From positions 5,208,001 through 5,272,000 of the forward strand of contig CP109468.1 in assembly GCA_036227345.1 (NCBI GenBank): 64,000 nucleotides of DNA. Direction: 5' to 3'. The stretch is from Streptomyces sp. NBC_01463. Its GTDB lineage: Bacteria; Actinomycetota; Actinomycetes; Streptomycetales; Streptomycetaceae. Every line of letters starts with the position of its first letter. Positions within the stretch are counted from its first letter, which is position 1. The notes below the pieces were generated by a model. The model was not told where the DNA came from. It did not search any database and was given only the letters and a program-made list of their open reading frames with translations. Shown here piece after piece: positions 1 to 64,000 of this stretch. The position numbers were made by a program, and so were the translations under genes.

Positions 1-359
1 TCCAGATAGAGCGCGTAGTAGGCCGCGGCGTCCAGGTCCCGCGCCACCTCGGTCAGCCAGTGCGGGAGGTCGGCGGCGGCCCGGGCGCTGGTGCGGGTGA
101 GTGTGCAGGCGGCGTCCCCCGGCACGTACAGGCCCTGATCGCGGCGCAGATAGTGCTCGTGCACCAGGGTGCGCAGCAGGTGGTACGTCGTGCTCAGCGG
201 CAGATCGGCGCGGCGGGCCAGCTGTTTCGCCGTGGCGCCCTGCGGGTGGTCCGCCGCCGCTTCCATCAGGCGCAGGGCTCGTTGTACGGAGCCGATCAGG
301 GTGGGGGCGGGGGAGGAGGAAGGGGGAGGCGGAGAGGTGGGCTCGGGGGGTTGGGGCAT
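1..359 (-). CDS. IclR-family transcriptional regulator (N-terminal part)
   Basis: The reading frame begins at an ATG whose first base is 359 and runs off the left edge of the window, so only about 119 residues are visible. After a Pro/Ser-rich leader of about 20 residues comes a winged helix-turn-helix typical of IclR proteins (about residues 21-85): a segment reading SVQRALRLMEA, then LARRADLPLSTTYHLLRTL as recognition helix, then a Y-x-P wing. The start of the effector-binding domain follows. IclR proteins are dimeric DNA-binding regulators of catabolic genes. It is transcribed away from the acyl-CoA synthetase at 598, so that gene is a possible target (inference). The Pro-rich leader is unusual and a later start is possible. 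Confidence 0.85.
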   Translation of the reverse strand, partial: MPQPPEPTSPPPPSSSPAPTLIGSVQRALRLMEAAADHPQGATAKQLARRADLPLSTTYHLLRTLVHEHYLRRDQGLYVPGDAACTLTRTSARAAADLPHWLTEVARDLDAAAYYALYL

Positions 360-531
360 GCGTTCTCCAGGGTGTCGCTCGGCAACGGGGGACGTGACTC
401 CACGCCCCTCGGACGTCTGCTGACACCTGGACACGCGCTCCGTTGCGCGTCACGCGGCCACCGGCACCCCGTGGCCAGTTTCTCCCGGATCCCGTCGTAC
501 GTGGAAACGGGCCGGGTGGCTCGGTGATCCC

Positions 532-560
532 TTGACGGGGGGCGGGTGCGGGCATAGCGT
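532..560 (+). promoter_or_regulatory. Vegetative (HrdB-type) promoter of the acyl-CoA synthetase gene
   Basis: TTGACG at 532-537 and TAGCGT at 555-560 are separated by exactly 17 bp, a near-ideal Streptomyces housekeeping promoter. The expected transcript start is about 567, leaving a leader of about 30 nt before the GTG at 598. The TTG of the -35 box could be misread as a start codon for the downstream gene. Confidence 0.75.
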
Positions 561-597
561 CGCGAAAGCCCTGAGCAAGCGCTTAGAGAGGTCGCTC

Positions 598-2442
598 GTG
601 CCGCACACCGATCCGACCCCGTCCACTCCACCCCCGTCCACTCTGCCCACGTCCACTCTGCCCACGTCCACTCCGCCCACGTCCACTCCGCCCACGTCCA
701 CTCCACCCACGTCCGCACCGCCCGCACCCGTCCCCTCCGTGCTGACCGGGCCCGGCGGTCCGTTCGCTGTCGTGCGGGCCGAGGACGGGCCGGAGGCGGG
801 GCAGCTCGTGTACGCGGACGGGCCCCGGACCCTCCGGGAGTTCGTGGAGACCACCTGGGCGTTCGGGGACCAGCCGTTCCTGGTCGCGGAGGAGCGCAGC
901 TACACGTACGGGGAGTTCTTCGCCGCCGCCTCCGCCCTCGCGTGCCGGCTGAGCGAGGTGCACGGGCTCCGCCCGGGCGACCGGGCCGTGATCGCGATGC
1001 GCAACCATCCCGAGTGGCAGATCGCGTTCTGGGCCGCCCAGCTGGCCGGGCTGGTCGCCGTCCCGCTCAACGCCTGGTGGACCGAGGACGAGTTCACGTA
1101 CGCGCTCGACGACTCCGGGCCGCGGGTGCTCCTCGTAGACGGGGAACGGCTGCCGAGGGTCGTCGGCTGGGCCCGGAGCGCCGGGGCGCGGGTGGTCGTC
1201 TTCCATGGCGGGGACCTCCGGCAGCCCTCCGGCGCGGAGGCGGACGGCCGGGAGCCCGGTGCGGGCGTCGAGTGGTACGAGGATCTGCCCGAGCCCGATC
1301 CGTACGCCGCGCCGCCCGAGGTGGAGATCAGGCCCGAGGACGACGCGACGATCATCTACACCTCCGGCACCACCGGCCGGCCCAAGGGGGCCGTCGCCAC
1401 GCAGCTCGCCCAGGCGGGCGCCGCGCGCAATCCGCGGTTCCACGCGGCGGCCTCCGCGCTGGCCCGGGGGGTCATTCCGGGGCAGGGGCCCGCTCCCGTC
1501 ACCCTGCTGACGTTTCCGTTCTTCCACGTCGCCGCGTTCACCGGCCTCTATGCCGCGATGTCCGCGGGCGGCGCCCTGGTCCTGATGCGGAAGTGGGACG
1601 CGGACGAGGCGCTGCGGCTGATCCGGGAACACCGCGTCACCCACTACGCCGGGGTGCCGGCGACCGCGCTCCAGCTGCTCACCGCGGCCGCCGGCGCGGG
1701 GGACGGGCTGGAGAGCCTCCAGATGCTCAACACCGGCGGGGCGGCCGCACCGGCCGACCTGGTCGGCCGGCTGACCGCCCGGTTCGGGGAGCGGATCGAG
1801 CCGCGCAACGGCTACGGGCTGACCGAGACCAGTGGCGGCGTCCTGGCGAACTTCGGCGCCGAGTACCGGACCCATCCGGGCAGTGTCGGCCGCCCGACGC
1901 CGAGCACCGAGGTGCGGATCTCCGGTCCGGCGGGGGAGGCGCTGCCCGAGGGAGAGGTCGGGGAGCTGTGGCTGCGCGGCCAGGCGCTGGTCCGCGGCTA
2001 CTGGCGGGACGAGGAGGCCACCGCGCAGGCGTTCAGCGGCGGCTGGTTCCGTACCGGAGACCTGGCGGTGGTCCGGGACGGGCGGGTCAGTGTCGTCGAC
2101 CGGATCAAGGACATGGTCATCCGCGGCGGCGAGAACGTGTACTGCGTCGAGGTCGAGTCCGTGCTGCACGACCATCCGGACGTGGAGGACGCGGCCGTGC
2201 TGGGGGTGGCCCATCCGGTGCTCGGCGAGGAGGTCGCCGCGGTCGTCCGGCTCCGCCCCGGCGCCGGTGCCACGGCCGAGGAGCTGCGGCAGCACGTGGG
2301 GCGCAGCCTGGCCGCGTTCAAGGTGCCCGCCCATGTGCTGCTGTCCGACCGGCCGCTGCCCCGCAACGCCACCGGGAAGATCCTCAAGCGCGAGCTGCGC
2401 GGGCCGGTGGAGCGCGAGCTGGGAGCGGCCGGGGGCGGGTGA
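598..2442 (+). CDS. AMP-forming acyl-CoA synthetase / class I adenylate-forming enzyme
   Basis: Activates a carboxylic acid to an acyl-adenylate and then to acyl-CoA in the cytoplasm. The 614-residue product has the ANL-superfamily motifs in order: the P-loop-like IIYTSGTTGRPKG (about residue 252), YGLTE, GWFRTGDL, the hinge IKDMVIRGGENVY, and the C-terminal PRNATGKILKREL with the catalytic lysine. I place the start at GTG 598 because AGAGAGG lies 6 nt upstream and a good promoter ends at 560; a TTG at 532 is in frame but is the -35 box. The first 45 residues are a Pro/Thr/Ser tandem repeat not seen in the family core. It stops directly against the stop codon of the convergent M6 peptidase gene. 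The substrate cannot be read from sequence. Confidence 0.9.
   Translation: MPHTDPTPSTPPPSTLPTSTLPTSTPPTSTPPTSTPPTSAPPAPVPSVLTGPGGPFAVVRAEDGPEAGQLVYADGPRTLREFVETTWAFGDQPFLVAEERSYTYGEFFAAASALACRLSEVHGLRPGDRAVIAMRNHPEWQIAFWAAQLAGLVAVPLNAWWTEDEFTYALDDSGPRVLLVDGERLPRVVGWARSAGARVVVFHGGDLRQPSGAEADGREPGAGVEWYEDLPEPDPYAAPPEVEIRPEDDATIIYTSGTTGRPKGAVATQLAQAGAARNPRFHAAASALARGVIPGQGPAPVTLLTFPFFHVAAFTGLYAAMSAGGALVLMRKWDADEALRLIREHRVTHYAGVPATALQLLTAAAGAGDGLESLQMLNTGGAAAPADLVGRLTARFGERIEPRNGYGLTETSGGVLANFGAEYRTHPGSVGRPTPSTEVRISGPAGEALPEGEVGELWLRGQALVRGYWRDEEATAQAFSGGWFRTGDLAVVRDGRVSVVDRIKDMVIRGGENVYCVEVESVLHDHPDVEDAAVLGVAHPVLGEEVAAVVRLRPGAGATAEELRQHVGRSLAAFKVPAHVLLSDRPLPRNATGKILKRELRGPVERELGAAGGG
631..720 (+). 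repeat. 15-bp coding minisatellite in the synthetase N-terminus
   Basis: Six in-frame 15-bp units based on CCCACGTCCACTCCG encode the pentapeptide P-T-S-T-P/L. The three central copies are nearly identical and the edges are degenerate. The array gives a disordered Pro/Thr/Ser leader ahead of the adenylation domain. Confidence 0.9.
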
Positions 2443-3720
2443 TCAGGGGCGGGTGATCCGTACCCGGTAGTTCCCCTTGGCGTCCTTGTCGACCACCGAG
2501 ATGCTGATGCCGTTGGCCCGGTCGTCATAGGTCTGGCCGGGCTGGAACGGGGCGTCGGAGAGCTCGGCGTGCACGTTGGGCAGCCGGGTGCAGCCGCTGC
2601 TGTCCTTGGTGCTGTCCGTGACCGACACGGGCCCCTGGCCGGTGTCGACGTCCGAGCTCACCTTGTAGATCAGCACGCCGGGCCGGCAGACCTCCTGGTC
2701 GTTGCCGGCCTGGGTCCGCACCTCGACCGCGTAGCCGGACTCCGCCGTCAGCGGGACGAACGCCAGCTTGGTGCCGCCGTGGGTGGCCAGCGGTTCCAGT
2801 ACGTGGTCGCTGGTGCCGGACTGCGCGGCGCAGCTGATCTGGCTGTTGTCGAGCCAGCCGAGCTTCCACTTGTGCCAGCCCAGCAGGTCGTTGTTGGCGC
2901 CCCAGTCCTCCGACATGATGTCCCAGTGCCCGACGGAGCCGCCGCCCTCCATCGTGTAGAGGTCGGGGAGGCCGAAGACGTGGCCGTTCTCGTGCGGCAG
3001 GACGCGGTAGCCGGTCTGGGCGTACGAGCCCGAGCCGTCGTCCTGGCGGCTGTAGACGAACGAGGTGTTGGAGAGCGGCACCCCGTCCGCGTAGGGGGCG
3101 TCGTCGTTGCCCGAGAACGTCACGGACAGCACGGTGTCCAGGGCCGAGGGGCCGGCGTTCGGGGTGACCAGGATGTTCACCAGGTCGTACGCGCTGAAGT
3201 CCACCTTCGGGTCGGCGGCGGCGACGATGTCCTGGACGAGGTGGCGGTAGCCGGGTTCGTACGGTGATCCGCGCTCGATCCCGTACTCCGAGAACGGCAA
3301 CGGCATCCGCAGCCACGTCTTCACCGGGGCCTCCGGCACATAGGTGAGCCGGCCGTAGGAACTGGTGCGGAACCAGTCCGTGGTCTGCGGGAAGAACTCC
3401 GCGAGCCGGTCCATCGCCGGTTCCTTCCCCGGCGCGTCCGGGAAGTCGATCATCAGGTTCAGCGCGTGGACCTGACCGGTGGAACGGGCGTAGCCGGGCT
3501 GGGTGGGCATGCCCTCCGACATCTGCACCCCCATGGTCGCCGATATCCGGCACGGGGCGAGACCGGCCGACCGGGCGGTGGTCATCGGTCCTGCGGAGGC
3601 CCGGCTCGGCAGGGGGAGGGTGCTGCTGGCCGAGGCCAGAGCTGCGATGACCAGGGCTGTTGCCGCGCCGAGGGCTACCGGACGACGGTGCTTGCGTATC
3701 CGGTGGCGGGGCTGCTGCAT
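2443..3720 (-). CDS. Secreted M6-family (immune inhibitor A-like) metallopeptidase
   Basis: Extracellular zinc endopeptidase. The 425-residue product starts with a basic segment (HRIRKHRRP) and a hydrophobic stretch ending near SRASA, a Sec-type (possibly Tat-like) signal peptide of about 43 residues. The zinc signature HENGHVFGLPDLY is at residues 243-255, with H243 and H247 as ligands and E244 as catalytic base; the GLPD extension is characteristic of family M6. The C-terminal third is an all-beta-looking region. It begins at ATG 3720 with AAGG upstream and ends flush against the stop of the acyl-CoA synthetase, so the two genes converge with no gap and no obvious terminator between them. 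Confidence 0.88.
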   Translation of the reverse strand: MQQPRHRIRKHRRPVALGAATALVIAALASASSTLPLPSRASAGPMTTARSAGLAPCRISATMGVQMSEGMPTQPGYARSTGQVHALNLMIDFPDAPGKEPAMDRLAEFFPQTTDWFRTSSYGRLTYVPEAPVKTWLRMPLPFSEYGIERGSPYEPGYRHLVQDIVAAADPKVDFSAYDLVNILVTPNAGPSALDTVLSVTFSGNDDAPYADGVPLSNTSFVYSRQDDGSGSYAQTGYRVLPHENGHVFGLPDLYTMEGGGSVGHWDIMSEDWGANNDLLGWHKWKLGWLDNSQISCAAQSGTSDHVLEPLATHGGTKLAFVPLTAESGYAVEVRTQAGNDQEVCRPGVLIYKVSSDVDTGQGPVSVTDSTKDSSGCTRLPNVHAELSDAPFQPGQTYDDRANGISISVVDKDAKGNYRVRITRP

Positions 3721-3877
3721 AGAGGCGCCTTCGGGTCCGCGGCAGTCGGCCGACCCTGACTGCGCTCTGTCGATCAGCCTCGGCCGGGCGGTGCGGACCC
3801 GCGCGTTGGGTGCGCCGATCGGTGGGTTTTCGGCGGATTTCCAGGGGTGTGACTCAGGTCACATTGAGGCGGGAAAT

Positions 3878-3926
3878 AAGCGGGGATCATTTCCCCGTTT
3901 GCACCGGTGTCCCCGCGAAACGGGGA
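3878..3926. promoter_or_regulatory. Paired inverted repeats upstream of the TetR gene (candidate operator)
   Basis: AAGCGGGGA and TCCCCGTTT (3878-3886, 3892-3900; 8 of 9 bases paired, 5-nt spacer) are followed by TCCCCG and CGGGGA (3910-3915, 3921-3926; perfect, 5-nt spacer). The same half-site recurs four times between the divergent M6 peptidase and TetR genes, which would suit autoregulation by the TetR protein. No protein-DNA link can be shown from sequence. Confidence 0.35.
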
Positions 3927-3991
3927 AGCGGTCCCCGGTTACGTCGAAGGGGTGCCGCACTTACTGACGCAGGAGAAGAAGGAGCGCCGCC

Positions 3992-4654
3992 GTGGACACC
4001 GTCACCCGTACCGCAACCGGCACCGCGCAGCCGCGTACGCCCCGGCCGAGGGCCGACGCGCTGCGCAACCGGGAGCGGATCGTGACGGCCGCGCGCGAGA
4101 TGTTCGTCGAGTTCGGGCCCGATGTGCCGCTCGACGAGGTCGCCCGCCGCGCAGGTGTCGGCAACGCCACCCTCTACCGGAACTTCCCGGACCGGGCCGC
4201 CCTGACCCATGAGGTCGTCCTCGCGGTCACCTCCCGCACCACCGACCGCGCCGAGGAGGCCGCGACGGAGGAGTCCGACCCCTTCGTCGCGCTCAGCCGC
4301 TTCGTGCACGCGGCGGCCGACGAACGGATCGGGGCCCTGTGCCCCATGCTGTCCGGCGGCTTCGACAAGGACCATCCCGAACTGCTCGCCGAGCGCCGGC
4401 GCCTCGAAGAGGCCGTCGAAGGGCTCGTCGGGCGCGCCATGTCCGCGGGGCGCCTGCGTACCGACATCGCCGTCGGTGACGTACTGGTCGTCCTCTCCCA
4501 GCTCACCCGGCCGCTGCCCGGCATCGCCTGCCCGAACATCGACCGGTTCACCCATCGCCACATCCAGCTGTTCCTGGACGGACTGGAGGCCCCGGCCCGG
4601 TCCGTCCTGCCCGGAACGGCGGCGACCTTGGAGGATCTGCGGCGCCGGAGCTGA
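3992..4654 (+). CDS. TetR/AcrR-family transcriptional regulator
   Basis: A 220-residue one-component repressor. The N-terminal TetR helix-turn-helix spans about residues 20-65 (RNRERIVTAAREMFVEFG ... VARRAGVGNATLYRNFPDRAAL). The rest is the variable helical ligand-binding and dimerisation domain. The GTG at 3992 is preceded by GGAG-type ribosome-binding bases about 10-20 nt upstream. The gene lies about 200 bp upstream of, and in the same direction as, a 14-helix MFS exporter, the usual arrangement for a regulator controlling an efflux pump. The effector is unknown. Confidence 0.9.
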   Translation: MDTVTRTATGTAQPRTPRPRADALRNRERIVTAAREMFVEFGPDVPLDEVARRAGVGNATLYRNFPDRAALTHEVVLAVTSRTTDRAEEAATEESDPFVALSRFVHAAADERIGALCPMLSGGFDKDHPELLAERRRLEEAVEGLVGRAMSAGRLRTDIAVGDVLVVLSQLTRPLPGIACPNIDRFTHRHIQLFLDGLEAPARSVLPGTAATLEDLRRRS

Positions 4655-4860
4655 CCACCGCGCCGGGTTCCCGAACGGCGCCCGGCCGCGTGTCCGTCAC
4701 GCCTCGGCCACTCCCTCCTTCTGCCTCCATGCCCCTGCGACCTCTCATCTCCGGCCTCTGACCTCCCGTCGGAGCCCGACCCCCCGCTTCCGTCCGGCCT
4801 TCACCGAATTCACGGTTCACGACCCCGCGCGCCCTCGCGCGTCCTTAGGTGGCTACTCCC

Positions 4861-6390
4861 ATGTCAAAAACAGCTGATATCCGACTCCCGGACCCCAGTC
4901 GCTGGAAGGCGCTGGCGTTCATCGCCCTCGCCCAGTTGATGGTCGTGCTCGACGCCACCATCGTGAACATCGCGCTCCCGCACGCGCAGACCGACCTCGG
5001 CATCACCGATGCCAACAAGCAGTGGGTCATCACCGCCTACGCCCTCGCCTTCGGCGGACTGCTGCTCTTCGGAGGCCGGATCGCCGACCTCTGGGGCCGC
5101 AAGCGCACCTTCGTCGTCGGCCTGATCGGCTTCGCGCTGGCCTCCGCACTCGGCGGCGCGGCGCAGAACCAGGGCATGCTGTTCGGCTCCCGCGCTCTCC
5201 AGGGCGTGTTCGGCGCGCTGCTCGCCCCGGCGGCCCTGTCGCTGCTCGCGGTGATGTTCACCGATGCCAAGGAGCGCGCCAAGGCGTTCGGCATCTACGG
5301 TGCGATCGCCGGTGGCGGTGGCGCCGTCGGTCTGATCCTCGGCGGTCTGCTCACCCAGACGCTGAACTGGCGCTGGACGTTCTTCGTCAACATCCCGTTC
5401 GCGATCGTCGCCGCCGCCGGTGCGTACTTCGTCATCCGTGAGCCGGCCGGCAGCCGCAACCGTTCGTCGCTCGACATCCCGGGCGTCGTCCTGTCCGCGC
5501 TGGGTCTGGTCTCGCTGGTGTACGGATTCACCCGCGCCGAGTCCAGCGGCTGGTCGGACGCGCTGACCATCGGTACGTTCGTCGCCTCCGCCGTCCTGCT
5601 GCTGGCGTTCGTCCTGGTCGAGGCCAAGGTCAAGTCGCCGCTGCTCCCGCTGCGCGTCGTGATGGACCGCAACCGCGGTGGCGTCTACCTCTCCCTGGGT
5701 CTGGCCATCATCGCGATGTTCGGCCTGTTCCTCTTCCTCACGTACTACCTCCAGGTCGTCAAGGGCTACTCGCCGATCAAGACGGGCTTCGCCTTCATGC
5801 CGATGATCGTCGGCATGATCACCGGCTCGACGCAGATCGGCGCCCGGCTGATGACGCGGGTCCCGGCCCGCATGCTGATGGCGCCCGGCTTCCTGACCGC
5901 GGGTGTCGGCATGCTGCTGCTCACGCAGCTGGAGATCGACTCGTCCTACGCGGCGGTCATCCTGCCCGGTCAGCTGCTGCTGGGTCTGGGTATGGGCACG
6001 GCGTTCATGCCCGCCATGTCGCTGGCCACGCACGGCATCGAGCCGCGTGACGCCGGTGTCGCCTCCGCGATGGTCAACACCTCGCAGCAGGTCGGCGGTG
6101 CGATCGGCACGGCGCTGCTCAACACCATCGCCGCCTCCGCCGCCACGGCGTACGCCACCTCGCACGCCGCGCTCGGTGCCACCGACCCGGAGCTGCTGAA
6201 GCTCCAGTCGATGGTGCACGGCTTCACCGGCGCCATCTGGTGGGCCGTCGGCATCCTGGTGGTGGCCGCCGCGATCGCGGGGACCTTCATCAACGCCGGC
6301 CGTCCGTCGTCGACGACCACGGCGTCCGGGGGCACCGGTTCCGCCGACGCCGTCGAGGACGAGTTCAAGGTGCCTGTCGTCGCGCACTGA
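4861..6390 (+). CDS. MFS drug exporter of the DHA2 (EmrB/QacA) type
   Basis: Proton-driven exporter in the cytoplasmic membrane. The roughly 509-residue product shows about 14 hydrophobic segments, the DHA2 motif around LDATIVNIALPHAQ in helix 1, and the conserved GGRIADLWGRKR loop between helices 2 and 3. An upstream in-frame GTG (4849) exists, but AGGTGG at 4846-4851 is spaced 9 nt from ATG 4861, so the ATG is preferred. The hydrophilic C-terminus is rich in Ser, Thr and Gly. It probably forms a regulatory unit with the TetR gene just upstream; the exported compound is unknown. Confidence 0.9.
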   Translation: MSKTADIRLPDPSRWKALAFIALAQLMVVLDATIVNIALPHAQTDLGITDANKQWVITAYALAFGGLLLFGGRIADLWGRKRTFVVGLIGFALASALGGAAQNQGMLFGSRALQGVFGALLAPAALSLLAVMFTDAKERAKAFGIYGAIAGGGGAVGLILGGLLTQTLNWRWTFFVNIPFAIVAAAGAYFVIREPAGSRNRSSLDIPGVVLSALGLVSLVYGFTRAESSGWSDALTIGTFVASAVLLLAFVLVEAKVKSPLLPLRVVMDRNRGGVYLSLGLAIIAMFGLFLFLTYYLQVVKGYSPIKTGFAFMPMIVGMITGSTQIGARLMTRVPARMLMAPGFLTAGVGMLLLTQLEIDSSYAAVILPGQLLLGLGMGTAFMPAMSLATHGIEPRDAGVASAMVNTSQQVGGAIGTALLNTIAASAATAYATSHAALGATDPELLKLQSMVHGFTGAIWWAVGILVVAAAIAGTFINAGRPSSTTTASGGTGSADAVEDEFKVPVVAH

Positions 6391-6433
6391 CCCCCTCGCG
6401 CGCGCGGCGTGCCGTGACGCGGTGCGAAGCGAA

Positions 6434-6470
6434 CTCTGCCCCGGTTCCGTTCGACTGAACCGGGGCAGAG
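6434..6470. terminator. Bidirectional hairpin between MFS and MarR genes
   Basis: CTCTGCCCCGGTTC (6434-6447) and GAACCGGGGCAGAG (6457-6470) form a perfect 14-bp stem with a 9-nt loop, between two convergent genes. It lacks a clear U-tract, as is common in Streptomyces. Confidence 0.75.
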
Positions 6471-6510
6471 GCGCGTTCGGGCAGGGGGCGGAGGCCGTGG
6501 TGCGGTGGTG

Positions 6511-7026
6511 TCAGCGGAGCCAGGGGAGGTCCGCGTCCGTGCCCTCCGGCTGCAGTCCGGCCGCCATGACCTGCATGATCTCGCCGAGCGAGTGCACCTG
6601 CTCGGCGGTGAGCCGGTCGAACATCGCCTGGCGTACGGCACTGACGTGGCCCGGGGCCGAGCGGCGGAGCATCGCGTACCCCTCGTCCGTGAGGACCGCG
6701 TTCTGGCCGCGCTTGTCGGACGGGCAGTCCTCGCGCCGCACCCAGCCGCTCTTCTCCAGCCGGGCGACGGCGTGCGAGAGCCGGGAGCGGGTGATCTTGG
6801 CGTCCTTGGCCAGTTCGGTCATCCGCTTCTGACGGCGGGGTGCCTGGGAGAGCTGGACGAGCAGTCCGTAGTAGATGTGCGGCATACCGGCATCGCGTTG
6901 CAACTGGCGGTCGAGATGATCCTCCAGCAGCGTGGTGGCGTGGAGGTACGCACGCCAGACGCGCTGTTCTTCGTCGGTGAGCCAACGCGTCTGCTCACTT
7001 GTGGATGCCGTGGTCATGTACTCCAC
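6511..7026 (-). CDS. MarR-family transcriptional regulator
   Basis: A 171-residue winged-helix repressor or activator. The central DNA-binding part reads MTELAKDAKITRSRLSHAVARLEKSGWVRREDCPSDKR, containing the MarR recognition helix and the D-x-R wing. Two starts are possible: GTG 7026, with AAAAGG 7 nt upstream, and ATG 7017, with GTGGAG only 3 nt upstream; I list the longer form. It is divergent from the LigB-like dioxygenase gene across about 135 bp holding promoter-like and repeat sequences. Co-regulation of the dioxygenase by this protein is likely by arrangement, though not shown. Confidence 0.9.
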   Translation of the reverse strand: MEYMTTASTSEQTRWLTDEEQRVWRAYLHATTLLEDHLDRQLQRDAGMPHIYYGLLVQLSQAPRRQKRMTELAKDAKITRSRLSHAVARLEKSGWVRREDCPSDKRGQNAVLTDEGYAMLRRSAPGHVSAVRQAMFDRLTAEQVHSLGEIMQVMAAGLQPEGTDADLPWLR

Positions 7027-7040
7027 TGTACGACCTTTTC

Positions 7041-7107
7041 TTGAAAGTTGAACAAGATAGAGCTAAGGTCTCCGAACGTAGGAACTTGAAGATTAAAGAA
7101 CTGTTCC
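7041..7107 (+). promoter_or_regulatory. Promoter and candidate MarR sites between divergent genes
   Basis: TTGAAA (7041-7046) and TAAGGT (7064-7069) are 17 bp apart and point toward the dioxygenase gene. TTGAA recurs three times (7041, 7048, 7086), and GGAAC/GTTCC (7081-7085, 7103-7107) is an inverted repeat downstream of the predicted transcript start. These are plausible binding sites for the adjacent MarR protein. Confidence 0.5.
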
Positions 7108-7161
7108 TTCTGAAGGTCCCGGTAGAAGACTTACCTCGATCAGCAGTGGATGGGGAGTGTC

Positions 7162-7944
7162 ATGACAGTCACCGCGGAGCGCATGCCCGCCCTCTATCTC
7201 TCCCACGGCGCACCGCCGCTGGCCGACGATCCGGTCTGGCCGGGTGAGCTCGCGGCCTGGTCCGCCGGTCTCCCGCGCCCCACCGCCGTCCTCATGGTGT
7301 CCGCCCACTGGGAGGAGGCGCCGCTCGCGCTCGGCGCCACCGAGACGATCCCGCTGGTCTACGACTTCTGGGGCTTCCCCGAGCACTACTACCAGGTGCG
7401 GTACGGCGCCCCCGGGGCCCCGCAGCTGGCCGACAGCGTCCGCAAGCTGCTGCGCGGCGCCGGTACGCCGGTCCAGGACATCCCCGACCGGGGCCTCGAC
7501 CACGGGGCGTACGTCCCGCTGGTGGAGATGTTCCCCGAGGCCGACATCCCGGTGCTGCAGATCTCCATGCCGACGCTCGACCCGCAGAAGCTGATGGACA
7601 TCGGGCGCAAGCTCGCGCCGCTGCGCGACGAGGGCGTCCTGATCGTCGGCAGCGGCTTCTTCACGCACAACCTGGCCGCGCTGCGGCATACGGGCGGCGG
7701 CGTGCCCGGCTGGTCGGCGGAGTTCGACGACTGGGGGCACCGCGCACTCCAGGCGCAGGACATCGACGCGCTGCTGGACTTCGAGCACAAGTCCCCGGCC
7801 GGCCGGCTCGCCCACCCCCGCACCGAGCACTTCGCCCCCCTCTTCGTCACGCTCGGCGCCGCGGAGCAGGAGCTGGGGCAGGGGCGCAGCGTGATCGACG
7901 GGTTCTGGATGGGGCTGGCCAAGCGCTCGGTGCAGTTCGGCTGA
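7162..7944 (+). CDS. DODA-type extradiol aromatic ring-opening dioxygenase (LigB family)
   Basis: The 260-residue product matches the LigB/DODA fold, which uses a mononuclear metal (Fe or Zn) to open catechol-type rings. It has LYLSHGAPP near the N-terminus (first metal His), SAHWE in the middle, the GLDHGAYVPL motif (catalytic His region) and SGFFTHNL near residue 175. The start chosen is ATG 7162 with GGGGAG just upstream; an in-frame ATG at 7150 lacks a better site. It is divergent from a MarR regulator, an arrangement common for aromatic-compound response genes. The natural substrate is not evident. Confidence 0.88.
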   Translation: MTVTAERMPALYLSHGAPPLADDPVWPGELAAWSAGLPRPTAVLMVSAHWEEAPLALGATETIPLVYDFWGFPEHYYQVRYGAPGAPQLADSVRKLLRGAGTPVQDIPDRGLDHGAYVPLVEMFPEADIPVLQISMPTLDPQKLMDIGRKLAPLRDEGVLIVGSGFFTHNLAALRHTGGGVPGWSAEFDDWGHRALQAQDIDALLDFEHKSPAGRLAHPRTEHFAPLFVTLGAAEQELGQGRSVIDGFWMGLAKRSVQFG

Positions 7945-7975
7945 GGCAGGAGAGGGGCGGGGCGGTGCGGGGCGG

Positions 7976-9016
7976 TCAGAGAGCCGGCGGGTTCAGCTCG
8001 ACCGAGCGGAGCGCGGCGGCCAGCGCGGTCGCGTCGCCGATGTCCAGCGCGGTGTCGGTGAACTTGATGGTGTGGTCGTCGCCATGGGCGGCAGCCCGCG
8101 CGAAGACCTCCTCGGGGGACAGCCCGGCGGGCACGGGCGCGGGATCGGCGGGCCGTGCCGGTGAGTAGGCGGCGGTGACCGCCGCGCTCGCCGCCCAGGC
8201 CGCGTCCAGGCTCGGCGCCCACAGCTCGCGCGGGAGCGCGGGCAGCGTGCGCAGCACGGCGTTGGGCGCGGTGGCGGCGTGCACCAGCATGATCGGCTCG
8301 CCGTATCCGTACGTCGCGTAACGATGGGTGGCGGCCCGAACCAGCTCCGTCAGCCGGGCGCGGGCGGCCTCGGGGCCGGCCACGGGCTGTTCCGGCCACG
8401 CCGGGAACGCGGTCAGCTGTCCCAGCCGGTCCCGGATGCCGCCGCTCTGCTCGGGCACGGGCACCACGGCGTCCAGGGCGGCCGCGGCGTCGGCCGCCGG
8501 GGCGAGTGCGGACAGCGACGGCAGCGGCTGATGGCGGGCCGCCCAGTAGCCGAGCGCATGGGCCAGTTCGGTGACGCGGGGCGCGTTCTCCTCGGCGTCC
8601 AGCAGGGTGCGCACGCTGTGGCCGACACGGATCACCGGGTGCGTGGCGCCCGCCGCGATGCCGGGCAGCAGCCGCGGCCACCACTCGGCGAGCACCTCGC
8701 GCCAGGGCCGGCCGGCCGTCTCGCGCACGAAGTAGGCCGTCCAGTCGGCCATGCGCCGCGGGTCGCCCAGCGCCTCCGGCCAGCTCGAAGGGGTCACCTC
8801 GGCGACCCGGTCCGGCATGTCCTCCAGCTTCGCCCGGTAGTGGTCGAGCCAGCGGTGCACCCCGGGTGCCTGGCCGTGGCGCACCAGCGCCTCCACGGCC
8901 ATCGGGGCGTGATTGCTCAGCCAGCCGCCCCGCTCGGGGCCGAAGGCGTGCAGTCGTTCCAGTGCTTCGTCGAGGGTTCCTGAGGTGTCGGGCGCGGTGG
9001 CTGCCGTGAGGTCCAT
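7976..9016 (-). CDS. Questin-oxidase-like family protein
   Basis: A 346-residue protein that I recognise as a bacterial member of the questin oxidase-like (DUF4243) family, whose fungal relatives perform Baeyer-Villiger cleavage of anthraquinones. Supporting stretches are LDEALERLHAFGPERG, LSNHAPMAVEALVRHG, the histidine-rich THPVIRVGHSVRTL, and THRYATYGYGEPIMLVHAATAPNA near the C-terminus. No classic FAD or NAD binding motif is visible, which agrees with the family. The start is ATG 9016. It converges on the dioxygenase gene with a 31-bp gap. Role in this organism is unknown. Confidence 0.8.
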   Translation of the reverse strand: MDLTAATAPDTSGTLDEALERLHAFGPERGGWLSNHAPMAVEALVRHGQAPGVHRWLDHYRAKLEDMPDRVAEVTPSSWPEALGDPRRMADWTAYFVRETAGRPWREVLAEWWPRLLPGIAAGATHPVIRVGHSVRTLLDAEENAPRVTELAHALGYWAARHQPLPSLSALAPAADAAAALDAVVPVPEQSGGIRDRLGQLTAFPAWPEQPVAGPEAARARLTELVRAATHRYATYGYGEPIMLVHAATAPNAVLRTLPALPRELWAPSLDAAWAASAAVTAAYSPARPADPAPVPAGLSPEEVFARAAAHGDDHTIKFTDTALDIGDATALAAALRSVELNPPAL

Positions 9017-9122
9017 ACGGAGCCACGCTAGGCACCGCGACGGCGTCCGGTAACGGGCTGCGGTCCCGTGCGCGGCCGTCGCGGGACTAGGTCTGCGGTC
9101 CCGTATGCGGCCGGGTGCGGGA

Positions 9123-9674
9123 CTAGGGCGTTCCCAGCCGCTTCTCGTACCAGGAGACGTCCCAGTAGCGGTCGAACTTCCGGCCGACCTCCTCGTACGT
9201 CCCGATGTGCCGGAAGCCGAAGCGCTCGTGCAGCCGGACCGAGGAGGCGTTGGGCTGGGCGATGCCCGCGTACGCGCGATGCACGTCCTGGCCGGCGAGT
9301 GCCTCGAAGAGCGCCGTGTACAGGAGCGTGCCGACGCCGCGGCCCGTGGCGTCGGGGGAGCAGTAGACGCTGACCTCGACGGAGGTGGAGTACGCCGCCT
9401 TGGGGCGGAAAGGACTACTGGTGGCGTACCCCAGGAACCGGGGGCCCGTCCCGCTCGTTTCACCCGCATTGCGGACATCCTGAGCAACCAGGAGCCGGTG
9501 GGGGCCGTCTTCGGGATGGGAACGCAGCCACGGGAGGCGTTGGGCGGGAGTGAAGGGGACTGTGTCGAATGTGAGGGCGGTCTCACGGACGTAATGGTTG
9601 TAGATGTCCGTAAGAGCCTCCAGATCGCTCTCGATCCCCGCCCTGACCTGCACGTCCGTGCCCGGCACTGTCAT
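9123..9674 (-). CDS. GNAT N-acetyltransferase (phosphinothricin acetyltransferase-like)
   Basis: The 183-residue protein has the GNAT fold with the PAT/YncA signature: VRAGIESDLEALTDIYNHYVRETALTFDT at the N-terminus, SVEVSVYCSPDATGRGVGTLLYTALFEAL carrying the acetyl-CoA pyrophosphate loop (G-x-G-x-G/A type), and PNASSVRLHERFGFRHIGTYEEVG at the C-terminus. GGGAGG lies just before ATG 9674. It is divergent from hrdD, sharing the short intergenic region that holds the sigma-R-type promoter. The acceptor could be an amino acid or a toxic amine; it cannot be decided here. Confidence 0.88.
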   Translation of the reverse strand: MTVPGTDVQVRAGIESDLEALTDIYNHYVRETALTFDTVPFTPAQRLPWLRSHPEDGPHRLLVAQDVRNAGETSGTGPRFLGYATSSPFRPKAAYSTSVEVSVYCSPDATGRGVGTLLYTALFEALAGQDVHRAYAGIAQPNASSVRLHERFGFRHIGTYEEVGRKFDRYWDVSWYEKRLGTP

Positions 9675-9734
9675 GTGACCTCCCCTGGTGGCGCGACAGG
9701 GTACTGCATGATCGCGAAAATGAATGCCGGTCGT

Positions 9735-9761
9735 GGGAATTCTGTCCGGATTCCAGTCGTT
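9735..9761 (+). promoter_or_regulatory. Sigma-R-type promoter upstream of hrdD
   Basis: GGGAAT at 9735-9740 is followed after exactly 18 bp by GTT at 9759-9761, matching the GGAAT-N18-GTT consensus for the thiol-stress sigma factor SigR. From memory, hrdD of S. coelicolor is a known SigR target. The expected transcript start is about 9770, about 50 nt before the hrdD ATG. Confidence 0.75.
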
Positions 9762-9822
9762 GTTTCCATCGGATGCAGGGCACCCGAAAGGGTGTCGCGA
9801 CCTACTGAGTAAGGGAGCACGC

Positions 9823-10821
9823 ATGGCAACCCGTGCCGTCGCCCGTCGTTCGTCCGCCACCGGCGGGACCAACCGGGCAAGCAGTGTTCGCGCCGTGGGC
9901 GGGGAGATCGCCGATCGCGACCTGGTCGGCATGTACCTGGACGAGATCGCGCGCACACCGCTGCTCGATGCCGCCAAGGAGGTCGAGCTGTCGCAGATCG
10001 TCGAAGCGGGCGTTTTCGCGCGGCAGATCCTCGACGGGGCGGCGGAGAGCGAAGCCGGCGGGGCCTCGCGCGAGGAGCTGGAGGCGCTGGTCGCCGAGGG
10101 CGAGCGCGCCAAGGACATATTCATCCGTTCCAACCTCAGGCTCGTCGTCGCCGTCGCCCGCCGCTATCCGCGGGCCGGGCTGCCCCTGCTCGACCTGATC
10201 CAGGAGGGCAACGCGGGCCTGGTGCGCGCGGTCGAGAAGTTCGACTACGCCAAGGGCTTCAAGTTCTCCACGTATGCGACGTGGTGGATCCGGCAGGCCA
10301 TCACCCGTTCCATAGCCGACCAGTCGCGCACGATCCGGCTCCCCGTCCACCTGGTGGAGGAGCTCGGCCGGATCCGCCGGGTGCAGCGCGAGTTCAACCG
10401 TGAGCACGGGCGCGACCCGGAGCACGCGGAGATCGCCGCCGAGCTGGACTCAACGACCTCCCGGGTGGGCGACGTCCTGGACTGGGCCCGTGACCCGGTC
10501 AGTCTCAACATGTCGGTCGACGACGACGGCGACACACAGTTCGGCGACCTGCTGGAGGACACCTCCGCGGTGTCGCCCGAGCAGTCCGTGATGACGCTGC
10601 TGCGCAGTGAGGAGCTGGAGGAGCTGATCGGCAAGCTCGACCACCGCACCGCATCGATCATCCGGATGAGGTACGGCATCGAGGACGGCCGTGAGCGGAC
10701 CCTGACCGAGGTGGGCAAGCAGCACGGGCTCACCCGCGAGCGGATCCGCCAGATCGAGAAGCACGCACTGCTCGAACTGAAGCGAATGGCTCACGACACG
10801 GGCTTTGACGCTGCGGCATGA
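9823..10821 (+). CDS. hrdD: RNA polymerase sigma factor HrdD (group 2, sigma-70 family)
   Basis: A 332-residue non-essential relative of the principal sigma factor. Region 1.2 (IADRDLVGMYLDEIARTPLLDA), region 2 (LRLVVAVARRY ... DLIQEGNAGLVRAVEKFD, then the -10-reading YAKGFKFSTYATWWIRQAI), region 3 and region 4.2 (TLTEVGKQHGLTRERIRQIE, the -35-reading helix) are all intact. The N-terminus MATRAVARRSSATGG resembles S. coelicolor HrdD. The ATG at 9823 has AAGGGAG 5 nt upstream; in-frame codons back to 9724 would overlap the promoter and are rejected. It lacks the long acidic N-terminal extension of HrdB. The SigR-type promoter suggests induction by disulphide stress. Confidence 0.9.
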   Translation: MATRAVARRSSATGGTNRASSVRAVGGEIADRDLVGMYLDEIARTPLLDAAKEVELSQIVEAGVFARQILDGAAESEAGGASREELEALVAEGERAKDIFIRSNLRLVVAVARRYPRAGLPLLDLIQEGNAGLVRAVEKFDYAKGFKFSTYATWWIRQAITRSIADQSRTIRLPVHLVEELGRIRRVQREFNREHGRDPEHAEIAAELDSTTSRVGDVLDWARDPVSLNMSVDDDGDTQFGDLLEDTSAVSPEQSVMTLLRSEELEELIGKLDHRTASIIRMRYGIEDGRERTLTEVGKQHGLTRERIRQIEKHALLELKRMAHDTGFDAAA

Positions 10822-10877
10822 GCCCGCGTCCAGTAACCTCCGAATTGGGCCGCTTCACATCGGTGGCCCCCTGAGCT

Positions 10878-10923
10878 GAGTCCCGGCGCCCACCCCCCCC
10901 TGGCGCCGGGGCTCATCCTTTTT
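10878..10923 (+). terminator. Intrinsic terminator of hrdD
   Basis: GAGTCCCGGCGCC (10878-10890) and GGCGCCGGGGCTC (10902-10914) form a strong stem with one internal mismatch, followed by TTTTT at 10919-10923. Confidence 0.85.
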
Positions 10924-10973
10924 CCGGCCGGGCTCCCTCGGTTTCACGGGGCGGTTCCACGGGGCCGGGCCTT

Positions 10974-11960
10974 TCAGTCGTGGGTGGCCGGCGCCTGCGA
11001 GGGGGCGGCCGCACGGCTGAGGCGGGCGCCCAGGTCGCTGAGATACGTCACCAGCTGCTCCGGCCGGTGCGCGGTGAATTCGCAGTCCACCAGGGCCAGC
11101 CGCAGCGCCACCCACTCCAGCGAGTCCGTCAGCACCGCGCGCAGCCGGCAGCTTCCCTCACCGGTCCGCTCCAGCGGGCCGATCGACGCGGGCAGGCGGG
11201 AGGCGACGAACTCGGCGGGGGCCGCGAAGCTCACATCGACCGCCAGCTCCGGCTGCCGGCGCGCCATGGAACTGGTCAGGAACTCCGCCGCGTCCCCGGT
11301 CGGCAGCTCCCGGGGCGCGAAACGGGCGCCCGTCGCGAACGGGTCACTCACCCGGTCGACCCGGAAGGTCCGCCAGTCCGCCCGCTCCAGGTCGTACGCG
11401 ACGAGATACCAGCGCCACCCGGTGCTCACCAGGCGGTACGGCTCCACCTGCCGCCGTGTCTCGGCACCGTCGCCCGCGCGGTACGCGAACCGCAGCCGCT
11501 CCCGGCCGGTGACCGCCGACGCCATCACGGTCAGCGTCTGCGGATCGATCGTCGAACCGTCCCCGCGGGCCAGCGGCATCGTGGCGTTCTGCAGGGTGGA
11601 GACCCGGTGGCGCAGCCGCGAGGGCAGCACCTGCTCCAGCTTGGCCAGCGCCCGTACGGACGCCTCGTCCACGCCCTCGATGGCATGGCCCGCCCCGGCC
11701 CGCAGACCCACCGCGATGGCGACCGCCTCCTCGTCGTCCAGCAGCAGCGGCGGCATCGCCGTACCGGCCACGAGCCGGTAGCCGCCGACCGAGCCGCGCG
11801 ACGCCTCGACGGGATAGCCCAGGTCACGGAGGCGGTCGATGTCGCGGCGGATGGTGCGCGGGCTGACGTCGAGCCGGTCGGCCAGTTCACTGCCCGGCCA
11901 CTCGCGCGGTGTCTGGAGCAGTGACAGCAGATTCAGCAGTCGTGCCGGGGTGTCGGTCAT
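10974..11960 (-). CDS. WYL-domain helix-turn-helix transcriptional regulator
   Basis: A 328-residue regulator of the YafY/PafC type. An N-terminal DeoR-like winged helix (LLSLLQTPREWPGSELADRLDVSPRTIRRDIDRLRDLGYPV) is followed by the WYL region (VEPYRLVSTGWRWYLVAYDLERADWRTFRVDRV) and a WCX-type C-terminal extension. The WYL fold often senses ligands or nucleic acid. I start it at ATG 11960, but upstream in-frame starts (for example 11990) would place the N-terminus inside the candidate operator. It is divergent from the MFS exporter at 12023, which it most likely represses (inference from layout). Confidence 0.88.
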   Translation of the reverse strand: MTDTPARLLNLLSLLQTPREWPGSELADRLDVSPRTIRRDIDRLRDLGYPVEASRGSVGGYRLVAGTAMPPLLLDDEEAVAIAVGLRAGAGHAIEGVDEASVRALAKLEQVLPSRLRHRVSTLQNATMPLARGDGSTIDPQTLTVMASAVTGRERLRFAYRAGDGAETRRQVEPYRLVSTGWRWYLVAYDLERADWRTFRVDRVSDPFATGARFAPRELPTGDAAEFLTSSMARRQPELAVDVSFAAPAEFVASRLPASIGPLERTGEGSCRLRAVLTDSLEWVALRLALVDCEFTAHRPEQLVTYLSDLGARLSRAAAPSQAPATHD

Positions 11961-11984
11961 GTCACTCAGGATGCCCGCCCATTG

Positions 11985-12016
11985 GGTCATGACCTGACCT
12001 AATCGGCGTTTAACTT
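11985..12016. promoter_or_regulatory. Palindromic operator and promoter for the MFS gene
   Basis: GGTCATGACC (11985-11994) is a perfect 10-bp palindrome at the -35 position of a promoter whose -10 box, TAACTT (12011-12016), ends 6 bp before the ATG at 12023. No ribosome-binding site precedes that ATG, so the transcript may be leaderless. The WYL regulator next door is the natural candidate to bind the palindrome. Confidence 0.55.
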
Positions 12017-12022
12017 CCTCGT

Positions 12023-13594
12023 ATGACTTCTTCCGCATCCCTGCCGTCGTCGGCGGCCGCCCCCGCGGTGCCACCGGCCCCGTCGGACCGCCGCCGGTGG
12101 TTCGCCCTGGCCATCGTGATGACCGCCGCCTTCATGGACCTGGTCGACGTCACGATCGTCAACATCGCCATCCCGAGCATCAAGGAGGACACCGGAGCCT
12201 CCTTCAGCTCGATCCAGTGGATCACCGCCGGGTACGCCCTGGCCTTCGCCGCCGGTCTGATCACCGGCGGCCGGCTCGGTGACATCTACGGCCGCAAGCG
12301 GCTCTTCCTCATCGGCATCGGCGGCTTCACCGTCGCCTCCGCGCTCTGCGGATTCGCCGCCAACCCGGAGATGCTGGTCGCCTCCCGCATCCTCCAGGGC
12401 GGCACGGCCGCGCTGATGGTCCCGCAGGTGCTGTCGATCGTGCACGCCACCTTCCCGGCCCACGAGCGCGGCAAGGTCTTCGGCCTCTTCGGCGCGATCG
12501 TCGGCCTCGGCGCCGTGTCCGGCCCGCTGCTGGGCGCGCTGCTCACCGAGTGGAACATCGCCGGTCTCGAATGGCGTCCGATCTTCCTGATCAACCTGCC
12601 GGTCGGCATCGCGGGCCTGATCCTGGGCCGCAAGTTCATCTCCGAGTCCAAGGCGCCGAAGGCGCTCCGCCTCGACATGGTCGGCGTGGTGCTGGTGACG
12701 CTGGCGATGCTCATGCTCATCTACCCGCTGACCCGCGGCGAGGAGCTGGGCTGGCCGCTCTGGGGCTACCTGTCGATGGCCGGCAGCATCGTCGTCTTCG
12801 CCGTCCTCGTGCTGTTCGAGCGGGCCAAGGCGCGCCGCGACGGTTCGCCCCTGGTCGAGCTCTCGCTGTTCCGGGTGAAGAGCTTCGCCGCGGGCATCGC
12901 CGTGCAGCTGACCTTCGGCATCGGCCTCGGCATCTTCTTCCTGGTCTGGACGCTGTACATGCAGGAGGGCCTCGGTTGGAGCGCACTGCGCGCCGGTACG
13001 ACGGGCATCCCGTTCTCGGTCGCCGTCTCCTTCGCCGCCGGCATCTCCGTGCAGAAGCTGGTGCCGCGGTTCGGCCGCAAGGTGCTCCAGGCGGGGGCGC
13101 TGCTCATGATCGCCGGTCTGCTGCTCTACATCTGGGAGTCCGACCGCTACGGCATGGGCATCTCGTCCTGGCAGATGGCGCTGCCGCTGGTCGTGATGGG
13201 CCTCGGCATGGGCCTGATCGTGGCCCCGCTGGCCGACGCGGTGCTGTCCGAGGTGCCCAAGGAGCACTCCGGATCGGCGTCCGGGCTGTTCAACACCGTG
13301 CAGCAGATGGGCAACGCGCTGGGACTCGCCCTCGTCTCGGTCATCTTCATCGGCGCGATGGGCGACCACCTGACGCCGCCGCAGATCGGCCCGGCGTTCG
13401 CCGACGCCTTCGAGCAGTCGCTGTGGTGGGTGGCGGGCGTGCTCGCGGTGATCTTCCTGCTGATGTTCGCGCTGCCGGCCCGGCCGAAGCAGCACGTGGA
13501 GGGCGGCGACGAGGCCGCTGACGAGAGCGCGGAGGGGAGCGCCGGTCCCGACGGCTTCGAGGCGCCCGCGGCGGAGCCGGTGCTGACGCCCTGA
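12023..13594 (+). CDS. MFS drug exporter of the DHA2 (EmrB/QacA) type
   Basis: A 523-residue, roughly 14-helix proton antiporter of the cytoplasmic membrane. Motifs: AAFMDLVDVTIVNIAIPSI in helix 1 and GGRLGDIYGRKRLFLIG in loop 2-3. The ATG at 12023 lacks a Shine-Dalgarno sequence and sits about 7 bp after a -10-like TAACTT, suggesting a leaderless message. It is about 35% identical-looking by eye to the exporter at 4861 (impression, not computed) and forms a divergent pair with the WYL regulator. The acidic C-terminal tail has no recognisable domain. Confidence 0.9.
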   Translation: MTSSASLPSSAAAPAVPPAPSDRRRWFALAIVMTAAFMDLVDVTIVNIAIPSIKEDTGASFSSIQWITAGYALAFAAGLITGGRLGDIYGRKRLFLIGIGGFTVASALCGFAANPEMLVASRILQGGTAALMVPQVLSIVHATFPAHERGKVFGLFGAIVGLGAVSGPLLGALLTEWNIAGLEWRPIFLINLPVGIAGLILGRKFISESKAPKALRLDMVGVVLVTLAMLMLIYPLTRGEELGWPLWGYLSMAGSIVVFAVLVLFERAKARRDGSPLVELSLFRVKSFAAGIAVQLTFGIGLGIFFLVWTLYMQEGLGWSALRAGTTGIPFSVAVSFAAGISVQKLVPRFGRKVLQAGALLMIAGLLLYIWESDRYGMGISSWQMALPLVVMGLGMGLIVAPLADAVLSEVPKEHSGSASGLFNTVQQMGNALGLALVSVIFIGAMGDHLTPPQIGPAFADAFEQSLWWVAGVLAVIFLLMFALPARPKQHVEGGDEAADESAEGSAGPDGFEAPAAEPVLTP

Positions 13595-13630
13595 GCCGGC
13601 GGCAGACGGCAGCGGAAGCCGGATGACCCG

Positions 13631-13667
13631 ACCGTGCCCGCACCCCCGACGGGGGTGCGGGCACGGT
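13631..13667 (+). terminator. Strong hairpin terminator after the MFS gene
   Basis: ACCGTGCCCGCACCCCC (13631-13647) and GGGGGTGCGGGCACGGT (13651-13667) make a 17-bp perfect stem with a 3-nt loop. Its right arm overlaps the first unit of the 15-bp repeat array. Confidence 0.85.
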
Positions 13668-13754
13668 CGTCGTGCGTACGGTCGTCGTGCGTACGGTCGT
13701 CGTGCGTACGGTCGTCGTGCGTACGGTCGTCGTGCGTACGGTCGTCGTGCGTAC
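13665..13754. repeat. Six perfect tandem copies of a 15-bp unit
   Basis: GGTCGTCGTGCGTAC is repeated six times without mismatch from 13665 to 13754, directly after the terminator stem and before the 3' end of the DUF6227 gene. The unit length is a multiple of three, but no supported gene covers it. The perfect copies suggest recent expansion by slippage. Confidence 0.95.
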
Positions 13755-13795
13755 GGGCGCGGTCGCGTGGCTCGTACGGGGCCGGGCCCGCGCCG

Positions 13796-14566
13796 TCAGC
13801 AGATCCGCGTGCGGCTCTCCATCGCCCCGCGTGCCGCGTCCTCGTCGCCGTACACCTCGCACATGTGGCGGCCGTCGGGCGTCGCCGTGTGCTCGACCTC
13901 CCACAGGCTCGTCTCGCTGCCGTCGAGGAGCAGGAAGGCGTGCTCGTACAGCGTGAACCCCGCGTCCCGTCCGTCCACCTGGCACTGGCGGCCGAAGATC
14001 TGGGTGATGTGGTGGGCGAAGGCCGCCCGCAGCAGGTGCGCCGTCTCCTCGCCCGGCACGTCCCGGTTCTCCGCGCGGCGCAGCACCCGGCGGGCGTGGT
14101 CCGCGGAGTTGTCCGGGGCGTACATCCGGGGCAGCGGGGCCGGGGGCGCCGCCATCAGGGCGGTGAGGATCTCCAGGTCGGCCTGCGGCCCGTCGTCCCC
14201 GAAGACCGGGGCCTCGCAGAAGCCGCCGGCCAGCCGGGCCGCGGCGATGTGGACGTCGGCCTCTTCGTCGTACAACTCGTGCTGCCGGTGGTCCGGCTGC
14301 TCGCCGAGCCCGGGGGGCGCGGTGTCACGCGGGCCGCAGTGCACCAGCTCCCAGAGGGTGAGCGGGCTGCCGTCGGCCAGCAGGTAGGTGTGCCGGTAGG
14401 TCTCGCGGTGCAGGGAGGAACTGTGGTGCGAGGAGTGCAGGGAACTGCTGTGGGCGAGCGCGGTGCCGAGCCGCTCGACCGTGCTGTCGGGCAGGTCGAA
14501 CGAGTTGAGAGCCCGTCGCAGGAGTCGCTCGAGGTGCTGCTCGGTTGTCTCGTACGGATCGCTCAA
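13796..14566 (-). CDS. DUF6227-family protein (Streptomyces-specific, unknown function)
   Basis: A 256-residue protein that I recognise as the Streptomyces DUF6227 family. It contains two related halves, each with a pattern like LLADGSPLTLWELVHC (residues about 55-70) and LLLDGSETSLWEVEHT (about 220), separated by a helical region. It has a His/Ser-rich patch (HSSSLHSSHHSSSLH). The best start is TTG 14566: GGAGA lies 7 nt upstream and the product then begins MSDPYETTEQ. Longer in-frame versions from 14722 lack such a site. It is followed by the P1 peptidase gene upstream on the same strand, with a 130-bp gap. No function can be given. Confidence 0.85.
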   Translation of the reverse strand: MSDPYETTEQHLERLLRRALNSFDLPDSTVERLGTALAHSSSLHSSHHSSSLHRETYRHTYLLADGSPLTLWELVHCGPRDTAPPGLGEQPDHRQHELYDEEADVHIAAARLAGGFCEAPVFGDDGPQADLEILTALMAAPPAPLPRMYAPDNSADHARRVLRRAENRDVPGEETAHLLRAAFAHHITQIFGRQCQVDGRDAGFTLYEHAFLLLDGSETSLWEVEHTATPDGRHMCEVYGDEDAARGAMESRTRIC

Positions 14567-14699
14567 GGTGCTGTCTCCAGGCCGTCGCCGCGTGTTACTT
14601 GATGCGTGCTCAACGTAGTCCCTGGGTCTGACATCGTGACCGGGGTTGGGAAAAACGTACGGCGCACGCAGAAGGTTCCCGCCGTTTGTCCGAACTTCC

Positions 14700-15836
14700 T
14701 TACGCGGACGGCGAGTCGGCATCCCGGTCGCCGCCGTCCGGCGCGCTGTCCGGCGGCTGCGGTGCGCCGTAGAGGTCGCCGTACGCGGGATATGTGCCGC
14801 CGCCCCCGCGGCCGTTGACGCCCGTGGCGGCCCGGACGGCCTTCACGATGGCGCGGGTCACGGCCTCCGCACCCGCCGCCAGCAGGTCGTTGAGCGCGAT
14901 CGGGTTCGCCGGGTCCAGGGTCCGCCCCCCGGTGGACAGGGCGAAGACGGTGTCCCCGTCGGTGAGCAGGTGCACGGGCCGGATGGCGCGCGCCAGTCCG
15001 TCGTGCGCCGTCCCCGCGAGCTTCTGCGCCTGTGCGCGGCCGAGTGCGGCGTCCGTCGCGACGACGGCGAGCGTGGTGTTGAGCGGGGGGCGCGTGTCGG
15101 CGTCGCGCGCCTGTGCCAGGCGCCGTTGCGCCGTCTCGTGGATCTCCGGTGCGGGGGCGACGGCCGGTTCGGCGCCGCCGTACTCCCCGTACAGCACTCC
15201 GGTGCGCGGATCGAGCACCGAGCCCGCCGCGTTCACCACGGCCAGCGCCGCGACGGTGATCCCGGACGGCAGCAGGACGCTCGCCGTGCCCACCCCGCCC
15301 TTCAGCTGCCCGGCCACCGCGCCCGTGCCCGCGCCGACGCACCCTTCGGTGACCGCCGCACCCGGCTCCGTCCGCGCCGCGTCCTCCACCGCGGCCCGGC
15401 CGGTCGTGGCGTCGGGCCGCGCCCGCCAGTCGCCGCCCCGCCCCAGGTCGAACAGGCACGCCGCCGGGACCACCGGAACCACCTGGGCCGGATCGGGGCC
15501 CACCCGCACACCGCGTCCCTGCTCCTCCAGCCAGGCCATCACCCCGGACGCCGCGTCCAGGCCGAACGCGCTGCCTCCGGTGAGGACCACGGCGTCGATG
15601 CGCTCCACCAGATTGCGCGGATCGAGGGCGTCCGTCTCCCGGGTGCCGGGCCCGCCGCCGCGCACGTCGACGGCCGCGACCGCGCCGCCCTCGGGGGCGA
15701 GGACCACGGTGGTGCCGCTGAGGGCGCCGTCGCCCGCGACCCGGGCGTGCCCGACGCGCAGGCCGGGGACATCGGTCAGCGCGTCCCGTCGGCCCGGTGC
15801 CTGCTGCGTGGGTGCCGTGGTGTCCTGGCCGGTCAT
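14700..15836 (-). CDS. P1-family (DmpA/ThnT-type) self-processing peptidase
   Basis: A 378-residue Ntn-like hydrolase of family S58 (L-aminopeptidase D-Ala-esterase/amidase). Early motifs are LTDVPGLRVGHARV and VDAVVLTGGSAFGLDAASGVM; the glycine-rich segment GCVGAGTGAVAG follows. The sequence PPLNTTLAVVATDAAL places Asn253-Thr254 at the expected autocleavage site, so Thr254 would become the N-terminal nucleophile, as in ThnT (cleaved Asn-Thr) rather than the Gly-Ser of DmpA. ATG 15836 has GAGGAG upstream. No signal peptide is visible, so it acts in the cytoplasm. The natural substrate is unknown. Confidence 0.88.
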   Translation of the reverse strand: MTGQDTTAPTQQAPGRRDALTDVPGLRVGHARVAGDGALSGTTVVLAPEGGAVAAVDVRGGGPGTRETDALDPRNLVERIDAVVLTGGSAFGLDAASGVMAWLEEQGRGVRVGPDPAQVVPVVPAACLFDLGRGGDWRARPDATTGRAAVEDAARTEPGAAVTEGCVGAGTGAVAGQLKGGVGTASVLLPSGITVAALAVVNAAGSVLDPRTGVLYGEYGGAEPAVAPAPEIHETAQRRLAQARDADTRPPLNTTLAVVATDAALGRAQAQKLAGTAHDGLARAIRPVHLLTDGDTVFALSTGGRTLDPANPIALNDLLAAGAEAVTRAIVKAVRAATGVNGRGGGGTYPAYGDLYGAPQPPDSAPDGGDRDADSPSA

Positions 15837-15958
15837 CCGGTGCTCCTCGTGGTGCGGGGGCCGACTGCGGGGCCGCAGGCCCGGGGGGCATGGCGCTGCG
15901 GGGCCGTGCACGGTGAACGTACCCGCCGGGCAGCGGGCGAGCCGGGCGGGACGACATA

Positions 15959-15976
15959 TTGTGGATGCGTTCACAA
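15959..15976. promoter_or_regulatory. CRP/FNR-like site upstream of the pflA remnant
   Basis: TTGTGGATGCGTTCACAA matches TGTGA-N6-TCACA with one mismatch and correct 6-bp spacing. It lies about 110 bp before the recognisable part of the truncated pflA gene and could be a relic of its regulation or a site serving the divergent P1 peptidase gene. Confidence 0.4.
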
Positions 15977-16065
15977 GCGAACGATGGTCCAAGGTTCCGG
16001 CGGAACGGCCAGCTCGGACGGGGTATGCCCGGCCGGCACCGGGGACCGGCGGGACCAAAGGTCCT

Positions 16066-16455
16066 GACGACGCGACGCTGCGCGATGTCGACCTGGTCCT
16101 GCTCGACGTCAAGTCCTGGGACCGTGCCACGTACCGCGAGGTCACCGGCTGGCCGTTGCAGCCCACCCTGGACTTCGCCCACCGCCTCGCCGGACTCGGC
16201 AAGGAGGTGCACGTCCGCTTCGTGCTGGTGCCCGGACTGACCGACGACCCGGCCAACGTCGACGGGGTCGCCGCCTTCGCCGCCTCCCTCGGCAATGTCT
16301 CGCGCGTCGACGTCCTGCCGTTCCGCAAGCTGGGCGAGGCGAAGTGGCAGGCACTGGGCAAGCCGTTCACCCTGCACGACACCCCGTCGCGCACCCCCGG
16401 GCAGGTGGCCGCCGCCCGGGAGGTCTTCACCGCGCACGGACTGCACGCGGTGTGA
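16066..16455 (+). pseudogene. pflA: Truncated pyruvate formate-lyase activating enzyme (C-terminal remnant)
   Basis: The open frame from about 16066 to the TGA at 16453 encodes a segment matching the C-terminal half of PflA-type radical SAM activases: DVDLVLLDVKSWD, HVRFVLVPGLTDDPANVDG, DVLPFRKLGEAKW and a final PGQVAAAREVFTAHGL. The N-terminal half, including the CxxxCxxC cluster motif, is absent, and there is no start codon with a ribosome site in this frame. It is therefore a non-functional fragment. No pflB is nearby. It lies immediately before the five-gene redox operon, with a 12-bp repeat array directly after its stop. Confidence 0.8.
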
Positions 16456-16459
16456 GCCG

Positions 16460-16555
16460 TTCCTCCGGCCCTTCGCCCGGCCCTTCGCCCGGCCCTTCGT
16501 CCGGCCGTTCGCCCGGCCCTTCGTCCGGCCGTGCGTCCAGCCGTTCGCCCGGATG
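16460..16555. repeat. Degenerate 12-bp tandem repeat array
   Basis: About eight copies of a unit like CCCTTCGCCCGG, alternating with CCCTTCGTCCGG and CCGTTCGCCCGG, start four bases after the pflA remnant stop. It is non-coding by position and GC-rich. Confidence 0.85.
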
Positions 16556-16579
16556 CCGCCGGGCCGCGACGCGCTCACC

Positions 16580-16625
16580 CCGTAGGGCCATAAAACAGGA
16601 CTAATATCCCCATACGGCCCTACGG
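16580..16625. promoter_or_regulatory. Inverted repeat flanking the promoter of the Mo/Rieske operon
   Basis: CCGTAGGGCC (16580-16589) and GGCCCTACGG (16616-16625) are perfect inverted copies separated by 26 bp; the similarity continues inward for three more bases with one mismatch. Between them lies TAATAT (16602-16607), the best -10 box, with no -35-like sequence at the right spacing. This looks like paired regulator half-sites at an activator-dependent promoter. The first base of the operon's GTG start is 16633. Confidence 0.6.
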
Positions 16626-16632
16626 TGACGGG

Positions 16633-17784
16633 GTGACCGAGCCACCAGAAGCCTCCGCTTCAGCCGCGCAGTCCGACCCCGGTGCCAGCACCGGCTCCAC
16701 CGGCGCGGCCGTCGACCCGCCGCCCGCCGACGGGTCCGCGCGCGTCGGGGCCGCCGTCCCCCGGTCCGTCACCGCCCGCGCGACCGCTGCCGGCGTGATC
16801 GTCTCCCTCCTGCTGATCGTGGCCATCGTGCTGGGCAGCAGATTCCTGGAGAACTTCGACTCCGCACTCCTTCCGTACGCCGTGGCCACGGTCTTCCTCG
16901 CGTTCGGCGTCGCGTACCGCTACACGGTCTGGGTCTCCGCACCGGGCGCCCGCCGGTTGTTCAGGAAGGGCTGGGGGAGCCTCTTCTCGGCCGCCAACTT
17001 CCGCAAGGCCCCCACCGCCCTGCCGAAGATGATCGCCACCTATCTCGGCTTCCAGAAGTTCCTCGGCGCCCGCTCCCACGCCCGCTGGGCCGCCCACCAG
17101 CTGATCTTCTGGGGCTGCATCCTCGCGTCCCTGATCACCTTCCCGCTCACCTGGGGCTGGTTCACCTTCACCTCCGGCAGCGGCTCGGGTCCCGGCTACG
17201 AGATGCGCATCTGGGGCTTCAAGATCATCGGCTTCGACTCGCTGGACATCCTCGGCTGGCTGATGTTCCACGGCCTGGACATCGCCGCCGTCCTCGTCAT
17301 CCCGGGCGCCTCCTACTTCCTGTGGCGCCGGATGAAGGACCGCGGCGCGATCACCGGCCAGCGCTTCGGCTACGACCTGGTGCCGCTGATCGCGCTGATC
17401 GTCATCTCCGTGACCGGGCTCCTCCTGACCTTCTCGTCGATCTTCCTGCACGGCGGCGGATACGAGTTCCTGGCGATCCTCCACATGGTCTCGGTGGTCT
17501 TCACCCTCATCTACATCCCGTTCGGGAAGTTCTTCCACATCGTCCAGCGCCCGGCCGCCGTCGGCATGCAGCTGTTCAAGTACACCGGGCGGCAGGACCA
17601 GGAGGTCTTCAGCTGCCGCCGCTGCGAGGAACCCATCGACACCGCCCCGTACGTCGAGAACCTCCGCGGAACCATGCGCGACCTCAGCCTCGGCTTCGAC
17701 GAATGGGCCGAGTACTGCCCGCGCTGCAAGCGGGTGCTGCGCGGCAGCGCCTATCTCTCCCAGGTGAAGAAGGGCTTCAAGTGA
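16633..17784 (+). CDS. Cytochrome-b-like membrane subunit of a putative molybdo-oxidoreductase
   Basis: The 383-residue first gene of the operon has a disordered Pro/Ala N-terminus (about 50 residues) and about six membrane segments, the last around FLAILHMVSVVFTLIYIPFGKFFH. Histidines placed in or near helices (AAHQLIFWG, MFHGLDIA, LHMVSV, FFHIVQRP) resemble the haem-b ligands of NarI/DsrM-type quinol-oxidising subunits. A soluble C-terminus carries two CxxC pairs (CRRC ... CPRC), which could bind zinc or an iron-sulphur cluster. GTG 16633 follows a GGTGACGG sequence. Its TGA overlaps the GTG of the next gene, so translation is coupled. Annotation pipelines may call it an MFS protein, but no MFS motif is present. 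Confidence 0.7.
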   Translation: MTEPPEASASAAQSDPGASTGSTGAAVDPPPADGSARVGAAVPRSVTARATAAGVIVSLLLIVAIVLGSRFLENFDSALLPYAVATVFLAFGVAYRYTVWVSAPGARRLFRKGWGSLFSAANFRKAPTALPKMIATYLGFQKFLGARSHARWAAHQLIFWGCILASLITFPLTWGWFTFTSGSGSGPGYEMRIWGFKIIGFDSLDILGWLMFHGLDIAAVLVIPGASYFLWRRMKDRGAITGQRFGYDLVPLIALIVISVTGLLLTFSSIFLHGGGYEFLAILHMVSVVFTLIYIPFGKFFHIVQRPAAVGMQLFKYTGRQDQEVFSCRRCEEPIDTAPYVENLRGTMRDLSLGFDEWAEYCPRCKRVLRGSAYLSQVKKGFK

Positions 17785-20105
17785 CCGCGGATCCGCGAGC
17801 GGCCGACACCCGTGCGGTCGTCCCCCTCGACCCCTCCCTCGCCCCGCCTGGCACCCGCGCCTTCCGCGACGCCGGGGGCATCCCCGCCGACCAGTGGCAC
17901 GCCGACCAGAACGGGGAGACGCTCGTCCCCACCCACTGCTGCTTCTGCGGCGTCCAGTGCGGGATGTATCTGCGCGTCGACCGCGGCGGCAAGGTCTTCG
18001 GCGTCGAACCCCGCAACCACGACATCAACCGGATGCGCCTGTGCCCCAAGGGCATCAACGCCTACCAGCAGGTCAACCACCCCGACCGGCTCACCGCCCC
18101 GCTCATGCGCCGCTCCCGTGACGAGGAGTTCCGGGAGGTCTCCTGGGACGAGGCGCTCGACTTCACCGTCGCCGAGGTCAAGCGCATCCAGCAGACCTAC
18201 GGGAACGACGCCTTCGGGCTCCTCGGCGGGGCGAGCCTGTTCTCCGAGAAGACCTATCTGGTCGGCAAATTCGCCCGGGTCGCCCTCAAGTCCCGGCACG
18301 TCGACTACAACGGCCGGCTCTGCATGGTCAGCGCGGCGGGCGCCAACAAACTCGCCTTCGGCATCGACCGGGCCGGCAACCCCTTCTCCGACATCCTCCT
18401 CACCGACTGCCTGCTGATCGCCGGCTCCAACGTCGGCGAGTGCTTCCCCGTGATGACCCAGTACGTGTGGGGCGCCCGGGACCGCGGCGCCAGCCTGATC
18501 GTCATCGACCCGCGCGAGACCGCCATCGCCCGGACCGCCGACATCCATGTCGCCCTCAAGCCCGGCACCGACTCGGCGTTCTTCAACTCCGTCCTCCACG
18601 TGGTCATCGAGGAGGGCCTCACCGACGAGGCCTACCTCGCCGAACACGCCACCGGCTGGGCGGAGGTGAAGGCCAAGGCCGCCGAGTACCCGCCGGCCCG
18701 GGCCGCCGAGATCTGCGGGATCCCCGCCGAACAGGTCGTGCAGGTCGCCCGCACCTTCGCCCGCGCCCCCAAGGCCATGGCCTGGCACGCCCGCGGCATC
18801 GAGCACCACTCGCAGGGCGTCGAGAACTGCCTCACCGTGATCAACCTCTGCACCGCCACCGGACACATCGGCAAGCCCGGTGCCGGCTACGGAACCATCA
18901 CCGGCCAGGGCAACGGACAGGGCGGCCGCGAGCACGGCCAGAAGTCCGACCTGCTGCCCGGCGGCCGCTCGATCATGAACGAGGAGCACCGCCGGCAGAT
19001 CTGCGAGATCTGGGGCATCGAGGAGTCCGAACTCCCGCCCGCCGGAACCTCGATGATGGAAATGGTCTGGCAGATGCAGCGCCGCGAGATCCGCGGACTG
19101 ATCGGCATCTGCAACAACCCCTTCGTCTCCCTGCCCAACTACAAGGTGGTCAAGGAGGGATACGACGCCACGGAGTTCCACGCGCAATTCGACTTCTTTC
19201 TTTCCGAGACCGCTGCCAACGCCCACGTCGTCTTCCCCGTCACCACCTGGGCCGAGGACGAAGGGGTGATGGCCAACGCCGAAGCCCGGGTGGTCAAGCA
19301 CAACAAGGCCCAGGACCCGCCCCCCGGCGTCCGGACCGACACCTGGGTGATGTGCGAACTCGCCAAGCGGCTCGGCGCGGGCGACAAATTCGCCTTCGCC
19401 GACTCCCGCGAGGTCTTCGACGAGCTGCGGATCGCCTCCGCCGGCACCGTCAACGACTACTACGGCATCACCTACGAACGGCTGGAGGAGACCGGCGGCA
19501 TCGCCTGGCCCTGCCCCTCCACCGACCACCCCGGCACCCCCCGCCTCTTCGAGGACGGCCGGACCTACCACCCCGACGGCAAGATCCATATGCAGGTCGT
19601 CGACTGGCACCTGCCGATGGACCCGTACGACGACGACCACCCCATGTCCCTCACCACCGGTCGCACCGTCGCGCACTTCCTCTCCGGCAACCAGACCCGC
19701 CGTCTGGGCGCCCTCGTCGAACAGACCCCGCGTCCCTGGGCCGAGATCCACCCCTCCCACGGCTTCCGCAACGGCGAACCGGTCCGCGTCGTCACCCGAC
19801 GCGGCAGCGAGGTCTTCCCCGCCCTGGTCACCGAGGCGATCCGCCCCGACACCGTCTTCATCCCGTACCACTGGCCGGTCCCCACCGCGGCCAACGCGCT
19901 GACCATCGACGCCCTGGACCCGCGCTCCAAGATCCCCGAGTACAAGGTGTGCGCCTGCCGCATCGAGCACGCCGAGAGGATCGACGAGGTCCCCGCGCCC
20001 CCGGTCGCGCCCGGCCATGTCGCCTACCCGGAGACCCAGGTCTCCCGCACCGACCCGCTGCCCCCCACGTCCCCGCAGGGCCGTGGCACCTCGGAGAGGA
20101 GCTGA
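17781..20105 (+). CDS. Molybdopterin oxidoreductase catalytic subunit (NarB/FdhA-like)
   Basis: A 774-residue Mo-bisMGD enzyme of the DMSO-reductase superfamily. The N-terminal cluster motif CCFCGVQC ... RLCPKG gives the C-x2-C-x3-C-x(n)-C pattern for one [4Fe-4S] cluster. Further marks are GLLGGASLFSEKTYL, GSNVGECFPV, TGHIGKPGAGYGTITGQGNGQG, NNPFVSLPN, the FFLSETAANAHVVFP block and a C-terminal MopB-type domain (SLTTGRTVAHFLSGNQTRR). There is no twin-arginine signal, so it should act in the cytoplasm, as assimilatory nitrate reductases do. The GTG overlaps the preceding stop by 4 nt. The nitrate-reductase-like class is a guess; formate or another substrate is possible. Confidence 0.85.
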   Translation: MTADPRAADTRAVVPLDPSLAPPGTRAFRDAGGIPADQWHADQNGETLVPTHCCFCGVQCGMYLRVDRGGKVFGVEPRNHDINRMRLCPKGINAYQQVNHPDRLTAPLMRRSRDEEFREVSWDEALDFTVAEVKRIQQTYGNDAFGLLGGASLFSEKTYLVGKFARVALKSRHVDYNGRLCMVSAAGANKLAFGIDRAGNPFSDILLTDCLLIAGSNVGECFPVMTQYVWGARDRGASLIVIDPRETAIARTADIHVALKPGTDSAFFNSVLHVVIEEGLTDEAYLAEHATGWAEVKAKAAEYPPARAAEICGIPAEQVVQVARTFARAPKAMAWHARGIEHHSQGVENCLTVINLCTATGHIGKPGAGYGTITGQGNGQGGREHGQKSDLLPGGRSIMNEEHRRQICEIWGIEESELPPAGTSMMEMVWQMQRREIRGLIGICNNPFVSLPNYKVVKEGYDATEFHAQFDFFLSETAANAHVVFPVTTWAEDEGVMANAEARVVKHNKAQDPPPGVRTDTWVMCELAKRLGAGDKFAFADSREVFDELRIASAGTVNDYYGITYERLEETGGIAWPCPSTDHPGTPRLFEDGRTYHPDGKIHMQVVDWHLPMDPYDDDHPMSLTTGRTVAHFLSGNQTRRLGALVEQTPRPWAEIHPSHGFRNGEPVRVVTRRGSEVFPALVTEAIRPDTVFIPYHWPVPTAANALTIDALDPRSKIPEYKVCACRIEHAERIDEVPAPPVAPGHVAYPETQVSRTDPLPPTSPQGRGTSERS

Positions 20106-20112
20106 TGCCCGC

Positions 20113-20715
20113 ATGATGGGCAGAACGATCTTTATCGACCCGGGGCGCTGCATCGGCTGCCAGGCCTGTGTCTCCGCCTGCCGCGAATGCGACTCGCACC
20201 GGGGCAAGTCGATGATCCACCTCGACTACACCGACGAGGGCCAGTCCGTCGCCTCCCTTCCCACGGTCTGCATGCACTGCGAGGACCCCGTCGCACCCTG
20301 TGCCGAGGTCTGTCCCGCCGACGCGATCCTGGTGACCGCGGACGGCGTGGTGCAGCAGGCCGACACCACCCGCTGCATCGGCTGCGCCAACTGCGTCAAC
20401 GCCTGCCCCTTCGGCGTCCCGAAGATCGACCTCCAGGCGAAGCTGCAGATGAAGTGCAACCTCTGCTACGACCGCACCGCCTACGGCCTCGCCCCCATGT
20501 GCGCCACCGTCTGCCCGACCGGGGCGCTGTTCTACGGAACCGTCGAGGAGCTCCAGGCGGAGCGCCCCGGAGTCCAGGTCGCCGACACCTTCGTCTTCGG
20601 CGAGACCGAGGTCCGCACCGGCGTCGCCATGGTCGTCCCCGCCGACCGCGTCCAGTGGCCGGTGCCCGGCGGGCTGCCCGTCGTGGAGATCAACGGGAAG
20701 GACGTCCGCCGATGA
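20113..20715 (+). CDS. Four-cluster [4Fe-4S] ferredoxin-type electron-transfer subunit
   Basis: A 200-residue protein of the NrfC/DmsB/FdhB type. It has four cysteine groups: CIGCQACVSACREC, CMHCEDPVAPCAEVCP, CIGCANCVNACP and CNLCYDRTAYGLAPMCATVCP, enough for four cubane clusters forming an electron wire between a membrane subunit and a molybdenum subunit. No signal peptide or membrane helix. Starts at tandem ATG ATG (20113/20116), with GAGAGGAG about 12 nt upstream. The gap to the previous gene is 7 bp and the next ATG overlaps its stop, so it is clearly part of the operon. Confidence 0.88.
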   Translation: MMGRTIFIDPGRCIGCQACVSACRECDSHRGKSMIHLDYTDEGQSVASLPTVCMHCEDPVAPCAEVCPADAILVTADGVVQQADTTRCIGCANCVNACPFGVPKIDLQAKLQMKCNLCYDRTAYGLAPMCATVCPTGALFYGTVEELQAERPGVQVADTFVFGETEVRTGVAMVVPADRVQWPVPGGLPVVEINGKDVRR

Positions 20716-21425
20716 CCGTCACCGAACAGCCGTCCCCCGGGGACCCGGGACAGCCACCCTCCGGGGACCCGCGCGAGGCCCTCCACGACCGGATCGCCGC
20801 GGACTCCCTCACCACCCGCCGCGACTACCTCCGGATCGTCGCCACCGTCTCCGGCGGCCTCGCCGTCGGCGGACTCGGCGTCGCGGCCGGCATGCTTCCG
20901 CGCCACGGGGACCCGGAGGACGACAAGGCGCCCGCACCGAAGAGGGTCAGCTCCCAGCTCCTGCCCGGCGAGTCGATCGCCTTCAGCTACCCGGAGGAGG
21001 AGGACAAGGCGGTCGCCGTCCGGCTCGACGACGGCACCCTCGTCGGCTACTCGGCGATCTGCACCCACCTGGCCTGTGCCGTCCTCTGGCGGAAGGACCG
21101 GGGCTCCGAGGGCGAGCTGTACTGCCCCTGCCACGAGGGTGTCTTCGACGCCCGCACCGGCGAGGTCACCGCCGGACCGCCGCCCCGCGGCCTGCCGAAG
21201 GTGGTCCTCACCGAGCAGACGGACGGCAGCGTCTGGGCGGTCGGCACCACCCGTTCCGGCGAGAGCGTCGAACACGGGTTGTGCCGCCAGCTCGGCGACG
21301 ACCGCCCGGACCTCGCCGCCAGGATCGGCTGCCCCGGAGTCCGCGGCGGAGCCGAGGCCCCCGAGGCCGCCGGCACCTCCCGTACCCGGGCCAACGAGCC
21401 CGAGACCTCCGGCAGGCGGACATGA
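20712..21425 (+). CDS. Rieske [2Fe-2S] protein with twin-arginine-like N-terminus
   Basis: A 237-residue protein. After about 35 hydrophilic residues comes TTRRDYLR followed by a hydrophobic stretch (IVATVSGGLAVGGLGVAAG), a twin-arginine-like signal or anchor. The Rieske signature is CTHLAC ... YCPCHEGVFD (about residues 120-145), giving two Cys and two His ligands and the extra disulphide-type cysteines (C-T-H-L-A-C, C-P-C-H). The C-terminal tail of about 60 residues is Ala/Glu-rich. Its ATG overlaps the ferredoxin gene's TGA. The predicted export of this subunit contrasts with the cytoplasmic Mo subunit. Confidence 0.85.
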   Translation: MTVTEQPSPGDPGQPPSGDPREALHDRIAADSLTTRRDYLRIVATVSGGLAVGGLGVAAGMLPRHGDPEDDKAPAPKRVSSQLLPGESIAFSYPEEEDKAVAVRLDDGTLVGYSAICTHLACAVLWRKDRGSEGELYCPCHEGVFDARTGEVTAGPPPRGLPKVVLTEQTDGSVWAVGTTRSGESVEHGLCRQLGDDRPDLAARIGCPGVRGGAEAPEAAGTSRTRANEPETSGRRT

Positions 21426-21799
21426 GCGACGCCCAGCAGCCCACCGGCCCGCACTACCCGGAGTACCACCCGGGCAGCGCACGGCCCGAACTCAACCGGC
21501 CCGTCCACGAGCGCTACCCGCAGATCAGGTCCACCAGCGGCTACGGCGACCCCCGTGTCCGTCACACCGGACCGGGACCGGGAGCCGGGACCGACCAGGA
21601 ACCCGAGCGGTCCTCGAAGCTCACGGCACGGCTGGTCCTGGCCATGACCGTCGTGATCGGGCAGCTCTGGGGGCTCACGGTCGTCATCGACGCATGGATG
21701 GAGGGCCACTCCGGCACCGCCTGGTGGGGGGCCGGCTTCCTCTGCCTGTCGTTCCTCGTCGTCCTCGGACTCTGGTGGCTCGACCCGAAGGACCGCTGA
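21422..21799 (+). CDS. Small two-helix membrane protein of the redox operon
   Basis: A 125-residue protein that I do not recognise. Residues 1-65 are hydrophilic and rich in Pro, Gly and Arg. Two membrane helices follow: LVLAMTVVIGQLWGLTVVI and WWGAGFLCLSFLVVLGLWWL, with a short acidic loop and a charged DPKDR end. ATG 21422 overlaps the Rieske TGA by 4 nt. By position it is the last subunit or an assembly factor of the oxidoreductase, perhaps anchoring the Rieske or cytochrome subunit. No metal-binding residues stand out. Confidence 0.8.
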   Translation: MSDAQQPTGPHYPEYHPGSARPELNRPVHERYPQIRSTSGYGDPRVRHTGPGPGAGTDQEPERSSKLTARLVLAMTVVIGQLWGLTVVIDAWMEGHSGTAWWGAGFLCLSFLVVLGLWWLDPKDR

Positions 21800-21856
21800 G
21801 CGGGGCCGCGCTCCGGGGCGCCCCCGGTCTCCCCGGAGCAGCCGTACCCTGGAGCT

Positions 21857-22069
21857 ATGAGTACCGCCCCCGCCTCCGGCCCGCGTGACGCGAAGCCGAA
21901 CCCGCCGGACCGGCCCGAGCAGCCCAAGCCGGCACTGATCTTCGACGATCCGCTGGACCGGCAGTCCGCGGACGACACGGACCGGGGATGGGGAGAGCGG
22001 GCCCCGTCCGGCGGCAGCGCCGCCGACCTGGCCCGGTTCCTCGACGAGAAGCCCCCGCACCACATCTGA
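21857..22069 (+). CDS. Short conserved Streptomyces protein of unknown function
   Basis: A 70-residue hydrophilic protein starting at ATG 21857 with TGGAG 4-5 nt upstream. Composition is Pro/Asp/Arg-rich with a motif ALIFDDPLDR in the middle and AADLARFLDEKPPHHI at the end. No helix or domain could be assigned. GC content and codon use match the operon upstream. It marks the last normal gene before the low-GC island. Confidence 0.65.
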   Translation: MSTAPASGPRDAKPNPPDRPEQPKPALIFDDPLDRQSADDTDRGWGERAPSGGSAADLARFLDEKPPHHI

Positions 22070-22805
22070 GTTCTGGCACTGCGACGAGGCAGCACTCGCT
22101 GGATTGGGTGCGAACAGGTCATAGTACTCAAGGGCGAATGGTCACTGAACCTGTTGCCAAAAATCCGCGCGTCGTCGGTAGGACACACCATTACGCTGAG
22201 CGTGAGTTTCAGTTGCGAGAGTGGACCGTGGGTGCTGGTGCGATGCGCATGCTGGTAGTCGCTAACATGCCGCTGGAACCTCGGGTTCATCCTCGTCACA
22301 GGGTGCCACTCACGAAGTGCTGGCTGCTGGTCGGCGGGGGCTGCTCAGCGATTGCGCGTGGCGTCAACGAGGTTTGCGCGCCCCGCGGTTCTGGGATTGG
22401 CAGCCGTTGTGGACAGTCTTGGCAGGCGTGGTGAGGGGCGAACTCAAGCGGTCAACGCGCCATTGCTGTTCAAGTCGTCTGGTCACTGGTGCGCAGCAGA
22501 GCAATGGCCAACGTAGCTTCCGCGCCTCCGACGGCAAGCTACGCAGGAGGCAATTCAGTTCCCGTCTCATCGTCGACTGTCCCACCGCTACGAGCCTATC
22601 TGTCAATCGCCGAATCCACCTTGGAAACTTCAGTAATAAATCACTCTTTCGCTGAAGGTGCACTATGATGAGGGAGGTACGTGAGCAAGTTAGAGCTTCA
22701 ATGCAAAATGGCCCCTCCTGAGAAACGAGGAATCGCAGAGGTCGAATGATCCGTAGACTGCCACCAGATTTATCGTTCCGGTAACATGATAGGACCGCAT
22801 TTCAG
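22070..22805. other. Low-GC region without a convincing gene
   Basis: These 736 bp are much less GC-rich than the flanks and show no codon bias of the Streptomyces type in any frame. Open frames on both strands (for example 22141-22434 plus) lack ribosome sites and family resemblance. The only small candidate is a 22-codon frame at 22681-22749 (GTG start, AGGGAGG at 22671-22677 but only 3 nt away, one TTA codon). I read the region as decayed foreign DNA plus the promoter area of the lipoprotein gene. Confidence 0.6.
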
Positions 22806-23741
22806 GTGAACACCGAAATAGGTAAATTCCCACCGATTAAGCGGCGAATTAAATGGGCAGGGTCTTCCCTGGCTCTGTTCGTCGTGCTGGCGTCCTCTGC
22901 CTGTTCATCTGGAGAGCGTGCCCGCGGCGCTAGGGAGAGTGCATCTCCGCCGGAACCTGATGACGGAGGATATGCGTTTACTCTCCCTATTTCGCGATAC
23001 AGTTACTCTTCTGCTGAAGTGAGGTTGATGGAGGCAGCCAGGGGGAAGATCACTCAGGAATGCATGAAGTCTCTCGGGTTGCATTATGAAATTCCTGCAG
23101 AATCCACTAGCGAGTCGACTATTTCCGATCGACGATACGGGCTTTCAAGTTCCATTGAGGCCGCACGGTACGGATACCACCTACCAGCGCAACGGTTGAA
23201 GCAGAGGGAAAGTTATAGTCAAGAAATTGGGATGGCACTCACAGGGGAAGTTCAGAAAGGTGTCCATAGTTCCCCCGTTGGGGAAGTGAACGGAGCGAAA
23301 ATTCCGCAAGGTGGATGCCTGGGGGAGAGTGAACGCGAACTGCCATTTTCGTCTAGTGCTAGTCGTGGCGCCGAGATCGCACGAGCTGTCGATGTGTCTA
23401 GTTTTCAAGAATCAGAAAAATCGCATGAGGTACTGGGCTCTTTTAAATCGTGGTCGACGTGCATGAAGAACCGGGGTTATTTGTATACGTCTCCACTGAA
23501 GGCGCTGGAGGATAAGAGGTTCATGCGGAGCGAGCCTCACGAGCTAGAGGTCGCTACGGCTGTAGCGGATGTGGAATGCAAAAAGAAGGGTAATGTTCTA
23601 GCCACTTGGTTTTCAGTGGAGGTTAAGATCCAGGAAAGAATGATAAAAAATCATTTGAAGGAGCTCGGCGAATTGCATGACATGCATGTCATGCAAATTT
23701 CTCGAGCGAAGCACATATTGTCCCACGGGGAAACCCGGTAA
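22806..23741 (+). CDS. Putative lipoprotein of unknown function
   Basis: A 311-residue protein. The N-terminus (RRIKWAGSSLALFVVLASSAC) is a lipoprotein signal with Cys33 as the lipidation site, followed by a Ser/Glu/Pro-rich linker. The mature part has four further cysteines (in ITQECMKSLGL, QGGCLGE, WSTCMKNRGY and DVECKKKG) that could form two disulphides, plus a helical C-terminus. The WSTCMKNRGY and CMKSLGL motifs recur in small actinobacterial lipoproteins of unknown role (from memory). GC content and codon use are clearly lower than in the neighbours, with many A/T third positions, indicating acquisition by transfer. Start GTG 22806 has AGGA about 12 nt upstream, which is weak. Confidence 0.7.
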   Translation: MNTEIGKFPPIKRRIKWAGSSLALFVVLASSACSSGERARGARESASPPEPDDGGYAFTLPISRYSYSSAEVRLMEAARGKITQECMKSLGLHYEIPAESTSESTISDRRYGLSSSIEAARYGYHLPAQRLKQRESYSQEIGMALTGEVQKGVHSSPVGEVNGAKIPQGGCLGESERELPFSSSASRGAEIARAVDVSSFQESEKSHEVLGSFKSWSTCMKNRGYLYTSPLKALEDKRFMRSEPHELEVATAVADVECKKKGNVLATWFSVEVKIQERMIKNHLKELGELHDMHVMQISRAKHILSHGETR

Positions 23742-23772
23742 GCGTGTTGGTAAAATCTCTGCATAAAGCTAT

Positions 23773-23816
23773 AGAGGGGATGGGCGCTTCCTTTCACCGA
23801 AGCGCCCATCCCCTCT
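23773..23816. terminator. Bidirectional terminator hairpin in the island
   Basis: AGAGGGGATGGGCGCTTC (23773-23790) and GAAGCGCCCATCCCCTCT (23799-23816) form a perfect 18-bp stem with an 8-nt loop between two convergent island genes. Confidence 0.9.
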
Positions 23817-23824
23817 GCAGCGGA

Positions 23825-24277
23825 CTAGAACAGGTGGCACTTAGTTTCGTAGTCAAAAACGATTGAAGCGTTCTCGTTGTACGTGGCGATTAGCTTGGGT
23901 GCGCCGTGATTCCGATACATCATGTCACACGGACCGCCGTAGTTACTGTTGAAGTGTATCTTGACGTAATTCCAGCCGATGGTAGTGTCTTTAGTTCCGA
24001 AAAACTTTGCCGACGCTGCATTATTCTTTACGGCTTGGCCTGAACCGGCGCTTCCGCCTCCAAACTTATAACCGGCAAGGTCGGGAATGTTTTGATCCCA
24101 AACGGAGAATTTCCCATTCGCGTACTCGCTGTTATAGTAGAGGCTGATGCATCCCGTCTTGTAAGTGGCGCTGCAGTTCGTCCCTGTTCCTGCAAACGAG
24201 GGTGTAGCGAAGGAAATCGCTGCCGTAGCAGCCAGAGCACTTACCCCGATTGCTTTGAATTTCAGAGCGGTGCGCAA
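23825..24277 (-). CDS. Small secreted protein, possibly beta/gamma-crystallin or I36-inhibitor-like
   Basis: A 150-residue protein with a clear Sec signal (MRTALKFKAIGVSALAATAAISFATPSFA, cleaved after SFA). The mature part of about 120 residues has four cysteines (NC, GC, PC, KC) and a pattern CISLYYNSEYANGKFSVWDQNI then AVKNNAASAKFF that resembles Streptomyces peptidase-inhibitor family I36 and related beta/gamma-crystallin folds. The best start is TTG 24277, as GGGAGG sits exactly 7 nt upstream and no ATG/GTG fits. Low GC as in the rest of the island. The inhibitor function is only a suggestion; it could equally be a small antimicrobial or immunity protein. Confidence 0.7.
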   Translation of the reverse strand: MRTALKFKAIGVSALAATAAISFATPSFAGTGTNCSATYKTGCISLYYNSEYANGKFSVWDQNIPDLAGYKFGGGSAGSGQAVKNNAASAKFFGTKDTTIGWNYVKIHFNSNYGGPCDMMYRNHGAPKLIATYNENASIVFDYETKCHLF

Positions 24278-24471
24278 AGTGTGACCTCCCGGTTGATTAC
24301 CTGTAAGTGAATCTTAGCAGGAGCGCGACTAGCTTTGTGGAGTAATCCCGTTGTTCTCTGCGGTTAAGTGTGACGCTTCTTTACGGGCTATTTCGGGTTG
24401 TGTGGTGAAGTTTCCGAAGAGTCCAGGGGGCGAGCCTGCGGCGTCGTTGGGTTTGGCTCGTTTCGCCTGCT
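24278..24471. other. Non-coding junction between island gene and IS remnant
   Basis: This stretch holds the promoter side of the secreted-protein gene and then sequence of mixed GC content with no recognised gene. It is where the 3' half of the transposase should lie but does not. A CTAG at 24329-24332 is present but lacks an adjacent IS terminal repeat. Confidence 0.5.
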
Positions 24472-25181
24472 GGACAAGGGTGTTGCGCCAGAGGTGGGAC
24501 GTAGCAGGCGCCGTTGTCGGTCAGTACGCGTTCGACGCTGATCCCGGCCCGGGCGAAGAAGGCGTGAGCGCGTTGCCAGAAGCCGACGGCGGTTTCCTTC
24601 TTCTCATCGGTGAGGATCTCGCTGTAGGCGAGGCGGGAGTGGTCGTCGATGGCGTTGTGGATGTAGCTGTAGCCGACGCCGGAGCGGGTCTTGCTGCCGG
24701 CCGTGCGTCCGAGGGTCTTGTGGCCGCCGCCGTCGGGGATGTTGCCGAGCTTCTTGATGTCCACGTGCACCAGTTCGCCGGGCTTCTCGCGTTCGTAGCG
24801 GCGTATGACACGGCCCGTGCCACGGTCCAGATGGGCCAGGCGGGCGAGGCGGTAACGGATCAGGACGCGGTGGACGGTGGCGGGATTCAGCCCGAGGAGG
24901 TAGGCGATGCGGGCCGGTCCCCATCGGCGCAGTACACGGACCTTGATGATCCGGCGCTCGGTGCGGGCCGGTGTCCGGCGTGGACTGCGGTGCGGGCGCG
25001 AGGACCGGTCGGCCATGCCCGCCTCGCCCAGTTCGCGGTAGCGGCGGGCCCACCGTTGAGCCGTGGTGGGTGAGACCTGGAAGCGGCCGGCGGCCCGCCG
25101 CGGGGGCCAGCCGTTCTCGACGACGCAGCGGGCCAGACGCAGGCGTCCGGTCTCGGTCAGGGGTGCATTACGGTGGGGCAT
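24472..25181 (-). pseudogene. IS481-type transposase, frameshifted and 3'-truncated
   Basis: From ATG 25181 the frame encodes the helix-turn-helix part (CVVENGWPPRRAAGRFQVS ... RRYRELGEAGMADRSSRPH) and the first part of the DDE integrase domain, with the first Asp in LVHVDIKKLGNIPDGGGHK and the second in VERVLTDNGACY. In intact relatives this is followed by KSHLWRDTL and, further on, the catalytic Glu. Here the frame shifts near 24500: SHLWRNTLVQQ continues in another frame, and similarity ends by about 24472. The third catalytic residue is gone, so the protein cannot transpose. Confidence 0.88.
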
Positions 25182-25298
25182 GAGGGCCTTCTGATCGTTC
25201 CGTGTAGATGTCGCAATCCACACCGAACCCGGAAGGCCCTCACTCGTTCAAGATCACCCCACCGTGAAACCTGTCACCAACCTCCGTGGACAGAACAG
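24472..25298 (-). mobile_element. Remnant of an IS481-family insertion sequence
   Basis: One end is intact: read leftward from 25298 it begins TGTTCTGTCCACGGAGG, followed by about 115 bp of leader and the transposase gene. The other end is missing. Directly outside the intact end is CTAG (25299-25302), the target motif known for IS481. The element therefore inserted at CTAG and later lost its distal part. Confidence 0.8.
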
Positions 25299-25856
25299 CT
25301 AGTCCTGCCTGCCGGCCGACCCCGGGTCCTCGCCAAGGCCCCCGCCGAACGGGCCGTCGTTGCTGCTGCTGCCGCTTCCGCTCGTTCCGCTGCCGCCGGA
25401 GCGCTGCGCGACCAGTGCGTCGCGGATCTCCTTGAGGACCTCCAGCTCGCTCACCTCCATCGTCTCCTGCACGCCCTCCTTCGCCGCCTGCATGGCGGCC
25501 CGCCTGGCGAGGTACTTCGCCATCGGGAGCACCATCAGGAAGTAGACGACGGCGGCGGTGATCAGGAAGCTGAGGGTGGCGCTGAGCACCGAACCCCACA
25601 GGATCCGGATGCCCTCGGTCACCTCGCCCGTCTTGGGGTCCGTCACACAGGGGCCCTTGAGGCAGGAGCTGTAGCTCTCCAGGTCCTTGCTGCCGAACGC
25701 GCCGACGAGCGGATTGATGACGCCCTTCACGATCGCGTTCACGATGTTCGTGAACGCGGCGCCGATGACGACGGCGATCGCCAGATCGATCACGTTGCCG
25801 CGCATCAGGAAGGCCTTGAAGCCGTCCAGCAGACTGACCTTTTTCTTCTCGCTCAC
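25299..25856 (-). CDS. mscL: Large-conductance mechanosensitive channel MscL
   Basis: A 185-residue inner-membrane channel that opens on hypo-osmotic shock. N-terminal LLDGFKAFLMRGNVIDLAIAVVIGAAFTNIVNAIVKGVINPL covers the amphipathic helix and TM1 pore helix; TM2 is SFLITAAVVYFLMVLPM; the periplasmic loop contains two cysteines (SSCLKGPCV), common in actinobacteria. The C-terminus is a Gly/Ser-rich tail longer than in E. coli (136 aa). Start GTG 25856 with AAGGA upstream. Its TAG stop lies within the CTAG that borders the IS481 remnant, so the element inserted exactly at the end of the gene without altering the protein. Confidence 0.93.
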   Translation of the reverse strand: MSEKKKVSLLDGFKAFLMRGNVIDLAIAVVIGAAFTNIVNAIVKGVINPLVGAFGSKDLESYSSCLKGPCVTDPKTGEVTEGIRILWGSVLSATLSFLITAAVVYFLMVLPMAKYLARRAAMQAAKEGVQETMEVSELEVLKEIRDALVAQRSGGSGTSGSGSSSNDGPFGGGLGEDPGSAGRQD

Positions 25857-25979
25857 GCGGGAGCCGTCCTTCGTGTGTGCCGTAAGGGGAGCAAACTGTT
25901 CCGCAACTTACGGCAGCACAAGGGGGATCCACCCCATTCACGGCTGATGTCAGGTGACGTGATGGTTCGTCAGTACGAA

Positions 25980-26573
25980 TCAACACAGGATCACCGCAAG
26001 TCCGGCAGACGTTCCCGCCCCGGTCAGGGCCGCCGCCGTCGACCGCGGCACCGACAGCACGATCAGCGCCCCGCTCTCCACCGATGCCCCGGCCGGCGCC
26101 GACGGCACCCGGTCCACCCGTGCCCCCTCGGCGAGCACCCGGCCGTCGGCCCCCGCGGTGCCGGCAGCGACCACATCGACCCGGTCTCCCGGCCGCAGCA
26201 GCCGGACGGTCTCCGCGTCGGCGATCCGGACGGGCGCGGACACCAGCCGGTCCTGCGGCGAGGCCCGCTCCGCCGCCGCACCGGTCGCCTCCGCACCCCC
26301 GTGCCCGCCGCCGGCCCCGTCGTCGCCCCCGCTCCCGCCCCCGCCGAGCCCCGAGGCGGCCAGCGCGGCAGCCGTCAGCGCCAGCCCCGCCGCCATCGCC
26401 CGCCGCTGCCGCCACACCGCCCTCCGCAGCCGGTGCCCACTGCCCCCGCGCACCCGCAGCGGAGGGAAGAGCGGCACCCCGCAGGGCGGCGGTGGGGCGG
26501 GAGGGGGTGGAGACGCGGACGCCGGAGAGGGAGAGGAAGAGCGGGAGGGAGAGGGAGAGCCGTACGAGGACAT
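25980..26573 (-). CDS. SAF-domain (RcpC/CpaB-like) membrane protein
   Basis: A 197-residue protein. A Pro/Ser-rich cytoplasmic N-terminus (about 50 residues) precedes a basic stretch (RLRRAVWRQRRAM) and one membrane helix (AAGLALTAAALAASGLG), followed by a Gly linker and a SAF/RcpC-like domain: RLVSAPVRIADAETVRLLRPGDRVDVVAAG ... LAEGARVDRVPSA. RcpC/CpaB domains occur in Flp/Tad pilus assembly and in flagellar P-ring chaperones, but no pilus genes are present here. Start at ATG 26573; an in-frame GTG at 26582 is also possible. In Streptomyces this gene often lies next to mscL (recollection). Its role is unknown. Confidence 0.75.
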   Translation of the reverse strand: MSSYGSPSPSRSSSPSPASASPPPPAPPPPCGVPLFPPLRVRGGSGHRLRRAVWRQRRAMAAGLALTAAALAASGLGGGGSGGDDGAGGGHGGAEATGAAAERASPQDRLVSAPVRIADAETVRLLRPGDRVDVVAAGTAGADGRVLAEGARVDRVPSAPAGASVESGALIVLSVPRSTAAALTGAGTSAGLAVILC

Positions 26574-26816
26574 GGCAAACACCGCCTGCGGTCAGGGAGT
26601 TCAGCGAACGGGGAAATCGGAGGAACCGAAGTGTGGTGTCCGGTCGGAGAGGACCGGCCGGACACCACTCACGATCCACCACCCGCGCGTTTCCCGCTGA
26701 GCCCTGTGGACGACTCGGGCGATGGGGAAAACTCCCTCACCCTGTGGGGCGGTCCGGAAACCGCAACGGTCACCCGGAGACGGTTCAACCGCCACCCGAG
26801 CCGCCCCACGACCGCC

Positions 26817-27665
26817 CTACGGCAGCTCGATCCCCGTGTCGATCCCGTCGAGCGCGTGGGCACACGCGCAGTCGCGGTCCGCCTCCGCGGGCAGCTCGGC
26901 GACCGCCTCGAAGAGCACCGAACGCAGCCGGGAGACATTGTCCGCGAACACCTTGAGCACCTCTTCGTGGGAGACGCCCTCGCCCGCCTCCGCGCCCGCG
27001 TCCAGGTCCGTCACCAGCGTCATCGTGGTGTAGCAGAGCCCCAGTTCACGGGCGAGCACGGCCTCGGGGTGTCCCGTCATCCCGACCACCGACCAGCCCA
27101 TCGCCGCGTGCCAGCGCGATTCGGCGCGGGTGGAGAAGCGGGGGCCCTCGACGACCACCAGCGTGCCGCCGTCCACCGCCTCCCAGCCCTTCGCGCGCGC
27201 CGCCGTGAGGGCGGCCCTGCGCCCCGCGGGGCAGTACGGGTCGGCGAAGCCCAGGTGCACCACGTTCGGGACCACGCCGTCCGCCCGGGTCTCCCCGTCG
27301 TAGAACGTCTGGACGCGTGCCTTCGTACGGTCGACCAGCTGGTCGGGTACGAGCAGCGTCCCCGGCCCGTACTCCGGGCGCAGTCCGCCCACCGCGCACG
27401 GGCCGAGCACCTGGCGTACGCCGACCGAGCGCAGCGCCCAGAGGTTGGCCCGGTAGTTGATGCGGTGCGGCGGCACATGGTGGCCGCGTCCGTGGCGGGG
27501 GAGGAAGGCGACCCGGCGGCCGCCGATCTCGCCGAGGAAGACGGAGTCGCTCGGCGCTCCGTAAGGGGTCTCGACGCGCACCTCGGTGACGTCCTCCAGG
27601 AAGGAGTAGAGCCCCGAACCACCGATCACGCCGATCTCTGCCGTACCGCTCTCCGCGTTCACCAT
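26817..27665 (-). CDS. mtnP: S-methyl-5'-thioadenosine phosphorylase
   Basis: A 282-residue purine nucleoside phosphorylase-family enzyme that splits 5'-methylthioadenosine with phosphate into adenine and methylthioribose-1-phosphate, part of methionine salvage. Motifs: IGVIGGSGLYSFL (phosphate loop), FLPRHGRGHHVPPHRINYRANLWAL, VVVEGPRFSTRAES and MTGHPEAVLARELGLCYTTMTLVTD with the substrate-gating Thr/Asp. Length is normal for the family. Starts at ATG 27665. It stands alone; other mtn genes are not in view. A closely related 5'-methylthioinosine phosphorylase activity cannot be excluded from sequence. Confidence 0.9.
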   Translation of the reverse strand: MVNAESGTAEIGVIGGSGLYSFLEDVTEVRVETPYGAPSDSVFLGEIGGRRVAFLPRHGRGHHVPPHRINYRANLWALRSVGVRQVLGPCAVGGLRPEYGPGTLLVPDQLVDRTKARVQTFYDGETRADGVVPNVVHLGFADPYCPAGRRAALTAARAKGWEAVDGGTLVVVEGPRFSTRAESRWHAAMGWSVVGMTGHPEAVLARELGLCYTTMTLVTDLDAGAEAGEGVSHEEVLKVFADNVSRLRSVLFEAVAELPAEADRDCACAHALDGIDTGIELP

Positions 27666-27697
27666 GCGATCACAGTAGCGGGGGCGGGAAACGCCGA

Positions 27698-27726
27698 GGA
27701 CCCCGCCGAGTGGATCAGCGGGGTCC
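27698..27726 (-). terminator. Hairpin between fmdB and mtnP
   Basis: GGACCCCGC (27698-27706) and GCGGGGTCC (27718-27726) form a perfect 9-bp stem with an 11-nt loop, downstream of the fmdB-type gene. Confidence 0.7.
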
Positions 27727-27794
27727 CGGTGAAGAGGCCTTGCGGGCGCGCCGGATGAAGAACGGACGCACCGGTCGGAGAACGGCTGAGCGGC

Positions 27795-28160
27795 TCAGGC
27801 CGCCGACGAACCGCTCGACGACGAAGAGGACGACGACGAGGACGACGTCGTGGAGGAGCTCGACGAACCGGAGGAGGACGTCGACGACGAGGCCGACGAC
27901 TTCGCGTCCGACCCGGACGAGGACGACGATCCGGAACCGGACGCCTTCGCAGCGGCCGGCGCCGGCGTGCTGCTCGACGAGGAACCGCGGCTGTCGTTCC
28001 GGTAGAAACCGGATCCCTTGAAGACAATGCCGACCGCCGAGAACACCTTCTTCAGGCGTCCGTCGCAGCTCGGGCACACCGTCAGGGCGTCATCGGTGAA
28101 CTTCTGCACCGCTTCGAGGCCCTCGCCACACTCGGTGCACTGGTACTGATAGGTCGGCAC
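27795..28160 (-). CDS. FmdB-family zinc-ribbon protein, Ruc (Rv0991c)-like chaperone candidate
   Basis: A 121-residue protein. Residues 1-40 form the FmdB zinc ribbon with Cys8, Cys11, Cys29 and Cys32 (CTEC ... CPSC), then AVGIVFKGSGFYRND. The rest is an extreme low-complexity Ser/Gly/Ala tail, clearly disordered. In M. tuberculosis the FmdB-type Rv0991c (Ruc) is an HrcA-controlled, redox-switched chaperone that cooperates with Hsp70 (recalled). This gene has the same architecture, a CIRCE element directly upstream, and a similar neighbourhood (mscL, 5-FCL, galU, moeA). GTG 28160 has AGGAGG 5-6 nt upstream. The chaperone role here is inferred, not shown. Confidence 0.85.
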   Translation of the reverse strand: MPTYQYQCTECGEGLEAVQKFTDDALTVCPSCDGRLKKVFSAVGIVFKGSGFYRNDSRGSSSSSTPAPAAAKASGSGSSSSSGSDAKSSASSSTSSSGSSSSSTTSSSSSSSSSSSGSSAA

Positions 28161-28169
28161 TTGTTCCTC

Positions 28170-28196
28170 CTGGCACTCTGACTCAATGAGTGCTAA
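28170..28196 (-). promoter_or_regulatory. CIRCE element (HrcA operator) of the fmdB/Ruc-like gene
   Basis: Read on the plus strand, CTGGCACTC (28170-28178), 9 bp, then GAGTGCTAA (28188-28196). The CIRCE consensus is TTAGCACTC-N9-GAGTGCTAA: the right arm is perfect, the left arm matches at 7 of 9, spacing is exact. It overlaps the edge of the ribosome-binding site, the usual position in the 5' leader. Confidence 0.85.
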
Positions 28197-28226
28197 CGAC
28201 GCTCCATACTGACGTATTCCGCTGGA

Positions 28227-29510
28227 TCAGTCCACCGTGACGGGTCCGCGGTGACCGATCCCACGTGCCACGGTGCGTCCCTGCACCCTCGGCGTCAGCC
28301 GGGAACGCAGGCCCACCAGGGTCACCAGCGCCAGCACCGTACCCACCAGAGGCACCAGGAATCCGGTGCTCGCGCCGTGGGCGTCCGCGAGTTGTCCGGC
28401 CACCGTGACGGCGCCCGCCTGGCCGAGCGCGACCGCGCCCGTCAGCCAGGTGAACGCCTCGGTCCGCACGGAGTCGGGGACCAGCGCCTCGACCAGGGTG
28501 TAGCCGCTGATCAGGGCGGGGGCGATGGAGAGGCCGACCAGCAGTCCGAGTCCGGCCAGCAACGGCACGGAGTGCACGGCCCACAGGCCCGAGGCGGTCA
28601 GCGTCAGCGCCGTGTATCCGGCGATGAGCCGGCGCCGCGGCCCGGTCTTCCAGGCGATGGCTCCGCAGGCGATGCCGGCCAGCATGTTGCCGGCCGCGAA
28701 GATCCCGTACATCAGGCCGTTCGCACCGGGGCTGCCGATCTCCTCGGCGAAGGCGGCCAGGGAGACCTGCATGCCGCCGAAGACCGCGCCGATCCCGACG
28801 AAGGCCACCGCGAGGACGCGTACGCCGGGAACGGACAGCGCGGAGGCGTGCCGCGGGGAGCCGTTGGCCGAGGGGGTGCGCACCGACGGCTGGGTGGCGC
28901 GCTGCGCGGCGAAGAGCAGACCGCCGGCCAGGGTCAGCGCGGCTTCGGTGATCAGCCCGGCCGCCGGGTGCACTCCGGTGCACAGCGCGGTGGCGAGGAC
29001 GGGGCCGATGACGAACGTGAACTCGTCCGACACCGACTCGAAGGCCGCCGCCGTCGACATCAGCGGCGAGGCCTCACGGCCGGGCGCCGCCCCGAGCACG
29101 GCCGCCCAGCGGGCGCGCACCATCGGGCCGATCTGCGGGACGGACGCGCCCGTCGGCACGGCCGCGGCGAACAGCAGCCACATCGGGGCGTCCGCCAGCG
29201 CGAGCGCCACCAGGGCCGAGACGGAGGCGGTGTGCACGAGGACGCCGGGCAGCAGCACGGCACGCTGGCCGAAGCGGTCGGCGAGCTTGCCGGTCTGCGG
29301 GGCGAACAGGGCCATGGAGACCCCGGTGACGGCGGCGACGGCACCGGCGCTGCCGTAGGAGCCGGTGGTGTGCTGAACCAGCAGGACGATGCCGATGGTC
29401 AGCATGGCGAAGGGCTGCCGTGCGGCGAAGCCCGGCAGGAGGAAGGTCCACGCACCCGGGGTGCGCAGCAACTGCCCGTATCCGGGGCGGTCGGAGACCG
29501 TGGACGCCAC
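28227..29510 (-). CDS. MFS transporter (12-helix type)
   Basis: A 427-residue integral membrane protein with about 12 helices. The motif GKLADRFGQRAVLLPGVL in loop 2-3 is the MFS motif A. The N-terminal helix region GAWTFLLPGFAARQPFAMLTIGIVLLVQ is typical of actinobacterial MFS proteins of unknown substrate. The start chosen is GTG 29510, with AAAGG 8 nt upstream. A longer frame to ATG 29738 would add 76 residues without domain content and is rejected. It lies 66 bp upstream of the CIRCE-controlled fmdB gene on the same strand, so some read-through is possible. Confidence 0.87.
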   Translation of the reverse strand: MASTVSDRPGYGQLLRTPGAWTFLLPGFAARQPFAMLTIGIVLLVQHTTGSYGSAGAVAAVTGVSMALFAPQTGKLADRFGQRAVLLPGVLVHTASVSALVALALADAPMWLLFAAAVPTGASVPQIGPMVRARWAAVLGAAPGREASPLMSTAAAFESVSDEFTFVIGPVLATALCTGVHPAAGLITEAALTLAGGLLFAAQRATQPSVRTPSANGSPRHASALSVPGVRVLAVAFVGIGAVFGGMQVSLAAFAEEIGSPGANGLMYGIFAAGNMLAGIACGAIAWKTGPRRRLIAGYTALTLTASGLWAVHSVPLLAGLGLLVGLSIAPALISGYTLVEALVPDSVRTEAFTWLTGAVALGQAGAVTVAGQLADAHGASTGFLVPLVGTVLALVTLVGLRSRLTPRVQGRTVARGIGHRGPVTVD

Positions 29511-29813
29511 GGTCCATGCCTTTCTGCTGCCTGGTGGCCGTGCTCCCGTGAGGGCGGGCCGGCACAGGGGTGCGGGCCCGGTCAGGAGCTGCCGAGAGCT
29601 GTCCTCTTCGCGCGGAACTGCGGTAGATGCCGGGCGCTCGCAGCAGAGGCGGAGGACGCCACGACCGCCATACGGTCGCGCCAGCTCTGCGTCAGGCAGA
29701 GTTGGTGGATCAAATAGGTCGATCTGGGTTTCCTTCATGCTACAGGCAAGGGGCCGGTCGCACCTGCGATTGTGTGCGACCTGACCCCCGGTACCTGTGA
29801 ACGCGCCGCGTTC
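29511..29813. other. Intergenic region with a hairpin
   Basis: About 300 bp without a supported gene. It contains the leader of the MFS gene and, near the antiporter's 3' end, a hairpin GGTCGCAC (29756-29763) / GTGCGACC (29774-29781) that may terminate the antiporter transcript. A 76-codon frame beginning at 29738 on the minus strand has no ribosome site. Confidence 0.55.
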
Positions 29814-31526
29814 TCAGTGGTGCGCCTTGGCCTCGTGGTCTTTGGTCCCGTGGTCCTTGGAGCCCTGGTCCTTGGACCCGTGATCCTTGGTCTCGCGGTG
29901 CCCGGCCTCGTGGTGCCTGGCCTCCCGCGCCCTGCTGCCGTGCTTCTTGGCCTCGTCCGTCCTGCCGAGGTTCTTCACGGCCTTGAGCGCGCCGGCCACG
30001 TTGGGGCCGGTGAGGGGCTCCGCTTCGGCGGCCCTCCCGTTGGTGCCGAGCCAGCCGGCCAGCTTGCCGCCCTCGCCGATCGCGCGCAGCCTGGCCTCCG
30101 CCGCGTCGCGCACCGGGTCGGTCGCCACGACGAGGAGTTCGTCGCCGCGGCGCAGTACGGTCGAGGGCGCGGGCACGAAGCTGTTGTCGTCCCGCACGAC
30201 CAGCGTCACCGCCGCCCCGGCGGGCAGGCGCAGCTCCCCGACCTCGACGCCGTGCATCTTCGACTTCGCCGGGATGGCCACGGAGAGCAGATGTCCGCGG
30301 AGCCGTTCCAGCGGTGCCGATTCGATGCCCAGGTCGGCGGCCTCCGACGGGTCCTCGGCGATCTTGAGGGCCTTCGCGAGCCAGGGCAGCGTCGGTCCCT
30401 GGATGAGGGTGTAGACGACGACGAGCACGAAGACGATGTTGAAGACCCGGGTGGAGCCGTCGATTCCGGACACCATGGGGATGGTGGCCAGGATGATGGG
30501 CACCGCGCCGCGCAGACCGGCCCAGGACATGAGGGCCTTCTCCTGCCAGGGCAGCCGGAAGGGCGCCAGCGAGATGAAGACCTCCAGCGGTCTGGCCACC
30601 ACGGTCAGGACCAGGCCCACGACGATGGCGGGCCAGAAGTCGTCGATCAGGTCGTGCGGGGTGACCAGCAGTCCGAGGAGGACGAACATGCCGATCTGGG
30701 CCAGCCAGCCGAGCCCGTCGGCGAATCCGCGGGTGGCGGGCCAGTGCGGCAGCTTGGCGTTGCCGAGGATCATCGCGGCCAGGTAGACGGCGAGGAACCC
30801 GCTGCCGTGCAGCATCGCGCCCGCCGCGTACGCGGACACCGCGATCGCCATCACGGCGATCGGGTAGAGGCCGGATGCGGGCAGCGCCACATGACGCAGC
30901 CCGTACGAGCCCAGCCAGCCGACGGCGATGCCGATGGCCGCGCCGATGGCCAGTTCCAGGGCTATCTCGCCGACCAGTACGTACCAGTGGTCCACCGGAC
31001 CGACGGTCGAGAAGGCCACCACGAGGATCACCACGGGGGCGTCGTTGAAGCCGGACTCGGCCTCCAGGACGCCGGTGATCCGGGCGGGCAGGGGCACCTT
31101 GCGCAGGACGGAGAAGACCGCGGCGGCGTCCGTGGACGAGACGACCGCGCCGATGATCAGGGCCTGCCGCCATTCCAGGCCGACCAGGTAGTGCGCTCCG
31201 GCCGCGGTCACGCCCACGCTCACGCCCACGCCGACGAGGGAGAGGACGACGGCCGCGGGCAGCGCGGGTTTGATCTCTTTCCACTTCGTGCCGAGGCCGC
31301 CCTCGGCGAGGATCACGACCAGGGCCGCGTAGCCGATCACCTGCGTCAGTTCCGCATTGTCGAACTTGACGTCGAAGAACCCGTCCTGGCCCATGGCGAT
31401 CCCGATGCCGAGGTACAGGAGCAGGCTGGGGAGCCCGCTGCGCGACGAGATGCGCACCGCCGCCACCGCGACGAGCAGGACGAGTGAGCAGACGAGCAGG
31501 AGTTCGTTGAGCGCGTGGACAGTCAG
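29814..31526 (-). CDS. CPA1-type potassium/proton antiporter with C-terminal TrkA-C/RCK domain
   Basis: A 570-residue membrane antiporter. About 12 helices run from residue 1 to 400, with the CPA1 marks SSTDAAAVFSVL, ESGFNDAPVVIL (the paired N-D of the ion site) and WAGLRGAVPIILA. A cytosolic TrkA-C-type domain follows (AIPAKSKMHGVEVGELRLPAGAAVTLVVRDD ... GDELLVVATD). The last 35 residues are a charged, His-rich repeat (K-D-H-G-S/T and K-D-Q-G-S units). The usual ATG/GTG/TTG start is missing: GTG 31466 would delete the first helix. CTG 31526 adds TVHALNELLLVCSLVLLVA and has AGGGAAGG 8 nt upstream, so I take CTG as the start. It probably balances cell K+ and pH. Confidence 0.85.
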   Translation of the reverse strand: MTVHALNELLLVCSLVLLVAVAAVRISSRSGLPSLLLYLGIGIAMGQDGFFDVKFDNAELTQVIGYAALVVILAEGGLGTKWKEIKPALPAAVVLSLVGVGVSVGVTAAGAHYLVGLEWRQALIIGAVVSSTDAAAVFSVLRKVPLPARITGVLEAESGFNDAPVVILVVAFSTVGPVDHWYVLVGEIALELAIGAAIGIAVGWLGSYGLRHVALPASGLYPIAVMAIAVSAYAAGAMLHGSGFLAVYLAAMILGNAKLPHWPATRGFADGLGWLAQIGMFVLLGLLVTPHDLIDDFWPAIVVGLVLTVVARPLEVFISLAPFRLPWQEKALMSWAGLRGAVPIILATIPMVSGIDGSTRVFNIVFVLVVVYTLIQGPTLPWLAKALKIAEDPSEAADLGIESAPLERLRGHLLSVAIPAKSKMHGVEVGELRLPAGAAVTLVVRDDNSFVPAPSTVLRRGDELLVVATDPVRDAAEARLRAIGEGGKLAGWLGTNGRAAEAEPLTGPNVAGALKAVKNLGRTDEAKKHGSRAREARHHEAGHRETKDHGSKDQGSKDHGTKDHEAKAHH

Positions 31527-31742
31527 TGGCCGGTCCTTCCCTGCGTACGCCTGCCGGATCGTCTTCCGGTGGCCGGTACTTCGTTACCTTACCTAATCTT
31601 TAACGTTTTCTTGATGCGTTCGAGTATTCGTACGATCGCTACGCAATTCGAACCATCCCGATACCGCGTCAGACCGGCCCGGACGCTGCGCCTATGGTTG
31701 CTCCTGCACTCCCAGGACCACCCTGCCCCTCGAAGGACAGCG

Positions 31743-34493
31743 ATGCCCGCCAACACAACCGCCTCTTCCGGCTCCACCGGTACCGCCGGTGGCGGGTCGC
31801 GCAAGAAGAAGGGGCGACGCGCCCGCCTGATCGTGATCGTCCTGGTGCTGGCGCTTGTCGCGGGTATCGGTTACGGAACGTACTGGTCCGTATCCACTGT
31901 GCGCGCCTCGTACCCCCAGACCAGCGGCACCGCCCAGCTCGCCGGCCTCGACAGCAATGTCGACGTGAAGCGCGACAGCTACGGGATTCCGCAGATCTAC
32001 GCCGACACCGACGCCGACCTGTTCCGTGCCCAGGGCTTCGTCCAGGCGCAGGACCGCTTCTGGGAGATGGACGTCCGCCGTCACATGACGGCGGGACGGC
32101 TCTCCGAGATGTTCGGCTCCGGCCAGGTCGAGACCGACTCCTTCCTGCGCACGCTGGGCTGGCGCAAGGTCGCGCAGGAGGAGTACGACAACGTCCTGTC
32201 GGACGAGACCAAGAAGAACCTGCAGTCCTACGCGGACGGGGTGAACGCCTACCTCAAGGGACGCGACGGCAAGGACATCTCCGTCGAGTACGCGGCCCTC
32301 GGCTTCACCAACGACTACAAGCCGACGAAGTGGACCCCGGTCGACTCCGTCGCCTGGCTGAAGGCCATGGCCTGGGACCTGCGCGGCAACATGCAGGACG
32401 AGATCGACCGCTCGCTGATGACCAGCCGGCTCGACGGCAAGCAGATCCAGGACCTGTACCCGCCGTACCCGTACGAGAAGCACAAGCCGATCGTCGGCGA
32501 GGGTGCGATCTCCCCGGCCACCGGGAAGTTCGACCCCGAGGCGACGCCGTCCGACAGTGTCGGCTCGTCGACCGCCCAGGGCGCCACCGAGGGCCTCACC
32601 TCCCAGCTCGGCGCGCTCTCCGACACCCTGGACGAGATCCCCGCGCTGCTCGGCCCCAACGGCACCGGCATCGGGTCGAACTCCTGGGTCGTCTCCGGGA
32701 AGTACACGACCACCGGCAAGCCGCTGCTCGCCAACGACCCGCACCTGGCGCCGCAGCTGCCCTCGCTCTGGTACCAGATGGGGCTGCACTGCCGCAGCGT
32801 CTCCGCCACCTGCAAGTACGACACCGCCGGCTACACCTTCTCCGGCATGCCGGGCGTGATCATCGGCCACAACCAGAACATCGCCTGGGGCTTCACCAAC
32901 CTGGGCGCCGACGTCACCGACCTCTTCCTGGAGAAGGTCTCGGGCGACGGCTACCTGTACGACGGCAGGACCAGGCCCTTCACCACCCGCGAGGAGACCA
33001 TCAAGGTCGCGGGCGGCAGGGACCGGCACATCACCGTCCGCGAGACCAACAACGGACCGCTGGTCTCCGACCGCAGCAGCGAGCTGGAGAAGGTCGGCCA
33101 GAAGGCACCCGTGACCAATGCCGCCCCCGACCGGGCGGACGGCTACGGGGTGGCGCTGAAGTGGACCGCGCTGGAGCCGGGTCACTCCATGGACGCCGTC
33201 TTCGAGCTCAACCGGGCCAAGGACTTCACCACCTTCCGGGCGGCGGCCGAGCACTTCGAGGTTCCCTCGCAGAACCTCATCTACGCCGACACCCAGGGAC
33301 ACATCGGCTACCAGGCGCCCGGCAAGATCCCGGTCCGCAAGTCCGGTGACGGCACGATGCCCAGCCCCGGCTGGTCCTCGTCGTACGGCTGGAAGAAGGA
33401 CCCGATCCCGTTCGACGAGCTGCCCTACGAGTACGACCCGAAGCGCGGCTACATCGTCACCGCCAACCAGGCCGTGATCGACGAGGACACGTACCGTCCC
33501 CTGCTCACCAAGGACTGGGGCTACGGCAGCCGCAGCCAGCGGATCAACGACCTCATCGAGTCGAAGACCAAGGGCGGCGGGAAGATCTCGACCGAAGACA
33601 TGCAGAAGATGCAGATGGACAACACCAGCGAGATCGCCGCGCTGCTGGTGCCCGAGCTGATGAAGATCAACATCTCGGACAAGGACGTCCGCCAGGCGCA
33701 GAAGCTGCTGGAGGGCTGGGACTACACCCAGGAGGCCGACTCGGCGGCCGCCGCGTACTTCAACGCGGTCTGGCGCAACATCCTCAAGCTGGCCTTCGGC
33801 GACAAGCTGCCCAAGGAGATGCGCGTCAAGGGCGAGTGCCTCAACGTGCCCCCGGCCAAGAGCTCGGGTCCGGTCGACGAGCAGGACAAGCTGGTACGCG
33901 AATGCGGTCAGCGCGACCCCGACTCGGCGCAGCCGGACGGCGGCGACCGCTGGTACCAGGTGGTCGCGAACCTCATGGACAAGCCGGACAGCGACTGGTG
34001 GAAGGCGCCGGCCAACCGCAAGGACAAGGCGACCGAGAACCGCGAGGAGCTCTTCGCCCGCGCCATGGAGGACGCCCGCTGGGAGCTGACGGCCAAGCTG
34101 GGCAAGGACATCACCAGCTGGAGCTGGGGCCGGCTGCACCAGCTGACCCTGAAGAACCAGACCCTCGGTACCGAAGGGCCCGGACTGCTCCAGCGGGCGC
34201 TCAACCGCGGCCCCTGGAACCTCGGCGGCGGCGAGGCCGCGGTGAACGCCACCGGCTGGAACGCGGCGGGCGGCTACGAGGTCGTCTGGGTCCCGTCGAT
34301 GCGGATGGTCGTCAACGTGGGGGACTGGGACAAGTCCCGCTGGATCAACCTCACCGGCGCCTCCGGGCACGCGTTCAGCGCGCACTACACCGATCAGACC
34401 GACAAGTGGGTCAACGGCGAACTGCTCGACTGGTCCTTCGGGACGAACGCGGTCGCCGGGGCGACGACGGACACGCTGACGCTGAAGCCGTAG
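31743..34493 (+). CDS. Penicillin acylase family N-terminal-nucleophile hydrolase
   Basis: A 916-residue precursor. A basic segment (SRKKKGRRARL) and one hydrophobic helix (IVIVLVLALVAGIGYG) anchor or export it; the alpha-chain begins with VDVKRDSYGIPQIYADTDADLFRAQGFVQAQDRFWEMD. The self-cleavage site is Gly311-Ser312 in GIGSNSWVVSG, making Ser312 the N-terminal nucleophile of the beta-chain. Later motifs include DPHLAPQLPSLWYQMGLH, NIAWGFTNLGADVTDLFLE and TANQAVIDEDTYRPLL. Family members hydrolyse penicillin side chains, acyl-homoserine lactones or cyclic lipopeptides. Starts at ATG 31743 after GAAGGA. Substrate unknown; quorum-signal or lipopeptide acylase is plausible. Confidence 0.9.
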   Translation: MPANTTASSGSTGTAGGGSRKKKGRRARLIVIVLVLALVAGIGYGTYWSVSTVRASYPQTSGTAQLAGLDSNVDVKRDSYGIPQIYADTDADLFRAQGFVQAQDRFWEMDVRRHMTAGRLSEMFGSGQVETDSFLRTLGWRKVAQEEYDNVLSDETKKNLQSYADGVNAYLKGRDGKDISVEYAALGFTNDYKPTKWTPVDSVAWLKAMAWDLRGNMQDEIDRSLMTSRLDGKQIQDLYPPYPYEKHKPIVGEGAISPATGKFDPEATPSDSVGSSTAQGATEGLTSQLGALSDTLDEIPALLGPNGTGIGSNSWVVSGKYTTTGKPLLANDPHLAPQLPSLWYQMGLHCRSVSATCKYDTAGYTFSGMPGVIIGHNQNIAWGFTNLGADVTDLFLEKVSGDGYLYDGRTRPFTTREETIKVAGGRDRHITVRETNNGPLVSDRSSELEKVGQKAPVTNAAPDRADGYGVALKWTALEPGHSMDAVFELNRAKDFTTFRAAAEHFEVPSQNLIYADTQGHIGYQAPGKIPVRKSGDGTMPSPGWSSSYGWKKDPIPFDELPYEYDPKRGYIVTANQAVIDEDTYRPLLTKDWGYGSRSQRINDLIESKTKGGGKISTEDMQKMQMDNTSEIAALLVPELMKINISDKDVRQAQKLLEGWDYTQEADSAAAAYFNAVWRNILKLAFGDKLPKEMRVKGECLNVPPAKSSGPVDEQDKLVRECGQRDPDSAQPDGGDRWYQVVANLMDKPDSDWWKAPANRKDKATENREELFARAMEDARWELTAKLGKDITSWSWGRLHQLTLKNQTLGTEGPGLLQRALNRGPWNLGGGEAAVNATGWNAAGGYEVVWVPSMRMVVNVGDWDKSRWINLTGASGHAFSAHYTDQTDKWVNGELLDWSFGTNAVAGATTDTLTLKP

Positions 34494-34497
34494 GAAC

Positions 34498-34539
34498 GGC
34501 CCCGCGGGCCTTCAGTCGTCGCTGAAGCGCCGCGGGGCC
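34498..34539. terminator. Bidirectional terminator built from a duplicated gene end
   Basis: GGCCCCGCGG (34498-34507) pairs with CCGCGGGGCC (34530-34539), and CTTCAG (34510-34515) with CTGAAG (34522-34527) around a 6-nt loop. The inner part is a near-copy of the 3' end of the 5-FCL gene, repeated at about 34543-34570. Confidence 0.8.
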
Positions 34540-34545
34540 GGGCCT

Positions 34546-35130
34546 TCAGCCGTCACTGAAGCGCCGCGATCCGGCCGGTGTCACCACGGCGTCCACGGGG
34601 TGGTCGTGCGGTTCCTCCGGGACCCGCGCGGTCACCTCGTCGTCGTACAGCAGGACGATCAGCGCCGGGTGCGCCCCGGCCGCCGCCAGGCGCGCCAGCA
34701 CCCGGTCGTAGCTGCCGCCGCCGCGGCCGAGCCGCATCCCGCGCCCGTCCACCGCGAGGCCCGGCAGCAGCACCGCGTCCGCCTCCAGGACGGCGTCGGG
34801 GCCGAGCCGCTGACCGGCGGGCTCCAGCAGCCCACGGCCGGCCTTCTCCAGGCCCGCCGCGCCCTCGTACGGCGCCCAGTCCAGGTCGTTGTCCGCGAGG
34901 AGCACCGGCAGCAGGACGCGCACGCCCCGCGCGCGCAGCGCGTCCAGCAGGGCGCGTGTTCCCGGTTCGCTCCCCACGGACACGTACGCGGCGACGGTAC
35001 GGGCGCCGGCGAGCTCGGGCAGTTCGAGTGCGCGGCGGGCGAGAACCGCGGCGGCCCGTTCGACGTCCTTGCCGGTCAGGAGGCGTCGTGCGGCGAGCAG
35101 TTCACGCCGCAGCAGGGCCTTTGCGGACAT
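34546..35130 (-). CDS. 5-formyltetrahydrofolate cyclo-ligase
   Basis: A 194-residue enzyme that uses ATP to convert 5-formyl-THF to 5,10-methenyl-THF in folate recycling. The signature is ALLRRELLAARRLL at the N-terminus, VAAYVSVGSEPGTRALLDALRARGVRVLLPV, then DAVLLPGLAVDGRGMRLGRGGGSYDRVLARL, which holds the glycine-rich ATP site. The conserved PHDHPVDAVVTP near the C-terminus fits. I place the start at ATG 35130, although no clear ribosome site precedes it; an ATG at 35172 would add 14 residues. It is divergent from galU, as I recall for the mycobacterial locus. It converges on the penicillin-acylase gene. Confidence 0.9.
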   Translation of the reverse strand: MSAKALLRRELLAARRLLTGKDVERAAAVLARRALELPELAGARTVAAYVSVGSEPGTRALLDALRARGVRVLLPVLLADNDLDWAPYEGAAGLEKAGRGLLEPAGQRLGPDAVLEADAVLLPGLAVDGRGMRLGRGGGSYDRVLARLAAAGAHPALIVLLYDDEVTARVPEEPHDHPVDAVVTPAGSRRFSDG

Positions 35131-35236
35131 GTCGGTGTTCAACGGGCACCCACGGATCTCTCGTACTGGCATATTTGAGTACAAAGTTAACCGGAGGCTC
35201 ATCTTCCGCCCATGTGCGACCGTTAAGGTTCTGCGC

Positions 35237-36139
35237 ATGACTCAGTCGAACCCCAGGATCAGCAAGGCTGTCATCCCGGCGGCGGGGCTCGGTACCCGCT
35301 TCCTGCCGGCCACCAAAGCCACTCCCAAAGAGATGCTGCCTGTCGTCGACAAGCCTGCCATCCAGTACGTCGTCGAGGAGGCGGTCGCCGCAGGGCTCTC
35401 CGACGTACTGATGATCACCGGTCGCAACAAGCGTCCCCTGGAGGACCACTTCGACCGCAATTACGAGCTGGAGTCGGCGCTGACCCGCAAGGGTGACGCC
35501 GAACGGCTGCGCAGGGTGCAGGAGTCGAGCGACCTCGCCACCATGCACTACGTCCGCCAGGGCGACCCGCGGGGGCTCGGCCACGCGGTGCTGTGCGCGG
35601 CGCCGCACGTCGGTGACCAGCCGTTCGCGGTCCTCCTCGGGGACGACCTGATCGACCCGCGCGACCCGCTCCTGGCCCGCATGGTGGAGATCCAGGAGCG
35701 CGAGGGCGGCAGCGTCATCGCGCTCATGGAGGTCCCGCCCTCGCTGATCCACCAGTACGGCTGCGCGGCCGTCGAGCCGACCGCCGAGGGCGACGTGATG
35801 CGGATCACGGGCCTGGTCGAGAAGCCCGAAGCGGCCGAGGCGCCCAGCAATCTCGCCATCATCGGCCGCTACGTCCTGGACCCCGCGGTCTTCGGCATAC
35901 TGCGCATGACCGAGCCCGGCCGCGGCGGCGAGATCCAGCTGACCGACGCCCTCCAGCTCCTCGCCGCGGACGAGAAGATCGGCGGCCCGGTGCACGGCGT
36001 CGTCTTCAAGGGCCGCCGCTATGACACCGGTGACCGGAGCGATTACCTCCGTGCCATTGTCAGACTCGCGTGCGAACGTGAAGATCTGGGCCCGGAGTTC
36101 CGGACCTGGCTCCGCAGTTATGTCACCGAGGAGATGTAA
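35237..36139 (+). CDS. galU: UTP-glucose-1-phosphate uridylyltransferase
   Basis: A 300-residue nucleotidyltransferase making UDP-glucose for cell-wall polymers and trehalose. The N-terminal KAVIPAAGLGTRFLPATKATPKEMLPVVDKPAIQYVVEEA is the canonical GalU nucleotide-binding motif; VLLGDDLID and GLVEKPE follow. ATG 35237 has AAGG 8 nt upstream. It heads an operon with moeA, moaC, mog, a rimJ-like GNAT and possibly sepX, in the same order as recalled from Mycobacterium and Corynebacterium apart from the added molybdenum-cofactor genes. Confidence 0.93.
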   Translation: MTQSNPRISKAVIPAAGLGTRFLPATKATPKEMLPVVDKPAIQYVVEEAVAAGLSDVLMITGRNKRPLEDHFDRNYELESALTRKGDAERLRRVQESSDLATMHYVRQGDPRGLGHAVLCAAPHVGDQPFAVLLGDDLIDPRDPLLARMVEIQEREGGSVIALMEVPPSLIHQYGCAAVEPTAEGDVMRITGLVEKPEAAEAPSNLAIIGRYVLDPAVFGILRMTEPGRGGEIQLTDALQLLAADEKIGGPVHGVVFKGRRYDTGDRSDYLRAIVRLACEREDLGPEFRTWLRSYVTEEM

Positions 36140-36143
36140 GACC

Positions 36144-37454
36144 TTGAGCAGCACGATCTGGTCGGTGGACGAGCACCTGGAAGACATCCTCGCCGCGGTG
36201 AGGCCGCTCGAACCCATCGAGCTGCAACTGCCCGAGGCCCAGGGCTGCGTCCTGGTCGAGGACGTCGTGGTGGAGATCGCCCTGCCGCCCTTCGACAACA
36301 GCTCGATGGACGGTTACGCGGTCCGCGTCGCCGATGTCGAGGGCGCCACCGAGGAGTTCCCCGCGGTCCTCACCGTCATCGGGGACGTCGCGGCGGGCGC
36401 CGCAGGCCTGCTCGGCGACCAGCGGGTGGGACCGGGCGAGGCCGCCCGCATCATGACGGGCGCCCCGCTGCCGGCGGGCGCCGAGGCCGTGGTCCCGGTC
36501 GAGTGGACCGACGGCGGTACGGGCGAGGGCCCGGCCGCCACGATGCGCGCCCACAGCGACGCGCCCGAGGGCGCGGCGGGCGAGGTCCGCGTCCACCGCC
36601 CGGCAAAGGCCCGGGCCCATGTCCGGGACCGCGGCAGCGACGTCCGGCCGGGCGATCTGGCCCTGCGCGCGGGCTCGGTGATCGGACCGCCGCAGATCGG
36701 CCTGCTCGCCGCGATCGGCCGTTCCACGGTGAAGGTGCGGCCCCGGCCGCGCGTCGTCGTCATCTCCACCGGCAGCGAACTGGTCCAGCCCGGCGAGGAG
36801 CTGACCGGCGGCCAGATCTACGACTCGAACAGCTTCGCGCTGACGGCCGCCGCCCGCGACGCCGGAGCGATCGCCTACCGGGTGGGAGCCGTAGCCGACG
36901 ACGCCGAGACGCTGCGCGCCGCGATCGAGGACCAGCTGATCCGCGCCGACATCGTCGTCACCACCGGGGGCGTCAGCGTGGGCGCGTACGACGTGGTCAA
37001 GGAGGCGCTGTCCTCCGTGGGCGACGAGGACGAGCCGGGCAGCGGCATCGACTTCCGCAAGCTCGCCATGCAGCCGGGCAAGCCGCAGGGCTTCGGCTCC
37101 ATCGGCCCGGACCACACCCCGCTGCTGGCACTGCCCGGCAACCCGGTCTCCAGCTACGTCTCCTTCGAACTGTTCGTACGGCCCGCGATCCGCACCCTGA
37201 TGGGGCTGCCGGACGTGAACCGCCCGAGCACCCGGGCCACTCTGGTGACCGACAAGACGCTGTCCTCGCCCGAAGGACGGCGGCAGTTCCTGCGCGGGGC
37301 GTACGACGCGGAGGCCGGCACCGTCACCCCCGTCGGAGGCTCGGGATCGCATCTGATCGCCGCTCTGGCCCAGGCGGACGCGCTGATCGTGCTGCCCGAG
37401 GACGTCACTTCGGCGGAGCCCGGCGCGGACACCGAGGTGATCCTGCTCCGCTGA
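36144..37454 (+). CDS. moeA: MoeA-family molybdopterin molybdotransferase, possible Glp divisome protein
   Basis: A 436-residue MoeA-type protein that inserts molybdate into adenylated molybdopterin. Domains in order: SVDEHLEDILAAVRPL, PPFDNSSMDGYAVRVADV, domain II, GDVAAGAAGL, RIMTGAPLPAGAEAVVPVEW, the MoaB-like domain III (VVISTGSELVQPGEELTGGQIYDSN ... VTTGGVSVGAYDVVKEAL) and PGKPQGFG / LPGNPVSSYVSFELF. The best start is TTG 36144, only 5 nt after the galU stop, with GAGGAG 9 nt upstream. In Corynebacterium the homologue beside galU, rimJ and glpR (Glp) is a cell-division protein. The same linkage to sepX/glpR here makes a dual or divisome role plausible, though moaC and mog in the operon argue for cofactor synthesis. 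Confidence 0.9.
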   Translation: MSSTIWSVDEHLEDILAAVRPLEPIELQLPEAQGCVLVEDVVVEIALPPFDNSSMDGYAVRVADVEGATEEFPAVLTVIGDVAAGAAGLLGDQRVGPGEAARIMTGAPLPAGAEAVVPVEWTDGGTGEGPAATMRAHSDAPEGAAGEVRVHRPAKARAHVRDRGSDVRPGDLALRAGSVIGPPQIGLLAAIGRSTVKVRPRPRVVVISTGSELVQPGEELTGGQIYDSNSFALTAAARDAGAIAYRVGAVADDAETLRAAIEDQLIRADIVVTTGGVSVGAYDVVKEALSSVGDEDEPGSGIDFRKLAMQPGKPQGFGSIGPDHTPLLALPGNPVSSYVSFELFVRPAIRTLMGLPDVNRPSTRATLVTDKTLSSPEGRRQFLRGAYDAEAGTVTPVGGSGSHLIAALAQADALIVLPEDVTSAEPGADTEVILLR

Positions 37455-37576
37455 CCGGTGCCCGGTGGCGGTACGGTGTCTGCCGCTGTGCCTTCCGGGG
37501 GACACCCCCCGGACCCCGGGCCTGCACCCCGGTGCAGCCCAGGGGCAACCGGCGCCCTACCGCTAGGCGGAGTTAG

Positions 37577-38077
37577 TTGAGTACGCAGAACAGGCTGACG
37601 CACATCGACGAGGCGGGCGCCGCCCGCATGGTCGACGTCTCCGCGAAGGACGTCACCGCGCGCGTCGCCCGCGCCAGTGGCCGGGTCCTCGTCTCGCCGC
37701 GTGTCATCGAGCTGCTCCGGGGCGAAGGGGTCCCCAAGGGGGACGCCCTCGCCACCGCGCGCATCGCCGGGATCATGGGGGCCAAGCGCACCCCGGACCT
37801 GATCCCGCTCTGCCACCCCCTCGCCGTCTCCGGTGTCACGGTCGACCTCGCGGTGGCCGACGACGCGGTGGAGATCACGGCCACCGTGAAGACCACGGAC
37901 CGCACGGGCGTGGAGATGGAGGCACTGACCGCGGTGTCGGTCGCCGCGCTCACCGTCATCGACATGATCAAGGCGGTCGACAAGGCCGCGGTCATCACGG
38001 ACGTCCGGGTCGAGGCGAAGTCGGGCGGCAAGTCCGGCGACTACCGGCGCAACGCGCCCGGCGGAGCGCACGCGTGA
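37577..38077 (+). CDS. moaC: Cyclic pyranopterin monophosphate synthase MoaC
   Basis: A 166-residue enzyme of the first molybdenum-cofactor steps. Motifs: LTHIDEAGAARMVDVSAKDVT at the N-terminus, LIPLCHPLAVSGVTVDL (with the catalytic KRTPDLIPLCHP region), TGVEMEALTAVSVAALTVIDMIKAVDK and the active-site Lys of KSGGKSGDYRR. Start TTG 37577 with GGCGGAG upstream. A 120-bp gap separates it from moeA, and its stop overlaps the GTG of mog by 4 nt. MoaA is not in the window. Confidence 0.93.
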   Translation: MSTQNRLTHIDEAGAARMVDVSAKDVTARVARASGRVLVSPRVIELLRGEGVPKGDALATARIAGIMGAKRTPDLIPLCHPLAVSGVTVDLAVADDAVEITATVKTTDRTGVEMEALTAVSVAALTVIDMIKAVDKAAVITDVRVEAKSGGKSGDYRRNAPGGAHA

Positions 38078-38589
38078 GCGCCCCGGAGCCTTCCGCCGGC
38101 TACCGCGCGCTCGTGGTGACGGCCTCGAACCGGGCCGCCGCCGGGGTCTACGCCGACAAGGGCGGCCCCCTGATCGCCGAGGCGCTGACCGGTCTCGGCT
38201 TCACCGTCGAAGGACCGCGGGTCGTGCCCGACGGCGAGCCGGTCCAGCGGGCGCTGCGGGACGGGGTGGCCGCCGCGTACGACGTCATCGTGACCACCGG
38301 CGGCACCGGCATCTCGCCCACCGACGAGACCCCCGAGGCCACCGTCAACGTCCTGGACTACGAGATCCCCGGCATCCCCGAGGCGATCCGTGCCGAGGGC
38401 CGGGACAAGGTCCCCACGGCCGCGCTCTCGCGCGGTGTGGCCGGTGTGGCCGCACGTACGCTCATCGTCAACCTGCCGGGCTCCACCGGCGGGGTGCGCG
38501 ACGGGCTCGCCGTCCTGAGCCGTCTCCTGGTGCACGCCGTCGACCAGCTCCGCGGCGGCGATCACCCCCGACCCGGGAGCCCGAGCTGA
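38074..38589 (+). CDS. mog: MogA/MoaB-family molybdopterin adenylyltransferase
   Basis: A 171-residue protein that adenylates molybdopterin before metal insertion by MoeA. The fold marks are ALVVTASNRAAAGVYADKGGPLI, VIVTTGGTGISPTDETPEATVNVL (the nucleotide-binding TTGGTG with the acidic D-E pair), and IVNLPGSTGGVRDGLAVL. The GTG overlaps the moaC stop. Whether it acts as MogA or the related MoaB cannot be told by eye, but with moeA and moaC in the same operon a cofactor role is clear. Confidence 0.9.
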   Translation: MSAPEPSAGYRALVVTASNRAAAGVYADKGGPLIAEALTGLGFTVEGPRVVPDGEPVQRALRDGVAAAYDVIVTTGGTGISPTDETPEATVNVLDYEIPGIPEAIRAEGRDKVPTAALSRGVAGVAARTLIVNLPGSTGGVRDGLAVLSRLLVHAVDQLRGGDHPRPGSPS

Positions 38590-39221
38590 ACGTCCCGACC
38601 TGGCCGGTGATCCTGGTGGAAGGCGATGTCGCCCTCCGGCCGATAAAAGTGCGCGACCAGCGCATGTGGCGCGAGGTCAACCGGCGCAACCGCGACTGGC
38701 TGCGCCCCTGGGAGGCGACCGTGCCACCGCCCGCCCCGGGCGGTCCGGTGGCCCAGCGCCCCACCTACCGCCAGATGGTCCGTCATCTGCGCGCCGAGGC
38801 CGGTGCGGGCCGGATGCTGCCGTTCGCCATCGAGTACGAGGGCCGGCTGGTGGGTCAGCTGACCGTCGCCGGGATCACCTGGGGCTCGATGTGTTCGGGC
38901 CATGTCGGCTACTGGGTGGATCAGGAGGTGGCGGGCCGCGGCGTGATGCCGACCGCGGTCGCCCTTGCCGTCGACCATTGTTTCCGCACGGTCGGACTGC
39001 ACCGTATCGAGGTGTGCATTCGGCCGGAGAACGGGCCCAGCCGCCGCGTCGTCGAGAAACTCGGATTCCGCGAGGAAGGGATCCGGCCCCGCTATCTGCA
39101 CATCGACGGAGCCTGGCGGGACCACCTCATCTACGCGCTCACCGCGGAGGAGGTGCCCGACGGGCTGCTCCGGAGGTGGCGACGGACGCGGCCGGAACGT
39201 CCGGAACACCGCGCGAAATGA
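38586..39221 (+). CDS. RimJ-type GNAT N-acetyltransferase with probable CTG start
   Basis: A 211-residue acetyltransferase. It carries VALRPIKVRDQRMWREVNRRNRDWLRPWEAT (RimJ/RimL N-terminus), AIEYEGRLVGQLTVAGITWGSM, GYWVDQEVAGRGVMPTAVALAVDHCF (acetyl-CoA loop) and IRPENGPSRRVVEKLGFREEG. GTG 38607 has no ribosome site, but CTG 38586 has GGGAG 6 nt upstream, overlaps the mog TGA (CTGA), and adds NVPTWP, a stretch I recall at the N-terminus of Streptomyces homologues. It corresponds in position to rimJ of the mycobacterial and corynebacterial glp operon. The protein target is unknown. Confidence 0.85.
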   Translation: MNVPTWPVILVEGDVALRPIKVRDQRMWREVNRRNRDWLRPWEATVPPPAPGGPVAQRPTYRQMVRHLRAEAGAGRMLPFAIEYEGRLVGQLTVAGITWGSMCSGHVGYWVDQEVAGRGVMPTAVALAVDHCFRTVGLHRIEVCIRPENGPSRRVVEKLGFREEGIRPRYLHIDGAWRDHLIYALTAEEVPDGLLRRWRRTRPERPEHRAK

Positions 39222-39384
39222 AATGTGTGTTCGAAATTGATCGGCTCGTGACTGCTAAGGAACCTGCAAACGTCGAGTGTTGATCCGAACAATCACAAAA
39301 AAAGTCCGTGATATCAGCCGGATCGTGCGACACACCGCGCCAATTGGCGGATGCCTCCGCGCAAACCCCTCTACGGTGTGAGAT

Positions 39385-40569
39385 GTGAGCAGCAGCGGCC
39401 TCATCTACGCAGTCATCGTCGGGGCCTGGGCCGCCTACTTGGTACCGATGTGGCTCCGCAGGCAGGACGAGCTCAACGAAGCCCGTCCGACGGAACGCTT
39501 CAGCACCGCCATCCGGCTGCTTTCCGGACGGGCGGCGATGGAGCGCCGGTACGCCAAGGGGCTGCGGGAGCGCACCGAAGAGGAGGCGGCGCCCGACGCC
39601 GACCCGGACGCAGTCACGGACCGAATGGATTCCGTCGACGTCCGGGGCTTTTCCGCGCCCCCGGCGCACACCGAGGCCCGGGTGCACGACCCGGCCCGTG
39701 CGCCGGAGCGCGCCACCCCGGAGCGTCAGGCGCAGCAGCGCCCGGCCCGTGAGCAGTCGGTACCGGCCCCCTCCGACCCGTCCCCTTCCGACTCCGCCCC
39801 CGCTTCCGCCCGGCGTCCGCGCCCCGGCGGAATCGACGCGGAACGCGCCCGGCGTGCGCAGCGCCTCCAGGTTCTCGCGCGCCGCCGGCGCACCACCGTG
39901 GTCCTCTTCTTCGCCTTCACGCTCGGCGCGGTCGTCGCGGCGGTCGGCGGCCTCCACTTCCTCTGGGCACCCGCGGTCCCCGCGGTGCTGCTGAGCACGT
40001 ACATCGTGCATCTGCGCGCCCAGGAGCGGCGCAGGTTCGCCTTCACCATGGACCGCCGCCGGGCGGAGGTCGCGGCGCAGCGGCTCCGCGAGAACCGCCC
40101 GCGCCGCCACCAGCCCGCCACGACTGCCCCCGCCGAGTCCGACGAGGACCCCGAGGCCCGCCACCCGGTCCCCGAGCCCACGCCCGCCGTCTCCCCGCAG
40201 GAGGCCGGCCGCCGCGCCCTGGTCGAGCAGACGGACCACGCGGAATGGGTCGACCAGCAGCGCGAGCGAGGCCGGGTCCAGGGCGACAGCTGGGAACCCG
40301 TCCCGGTCCCGCTGCCGACGTACGTCACCGCCCCGGTCGCCCCGCGCGCCACGGGCGGCATCGAGGTCGGCAACCCGGAGACCTGGAGCGCGGCCCGCTC
40401 CAGCACCGCCGAGCCCACCCAGCCGGCCGCCCCGCAGACGGCGGCCGCCCCGGTGGACCCGGCGCCACGCCAGCGCTCGGCCCAGTCCCGCCGCTCCCGC
40501 GACCGGGGCCGGACCCCGCTCTTCGACCAGTACGAGGACGGCGACCGCCCGCGCGCCGCCAACGAGTGA
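39385..40569 (+). CDS. sepX: Divisome membrane protein SepX/GlpR
   Basis: A 394-residue membrane protein. An N-terminal helix (SSSGLIYAVIVGAWAAYLVPMWLRRQDEL) is followed by a cytoplasmic Pro/Ala/Glu-rich linker, then two helices (TTVVLFFAFTLGAVVAAVGGLHFLWAPAVPAVLLSTYIV) and a basic/Pro-rich C-terminus ending in RTPLFDQYEDGDRP. This matches the actinobacterial SepX/GlpR family: in S. venezuelae SepX stabilises FtsZ rings with SepH/DynB (recalled), and in Corynebacterium GlpR is the membrane receptor for the MoeA-like Glp. GTG 39385 lacks a strong ribosome site and has TACGGT at 39372-39377, so a leaderless message is possible. It lies 160 bp after the GNAT gene. Confidence 0.88.
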   Translation: MSSSGLIYAVIVGAWAAYLVPMWLRRQDELNEARPTERFSTAIRLLSGRAAMERRYAKGLRERTEEEAAPDADPDAVTDRMDSVDVRGFSAPPAHTEARVHDPARAPERATPERQAQQRPAREQSVPAPSDPSPSDSAPASARRPRPGGIDAERARRAQRLQVLARRRRTTVVLFFAFTLGAVVAAVGGLHFLWAPAVPAVLLSTYIVHLRAQERRRFAFTMDRRRAEVAAQRLRENRPRRHQPATTAPAESDEDPEARHPVPEPTPAVSPQEAGRRALVEQTDHAEWVDQQRERGRVQGDSWEPVPVPLPTYVTAPVAPRATGGIEVGNPETWSAARSSTAEPTQPAAPQTAAAPVDPAPRQRSAQSRRSRDRGRTPLFDQYEDGDRPRAANE

Positions 40570-40667
40570 GACACCCGCCCCGCACGCTGCGACACCGACT
40601 CGGCTGACCAGCGCGGAACGGATTTCCGACCACCCCGTTGAGGGTGCTAAAGTTTCACTCGTTGCAA

Positions 40668-40741
40668 GGGCCTGTGGCGCAGTCTGGTAGCGCACCTCGT
40701 TCGCATCGAGGGGGTCTGGGGTTCAAATCCCCACAGGTCCA
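40668..40741 (+). tRNA. tRNA-Ala (anticodon CGC)
   Basis: The acceptor arms GGGCCTG and CAGGTCC pair with G3-U70, the identity element for alanine. The anticodon loop is TTCGCAT, giving anticodon CGC (reads GCG). The T-arm GGTTCAAATCC is standard. The full CCA end is not encoded (ACC is followed by G). Confidence 0.93.
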
Positions 40742-40750
40742 CCGCAGCTC

Positions 40751-40784
40751 AGAGCCCCTACCGGGGAAATCCGGTAGGGGCTCT
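40751..40784 (+). terminator. Intrinsic terminator after tRNA-Ala
   Basis: AGAGCCCCTACCGG (40751-40764) and CCGGTAGGGGCTCT (40771-40784) form a perfect 14-bp stem with a 6-nt loop, followed by TT. Confidence 0.88.
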
Positions 40785-40899
40785 TTGGCGTCTCCCGGCG
40801 GAAGGGCGTCACCGGGCGGATCCGGCCGGACGGGTCGTCACATCCGCCCCTTGGGTCACCCTTGTTCTTGAGAGCCGCCGTTCCGGAGCACCGCCGGGT

Positions 40900-41376
40900 C
40901 TACGGCACGTCGGGGTCGCGCGCGATCCAGCCCGGGGAGTCGAGGCGGATCGCCCGGTCGCCGACCAGGGACCGGAGCGCCTCCTCCAGTACGGCGAGGG
41001 ACTCCGCGCCCACCTGCTCCTCCCATCGCTCACGCAGCTCGTCGAAGACGGCCTCGCCCTGGCCGAGCAGGGCGAGGCCGTGCTCGGTGACGTGGAGGTG
41101 CGTCCGGCGGCGGTCGGCCGGGTCGGGGCGGCGTGCCACGTAGCCGCGTTCCTCCAGTACGGCGATCGTCTTCGCGGCCGCCTGCCGTGTCACCGACATC
41201 CTGCGGGCGAGCTCGGAGACGCTGTCCGCGCCGGACAGGATGGAGTGGAGGGCGAAATCGTGCACCGTCCGTACGTCCTCGTACCCGCGTTCGGCGAGCT
41301 CGGTGGTGGCTCGGTCCGCCAGGGTGCGGAAGCCGGCGAGCAGGAGCAGGGCGAGATCGGCGCCTGATCTGGACAT
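40900..41376 (-). CDS. MarR-family transcriptional regulator
   Basis: A 158-residue winged-helix protein: VSELARRMSVTRQAAAKTIAVLEERGYVARRPDPADRRRTHLHVTEHG contains the recognition helix and wing. ATG 41376 has no ribosome site, but a minus-strand -10 box TATGCT (41388-41383) ends 6 bp before it, pointing to a leaderless transcript. That promoter's -35 region overlaps the first of two palindromes described next. The protein therefore very likely represses both itself and the divergent epoxide-hydrolase-like gene. Confidence 0.92.
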   Translation of the reverse strand: MSRSGADLALLLLAGFRTLADRATTELAERGYEDVRTVHDFALHSILSGADSVSELARRMSVTRQAAAKTIAVLEERGYVARRPDPADRRRTHLHVTEHGLALLGQGEAVFDELRERWEEQVGAESLAVLEEALRSLVGDRAIRLDSPGWIARDPDVP

Positions 41377-41397
41377 GCGGCCAGCATACGGTCACCT

Positions 41398-41445
41398 TTG
41401 ACATGGGCAACCTGGTTGCCTATCGTGGTGAGCAACCAGGTTGCC
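41398..41445. promoter_or_regulatory. Promoter with twin MarR operators
   Basis: TTGACA (41398-41403) and TATCGT (41421-41426) are exactly 17 bp apart. GGCAACCTGGTTGCC (41406-41420), a perfect palindrome, fills the spacer; AGCAACCAGGTTGCC (41431-41445), nearly perfect, covers the transcript start. Centre-to-centre distance is 25 bp. Binding would block both divergent promoters. Confidence 0.88.
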
Positions 41446-41461
41446 TATGTGGGAGCTGCTC

Positions 41462-42361
41462 GTGACCATCACCACGCCCTCCGGTGCGACCCTTCCCGGC
41501 GTCACCCATCACCTCGCCGACGTCAACGGCACGCGACTGCACTACGTCTCCGCCGGCACCGGCGGCTCCCCGATCCTGCTGGTGCACGGCTGGCCGGAGA
41601 CGTGGTGGGCGTTCCGGAAGCTGATTCCGCTCCTGGCGCGGACCCACCGGGTGTTCGCCCTCGACCTCCGCGGGTTCGGCGATTCGAGCAACGCCGACAC
41701 CGAGTACGGCGAGGCCGTGTCCGCCGAGGACCTGCACCATCTCGTCGGGCACATCGGCGAGGGCCCCGTTCATCTCCTGTGCCAGGACATCAGCGGCGGC
41801 ACGGGATTCCGTTTCGCGGCGACGCACCCCGAGGACGTCATCAGCTTCACCGGAGTCGAGACGGCCCTGGCCGGGTTCGGTTTCGAGGCCCTCGCCGATG
41901 TGAACAACCACGGTTCCTGGCACGTCGGGTTCCTCGGCGCCTCGGGGATACCCGGCATGCTCCTTCCGGGCCATGAGCGCGAGCTCCTGACCGACTGGGC
42001 CTTCCCGTTGATGAGCGGGACGGAGGGGGTCATCGAGGAAGCGGATGTCGACGAGTTCGTCCGGACCTATGCGCGCCCGAACGCCTGGCGCGGCACGGAG
42101 GGGCTCTACCGCGGCGTCTTCTCCGACGACGGCGCGACCAGGGCTCTCGCCGCGTCGCACCCGATCTCCGTGCCCGTCCTCACCGTCGAGGCCGCCGGTC
42201 ACCGGGGGATCACCGAGGCGACCTTCCGCCAGGTGTCCGCCGGCGAGGTCACCGCGGTGCATCTCGCGCGGGTCGGCCACCTCATCGCACAGGAGGCGCC
42301 CGAGGAACTCGCGGCCGTCCTTCTCCGGTTCACCGGGAAGGTCGACGAGAAGGGGGCCTGA
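41462..42361 (+). CDS. Alpha/beta hydrolase, epoxide-hydrolase-like
   Basis: A 299-residue alpha/beta hydrolase. The oxyanion motif HGWPETWW is that of epoxide hydrolases and haloalkane dehalogenases, followed by LDLRGFGDSS. The nucleophile elbow reads LLCQDISGG, with Asp at the nucleophile position (usual form GHDWGG), so the class is Asp-dependent but the elbow is atypical. The catalytic His lies in RVGHLIAQEAPEEL. The start chosen is GTG 41462, with GGGAG 6 nt upstream and the predicted transcript start near 41433; an in-frame TTG at 41441 falls inside the operator. Controlled by the divergent MarR gene. The natural epoxide or ester is unknown. Confidence 0.88.
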   Translation: MTITTPSGATLPGVTHHLADVNGTRLHYVSAGTGGSPILLVHGWPETWWAFRKLIPLLARTHRVFALDLRGFGDSSNADTEYGEAVSAEDLHHLVGHIGEGPVHLLCQDISGGTGFRFAATHPEDVISFTGVETALAGFGFEALADVNNHGSWHVGFLGASGIPGMLLPGHERELLTDWAFPLMSGTEGVIEEADVDEFVRTYARPNAWRGTEGLYRGVFSDDGATRALAASHPISVPVLTVEAAGHRGITEATFRQVSAGEVTAVHLARVGHLIAQEAPEELAAVLLRFTGKVDEKGA

Positions 42362-42473
42362 ACGGGGGCGGGGGAGCGGCCGACTGTGTACGTATCGCCT
42401 GGGCCCGCGTACGTACCCTCTAGGCTGAAACCCCGTACCCGCCCGTGCAGTTCTCCGCATCGAGGAGCGACCA

Positions 42474-43265
42474 GTGACGGCAGGAATACCCGAGTCCCAG
42501 CCCCCGATCGACACCAGCAGGCCCCACCCCGCCCGCGTCTACGACTGGTTCCTGGGCGGCAAGGAGAACTACCCGGCCGACCAGGAGTTCGGGCGGACGC
42601 TGCCGAAGGAGACGCGTGGGAACGCCGCGCGCAACCGGGCGTTCATGCACCGGGCCTCCGCCTGGCTGGCGCGGGACGGTGTCGACCAGTTCCTCGACAT
42701 CGGGACCGGCATCCCCACCGAGCCCAACCTCCACCAGATCGTCCAGGCGGTCACGCCGACGGCCCGGGTCGTCTACGCGGACAACGACCCGATCGTCCTG
42801 CGGCACGCGGAGACGCTCCTCGTCAGTACGCCGGAGGGGGCCACGCACTACCTCCACGCCGATGTGCGGCAGCCGGAGGCGATCCTCGAACGGGCCAGGA
42901 ACCTGCTGGACTTCGACCGGCCCATCGCCCTGTCCCTGATCGCGCTGATGCACTTCCTGCCGGACGACCAGGACCCGTACGGCATCACCCGCACCCTGGT
43001 CGACGCCTTGCCTCCGGGCAGTTATCTGGTCCTCTCGCACGGCACCGCAGACCAGCATCCGGAGCTGCGGAAGGAGACCGAGGCGGCGTACCGGAAGGGT
43101 GCCATCGCGCTGCGGATGCGTACCCACGCCGAGGTGGCGCAGTTCTTCGCGGGGCTCGACCTCGTCGAGCCGGGGCTCGTCCCCGCGACCGAGTGGTACC
43201 GCGAGGAGCCCGCGCCCGTCGTCGTGCGCAGCGGGTTCTACGTGGGCGTCGGGCGGGTCCGGTGA
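42474..43265 (+). CDS. SAM-dependent methyltransferase, DUF574 family
   Basis: A 263-residue protein of the actinobacterial S-adenosylmethionine methyltransferase family DUF574 (PF04672). Diagnostic stretches: PHPARVYDWFLGGKENYPADQEFG at the N-terminus, VDQFLDIGTGIPTEPNLHQIVQ (SAM motif I), VVYADNDPIVLRHAE (motif II), ALMHFLPDDQDPYGI and PGSYLVLSHGTAD. GTG 42474 follows GAGGAG by 6 nt. Its stop overlaps the GTG of the next hydrolase, so they form a two-gene operon. Substrates of the family are unknown; Streptomyces genomes carry many paralogues. Confidence 0.92.
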   Translation: MTAGIPESQPPIDTSRPHPARVYDWFLGGKENYPADQEFGRTLPKETRGNAARNRAFMHRASAWLARDGVDQFLDIGTGIPTEPNLHQIVQAVTPTARVVYADNDPIVLRHAETLLVSTPEGATHYLHADVRQPEAILERARNLLDFDRPIALSLIALMHFLPDDQDPYGITRTLVDALPPGSYLVLSHGTADQHPELRKETEAAYRKGAIALRMRTHAEVAQFFAGLDLVEPGLVPATEWYREEPAPVVVRSGFYVGVGRVR

Positions 43266-44101
43266 GCGGCCGGTTCACGGCGGCGGACGGCACCGTGCTC
43301 GCCCATGACGACCTGGGGCCGGCCGACGGTCCGCTGCCGCCCGTCGTCCTCGTCCACGGGCATCCGTTCAACCGCACCATGTGGCAGCGGCAGGCCGCCG
43401 TGCTGGTGGCCGCCGGGCGCCGGGTGATCGTGCCCGACCTGCGCGGGTACGGGGAGAGCGGCGTTGTCCCCGGCCGCACCCTGCTCGCGGACTTCGCCGG
43501 CGACATCGCCGCGCTGCTGGACCACCTGGGCGTCGCACGGGCCGTCGTCGGCGGGGTGTCGATGGGCGGGCAGATCGCGATGGAGTTCCACCGCTCGTAC
43601 CCGGGGCGGGTCGCGGCGCTGGTGCTGTCCGACACCTCTCCGGCCGCCGAGACCGAGGACGGCAAGGCGTTCCGCAACCGGCTGGCCGACCGGCTGCTCG
43701 CCGAGGGGATGGACGGGTACGCGGACGAGGTGATCGACAAGATGCTCGCCCCGTACAACGTCACCGCGCTGCCGGACGTCGCCGCGCAGGTGCTGGGGAT
43801 GATGCGCGGGACCGATCCCGAGGGCGCGGCGGCCGCGCTGCGGGGCCGGGCGGAGCGGCCCGACTACCGCGACTCGCTCGCCGGGGCGCGGGTGCCGGTC
43901 CTCGTCGTCGTCGGCGCGGACGACTTCTACACGCCGGTCGCGGATGCCCGGGGCCTGCACGAACTGATCCCGGGGGCGGAACTGGTGGTGATCGAGGGGG
44001 CCGGGCACCTGCCCGGCCTGGAGCGGCCCGAGGCGTTCGACGAGGCGCTGGTGCGGTTCCTGGCGCGCGGACCAGGGCATGGCTGGAAGGTGGCGCCCTA
44101 G
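43262..44101 (+). CDS. Alpha/beta fold hydrolase (Ser nucleophile)
   Basis: A 279-residue hydrolase. VVLVHGHPFNRTMW gives the oxyanion region, VPDLRGYGESG follows, GGVSMGGQIAMEF is the nucleophile elbow with Ser at about residue 101, VVVGADDFYTP carries the acid and IEGAGHLPGLERPEAF the His. The frame ends in TAG at 44099-44101, overlapping by 4 bp the stop of the convergent GNAT gene. GTG start overlaps the methyltransferase stop by 4 nt. Reaction could be ester, lactone or enol-lactone hydrolysis (it resembles the 3-oxoadipate enol-lactonase group). Confidence 0.9.
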   Translation: MSGRFTAADGTVLAHDDLGPADGPLPPVVLVHGHPFNRTMWQRQAAVLVAAGRRVIVPDLRGYGESGVVPGRTLLADFAGDIAALLDHLGVARAVVGGVSMGGQIAMEFHRSYPGRVAALVLSDTSPAAETEDGKAFRNRLADRLLAEGMDGYADEVIDKMLAPYNVTALPDVAAQVLGMMRGTDPEGAAAALRGRAERPDYRDSLAGARVPVLVVVGADDFYTPVADARGLHELIPGAELVVIEGAGHLPGLERPEAFDEALVRFLARGPGHGWKVAP

Positions 44102-44580
44102 CCCCGGAGCGGCTTGGCGAAGCAGCGGCTGCTCTCGTACGTCCGGTAGTGGCCGAACTTCTCGCAGGGCGTGTAGCCGCTGGAGAGGTACAGCGCGATC
44201 GCCTCGGGCTGCCGGTCGCCGGTCTCCAGCACCATGCGGACCCGGCCCGCCGCGCGGGCGTCGTCCTCCAGGGCGGCCAGGATGCGGCGGGCCAGGCCGT
44301 GGCCGCGCCCCTCGGGTATCACGAACATCCGCTTGAGCTCGGCGTCACCGTCCGAGTAGCCCTCGTCGTTGCGCTCCTGCGAGCGCCAGCCACCGGTGGC
44401 CACCGGGCGGTCCGACGTGTCGTACGCGAGCAGGTACAGACCGTGCGGCGGGTCGAACATCGTGGCGTCCAGCGGTGTGATGTCGCCCTCGTCCCCGTAC
44501 CGCTCGGCGTATTCGAGCTGCACCTGGTCGTTGAGTTTGACGGCGTCGGGGTGGTCGTAAGGACGCGGCTGGATAATCAT
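44098..44580 (-). CDS. GNAT-family N-acetyltransferase
   Basis: A 160-residue protein with the core GNAT pattern: LLAYDTSDRPVATGGWRSQ (beta4), AELKRMFVIPEGRGHGLARRILAALEDDARAAG (beta4-alpha3 with R/Q-x-x-G-x-G/A acetyl-CoA loop) and VLETGDRQPEAIALYLSSGYTPCEKFGHY. Start ATG 44580 is 50 bp from the divergent exonuclease III gene. Specific substrate unknown; this type is common in Streptomyces as small-molecule acetyltransferases. Confidence 0.9.
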   Translation of the reverse strand: MIIQPRPYDHPDAVKLNDQVQLEYAERYGDEGDITPLDATMFDPPHGLYLLAYDTSDRPVATGGWRSQERNDEGYSDGDAELKRMFVIPEGRGHGLARRILAALEDDARAAGRVRMVLETGDRQPEAIALYLSSGYTPCEKFGHYRTYESSRCFAKPLRG

Positions 44581-44630
44581 GCGAATGATGGTACATGTAT
44601 GCGAGCGGGTGGTGTCGGTATCGTGCCGGG

Positions 44631-45455
44631 ATGCTCACTGTGACCTCCGTGAATGTAAACGGTCTCCGCGCCGCCGCGAAAAAGGGCTTCGTCGAATGGC
44701 TCGCGCAGACCGACGCCGATGTGATCTGCCTCCAGGAGGTACGGGCCGAGCCGGAGCAGCTGCCCGAGGGGGTGCGTGAGCCCGAGGGCTGGCACACCGT
44801 CCACGCGCCGGCCGCAGCCAAGGGCCGGGCCGGGGTCTCGCTCTACTCCCGCCGGGCACCCGAGCGCGTGCAGATCGGCTTCGGCGCCTTCGGGGGCGAG
44901 GGCGGCGGGGGTGCCGAGGAGTTCGACGCGAGCGGGCGGTACGTCGAGATCGACCTGCCCGGTGTCACCGTCGCGAGCCTGTACCTGCCCTCCGGCGAGG
45001 TCGGTACCGAGAAGCAGGACGAGAAGGAGCGCTTCATGGCGGCCTTCCTGCCCTACCTCACCGGCCTGAAGGTGCGGGCCGCCGCCGAGGGCCGCGAGGT
45101 GGTGGTGTGCGGGGACTGGAACATCGCCCACCAGGAGGCCGACCTCAAGAACTGGAAGGGCAACAAGAAGAACTCCGGGTTCCTCCCCGAGGAGCGGCAG
45201 TGGCTGACCCGGGTCTTCGGTGAGGCCGCGTACGTCGACGTCGTGCGCGCCCTGCACCCGGATGTGGAGGGGCCGTACTCGTGGTGGTCCTACCGGGGCC
45301 GCGCCTTCGACAACGACACGGGCTGGCGTATCGACTACCAGGTGGCGACCCCCGGGCTGGCCGCGCGCGCGGTGAAGGCGTGGGTGGAGCGGGCCGCCAC
45401 GCACGGGGAGCGGTGGAGCGACCACGCGCCGGTGACGGTGGTGTACGAGCAGTAG
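44631..45455 (+). CDS. xth: Exodeoxyribonuclease III / AP endonuclease
   Basis: A 274-residue metal-dependent nuclease of the EEP superfamily for base-excision repair. Motifs: SVNVNGLRAAAKKGFVEWL, DVICLQEVRAEPEQL (metal-binding Glu), CGDWNIAHQEADLKNW (catalytic Asp/Asn), GPYSWWSYRGRAFDNDTGWRIDYQ and ERWSDHAPVTV (the SDH active-site triad). ATG 44631 has no Shine-Dalgarno sequence, but TATCGT (44619-44624) ends 6 bp before it, so the transcript is probably leaderless. An in-frame ATG at 44595 is upstream of that -10 box and rejected. Confidence 0.93.
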   Translation: MLTVTSVNVNGLRAAAKKGFVEWLAQTDADVICLQEVRAEPEQLPEGVREPEGWHTVHAPAAAKGRAGVSLYSRRAPERVQIGFGAFGGEGGGGAEEFDASGRYVEIDLPGVTVASLYLPSGEVGTEKQDEKERFMAAFLPYLTGLKVRAAAEGREVVVCGDWNIAHQEADLKNWKGNKKNSGFLPEERQWLTRVFGEAAYVDVVRALHPDVEGPYSWWSYRGRAFDNDTGWRIDYQVATPGLAARAVKAWVERAATHGERWSDHAPVTVVYEQ

Positions 45456-45461
45456 GAGGGC

Positions 45462-46145
45462 CTACTCCGAGGCCTTCGGCGGCTGCGCCGCCTCCGCGTC
45501 GCGCCGCAGCCGCCGGTCCAGCGCCATGGAGAGTTCCGCGTCCACCACCGCGCGGGCCAGCGGCCGCAGTTGGGGTGGTTCGGCCTCCGTGCTGTGGGCG
45601 CGCAGGGTGGCGACGAAGAGGTCGGCCAGGGCGTCCGCGTGCTCGCGGACCCGGCGGCCGGAGGCGAGCACCTCGGCGAGCGGGACGCCCTCCCGCACCA
45701 GTTCGGCCGACACCTCCAGCAGGCGGCGGCTGATGTGCACGATCTCGTCGCCGTCCGTGCCGAGGTAGCCGAGCTCCATGGCGGTCGCCAGGTTCTCCGG
45801 GGTGGACTCGCCCTCGAAGTAGTCCGCGAGCTGCTCGGGCGTGAGCCGGACCGGGGTCTCCTCGGTCGGTTCGCCCAGGCCCAGCACCTCGGCGACATCG
45901 CGGCCGCTCTCGAAGGTGCGGGCCAGGTCGGCGATGCCGGTGAGGGTGTGGCCGCGCTCCAGCAGACCGGAGATGGTGCGCAGGCGGGCCAGGTGGTGGT
46001 CGTCGTACCAGGCGATGCGGCCCTCGCGGCGGGGCGGCGAGATCAGGCCGCGCTCCCGGTAGAAGCGCAGGGTACGGACCGGGATGCCGGCCTCCTTCGC
46101 CAGCTCCTCCATCCGGTATTCGCGGTGCTCGCGTCCTTCTGCCAC
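45462..46145 (-). CDS. MerR-family transcriptional regulator
   Basis: A 227-residue regulator. YRMEELAKEAGIPVRTLRFYRERGLISPPRREGRIAWYDDHHLARLRTISGLLERGHTL is a complete MerR N-terminal wHTH and wing. The long C-terminal part has no cysteine cluster, so it is not a metal sensor; it is likely a ligand-binding helical domain. It is divergent from the flavin monooxygenase operon across about 160 bp. The gene begins at ATG 46145 and converges with xth, separated by only 6 bp. Control of the operon is inferred from position. Confidence 0.9.
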   Translation of the reverse strand: MAEGREHREYRMEELAKEAGIPVRTLRFYRERGLISPPRREGRIAWYDDHHLARLRTISGLLERGHTLTGIADLARTFESGRDVAEVLGLGEPTEETPVRLTPEQLADYFEGESTPENLATAMELGYLGTDGDEIVHISRRLLEVSAELVREGVPLAEVLASGRRVREHADALADLFVATLRAHSTEAEPPQLRPLARAVVDAELSMALDRRLRRDAEAAQPPKASE

Positions 46146-46256
46146 CCCCGCACCCTATCGGCCCGGGCCGTGCGGGAGGCCGAAGTTGTACCGCCGGTAA
46201 CTTTCCCCCGCCGGACCCCTACCCATCGGTACGCGGCTGCTCTACTCTCCCAACAA

Positions 46257-46274
46257 TGCCAGTGATTGCTGGCA
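46257..46274. promoter_or_regulatory. Inverted repeat upstream of the monooxygenase operon
   Basis: TGCCAG (46257-46262) and CTGGCA (46269-46274) form a perfect 6-bp inverted repeat with a 6-bp spacer. It lies 34 bp before the ATG of the first gene, about at or just downstream of the expected promoter (TACTCT at 46243-46248). A binding site for the MerR or another regulator is plausible. Confidence 0.5.
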
Positions 46275-46307
46275 GAGTCGTGTGACGTACCCGCGGGAGG
46301 CGGCAGC

Positions 46308-47834
46308 ATGGCCCAGCACGAGCACGTACGAGTGGCGGTGATCGGATCAGGATTCGGGGGTCTCGGGGCCGCTGTCCGGCTGCGCCGCGAAGGCATCACC
46401 GATTTCCTGATCCTGGAACGGGCCGCGTCGGTCGGTGGCACCTGGCGCGACAACAGCTACCCGGGCTGCGCATGCGACGTACCGTCCCACCTCTACTCGT
46501 TCTCGTTCGCACCCAACCCCGAGTGGCCGCGCACCTTCTCCGGGCAGGAGCACATCCGCGCCTACCTGGAGCACGTCGCGGACACCTTCGGGCTGCGCCC
46601 GCACCTCAGGCTGAACCACGAGGTGACGATGATGCGCTGGGACAACGAGGCGCTGAACTGGGTCATCGAGAGTGCGAACGGCACGACGGTCGTCGCCGAT
46701 GTCGTCGTCTCCGCGACCGGCCCGCTCTCCGACCCCAAGACGCCCGACATCCCGGGGCTCGCCGACTTCCCCGGCAAGGTCTTCCACTCCGCCCGCTGGG
46801 ACCACGACGCCGACCTGACCGGCAAGCGCGTCGCGATGATCGGCACCGGGGCCTCCGCGATCCAGATCGTGCCCGCGATCCAGCCCAAGGCCGGGAAGCT
46901 GACGCTCTTCCAGCGCACCCCGCCGTGGGTCATGCCGCGGATGGACCGCGCCATCAGCGGCGCCGAGCGCTGGCTGCACCGCGCGGTCCCGGTCACCGGC
47001 ACCGCGCGCCGCGGACTGCTGTGGGGCATACGGGAGTTGCAGGTCAGCGCCTTCACCAAGCACCCGGACCAGCTGGGCCTGATCGAGCGGATAGCCAAGT
47101 CCAACATGGCCCGGTCGATCAAGGACCCGGCACTGCGGGCCAAGCTGACCCCCTCGTACCGCATCGGCTGCAAGCGCATCCTGCTCTCCAGCGCCTACTA
47201 CCCGGCGCTCGCCCGGCCCAACGTCGACGTGGTCGCCTCCGGGCTCGCCGAGGTGCGCGGCTCGACGCTCGTGGCGTCCGACGGTACGGAGACGGAGGCC
47301 GACGCGATCATCTTCGGCACCGGCTTCCACGTCACCGACATGCCGATCGCCGAACGGGTGGTGGGCGCCGACGGCATCACGCTCGCCGAGTCCTGGAAGG
47401 GCGGCATGCAGGCCCTGCGCGGTGCGAGCGCGGCCGGCTTCCCCAACTGGATGACGATCATCGGCCCCAACACCGGCCTCGGGAACTCGTCCATGATCCT
47501 GATGATCGAGTCCCAGCTGAACTACATGGCCGACTACCTGCGCCAGCTGGACGTGCTGGGCGGCCGGGTCGCACTCGACGCACGCCCCTCGGCCGTCGGG
47601 GCCTGGAACCACCGCGTCCAGGAGCGGATGAAGCGCACCGTCTGGAACACCGGCGGCTGCACCAGCTGGTACCTGGACGCGAGCGGACGCAACACCACGG
47701 TCTGGCCCGGCACCACCGCCGAGTTCCGCAAGGCGACGCGGAACGTCGACCTCGCGGAGTACGAGGTCGTACGCGTCACGGCGGCGAAGGACACGAAGAA
47801 TTCCGCCGCCGTCGCCGAGGAGGTGGCGGGATGA
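46308..47834 (+). CDS. Flavin-containing monooxygenase (Baeyer-Villiger type)
   Basis: A 508-residue FAD- and NADPH-dependent oxygenase. The N-terminal FAD motif is VAVIGSGFGGLGAAVRL (GxGxxG), followed by ERAASVGGTWRDNSYPGCACDVPSHLYSFSF, the BVMO-type WRDN/YPG segment. The NADPH motif is VAMIGTGASAIQIVP and the BVMO-like fingerprint region is FHSARWDHDADL. Later parts (IIGPNTGLGNSS, MADYLRQL) match actinobacterial FMOs such as MymA/EthA. ATG 46308 has GGGAGG 7 nt upstream. It leads a three-gene operon with overlapping stops and starts. Likely substrates are ketones or thioethers; not determinable here. Confidence 0.92.
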   Translation: MAQHEHVRVAVIGSGFGGLGAAVRLRREGITDFLILERAASVGGTWRDNSYPGCACDVPSHLYSFSFAPNPEWPRTFSGQEHIRAYLEHVADTFGLRPHLRLNHEVTMMRWDNEALNWVIESANGTTVVADVVVSATGPLSDPKTPDIPGLADFPGKVFHSARWDHDADLTGKRVAMIGTGASAIQIVPAIQPKAGKLTLFQRTPPWVMPRMDRAISGAERWLHRAVPVTGTARRGLLWGIRELQVSAFTKHPDQLGLIERIAKSNMARSIKDPALRAKLTPSYRIGCKRILLSSAYYPALARPNVDVVASGLAEVRGSTLVASDGTETEADAIIFGTGFHVTDMPIAERVVGADGITLAESWKGGMQALRGASAAGFPNWMTIIGPNTGLGNSSMILMIESQLNYMADYLRQLDVLGGRVALDARPSAVGAWNHRVQERMKRTVWNTGGCTSWYLDASGRNTTVWPGTTAEFRKATRNVDLAEYEVVRVTAAKDTKNSAAVAEEVAG

Positions 47835-48748
47835 GCCGGCCGCTGCCCGTACGGGAACTCATGGCCGTCTCCGCCGACGGCTCCCGCATCCACGTCGAGG
47901 TGCACGGCCAGGACGGCGCCCCGGCCGTGGTCCTCTCCCACGGCTGGACCTGCAACACCCGCTTCTGGGACGCGCAGATCAGGGACCTCGCCGTCGACCA
48001 CCGCGTCATCGCCTACGATCAGCGCGGCCACGGCACCTCACCGGTCGCCGGACGCGACGGATACAGCACCGAGGCGCTGGCCGACGACCTCGAAGCGGTG
48101 CTCGCCGCCACCCTCGCCCCGGGGGAGAAGGCCGTTCTCGCCGGGCACTCCATGGGCGGCATGACGATCATGTCCGCGTCGCGCCGGGCCGGGCTGCGCG
48201 AGCACACGGCCGCCGTCCTGCTCTGCAGCACCGGCAGCTCGCGACTGCTCGCCGAATCCCTCGTCGTGCCGATGCGGCCCGGCGCCGTGCGGACCCGGAT
48301 GACGCGTGCGATCCTCGGGGCGCGGGCGCCGCTCGGACCGGTCACTCCGCTCTCCCGCCGTCTCCTCAAGTACGGGACGATGGGGGCGGGTTCGGCCCCG
48401 GACCGGGTCGACGCCTGCGCACGGATCGTGCACGACTGCCCGAGGCGCGCCCGGGTCGCCTGGGGCCACGTCCTCGCGGACCTCGACCTCGACGAGGGCG
48501 TACGGGAACTGCGGGTGCCCACCGCGGTGATCGCGGGTACGGACGACCGGCTGACGCCGCCCGTCCACGCCCGGGCCGTCGCCGCGGCGCTGCCCGACTG
48601 TCTCGGGCTGACCGAACTGGCGGGCATGGGCCACATGACGCCCGTCGAGGCGCCGGAGGCGGTCACGGCGAAGATCCGCGAACTGGTGACCGCGTACCTC
48701 CCGGTACGCGGTACGGCTGAGGCCGAGGGCAAGGAGGAGGTCGCATGA
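47831..48748 (+). CDS. Alpha/beta hydrolase of the monooxygenase operon
   Basis: A 305-residue hydrolase: VVLSHGWTCNTRFWDAQI, IAYDQRGHGTS, LAGHSMGGMTIMS (nucleophile Ser at about residue 114), AVIAGTDDRLTPP (acid) and LAGMGHMTPVEAPEAV (His). A Baeyer-Villiger enzyme makes esters or lactones from ketones, so a hydrolase directly downstream would open them; this pairing is typical. ATG 47831 overlaps the FMO stop (ATGA). The position resembles lipR in the mycobacterial mymA operon. Confidence 0.9.
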   Translation: MSRPLPVRELMAVSADGSRIHVEVHGQDGAPAVVLSHGWTCNTRFWDAQIRDLAVDHRVIAYDQRGHGTSPVAGRDGYSTEALADDLEAVLAATLAPGEKAVLAGHSMGGMTIMSASRRAGLREHTAAVLLCSTGSSRLLAESLVVPMRPGAVRTRMTRAILGARAPLGPVTPLSRRLLKYGTMGAGSAPDRVDACARIVHDCPRRARVAWGHVLADLDLDEGVRELRVPTAVIAGTDDRLTPPVHARAVAAALPDCLGLTELAGMGHMTPVEAPEAVTAKIRELVTAYLPVRGTAEAEGKEEVA

Positions 48749-49638
48749 GCGGCAGGCGGAGTCTCGAAGGACAGGTCGTCGTCGTCACGGGCGCGGCACG
48801 CGGCGTCGGCGAACTGCTGGCGCGCAAGCTCTCGGCGCGCGGGGCGACGCTGGCGCTCGTCGGCCTGGAGCCGGACGAACTGAAGAAGGTCTCCGAGCGG
48901 CTGCACGGGGACAGCGGCCACTGGCACGCGGACGTCACCGACCACGAGGCGATGGCGCAGGTCGCGCAGGAGGTCAAGGAGCGCTTCGGGAAGGTCGACA
49001 TCGTCGTCGCCAACGCGGGCGTCGCCTCCGGCGGCCCGTTCGTCGACTCCGACCCGGTGGCCTGGCGACGGGTCATCGAGGTCAACCTCATCGGCGGCGC
49101 GGTGACCGGCCGGGCGTTCCTGCCGGTCCTGATGGAGAGCCGGGGCTACTTCCTCCAGATCGCCTCGCTCGCCGCGATCACCCCGGCCCCGATGATGACC
49201 GCGTACTGCGCGTCCAAGTCGGGCGTCGAGGCGTTCGCGCACAGCCTGCGCGCCGAGGTCGGCTACCGGGGCGTGAAGGTCGGCGTCGGCTACCTCTCCT
49301 GGACCGACACCGACATGGTGCGCGGTGCGGACGAGGACGACGTGATGCGGGAGCTGCGCCAGCGGCTGCCCTGGCCGTCCAACCGCACGTACCCGCTGGG
49401 CCCCGCCGTCGACCGCATCGTGGCCGGCATCGAGCGCCGCTCGCCGCACGTCTACGCCCAGTGGTGGCTGCGCGGCATGCAGTCCGTACGCGGCTACCTG
49501 CCGTCGCTGATCGGGGTGGTCGGCCAGCGCGAGATGAAGCGGTTCGGGTCGCGTCTTGAAGGCGTCGGCACCGGTCTCGTGGGCGCGGGAGGCGCCGCTG
49601 ACCAGGACGAACGTGCGGCGCGCACGCAGCGTGAATGA
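48745..49638 (+). CDS. Short-chain dehydrogenase/reductase of the monooxygenase operon
   Basis: A 297-residue SDR. The cofactor motif is VVVTGAARGVGELLA (TGxxxGxG), NAGVASGG is the NAG element, and the catalytic triad lies in SLAAITPAPMMTAYCASKSG (Ser-Tyr-x3-Lys). Its ATG overlaps the hydrolase stop. A C-terminal extension of about 60 residues (RGYLPSLIGVVGQREMKRFGSRLEG) resembles mycobacterial SadH-type proteins. It could oxidise an alcohol to the ketone that the FMO uses, making the trio a short catabolic pathway (inference). Confidence 0.9.
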   Translation: MSGRRSLEGQVVVVTGAARGVGELLARKLSARGATLALVGLEPDELKKVSERLHGDSGHWHADVTDHEAMAQVAQEVKERFGKVDIVVANAGVASGGPFVDSDPVAWRRVIEVNLIGGAVTGRAFLPVLMESRGYFLQIASLAAITPAPMMTAYCASKSGVEAFAHSLRAEVGYRGVKVGVGYLSWTDTDMVRGADEDDVMRELRQRLPWPSNRTYPLGPAVDRIVAGIERRSPHVYAQWWLRGMQSVRGYLPSLIGVVGQREMKRFGSRLEGVGTGLVGAGGAADQDERAARTQRE

Positions 49639-49726
49639 TCGAAATGCGAGGCATGTCCGGTCGTGTAAGTCTGGTCGAGGCCCCCACGGGGCCATCCCCA
49701 CGCACCCCCACATAGGAGTGAACAGC

Positions 49727-49951
49727 ATGGGCATCGCCGACCAGTTCAAGGACAAGGCGCAGGAGCTTGCCGACCAGGGTCAGAAGAAGATGAAGGGCGG
49801 CAAGGGCGAAGACCGGCGTCAGGGTCAGCGCCAGGACCAGGGCCAGGACCGTCGTCAGGACGTGTCCGACCGTGCCCGCCAGGCGTCCGAGCAGGGTCGC
49901 GACCGCGCCCAGGGTGCGGCGGACGACGTGCGGGAGCGCTTCGACCGTTGA
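49727..49951 (+). CDS. Small hydrophilic CsbD-like or stress-type protein
   Basis: A 74-residue highly charged protein (MGIADQFKDKAQELADQGQKKMKGG ... SDRARQASEQGRDRAQGAADDVRERFDR). It is rich in Gln, Asp, Arg and Lys with an amphipathic helical pattern, and resembles CsbD/antitoxin-like small proteins common in Streptomyces (impression). ATG 49727 has AGGAG 8 nt upstream; the GTG at 49718 is part of that ribosome site. It lies about 90 bp after the SDR gene with no terminator between them, but looks independent. Precise function is unknown. Confidence 0.75.
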   Translation: MGIADQFKDKAQELADQGQKKMKGGKGEDRRQGQRQDQGQDRRQDVSDRARQASEQGRDRAQGAADDVRERFDR

Positions 49952-49980
49952 CGTCGCGCTGCTGAGCGTTGCGTGTCGAG

Positions 49981-50010
49981 GGGCGTACCCGGTTCGTTCC
50001 GGGTACGCCC
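49981..50010 (+). terminator. Hairpin terminator
   Basis: GGGCGTACCCGG (49981-49992) and CCGGGTACGCCC (49999-50010) form a perfect 12-bp stem with a 6-nt loop, then TTCC. Confidence 0.85.
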
Positions 50011-50094
50011 TTCCGCGTGGCGCGGGTGCCCGGCCGCTGCTCGGTGCGGCACGGGCCGGACGGCGAACTGCGCTCGCACAAAAGAACGTTGGCC

Positions 50095-50556
50095 CTACGA
50101 AGTCCGGGCGCGGGGCTCTCGCGGGCCGCGCGGCGGCAGCGTCCGGCTGAAGACGAGATTGGTGGTCGTGCTCCCGAACTCGGCCAGCGCGTCGACGATT
50201 TCCTCCAGGTGCGCCATCGAGGTGGCCGCCACCTTCAGGACGTAGCAGTCGTCCCCGGTGGTACGCAGACATTCCAGGATCTCCGGCCGCTCCCGGAGCA
50301 TCCGGTGCAGCGGCTCGTGCCGGCTCCCCGGGTACTTCAGCCGGACGACCGCCAGGGCCACGTATCCGGCCCGCTCCAGATCCACCTCGGCCCGGTACCC
50401 CGTGACGACCCCGGCCGCCTCCAGCCTCCGCACCCGCTCCGTCGTCGCCGACGCGCTCAGGTTCACCCGCCGGGCCAGCTCCGTGAAGGCGATCCTGCCG
50501 TCCCGCTGGAGCTCGTCGAGTATCGCCCAGTCGGTCGCATCAAGATTCTCGGCCAT
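50095..50556 (-). CDS. Lrp/AsnC-family transcriptional regulator
   Basis: A 153-residue feast/famine regulator. LDATDWAILDELQRDGRIAFTELARRVNLSASATTERVRRLEAAGVVTGYRAEVD is the AsnC helix-turn-helix; the rest is the RAM-type ligand/dimer domain (ALAVVRLKYPG ... VLKVAATSMAHLEEIVDALAEFG). Start ATG 50556 is divergent from the LLM oxidoreductase gene. It likely responds to an amino acid; a target could be the divergent pair of genes. Confidence 0.92.
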   Translation of the reverse strand: MAENLDATDWAILDELQRDGRIAFTELARRVNLSASATTERVRRLEAAGVVTGYRAEVDLERAGYVALAVVRLKYPGSRHEPLHRMLRERPEILECLRTTGDDCYVLKVAATSMAHLEEIVDALAEFGSTTTNLVFSRTLPPRGPREPRARTS

Positions 50557-50650
50557 TCGCGCAGATTACCGGGGGATCCACGGGTGAACTCCGCCCGGAC
50601 AGGCAGGAATCCCTTCTGCCCGCCGGTACGGCCTGGCTAGGCTCGCCCCT

Positions 50651-51502
50651 GTGAAGATCGGAGTGAACGTCCTCAACTTCGGACCCGGCACCGACCCCGG
50701 AGTCCTGCACGACTGGGCCCGGACCGTGGAGGGACTGGGCTTCGACCTGCTGATGGTCTCCGACCACATCGCCATCACGCCCGACGTCGCCGAGCAGTAC
50801 CCGGCCCCCTTCTACGAGCCCTTCACCACCCTGTCCTGGCTTGCCGGCCTCACCACCAGGATCCGGCTCGGCACGACGGTCCTCATCGCCCCCTACCGGC
50901 ACCCGCTGCTCACCGCCCGGATGGCGGCCAACCTGAACGCGCTCAGCGGCGGCCGGCTGGTCCTCGGCGTGGGGGTGGGCTGGGCGCGGCAGGAGTTCGC
51001 GGCCCTCGGCATCCCCTTCGAACAGCGGGGACGACTGACCGACACGACCCTGCGGGACATGCGCGCCGCCTGGTCCGACACGACCGCGTACGGAAGCGGG
51101 AAGATCCCGCTGTGGGTCGGCGGCAACAGCGACGCGGGCATCCGCCGGGCCGTGCGGCTCGGTGACGCCTGGCACCCGCTGCGCTGCACGATGCCCTGGC
51201 TGCGGGAAGCCGCGGACCGGCTGAGGTCGACCGCGTACGAACAGGGCCTCCCCGTGCCCGCCTTCGCTCCCCGGATCGTGCTCCGTCCCGCCCCGGCCCC
51301 GGTCGACGGCCCGCAACGCCTCGCCGGCGAGGGAACGATCGACCAGATCATGGACGACCTCGACCAGCTGCGGCTGCTGGGCGCCGACACGGTCGTCCTC
51401 GACCCGTACAACGGCGACCCCCGCGAGACCAGCAACCCGGAGCCTGCCCAGCAGGCACTCGCCACGGTGGCCGCGCACCTCCAGCTGAAGGAGCAGTCAT
51501 GA
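50651..51502 (+). CDS. LLM-class (F420-type) oxidoreductase
   Basis: A 283-residue luciferase-like TIM-barrel protein. Motifs: IGVNVLNFGPGTDPGVLHDWARTVEGLGFDLLMVSDH, PFTTLSWLAGLTTRIRLGTTVLIAPYRHPLLTARMAANLNALSGGRLVLGVGVGW, and PLWVGGNSDAGIRRAVRLGDAWHPL. The HP-x-x-x-A pattern and length suit the F420-dependent group. GTG 50651 has no ribosome site; TAGGCT at 50638-50643 ends 7 bp before it, indicating a leaderless transcript. The downstream deaminase overlaps its stop. Confidence 0.88.
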   Translation: MKIGVNVLNFGPGTDPGVLHDWARTVEGLGFDLLMVSDHIAITPDVAEQYPAPFYEPFTTLSWLAGLTTRIRLGTTVLIAPYRHPLLTARMAANLNALSGGRLVLGVGVGWARQEFAALGIPFEQRGRLTDTTLRDMRAAWSDTTAYGSGKIPLWVGGNSDAGIRRAVRLGDAWHPLRCTMPWLREAADRLRSTAYEQGLPVPAFAPRIVLRPAPAPVDGPQRLAGEGTIDQIMDDLDQLRLLGADTVVLDPYNGDPRETSNPEPAQQALATVAAHLQLKEQS

Positions 51503-51927
51503 CCACGCCCGACGACCACACCCTCCTCCGGCGCGCCATCGCCCTCGCGGCCGAGGCGCGCGACAGCGGCAATCCACCGTTCGGCTCGCTGCTGACGGGA
51601 CCGGACGGGACGGTCCTCGCGGAGGACCGCAACACGACGCTCACCGACCGGGACATCACCGCACACCCCGAACTGAAGCTCGCGCGATGGGCGGCGAGAG
51701 AACTGGACGCGCCCACGGCGGCGGCCACCACGATGTACACCAGCTGCCAGCCGTGCCCGATGTGCGAGGCGGCCATCCAGCAGGCGGGGCTGCGCCGCGT
51801 GGTGTTCGCCCTGTCCGGCGAACAGCTCCTGGACATCAGGCCGGGCAACGGCCGCCCGCCCGTGCCGCAGGAGGGACCGGAGCTGCTGGAGGAGGTACGG
51901 GCGGTGATGGAGCCGTACTACGGCTGA
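51499..51927 (+). CDS. Nucleoside/cytidine-deaminase-like zinc deaminase
   Basis: A 142-residue deaminase. The zinc site is formed by AHPELKLAR (H-P-E, with Pro where H-A-E is usual) and TSCQPCPMCEAAI (PCxxC). The N-terminus (LLRRAIALAAEARDSGNPPFGSLLTGPDGTVLAEDRN) matches guanine deaminase/TadA-like small-base deaminases. ATG overlaps the preceding stop. The operon partner is the LLM oxidoreductase; the shared pathway is unknown, though degradation of a heterocycle is possible. Confidence 0.88.
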   Translation: MTTPDDHTLLRRAIALAAEARDSGNPPFGSLLTGPDGTVLAEDRNTTLTDRDITAHPELKLARWAARELDAPTAAATTMYTSCQPCPMCEAAIQQAGLRRVVFALSGEQLLDIRPGNGRPPVPQEGPELLEEVRAVMEPYYG

Positions 51928-52011
51928 CCCGCTGCTCTGTGCAGGGGCCGCACGGCAAGGCGGTGTGGTGCGAGCCGCGGGCCCCTGCCGGTACCGGACT
52001 CCTCGCCGGGG

Positions 52012-53841
52012 TCAGACCTTGACCGTCGGGTGGTGAAGGTCGAACCACGCCCCCAGGTCGAGGGTCCGTTCCAGGAGCATCCGCTGCTGCTGGTTCAGGT
52101 CGGCGGCCGGGAGGCTGGTGGCCTCGGTGAGGCGCTCACGGTTGACCAGGTCCGTCGCCGTGTGCCCGGACCGCAGCAGGCCGGCCCCCTGGGACTGGAT
52201 GGCCTCGACATAGGCGGGGTCGAACGTGCCGGGGTATCCGCTCTTCTTGCGGTTGGCGACCGACTCGGGCAGGACGTCCCGGGTGGCTGCGCGCAGCAGG
52301 CTCTTCTCGCGGCCGTCGAAGGTCTTGAGGGACCAGGGGGCGTTGAAGACGTACTGCACGAGACGGTGGTCGCAGAACGGGACGCGGACCTCCAGGCCGA
52401 CAGCCATGCTCATCCGGTCCTTGCGGTCCAGGAGGACCTGCACCATGTGGGTCAGGTGGAGGTAGCTGACCACCCGCATCCGCTGGTCGAGGCCGGTCTC
52501 ACCGTCCAGGAGGGGCGTCTCCGCGACGGCTGTGCGGTAGCTCTCGGCGACGTAGTCGGCGAGGCCGAGGGCGGGCCTGAGGTCCTCGCTGATCTGGCTG
52601 CCCGAATCGACCAGTGAGTTCGAGCCCGCCAGCCAGGGGAAGGTGTCGGCGTACCGCCGCTCGTCGTGGAACCACGGGTAGCCGCCGAACACCTCGTCCG
52701 CCGACTCGCCGGACAGCGCCACGGTGGAGTGGCGGCGGACCGCGGCGAAGAGCAGGTAGAGGGAGTTGTCGCGGTCGCCGATGCCGGTCGGCAGGTCGCG
52801 GGCGCCGACAGCCGCGCGGCGGACCTCCGGGGCCGACAGGGCCGCCCCGTCCAGGACGATGTCCTGGTGGGCGCAGCCCACGTGTTCGGCGAGGGCGTGG
52901 ACGTAGGGGGTGTCCTGGGTGGGCGCGATGTCGATGGCCTGGAAGTGCTTGTCCTGGTCCGGGAAGTCGACGGCGAAGCTGCGCACGGTCTCGCCCTGGG
53001 GTGCGAGATGGATCTGGGACAGAGCGATGAGCGCGGAGGAGTCCAGGCCGCCGGACAGCAGCGTGCAGCGGGGCACGTCGGCGACGAGCTGGCGCTGAAC
53101 GATGTCGTCGAGCAACTCGCGTACGTGGGCGACCGTCTGGTCCTTGCTGTCGGTGTGCGGCTCGGAATGCAGCTGCCAGTACGTGTGGCGGCGGATTCCG
53201 CCGCGGTCGAGGACGATGATCTCGCCGGGCCGCACCTCGTGCATGCCTTCCCAGACAGCGGCGCCGGGGATCTTGGCCCCGGCGAAGAGCACCCGCAGGC
53301 CGTCGAGACCGACGACGGGGGCGACGGCGGGATTGGCCAGGATCGCCTTGGGCTCCGAGCCGAAGATGACGCCGTCCTCGGTCTCGTAGTAGTAGAACGG
53401 CTTGATGCCCATCCGGTCGCGGATCATCACCAGGCGCTCGGTCCGCGCGTCCCAGATGGCGAAGGCGTACATGCCGTTGAGGTGGTCCACGAGCTGCTCG
53501 CCCCACACGAGGTAGCCCCGCAGCACCACTTCGGTGTCGGAGTCGGTGTCGAACCGCTGTCCGGCGCGGCGCAGTTCCGAGCGCAGCTCGGTGAAGTTGT
53601 ACGCCTCGCCGGAGTAGACCATGCAGACCGGGCCTTCGGGGGTCGCCACCGTCATCGGCTGCGCGCCGCCCGGCAGATCGATCACGGCGAGGCGCCGGTG
53701 CCCGAGGGCGGCGTGGGGCGACACCCATACGCCGGTGGCGTCGGGACCACGGCACGACATGGTCTGCGTCATGGCGTCGATGCTGTCCTGGTGTTGCGTC
53801 AGATCGCGGCGGTAGGAGACCCAGCCGGTGATTCCGCACAT
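52012..53841 (-). CDS. asnB: Glutamine-hydrolysing asparagine synthase
   Basis: A 609-residue two-domain enzyme. After Met1 comes Cys2 (MCGITGWV), the glutaminase nucleophile, with RGPDATG and YSGEAYNF. The synthetase part has CTLLSGGLDSSALIALSQ (PPi loop, about residue 257), SGESADEVFGGYPWF and RVPFCDHRLVQYVFN. It is in a single-gene unit with its own upstream region (53842-54056). AsnB-type enzymes also occur as amide transferases in lipopeptide and antibiotic pathways, but no such cluster is here, so primary asparagine synthesis or a cell-wall amidation role is likelier. Confidence 0.92.
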   Translation of the reverse strand: MCGITGWVSYRRDLTQHQDSIDAMTQTMSCRGPDATGVWVSPHAALGHRRLAVIDLPGGAQPMTVATPEGPVCMVYSGEAYNFTELRSELRRAGQRFDTDSDTEVVLRGYLVWGEQLVDHLNGMYAFAIWDARTERLVMIRDRMGIKPFYYYETEDGVIFGSEPKAILANPAVAPVVGLDGLRVLFAGAKIPGAAVWEGMHEVRPGEIIVLDRGGIRRHTYWQLHSEPHTDSKDQTVAHVRELLDDIVQRQLVADVPRCTLLSGGLDSSALIALSQIHLAPQGETVRSFAVDFPDQDKHFQAIDIAPTQDTPYVHALAEHVGCAHQDIVLDGAALSAPEVRRAAVGARDLPTGIGDRDNSLYLLFAAVRRHSTVALSGESADEVFGGYPWFHDERRYADTFPWLAGSNSLVDSGSQISEDLRPALGLADYVAESYRTAVAETPLLDGETGLDQRMRVVSYLHLTHMVQVLLDRKDRMSMAVGLEVRVPFCDHRLVQYVFNAPWSLKTFDGREKSLLRAATRDVLPESVANRKKSGYPGTFDPAYVEAIQSQGAGLLRSGHTATDLVNRERLTEATSLPAADLNQQQRMLLERTLDLGAWFDLHHPTVKV

Positions 53842-54056
53842 GCGAGAACCTCGATTCACTCGATCGAAGAGGGTTGCCCCAGACGACTGTTGCCCTATAC
53901 ATGCAACGAGTCCACGTCGAGTCGCCGATTGCCTGTGTGGCATTTCAGACAGGTAAATTCCTGTTAACGGCAGGTTTCGTGCGGCGCGAAAAACTTTGAG
54001 CCAATCGCGCGACGGGGCTGCGACGAGGCGTTCGCGCCCGGAAGGTCCTGCACGTC

Positions 54057-55067
54057 TCAGCGCAGTCTCAGCTGTTCGCGGAGCCGCTTCACGTGGGCCT
54101 GGATGTCGCGCTCGATGCCGGGCTCCCCGGCGGAAGCCGGGCCGGCGGCGTCGGGGTTCCGGGCGGGGTGGCGGCAGGGTCCGCACAGGCCGTCCCGGAA
54201 CGCCTCCGCCTTGCCGGGCGCGCCGCAGTCGGTGCACTCGGCCATCAGACGGGGTGCTGGAGTGCCGCCCGCCGGTGCGGTTGTCGCGGCGGCGGGCAGG
54301 CGGGGCGGGAGCTTGGTGACGAGGCGCTTCCGGACGAAGCCGAGCGGCGAGTCGACCGTCTCGGGCAGTCCCGCCGTGACGGTGTGGACGAGGTAGTCGG
54401 TGTTCACGCCGCGTGCGAACCATTCGGCGGCCAGCTCCTCCAGCTCCCGGCAGTCGTCCTCGGAGAGGCCCAGGCGTTTGTCGGCGGGGCCCAGGCGGGT
54501 CAGGGCGAGGTAGGCGGGTGACGCGTCCGCCGGGGCGGTGCGCTGCTTCGGTACGACCGGGGCGGGCGGCTCCGGCGCAGCCGCTACGAGCGGTTCGGGT
54601 TCGGCCGGGACCCACGGGGGAGGGGGCGTGGGCGGCGCGGCCACTGGTTGTGGCGCGCGGTGTTCCGCCTCGGCGGTGAGGTATGTGTTCCACCACTCGT
54701 TGTCCCGGGCCGTGCGCGACCAGAAGGTGCGGGTGACCCAGCGGACCTGGTCGCCCTCGCCGACCGCGCACCGCGCGTGGCGCAGGTGTCCGGCCACGCC
54801 CAGGGCCCGCAGCGCGCTGCCGACCGCCATCTGTCCGTACAGCGGCTGGCACTTGGCGAGGGACTTGATGTTCATCGCCGCGCCCTCGGGGAGCTGGTCG
54901 ACGTATCCGGCGATGTACCGCTCCCGCTCCGGGAGGAGCGTGAAGTCGTCGGCCCGGGGCGGGCGCTGGTCCGGGACGGAGCGTTTGCCGTAGCCGGGGC
55001 CGGCCTTCGGGTGCGAGGCGGGGACTGCGGGTGTCGGCAGGGCGGAGCTAAGGTTCTGGATAGCCAC
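54057..55067 (-). CDS. Winged-helix and zinc-finger protein, Streptomyces family of unknown function
   Basis: A 336-residue protein that I recall as a recurring Streptomyces family often labelled MarR-like. Residues about 40-110 (LLPERERYIAGYVDQLPEGAAMNIKSLAKCQPLYGQMAVGSALRALGVAGHLRHAR) look like a winged helix. A Pro/Ala linker follows, then a helical segment (DKRLGLSEDDCRELEELAAEWFARGVNTDYLVHTVTAGLP) and a C-terminal ribbon CTDC ... CGPC that could bind zinc, with a final basic helix. GTG 55067 has AAGGAA about 11 nt upstream. Its role is unknown; DNA binding is likely. Confidence 0.75.
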   Translation of the reverse strand: MAIQNLSSALPTPAVPASHPKAGPGYGKRSVPDQRPPRADDFTLLPERERYIAGYVDQLPEGAAMNIKSLAKCQPLYGQMAVGSALRALGVAGHLRHARCAVGEGDQVRWVTRTFWSRTARDNEWWNTYLTAEAEHRAPQPVAAPPTPPPPWVPAEPEPLVAAAPEPPAPVVPKQRTAPADASPAYLALTRLGPADKRLGLSEDDCRELEELAAEWFARGVNTDYLVHTVTAGLPETVDSPLGFVRKRLVTKLPPRLPAAATTAPAGGTPAPRLMAECTDCGAPGKAEAFRDGLCGPCRHPARNPDAAGPASAGEPGIERDIQAHVKRLREQLRLR

Positions 55068-55432
55068 GAGATCGGTGTTCCTTGGTTTTCGATCTTGGGG
55101 TGAGACCCCGGCCGGTGCTTCAACACCGCGTCGGGGTCGTTACGTTGAGGCACCGTAAGCAGTCGCGACTCTGCGCCGCAAGTCGGTCACAAACGGTCAC
55201 ACTTGCTCGCCGTTACGGGTCGGGGAGGTGGGGGAGGTTTCCCCAACCCCTTTCCTTTACCTGCCGGTTGTCAGGCATCGCTCGAATCCCGACGTTCGAG
55301 ACTCGGGGCGAGCCCCCCGTCACGTACCCACGAAAGAGTGAACAGGGCCTCCGGGGCTCGGGGGCCGGGGCTCGGAGCTCGATGCCCGAGTTCCGATCCC
55401 CGGGCCCCGAGCCCCGAAGCGCCCCGTCGCCC
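55068..55432. other. Intergenic region with a long GC-rich hairpin
   Basis: The right half contains CGGGGCTCGGGG (55352-55363) and CCCCGAGCCCCG (55405-55416), a perfect 12-bp stem with a 41-nt internal region that also folds; it would terminate the tricorn protease transcript. The left half is the upstream region of the winged-helix gene and has a tandem GGTCACA (55185-55200). No gene seen. Confidence 0.6.
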
Positions 55433-58400
55433 CTACCTCGGCGGCAGCGGCGGCCGCCGCCTGTTCGGGGCCGTGTCGTACGTCGGCGGTGTCGCCGGGG
55501 GGTGCGCTGCCAGCAGGTCCAGGGCGACCCGGACCGCGTCGTCCAGTACCGCGTGCCTGCCCTCCGCCCAGTCCAGGGGGGTGCGCAGCGCCTCCAGGTC
55601 CGGTTCCACGCCGTGGTTCTCCACGGACCAGCCGTACGTGTCGAACCAGGCCGCGTTCATCGGGACCGTGATCACCGTGCCGTCGCCCAGGCGGTGGCGG
55701 CCCGTCATGCCGACCACGCCGCCCCACGTGCGCTGGCCCACCACCGGGCCCAGCTTCAGCAGGCGGAACGCGGCGGTGATCATGTCGCCGTCGGAGGATG
55801 TCGCCTCGTCGGCCAGGGCGACGACCGGGCCCCGGGGGGCGTTGGAGGCGTACGAGACGGGCTGGGCGTCCCGGGTGAGGTCCCAGCCGAGGATCGTGCG
55901 GGTGAGTTTCTCGATGACCAACTCGCTGATGTGGCCGCCCGCGTTGCCGCGCACGTCGACGATCAGCGCCGGGCGCGAGACCTCCAGGCGCAGGTCGCGG
56001 TTGAACTGGGCCCAGCCGGAGCCGCCCATGTCGGGGATGTGGAGGTAGCCGCAGCGGCCGCCGCTCAGTTCGCGGACGACCTCGCGGCGCTTGGCCACCC
56101 AGTCCTGGTAGCGCAGCGGGCGTTCGTCGACCAGCGGGACGATCGCCACGCGGCGGGAGCGGCCCTCGCCCTCGGCCGGGCGGAAGGTCAGTTCGACCGT
56201 GGTGCCGCCCGCGGCGGAGAGCAGGGGGTAGGGGCCGGTGACCGGGTCGACCGGGCGGCCGTCCACGTGGGTGAGGACCGCGCCCTCGCGGATGCCCGTA
56301 CCGGCCAGTGGCGAGCGGGCCTTGGAGTCCGATGAGTCGCCCGGCAGGATCCGGGTCAGGGTCCAGTCGCCGTCCCGGCAGGCGATGTTGGCGCCGAGCA
56401 GGCCGATCGCGCGCTGGTAGTGGGGCGGGCCCTCGTTGCGGCGGGCGGGGGAGACGTAGGCGTGGGACGTGCCCAGCTCGCCCAGGACCTCGCGGAGGAG
56501 GTCGGCGAACTCGTCGGGTGTGGCGACCCGTTCGACCAGGGGGCGGTACTGGTCCAGGATCGCCGGCCAGTCGATGCCGCACATGTCCGGCTCCCAGAAG
56601 TAGGAGCGGATGAGGCGCCCCGCCTCCCCGTACGCCTGCCGCCACTCCGCCGGCGGGTCCGCCTCGTGCAGGATGCGGCGCAGGTCCAGGTAGACGGTGG
56701 AGTCGTTGTCGCCGGGCTCGGTCGCGGGGACGGCGCGCAGTTCGCCGTCGTCCATGACGACGAGCCGGGAGGCGTCGCCGCTGACGGCGAACCAGTCGAG
56801 GTGGTCGACGAGTTCGGTCTTCTTCGCCTTGGCGATACTGAAGTGCTCCAGTGTCGGGCGGCCCGACATGTCCGCCGGGTTGGCGAACGTCTCGCCGAGC
56901 GCGCCGGAGATCGGCCAGCGCAGCCAGACCAGCCCTCCGCCGCTGACCGGGTACAGCGCCGAGTACTTGGAGGCGGAGACCGGGAAGGGGGTGACCCGGT
57001 TCTCCAGGCCCTCGAACTCGACGGTGACCGTGGAGCCCTCGGCCGTGCCCGCCTCGTCGGAGTCCACCGGGTCGAGGCCGCCCGCGGCCGGCCGTCCGTC
57101 GGGGGACAGGGCGAAGGGGGACGGGGTCGCGGAGGAGAGCGGGACCAGGTACGGGCGGCAGCCCAGGGGGAAGGAGAGGTCCCCGGTGTGCACGTCGTAG
57201 ACCGGGTCGAAGCCGCGCCAGGAGAGGAAGGCCAGATAGCGCCCGTCGCCCGTGAAGACGGGGTTCTCGTCCTCGAAGCGGCCGTTGGTGACGTCGACGA
57301 TGACCGGGGCGCCGGTCCCCTGGATGCGGGCGAGCTTGATCTTGCGCAGCGAGCGCCCGATGCCTGGGTGCGACCAGGTCAGCCAGGCGCCGTCAGGCGA
57401 GAACGCCAGATCGCGGACCGGACCGTTGACGGAGCGGATCAGCTCGGTGGGTTCGCCGGTGGACGTCTCCTCGTCGGTGTCCAGCAGGAGCAGCCGGCCG
57501 TCGTGCGAGGCGATCGCCAGGCGTTCGCCGTCCGGGTCGGCGATCAGCTCCTGGACCCGGCCGACCAGGCCGGAGGCGAGCCGGCGCGGTGCGCGGTCGC
57601 CGCTGGCCCGCGGCAGGGAGGCGATCTCGATCGCGTCCTCGCCCTCCGCGTCGGTGACGTACGCGACCTGGCCACTGCTGCCGAGCATCTCCGGCAGCCG
57701 TACGCGCACACCGGGGGTGTCCGAGATGGTGCGGGCGGGGCCGTCGCGGTGGGTGAGCCAGTAGAGGCTGCCGCGGACGGACACGGCGCTGGCGCGGCCG
57801 GTCTCGTCGACCGAGAGCGAGTCGACGTTGCTGGCGGCCGGTACCTGGTACGTACGACGTCCCGCGCGCGGGCCGCCGAGGCGGACCTCCAGCTTCCGGG
57901 GCACGGCGTCGGGCGACTCCAGGTCGTCGACCAGCCACACCTCGCCCGCGCACTGGTAGACGACCCGCCGCCCGTCGCTGGAGGCGTGCCGGGCGTAGAA
58001 CGCGTCGTGGTCCGTGTGGCGGCGCAGATCGGTGCCGTCGGGCCGGCAGGAGTAGAGGTTGCCGACGCCCTCGTGGTCGGAGAGGAAGGCGATGCGGCCC
58101 CCGACGAACATCGGGGATGCGAGGTGCCCGTCGATGTCCGGGAGCAGCCGCTCGCCGTGCAGCCACAGCCGTCCCGTCGCCCCGCCCCGGTACCGCTTCC
58201 AGGCGGCGGGTTCGTGCGGCGGTGTGCCGGTGAGCAGCAGGGTGCGCCGCTCGCCTTCGACGTCGGTGACCGCGATGTCGGAGACCGGGCCCCACGGCAG
58301 CCGGCCGCCGGGGCTGCCGTCGGTGGGCACGCTGTAGGCCCAGGAGAAGTACGAGAACGGCTGGTTGTGCGAGGACACGGCGAGGATCTGCGCGGCGTCG

Positions 58401-58717
58401 CCCGGGTCGGGGGTCCAGCCGCAGACCCGGGCGTCCGTCGAGCCCCAGTAGGTGAGCCGGCGGGCCGGGCCGCCGGCCACCGGTGCCAGATGGATCTCGG
58501 GGTCGAGGCTGCGCCAGGTCGTGTAGGCGATCCGGGTCCCGTCGGGGGAGAAGCGCGGATGGCTGACTCTGGTGCGGTCGACGGTCAGGCGCCAGGCGCG
58601 TCCGGGCACCTCGCCCTCGGGGGCGAGGGGGGCGACCCAGAGATCGTCCTCTGCGGCGAAGCAGAGCAGATCCTCGTGGAGGTGCGGGAACCGGAGATAC
58701 GAGACGTCGTCACTCAC
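55433..58717 (-). CDS. Tricorn-type S41 peptidase
   Basis: A 1094-residue giant cytoplasmic peptidase that trims peptides released by the proteasome. The N-terminal two thirds are beta-propeller repeats (LRFPHLHEDLLCFAAEDDLWVAPL; repeated WSPDG-like turns such as RFSPDGTRIAYTT and AFSPDGAWLTW). A PDZ-like part follows (VLTHVDGRPVDPVTGPYPLL), then the S41 catalytic core with YLHIPDMGGSGWAQFNRDL, LIVDVRGNAGGHISELVIEKL and DEATSSDGDMITAAFRLL, where the Ser-Asp of SSDGD matches the tricorn nucleophile region near residue 973. Start GTG 58717 lies right behind GGGG. It is divergent from the TetR regulator at 58887; whether they are linked is not known. Confidence 0.9.
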   Translation of the reverse strand: MSDDVSYLRFPHLHEDLLCFAAEDDLWVAPLAPEGEVPGRAWRLTVDRTRVSHPRFSPDGTRIAYTTWRSLDPEIHLAPVAGGPARRLTYWGSTDARVCGWTPDPGDAAQILAVSSHNQPFSYFSWAYSVPTDGSPGGRLPWGPVSDIAVTDVEGERRTLLLTGTPPHEPAAWKRYRGGATGRLWLHGERLLPDIDGHLASPMFVGGRIAFLSDHEGVGNLYSCRPDGTDLRRHTDHDAFYARHASSDGRRVVYQCAGEVWLVDDLESPDAVPRKLEVRLGGPRAGRRTYQVPAASNVDSLSVDETGRASAVSVRGSLYWLTHRDGPARTISDTPGVRVRLPEMLGSSGQVAYVTDAEGEDAIEIASLPRASGDRAPRRLASGLVGRVQELIADPDGERLAIASHDGRLLLLDTDEETSTGEPTELIRSVNGPVRDLAFSPDGAWLTWSHPGIGRSLRKIKLARIQGTGAPVIVDVTNGRFEDENPVFTGDGRYLAFLSWRGFDPVYDVHTGDLSFPLGCRPYLVPLSSATPSPFALSPDGRPAAGGLDPVDSDEAGTAEGSTVTVEFEGLENRVTPFPVSASKYSALYPVSGGGLVWLRWPISGALGETFANPADMSGRPTLEHFSIAKAKKTELVDHLDWFAVSGDASRLVVMDDGELRAVPATEPGDNDSTVYLDLRRILHEADPPAEWRQAYGEAGRLIRSYFWEPDMCGIDWPAILDQYRPLVERVATPDEFADLLREVLGELGTSHAYVSPARRNEGPPHYQRAIGLLGANIACRDGDWTLTRILPGDSSDSKARSPLAGTGIREGAVLTHVDGRPVDPVTGPYPLLSAAGGTTVELTFRPAEGEGRSRRVAIVPLVDERPLRYQDWVAKRREVVRELSGGRCGYLHIPDMGGSGWAQFNRDLRLEVSRPALIVDVRGNAGGHISELVIEKLTRTILGWDLTRDAQPVSYASNAPRGPVVALADEATSSDGDMITAAFRLLKLGPVVGQRTWGGVVGMTGRHRLGDGTVITVPMNAAWFDTYGWSVENHGVEPDLEALRTPLDWAEGRHAVLDDAVRVALDLLAAHPPATPPTYDTAPNRRRPPLPPR

Positions 58718-58770
58718 CCCCCAATGCTTTCCGCGTGAGGGGGCCGCGGCAACTTGTGGTGCGGAACACA

Positions 58771-58833
58771 AGCGAAACGATTTCGTTTCGCTGGGTCGGC
58801 GGGGTACCGTCGATGTGTACGAAACAGTTTCGT
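58771..58833. promoter_or_regulatory. Two palindromic operators upstream of the TetR/MMPL genes
   Basis: The first palindrome, AGCGAAACGA (58771-58780) and TCGTTTCGCT (58783-58792) with a 2-bp centre, has perfect 10-bp arms. The second, ACGAAACAGTTTCGT (58819-58833), is perfect with a 1-bp centre. Both share the core CGAAAC/GTTTCG. They lie between the divergent tricorn and TetR genes and flank a -10-like TACCGT (58805-58810). Confidence 0.8.
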
Positions 58834-58886
58834 TCGATGGACTGACGTACTGATGGACCGGGCTCGAGGGAACAGGAGGTCGACAC

Positions 58887-59459
58887 ATGGCACGCACACG
58901 GCTCACGCCCGAGCGTGAGAGCGAGCTGTACGCCGCCGTGCTCGACCTGCTCCGCGAGGTCGGCTACGACGCCCTCACGATGGACGCCGTCGCCGCACGT
59001 ACCCATTCCAGCAAGGCCACCCTCTACCGCCAGTGGGGGAGCAAGCCGACCCTCGTCGTCACAGCTCTGCGGCACAACAAGCCCGTTTCCCTCGGCGAGG
59101 TCGACACCGGCTCGCTGCGCGGTGACTTCCATGCCGTCCTGGGCCGGAGCGACGACTGCCAGATGGAGAAGGACTCCGCGCTGATGCGGGGTCTGAGCCA
59201 TGCCGTTCACGAGAACCCCGACCTGCTGCAGGCCCTGCGCGAGCTGCTGATCGAACCGGAGATGACCGGTCTCGACCTGCTGCTGCGCCGAGCCGTGGAC
59301 CGGGGAGAGCTGCGTCCGGACAATCCGGCGCTGAAGTATCTGCCGCACATGCTGATCGGCGCGTTCGCCGCTCGGCAGCTGGTGGAGGACCGCCCGGTGG
59401 ACCAGGCGTTCCTCTTCGACTATCTCGACTCCGTGATCCTCCCCGCTCTCGGAGTCTGA
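58887..59459 (+). CDS. TetR/AcrR-family transcriptional regulator
   Basis: A 190-residue repressor: ESELYAAVLDLLREVGYDALTMDAVAARTHSSKATLYRQWGSKPTLV is the N-terminal helix-turn-helix. The rest resembles the TetR_C type found with MMPL exporters. ATG 58887 has AGGAGG 7-8 nt upstream. It precedes the MMPL transporter by 130 bp on the same strand. The two palindromes upstream of its own gene suggest autoregulation, and read-through into the transporter is likely. Confidence 0.92.
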   Translation: MARTRLTPERESELYAAVLDLLREVGYDALTMDAVAARTHSSKATLYRQWGSKPTLVVTALRHNKPVSLGEVDTGSLRGDFHAVLGRSDDCQMEKDSALMRGLSHAVHENPDLLQALRELLIEPEMTGLDLLLRRAVDRGELRPDNPALKYLPHMLIGAFAARQLVEDRPVDQAFLFDYLDSVILPALGV

Positions 59460-59588
59460 CAGCCGTCCCTGCCGTCCCCACGGCACGTACGGCCCCCTCC
59501 CCAAGCCCCACCTGACACGCCGCTCTCGTCGTCGGGCTGGTTCCTCACGCCCATTTCCACTCAACGACCTGACCGGGAGTACGCCTCC

Positions 59589-61817
59589 GTGGCCACATTC
59601 CTTTACAAGCTCGGACGGCTCGCCTTCCGGCGCCGCCGCTATGTCGCCCTGATCTGGGTGGCACTGCTGGCACTCGCCGGATTCGGCGCGGCCTCCGCGT
59701 CCACCGCCACCTCCAGCTCCTTCTCGATCCCGGGTACGGAGGCGCAGAAGGCCTTCGACCTGCTGGAACAGCGATTCCCCGCCTCCAGCGCCGACGGCGC
59801 GACCGCGCGCATCGTCTTCAAGGCCCCCGAGGGCCAGAAGATGTCGGACCCGGCCAACAAGGCCGAGGTCAACAAGATCACCGCCGAGCTGAAGTCCGGC
59901 TCGGACCAGATCGCCTCGGTCGTCGACCCGTACGCAGGCAAGGCCGTCTCCAAGGACGGCTCGACCGCGTACATCTCGGTGACGTACAAGGTCAACTCGA
60001 TGGAGCTGACCGACGCCACCCGGGACTCCCTGGAGGACTCGGGCGAGGCGGCGCAGAAGAGCGGGATGACCGTGGAGATCGGCGGTGACGCGCTCCAGGT
60101 GATGCCGGAGACCGGGGCCACCGAGGTCATCGGTATCGCGCTGGCCGCGGTGGTGCTCGTCATCACCTTCGGTTCGCTCATCGCGGCGGGGCTGCCACTG
60201 CTCACCGCGCTGATCGGGGTCGGCATCGGCGTCTCGTCGATCACGGCACTGGCCAACGTGCTGGACCTCGGCTCGACCACCTCGACGCTCGCGATGATGA
60301 TCGGCCTCGCGGTCGGCATCGACTACGCGCTCTTCATCGTCTCCCGCTACCGCGCCGAACTGGCCGAGGGCCGGGAACGCGAGGAGGCGGCGGGCCGTGC
60401 GGTCGGCACCGCGGGTTCCGCGGTCGTCTTCGCCGGGCTCACCGTCGTCATCGCCCTGGTCGGCCTCGCGGTCGTCAACATCCCGATGCTGTCGAAGATG
60501 GGCTTCGCCGCGGCCGGCACGGTCGCGATCGCCGTCCTCATCGCCCTCACCCTCGTCCCGGCCATGCTGGGCTTCGTGGGCAAGCGGGTCATGGGGCGCA
60601 AGGCGCGCAAGGCCGCGGAGGCCGAGAACAGGCCCGACGCCAAGCCGAACATGGGTACCCGCTGGGCGCGGTTCGTGCTGCGCAAGCCGGTGTGGGTGCT
60701 GCTCGTCGGTGTCATCGGCCTCGGCACGATCGCCGTACCGGCCGCGTCGCTGGAGATGGGTCTGCCGGACGACGGCTCCCAGCCCACCAGCACCACCCAG
60801 CGCCGTGCCTACGACCTGCTCTCCGAGGGCTTCGGCCCCGGCTTCAACGGCCCGCTGCTGGTCGTCGTCGACACGGCGAACAGCTCCGACGGCAAGACCG
60901 CGGCCAAGCAGGTCGGTGACGAGATCTCCGGCATGAAGGGTGTCGTCGCGGTCACCCCGGCCACCTTCAACAAGGCCGGCGACGCGGCGATGATCACCGT
61001 CGTCCCGAAGGACCGGCCGAGCTCCGTCGACACGGAGAACGTGGTCCACGCCATCCGTGACGCGGGCAAGGACATCAAGTCCGACACCGGCGCCGAGGTC
61101 CTGGTCACCGGTGCCACCGCGATGAACATCGACTTCTCGCAGAAGATGAACGACGCGCTGCTGCCGTACCTGGCGCTCGTCGTCGGCCTCGCCTTCCTGC
61201 TGCTGATGGTGGTCTTCCGGTCGATCCTGGTGCCGCTGAAGGCGGCGCTCGGCTTCCTGCTCTCGGTCGTCGCGGCCCTGGGCGCGGTCGTCGCGGTCTT
61301 CCAGTGGGGCTGGCTCGGCTCGCTCTTCGGGGTGGAGCAGACCGGTCCGATCATGTCGATGATGCCGATCTTCATGGTGGGTGTCGTCTTCGGTCTCGCG
61401 ATGGACTACGAGGTCTTCCTCGTGACCCGGATGCGCGAGGCGTACGTCCACGGCGAGAAGCCCGGCCAGGCCATCGTCACCGGCTTCAAGCACGGCGCCA
61501 GGGTCGTCACGGCCGCGGCCGTGATCATGATGGCGGTCTTCTCCGGATTCATCGGCTCCAGCGAGCAGATGATCAAGATGATCGGCTTCTCCCTCGCTAT
61601 CGCCGTCTTCTTCGACGCGTTCGTCGTCCGCATGGCCATCGTGCCCGCGGTCCTCGCCCTGCTCGGGAAGCGCGCCTGGTGGCTGCCGCGCTGGCTGGAC
61701 CGGGCACTGCCCAACGTGGACGTCGAGGGTGAGGGGCTGCGCAAGGAGCTCTCCGACGCCCCCGCGGACGACGCGGGCCCGGACGCCGGCGGCGAGCGTG
61801 AGCTGAGCCGCGTCTGA
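59589..61817 (+). CDS. MMPL-family (RND) membrane transporter
   Basis: A 742-residue exporter with about 12 helices. A first helix (ALIWVALLALAGFGAA) is followed by an extracytoplasmic loop, five helices with the motif GLAVGIDYALFIVSRYRAELAEG (MMPL signature, Asp-Tyr proton relay), a second loop and the matching GLAMDYEVFLVTRMREAYVHG half. The C-terminus is short and acidic. GTG 59589 has GGGAG 9 nt upstream. In actinobacteria such proteins export lipids or hydrophobic drugs; the TetR partner suggests induction by a substrate. Related Streptomyces examples are annotated as drug exporters (recalled). Confidence 0.9.
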   Translation: MATFLYKLGRLAFRRRRYVALIWVALLALAGFGAASASTATSSSFSIPGTEAQKAFDLLEQRFPASSADGATARIVFKAPEGQKMSDPANKAEVNKITAELKSGSDQIASVVDPYAGKAVSKDGSTAYISVTYKVNSMELTDATRDSLEDSGEAAQKSGMTVEIGGDALQVMPETGATEVIGIALAAVVLVITFGSLIAAGLPLLTALIGVGIGVSSITALANVLDLGSTTSTLAMMIGLAVGIDYALFIVSRYRAELAEGREREEAAGRAVGTAGSAVVFAGLTVVIALVGLAVVNIPMLSKMGFAAAGTVAIAVLIALTLVPAMLGFVGKRVMGRKARKAAEAENRPDAKPNMGTRWARFVLRKPVWVLLVGVIGLGTIAVPAASLEMGLPDDGSQPTSTTQRRAYDLLSEGFGPGFNGPLLVVVDTANSSDGKTAAKQVGDEISGMKGVVAVTPATFNKAGDAAMITVVPKDRPSSVDTENVVHAIRDAGKDIKSDTGAEVLVTGATAMNIDFSQKMNDALLPYLALVVGLAFLLLMVVFRSILVPLKAALGFLLSVVAALGAVVAVFQWGWLGSLFGVEQTGPIMSMMPIFMVGVVFGLAMDYEVFLVTRMREAYVHGEKPGQAIVTGFKHGARVVTAAAVIMMAVFSGFIGSSEQMIKMIGFSLAIAVFFDAFVVRMAIVPAVLALLGKRAWWLPRWLDRALPNVDVEGEGLRKELSDAPADDAGPDAGGERELSRV

Positions 61818-61840
61818 GCCGCTCTTCGAGCCGCTGGACT

Positions 61841-61873
61841 CCGGGGCCGCGTCTGAGCGGAGCGCGGCCCCGG
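61841..61873 (+). terminator. Hairpin after the MMPL gene
   Basis: CCGGGGCCGCG (61841-61851) and CGCGGCCCCGG (61863-61873) form a perfect 11-bp stem with an 11-nt loop. Confidence 0.75.
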
Positions 61874-61911
61874 AAGCGCCGGTTACCTGTGGGGACGGGG
61901 GGCCGGAGCGA

Positions 61912-61947
61912 CGAGAGCCCCCGTGCACATGTGCACGGGGGCTCTCG
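61912..61947. terminator. Bidirectional terminator palindrome
   Basis: CGAGAGCCCCCGTGCACA followed directly by its complement is a perfect 36-bp palindrome between the convergent MMPL and SsgA-like genes. Confidence 0.85.
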
Positions 61948-61959
61948 CCATGAGGCGGG

Positions 61960-62310
61960 TCAGGCGCGCGCGGTCTCGGCCGTGATCCCGCGGTGCGTCC
62001 GCCGCAGGAAACGGATCAGCGGGGCGCTGTCGAACTGCACCACCTCGACGCCGTCCGCCGTATGGCGTTCCACGACCAGCTGGACCCTGCCGCACGGCCA
62101 GATCCGGAAGCTGTCGTGTTCGACGGGGGCGCGCAGCCCGCGCTCCAGCAGCTCCCGCCCGACGGCCCAGACCGCGCCGCCGGGGAAGGTGATGCGGATG
62201 GTCTCGGGGGCGTCGGCGCTGTCGTAGCGGAGTTCGACCGGGACCACGGGGAGGTCGCGGGCGTCGGTGACGAGCCGGGCTCGGGCATGTTCTTTGATCA
62301 CGGGGGACAT
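61960..62310 (-). CDS. SsgA-like (SALP) sporulation/cell-division protein
   Basis: A 116-residue protein of the SsgA/SsgB family unique to sporulating actinomycetes. Characteristic stretches: PVPVELRYDSADAPETIRITFPGG, VWAVGRELLERGLRAPVEHDSFRIWPCG and LIRFLRRTHRGI match the family pattern. It is somewhat shorter than SsgB, with a different N-terminus, so it is one of the variable paralogues and I give no letter. ATG 62310 has AGGAGGAG 9 nt upstream. SALPs direct septation and spore-wall steps in aerial hyphae. Confidence 0.9.
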   Translation of the reverse strand: MSPVIKEHARARLVTDARDLPVVPVELRYDSADAPETIRITFPGGAVWAVGRELLERGLRAPVEHDSFRIWPCGRVQLVVERHTADGVEVVQFDSAPLIRFLRRTHRGITAETARA

Positions 62311-62422
62311 GGGCCGGCTCCTCCTGCGTTCACGCATTTTTTATAGGTGTTCGTCCTCTAATGTCCCATATTTTCGGTAAAGAGCACTGTGAGAACCCTG
62401 GGCAGTTGTGACAAAGGCGCTC

Positions 62423-62439
62423 TTGCGAAGGCTTCGCAA
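62423..62439 (+). promoter_or_regulatory. Nur-like box upstream of cbiM
   Basis: TTGCGAAGGCTTCGCAA is a 17-bp palindrome fitting the Streptomyces nickel repressor consensus tTGCaa-N5-ttGCAA (recalled). It overlaps the likely -35 region (TTGCGA); a -10-like TATCAT is at 62448-62453. Repression by nickel-bound Nur would make the importer nickel-responsive. Confidence 0.65.
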
Positions 62440-62510
62440 TAAGGCCCTATCATTGAGAGGTTCATGACCCCGCGCAGCAATGCAGGAACGCAGGAAGCGG
62501 AGCCTCCCCC

Positions 62511-63575
62511 ATGCATGTACCCGACGGATTCATCAATGCACCCGTCTCCGCCGTGGCCGGTGTCGTGGCCGCCGGTGCCGTGGCCGTCAGCCTCAAGGGG
62601 GCCCGGCGCGAACTGAACGAGCGCACCGCGCCGCTGGCCGGCCTCGTCGCCGCCTTCATCTTCGCCGTGCAGATGCTGAACTTCCCCGTCGCCGCGGGCA
62701 CCAGCGGGCACCTGCTGGGCGGGGCGCTGGCCGCCATCCTGGTCGGTCCGTACACCGGGGTCCTGTGCATATCGGTCGTGCTGCTGATGCAGGGCATCCT
62801 CTTCGCCGACGGCGGGCTCACCGCGCTCGGCGTGAACATCCTCGACATGGGCGTCGTGACCACCGTCGTCGCGTACGCGCTCTTCCGCGGCCTGGTCGGC
62901 GTGCTGCCGCGCACCCGCCGCTCCACGACCGCCGCCTCCTTCGTCGCCGCGCTGGTCTCCGTACCGGCCGCGGCCGTCGCGTTCACCCTCATGTACTGGA
63001 TCGGCGGCACCACCGACATCCCGATCGGCAAGGTCTTCACCGCGATGGTCGGGGTCCACGTCCTGATCGGCATCGGCGAGGCCGCGATCACCGCGCTGAC
63101 CGTCGGCGCCGTCATCGCCGTCCGCCCCGACCTCGTCCACGGCGCACGCGGCCTCACCGCCCCGCTCAAGCTCCGTGTCGGCGGCGAACTCATCGACGCC
63201 CCCGCCCCGGCTGCCGCGCCCGCCGCCGCCCACCGCCCGACCAAGGGCCTGTGGGTGACCGGCCTGGTCACCGCCCTCGTGCTGGCCGGCTTCGTCTCCT
63301 TCTACGCCTCCGCCAACCCGGACGGCCTGGAGAAGGTCGCCACCGACCAGGGCATCGACAAGGAGGCCAAGGACCACGCGGCCAAGGACTCCCCGCTCGC
63401 CGACTACGGCGTCAAGGACGTCTCCGACGCCCGGCTCTCCGGCGGACTGGCCGGCATCATCGGCGTCGGCGCCACCCTCGTCGTCGGCAGCGGTGCGTTC
63501 TACGTGGTCAGCCGCCGTCGCCGTACGAGCGACGAGCCCGCGGGCAGCGACTCCCGTACCGACGAGAAGGTCTGA
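62511..63575 (+). CDS. cbiM: Ni/Co ECF transporter substrate-binding subunit CbiM with fused CbiN-like part
   Basis: A 354-residue membrane protein. The mature-type N-terminus MHVPDGFIN is the metal-binding element of CbiM/NikM and must stay at the end, which fixes the start at ATG 62511. Seven or so helices follow to about residue 230. A C-terminal extension (LWVTGLVTALVLAGFVSFYASANPDGLEKVATDQG ... GLAGIIGVGATLVVGSGAFYVV) carries the PDGLE motif of CbiN-type partners, so it is a CbiM-CbiN fusion. Metal could be Ni2+ or Co2+; a Nur-like box upstream and the lack of a B12 riboswitch favour nickel. Followed by cbiQ with a 1-bp overlap. Confidence 0.88.
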   Translation: MHVPDGFINAPVSAVAGVVAAGAVAVSLKGARRELNERTAPLAGLVAAFIFAVQMLNFPVAAGTSGHLLGGALAAILVGPYTGVLCISVVLLMQGILFADGGLTALGVNILDMGVVTTVVAYALFRGLVGVLPRTRRSTTAASFVAALVSVPAAAVAFTLMYWIGGTTDIPIGKVFTAMVGVHVLIGIGEAAITALTVGAVIAVRPDLVHGARGLTAPLKLRVGGELIDAPAPAAAPAAAHRPTKGLWVTGLVTALVLAGFVSFYASANPDGLEKVATDQGIDKEAKDHAAKDSPLADYGVKDVSDARLSGGLAGIIGVGATLVVGSGAFYVVSRRRRTSDEPAGSDSRTDEKV

Positions 63576-64000
63576 TGGGCGCCGGGCACGCCCACAAGCT
63601 CTACCGGCACGGGCACTCGCCGGTCCACGACCTGCCGCCGCACTGCAAACTCGCCGCGGTCTTCGCGTTCGTCGTGGTCGTCGTCACCACCCCGCGCGAG
63701 GCGGTGTGGGCCTTCGGGCTGTACGCGCTGCTGATCGCGGGGGCCGCCGCCGTGGCCCGCGTCCCGGCCGGTTTCCTCCTCAAGCGGCTGCTGATCGAGG
63801 TGCCGTTCGTCGCGTTCGCCCTGCTCATGCCGTTCGTCGTGCCCGGCGAGCAGACCCACGTGCTCGGGCTCTCCGTCAGCGTCCCCGGACTCTGGGGCGC
63901 CTGGAACGTCCTCGCCAAGGGCACCCTCGGCGTCGCCGCATCCGTACTGCTGGCCTCCACCACCGAACTGCGCTCGCTGCTGCTCGGCCTCCAGCGCCTG
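63575..64000 (+). CDS. cbiQ: Energy-coupling factor transmembrane subunit CbiQ (partial)
   Basis: Begins at ATG 63575 (overlapping the cbiM stop, TGATG) and runs past the right edge; about 142 residues are visible. HAHKLYRHGHSPVHDLPPHCKLAAVFAFVVVVVTTPREAVWAFGLYALLIAGAAAVARV is the typical CbiQ N-terminus, followed by helices and ASTTELRSLLLGLQRL, part of the region that couples to the ATPase. The ATP-binding cbiO gene is expected next but lies outside the window. Confidence 0.88.
   Translation, partial: MGAGHAHKLYRHGHSPVHDLPPHCKLAAVFAFVVVVVTTPREAVWAFGLYALLIAGAAAVARVPAGFLLKRLLIEVPFVAFALLMPFVVPGEQTHVLGLSVSVPGLWGAWNVLAKGTLGVAASVLLASTTELRSLLLGLQRL

Follow-up and report, generated by a model that had tools for sequence, protein, structure and literature searches.

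Known Nas enzymes are soluble, and NasC and NasA receive electrons from NADH, ferredoxin or flavodoxin. In arsenite oxidase AioAB, a Mo subunit is paired with a Rieske subunit, AioB, that is exported by the Tat pathway; to our knowledge, AioAB has neither a cytochrome b nor a four-cluster ferredoxin as partner. The Mo of AioA is described as lacking a protein ligand (PMC10100899). The haloarchaeal pNar system (NarG, NarH, NarC and NarB) combines nitrate reductase genes with those for a di-b-heme and a Rieske protein, and a Q-cycle has been proposed for it; there, NarGH face outward, the nine-helix NarC is not homologous to NarI, and NarB could no longer be detected past the first enrichment step (PMC7754194). 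In E. coli formate hydrogenlyase, a CxxC-x34-CPxC metal site of HycF is located near the FdhF interface, in a domain contacting HycB (PMC9474812).

Here we describe an operon within a 64,000-nucleotide stretch of DNA (the window) from the soil bacterium Streptomyces sp. NBC_01463. It likely codes for a menaquinol:nitrate oxidoreductase that is bound to the membrane and has a catalytic subunit from the NasC/NasA (assimilatory) lineage, and not from NarG or NapA. It resembles NarGHI in having an apparently NarI-like membrane subunit with a histidine pair 18 residues apart, an Fe-S subunit, a predicted cytoplasmic Mo site and quinol as the proposed donor, but its catalytic subunit is of the NasC type with a Cys-Met pair, its ferredoxin is smaller, and it includes an extra Cys4 domain as well as Rieske and DUF6755-like subunits. 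With NasC, NasA and NarB it has in common the catalytic motif, the grouping in the tree and a Mo subunit on which no export signal was seen; in contrast to them, it adds a ferredoxin, a cytochrome b and an exported Rieske protein, and its Mo subunit scores 760.7 bits with the NCBIfam NasC model, below the equivalog cut-off of 1100. It differs from NapA in that the Mo subunit has no hydrophobic stretch and Pfam assigned a cytochrome c domain to none of the operon proteins (NAPA model, 221.4 bits against a cut-off of 930.55). As in pNar, genes for a putative nitrate reductase are clustered with those for a cytochrome predicted to hold two b hemes and for a Rieske protein, whereas the cytochrome here is NarI-like, with six helices by our reading of the model, and the Mo subunit is predicted to be cytoplasmic. 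The Mo and ferredoxin subunits have homologs in FdhF and HycB, respectively, and AioAB shares the pairing of a Mo with a Rieske subunit; unlike AioA, however, the operon's Mo subunit has a predicted Cys ligand, and it stays under the cut-off of the arsenite oxidase model TIGR02693 (142.9 against 359.05 bits).

Organization and Conservation of the Operon

The features of the locus are listed in Table 1. As the sequence-only reading had proposed, the five genes overlap or nearly touch: the cytochrome and Mo genes overlap by 4 nt, a gap of 7 nt precedes the ferredoxin gene, and the ferredoxin/Rieske and Rieske/two-helix junctions are again overlaps of 4 nt. Pfam and NCBIfam support the Mo-bisMGD, 4Fe-4S and Rieske domains, and the ferredoxin subunit is homologous to subunits of the FDH-beta, HybA, DmsB and HycB type.

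Table 1. Features of the operon and its upstream region (positions within the window).
Feature	Position	Strand	Remarks
C-terminal remnant of pflA (pyruvate formate-lyase activating enzyme)	16090..16455	+	about 121 aa; N-terminal half missing; TIGR02493 positions 120-233 of 235, E=6e-32
Candidate -10 element TACGGT	16621..16626	+	6 nt ahead of the cytochrome GTG start
Cytochrome b, NarI-like, with C-terminal Cys4 domain	16633..17784	+	383 aa; starts with GTG; six membrane helices assigned by us on the predicted model
Cys4 motif C328-x2-C331-x30-C362-P-x-C365	17614..17727	+	inside the cytochrome gene
Mo-bisMGD catalytic subunit, NasC/NasA type	17781..20105	+	774 aa; C181 in DYNGRLCMVSAA predicted to bind Mo; no export signal seen
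Four-cluster ferredoxin subunit	20113..20715	+	200 aa; Pfam Fer4_11 and related models
Rieske [2Fe-2S] protein, twin-arginine signal anchor	20712..21425	+	237 aa; PF00355; full high-potential ligand set
Small two-helix membrane protein	21422..21799	+	125 aa; weakly DUF6755 (PF20540; E=9e-4; score of 19.8 bits, gathering cut-off 27)

All five genes are present in the same order in 76 of the 80 Streptomyces-type related loci among those listed, the remaining four being broken off at contig ends, and the four genes from cytochrome to Rieske are kept in 20 of 21 deep-branching Actinobacteriota loci, the other one stopping inside the Mo gene. This conservation places the set beyond chance; as the earlier reading required, the Rieske and small membrane genes accompany the Mo gene in other genomes too. 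The set was also found on two Deinococcus plasmids, and relatives of the operon span more than one bacterial phylum. The Deinococcus counterparts of the two-helix protein, encoded at the same place in the operon, are annotated as DUF6755 family proteins. PF20540 matched 10 of 396 genomes and none from Streptomyces, although the gene is present there, and the model is therefore insensitive.

Among 150 sampled Streptomyces genomes, 34 carry the operon and 30 of these lack narG, the operon being more frequent in genomes without that gene. In the host genome, TIGR01580 (NarG) gave no match at E<=1e-100. No description of the five-gene operon was found in the open-access literature searched; subscription papers fell mostly outside this search, which makes the absence weak.

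The Catalytic Subunit

The Mo subunit carries R-L-C-M where formate dehydrogenase has R-V-Sec-H, so that motif comparison assigns it the Cys-Met pair of NasC and NasA and not the Cys/Sec-His of formate dehydrogenase. The pair by itself is not specific, as NapA has the same. The NCBIfam Fdh-alpha model gave 556.6 bits (cut-off 666.25), which is 200 bits less than NasC. In the tree, the Mo subunit groups with NasC-type enzymes, apart from FdhF and from an FDH-like paralog of the host; a NasC-like paralog is also encoded in the host genome.

The Cytochrome, the Rieske Protein and Their Predicted Sidedness

The cytochrome had been read as a NarI/DsrM-like membrane protein with two extra CxxC pairs. 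Both pairs are there, forming the Cys4 motif, whose CxxC-x30-CPxC spacing resembles the metal motif of HycF, and NarI is among the best structural matches. With Foldseek alone, the cytochrome model had no match at E<=0.001, unrelated receptors came out on top and NarI and EtfD lower; these two ranked first only after re-alignment of the Foldseek matches. Pfam gave no match for the cytochrome, and the NCBIfam models QmoC, TmcC, TcuB and HmcE matched it weakly, far below cut-off. A PDB sequence search returned one match, which we put down to chance, and a search with the C-terminal 69 residues two weak matches only. Two histidine pairs are kept in the cytochrome, and we infer that it carries two b hemes.

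Elsewhere, relatives of the cytochrome b occur as fusions with NarK; the named cases are from Acidobacteriota. On plasmids, a tblastn search with one such fusion protein (P0256) recovered only four Deinococcus copies, which align to its cytochrome half. This fusion, together with charge bias, predicts a cytoplasmic location for the C-terminal Cys4 domain and is the reason why we place the Mo/ferredoxin side in the cytoplasm. Neither the Mo nor the ferredoxin subunit has a hydrophobic stretch, whereas R36 and R37, the twin-arginine pair of the Rieske protein, are conserved in all of 30 diverse rows. These data support the earlier idea of a quinol-linked reductase with Mo and Rieske on opposite sides of the membrane. 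The Rieske protein is the only one of the three with an export signal, and AioAB and other Tat enzymes offer a precedent for hitch-hiker export, in which the Mo and ferredoxin subunits would leave the cell with it and the substrate would be reduced outside; the predicted location of the Cys4 domain, the fusion and the occurrence of NarK or HPP genes near 16 of 21 deep-actinobacterial loci fit a cytoplasmic site instead, and we regard such co-export as highly improbable.

The same 30 rows all keep C117, H119, C122, C138, C140 and H141 of the Rieske protein. Four ligands plus a disulfide pair are typical of quinol-oxidising Rieske proteins, and the best PDB matches were a bc-type Rieske protein and AioB. 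Both observations make it doubtful that, as the second idea of the earlier reading had it, the exported protein is a redox sensor that merely gates or reports on a cytoplasmic Mo enzyme, although among the five operon products Pfam points to no plausible acceptor on the outside for its electron, as a sensor would lead one to expect.

Upstream Region and Gene Neighborhood

Of 84 related loci inspected, 73 have a recognised start, and 72 of these carry a TANNNT element at precisely the position of the candidate -10 element; we propose that the operon mRNA is leaderless. A palindrome, GGAC-N5-TCC, upstream of the cytochrome gene was present in just 2 of 81 related loci, and therefore no regulator was inferred from it; it is the -10-like element that is conserved instead.

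The pflA remnant lies directly upstream of the operon and had been overlooked in the sequence-only reading. Sufficient upstream DNA was available for 75 Streptomyces loci. Of these, 32 have NarK, a full pyruvate formate-lyase (PFL) and PflA there, three more have PFL and PflA, and 40 are without a full PFL; in one related locus (L062) the upstream PFL scored 1181 bits with TIGR01255, above the cut-off of 994.2, and is accompanied by PflA. Across whole genomes, PFL shows no association with the operon (14/34 versus 40/116, Fisher p 0.54), so that only their adjacency is informative. This adjacency and the Fdh-alpha score would suit a formate dehydrogenase passing formate from PFL into menaquinone. 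Such an enzyme is nevertheless very unlikely given the Cys-Met motif, the higher NasC score, the position in the tree, the NarK fusion and the 40 loci without full PFL.

NarK-family, HPP or NirA-like genes were found near 18 of the 21 deep-actinobacterial loci, and both Deinococcus loci have NarK nearby. The earlier reading had left the substrate unassigned; this was not supported, since the Cys-Met motif, the NasC grouping and the nitrate-linked neighbours and fusion indicate that it is probably nitrate. Relatives pointing to a substrate had escaped the earlier reading. A mainly assimilatory use of a quinol-fed enzyme, which concerns its role and is compatible with the menaquinol:nitrate oxidoreductase, would agree with the NasC-type catalytic subunit and with NirA-like reductases near 3 of the 21 deep loci. 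We consider it possible but rather unlikely, because the host already possesses a NasC-like paralog, the operon is commoner where narG is absent, and several neighbours hint at low oxygen or NO, namely GAF-domain histidine kinases in the vicinity of four of the 21 deep loci, a hemerythrin (locus L130), a ScdA-type protein (locus L139) and PFL in Streptomyces.

Discussion

In the menaquinol:nitrate oxidoreductase that we favour, quinol would deliver electrons to the NarI-like cytochrome b, whose two b hemes would conduct them from the outer face of the membrane to the inner one, and the Cys4 domain may serve as docking site for the cytoplasmic ferredoxin-Mo pair. A NarK-type carrier would import nitrate, which the Mo subunit would reduce to nitrite. 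The Tat-exported Rieske protein would stand outside, beside the face at which quinol is oxidised, a step in which it probably participates, while the two-helix protein may be structural. It is also conceivable, if improbable, that the complex is a bifurcating quinol oxidase linked to nitrate, in which a NarI-like cytochrome takes the place of a bc1 cytochrome in a Q-cycle-like split: the Rieske protein would pass one menaquinol electron at the outer face to an acceptor outside, for example the bcc-aa3 chain, and the other would travel through the NarI-type hemes to nitrate in the cytoplasm.

No membrane-bound nitrate reductase is named in the records that contain these genes; in those of the Deinococcus plasmids, the label of the Mo subunit is molybdopterin oxidoreductase family protein, and that of the cytochrome MFS transporter. 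If the menaquinol:nitrate oxidoreductase assignment is true, such an enzyme has been overlooked in some Streptomyces, deep Actinobacteriota and Deinococcus, and perhaps also in Armatimonadota and Acidobacteriota, judging in the latter two from cytochrome relatives only, and estimates of which organisms can reduce nitrate in soil would change. The operon also makes the function of a Rieske protein beside a NarI-like cytochrome directly testable.

The five-gene operon and its conservation

The five operon genes lie where the sequence-only reading had placed them, as borne out by their coordinates in the window, with overlaps of 4 nucleotides at three junctions (cytb-Mo, Fd-Rieske and Rieske-small) and a gap of 7 nucleotides between Mo and Fd. 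In family scans, the Mo, Fd and Rieske products were recognized as Mo-bisMGD subunit, four-cluster ferredoxin and Rieske protein, and the small protein gave a weak DUF6755 match. The cytb product (a predicted NarI-like cytochrome b) gave no match in Pfam and, in NCBIfam, weak matches to QmoC, TmcC, TcuB and HmcE, all far below cut-off. The Mo subunit is up to 97% identical to that of the closest named loci. A 70-residue ORF, with no family match in the family scans, follows the operon in most Streptomyces loci, in some of them after a further intervening gene.

Features in and around the operon (window coordinates)
Feature	Position	Remarks
Truncated pflA remnant	16090-16455	Directly upstream of operon; last 121 residues only
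TACGGT motif and spacer	16621-16632	TACGGT 6 nt 5' of GTG start
Five-gene operon	16633-21799	cytb, Mo, Fd, Rieske, small
70-aa ORF	21857-22069	Downstream of operon

A scan of genome contigs retrieved at least 598 stretches with at least 591 relatives, of which the best 80 were analyzed. All but one of these loci are titled Streptomyces, the exception being Microtetraspora, and 76 contain all five genes in order; the remaining four (L010, L036, L049 and L050) are interrupted by contig ends. Among 296 genomes from the class, the cytochrome query had matches (E ≤ 1e-15) in six, all from the host's genus; among 396 from the phylum, the Mo query had matches (E ≤ 1e-150) in 38.

As deep loci, belonging to deep-branching Actinobacteriota, we took the rows outside the genus with at least 50% identity (21 rows, 20 genomes; ten rows at 40-44% were left out). 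cytb and Mo are present in all 21, and Fd and Rieske in 20, the exception (L136) ending within Mo. Of the 19 deep loci free of contig-end cuts, every one has a DUF6755-like small gene, detected mostly by tblastn (some matches being weak), in others through PF20540 and in L144 solely by ORF reading; at two of these loci its distance from the Rieske gene is about 1.8 kb (L133) and 4.2 kb (L131). PF20540, which misses other operon genomes including the host, matched 10 of the 396 phylum genomes, all ten among the Mo-matching ones; 10 of its 11 matches are inside the operon and one is on a separate contig. The five genes also occur on two Deinococcus plasmids that were read from end to end, where the cytochrome is annotated as MFS transporter.

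Catalytic subunit and probable substrate

The predicted Mo ligand lies within DYNGR[LM]CMVSA in 19 of 19 operon rows. DYNGRFCM is the reading in all six NasC/NasA-group rows (Mycobacterium, Paenibacillus, Streptomyces). The corresponding motif is V-Sec-H in FdhF and T-C-H in an FDH-like host paralog. The Cys-Met motif therefore excludes a formate dehydrogenase but, since it is also present in NapA, does not discriminate against the latter. In a maximum likelihood tree of 31 Mo-subunit rows, the 19 operon rows formed a single clade (98/98) nested in a group of 27 rows that also includes those of NasC/NasA, and FDH, NapA and one host paralog stood apart on long branches, for which the tree tool gives a warning. 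The subunit scored 760.7 bits against NasC, below the cut-off of 1100, and 556.6 bits against Fdh-alpha. Two Actinobacteriota NasC-like proteins (L123, 1198 aa; L124, 863 aa; crude start choice) branch beside the operon clade.

As best explanation, the operon probably encodes a menaquinol:nitrate oxidoreductase with a NasC/NasA-type catalytic subunit. A MopB survey classes NasC/NasA as assimilatory (PMC10100899). In haloarchaea, the nitrate reductase genes are grouped with those for a di-b-heme protein and a Rieske protein, and a Q-cycle model was proposed; unlike what is predicted for the operon system, that enzyme is described as outside-facing and its cytochrome as no homolog of NarI (PMC7754194). 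No description of the operon architecture came up in searches of open-access literature.

Predicted sidedness of the cytochrome

A Deinococcus cytochrome query gave 3703 proteins at E ≤ 1e-5 among 8000 scored candidates; the best 120 of these include the names Deinococcus, Armatimonadetes, Chthonomonadales and Acidimicrobiia, and two proteins with an additional MFS domain (P0223 and P0226). Among the best 120 of 7889 obtained with P0226 as query, 110 have at least 700 residues, all 120 combine the MFS domain with the cytochrome motif PFGK[FL]FH, and 113 show the Cys4 pattern of the C-terminal cytochrome domain (CxxC-x30-CPxC in the window cytochrome); all 13 with a named organism are Thermoanaerobaculia or Acidobacteriota. 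P0241-P0359 form a family of NarK-type transporters fused to an operon-like cytochrome b, the named cases being Acidobacteriota. P0256 matches the NarK family over residues 16-344 (232.6 bits, below cut-off) and is 46% identical to the window cytochrome over residues 406-728.

NarK-type carriers have both ends inside, so the fusion would set the cytochrome N-terminus inside and, given six helices, the Cys4 domain would lie inside too. Charge bias agrees with this placement in 139 of 139 rows. The cytochrome fold and Cys4 matches are weak by the tool's own caution, which slightly lowers confidence in the oxidoreductase explanation given above.

Neighboring genes and upstream region

Of the 21 deep loci, nine have a gene for an HPP protein (PF04982, a family that includes nitrite transporters) directly after the operon, seven a NarK-family gene (one partial) and three a NirA-like reductase gene. 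At least one of them is present in 18 deep loci, and two of the other three are cut by a contig end. GAF-domain histidine kinases occur in four of the 21, and each of both Deinococcus loci has two NarK-type genes.

Upstream DNA of 4.8 kb or more was available for 75 Streptomyces loci (L150, not Streptomyces, was left out). NarK, full PFL and PflA are all present in 32 of them and just PFL and PflA in three; five have NarK and PflA but lack full PFL, and 35 lack all three. In L062 (2042-6809) and other Streptomyces loci, PFL scores above the TIGR01255 cut-off and is accompanied by its activase and a NarK-type gene. The 9.07-Mb host assembly has NarK-like genes elsewhere, and PFL was not detected in it at E ≤ 1e-100. 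The pflA remnant in the window, together with the full NarK-PFL-PflA set at this place in related species and partial copies in others (partial PFL or PflA in L048, L056, L059, L063 and L079), suggests that PFL was lost repeatedly in Streptomyces. The TACGGT motif close to the GTG start and an AAAAC(A/G)GG block recurring further upstream suggest that the operon may have a promoter of its own and be transcribed without a leader, even in loci with pflA in front of it.

Distribution and physiology in Streptomyces

Of 150 Streptomyces genomes sampled, 34 have the operon, 50 have narG and 4 have both (Fisher p 0.002, computed without kinship correction), a distribution that fits replacement. Where the operon and PFL occur together (14 genomes), they are no more than 6 kb apart in 12. 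For the 29 genomes with PFL and narG, the distance between these two is at most 60 kb in 8, one of which also has the operon. NarK-PFL pairs without the operon occur in 4 of the 17 genomes carrying this NarK. The location of two unrelated nitrate reductases, narG and the putative one described here, near PFL suggests a use under low oxygen.
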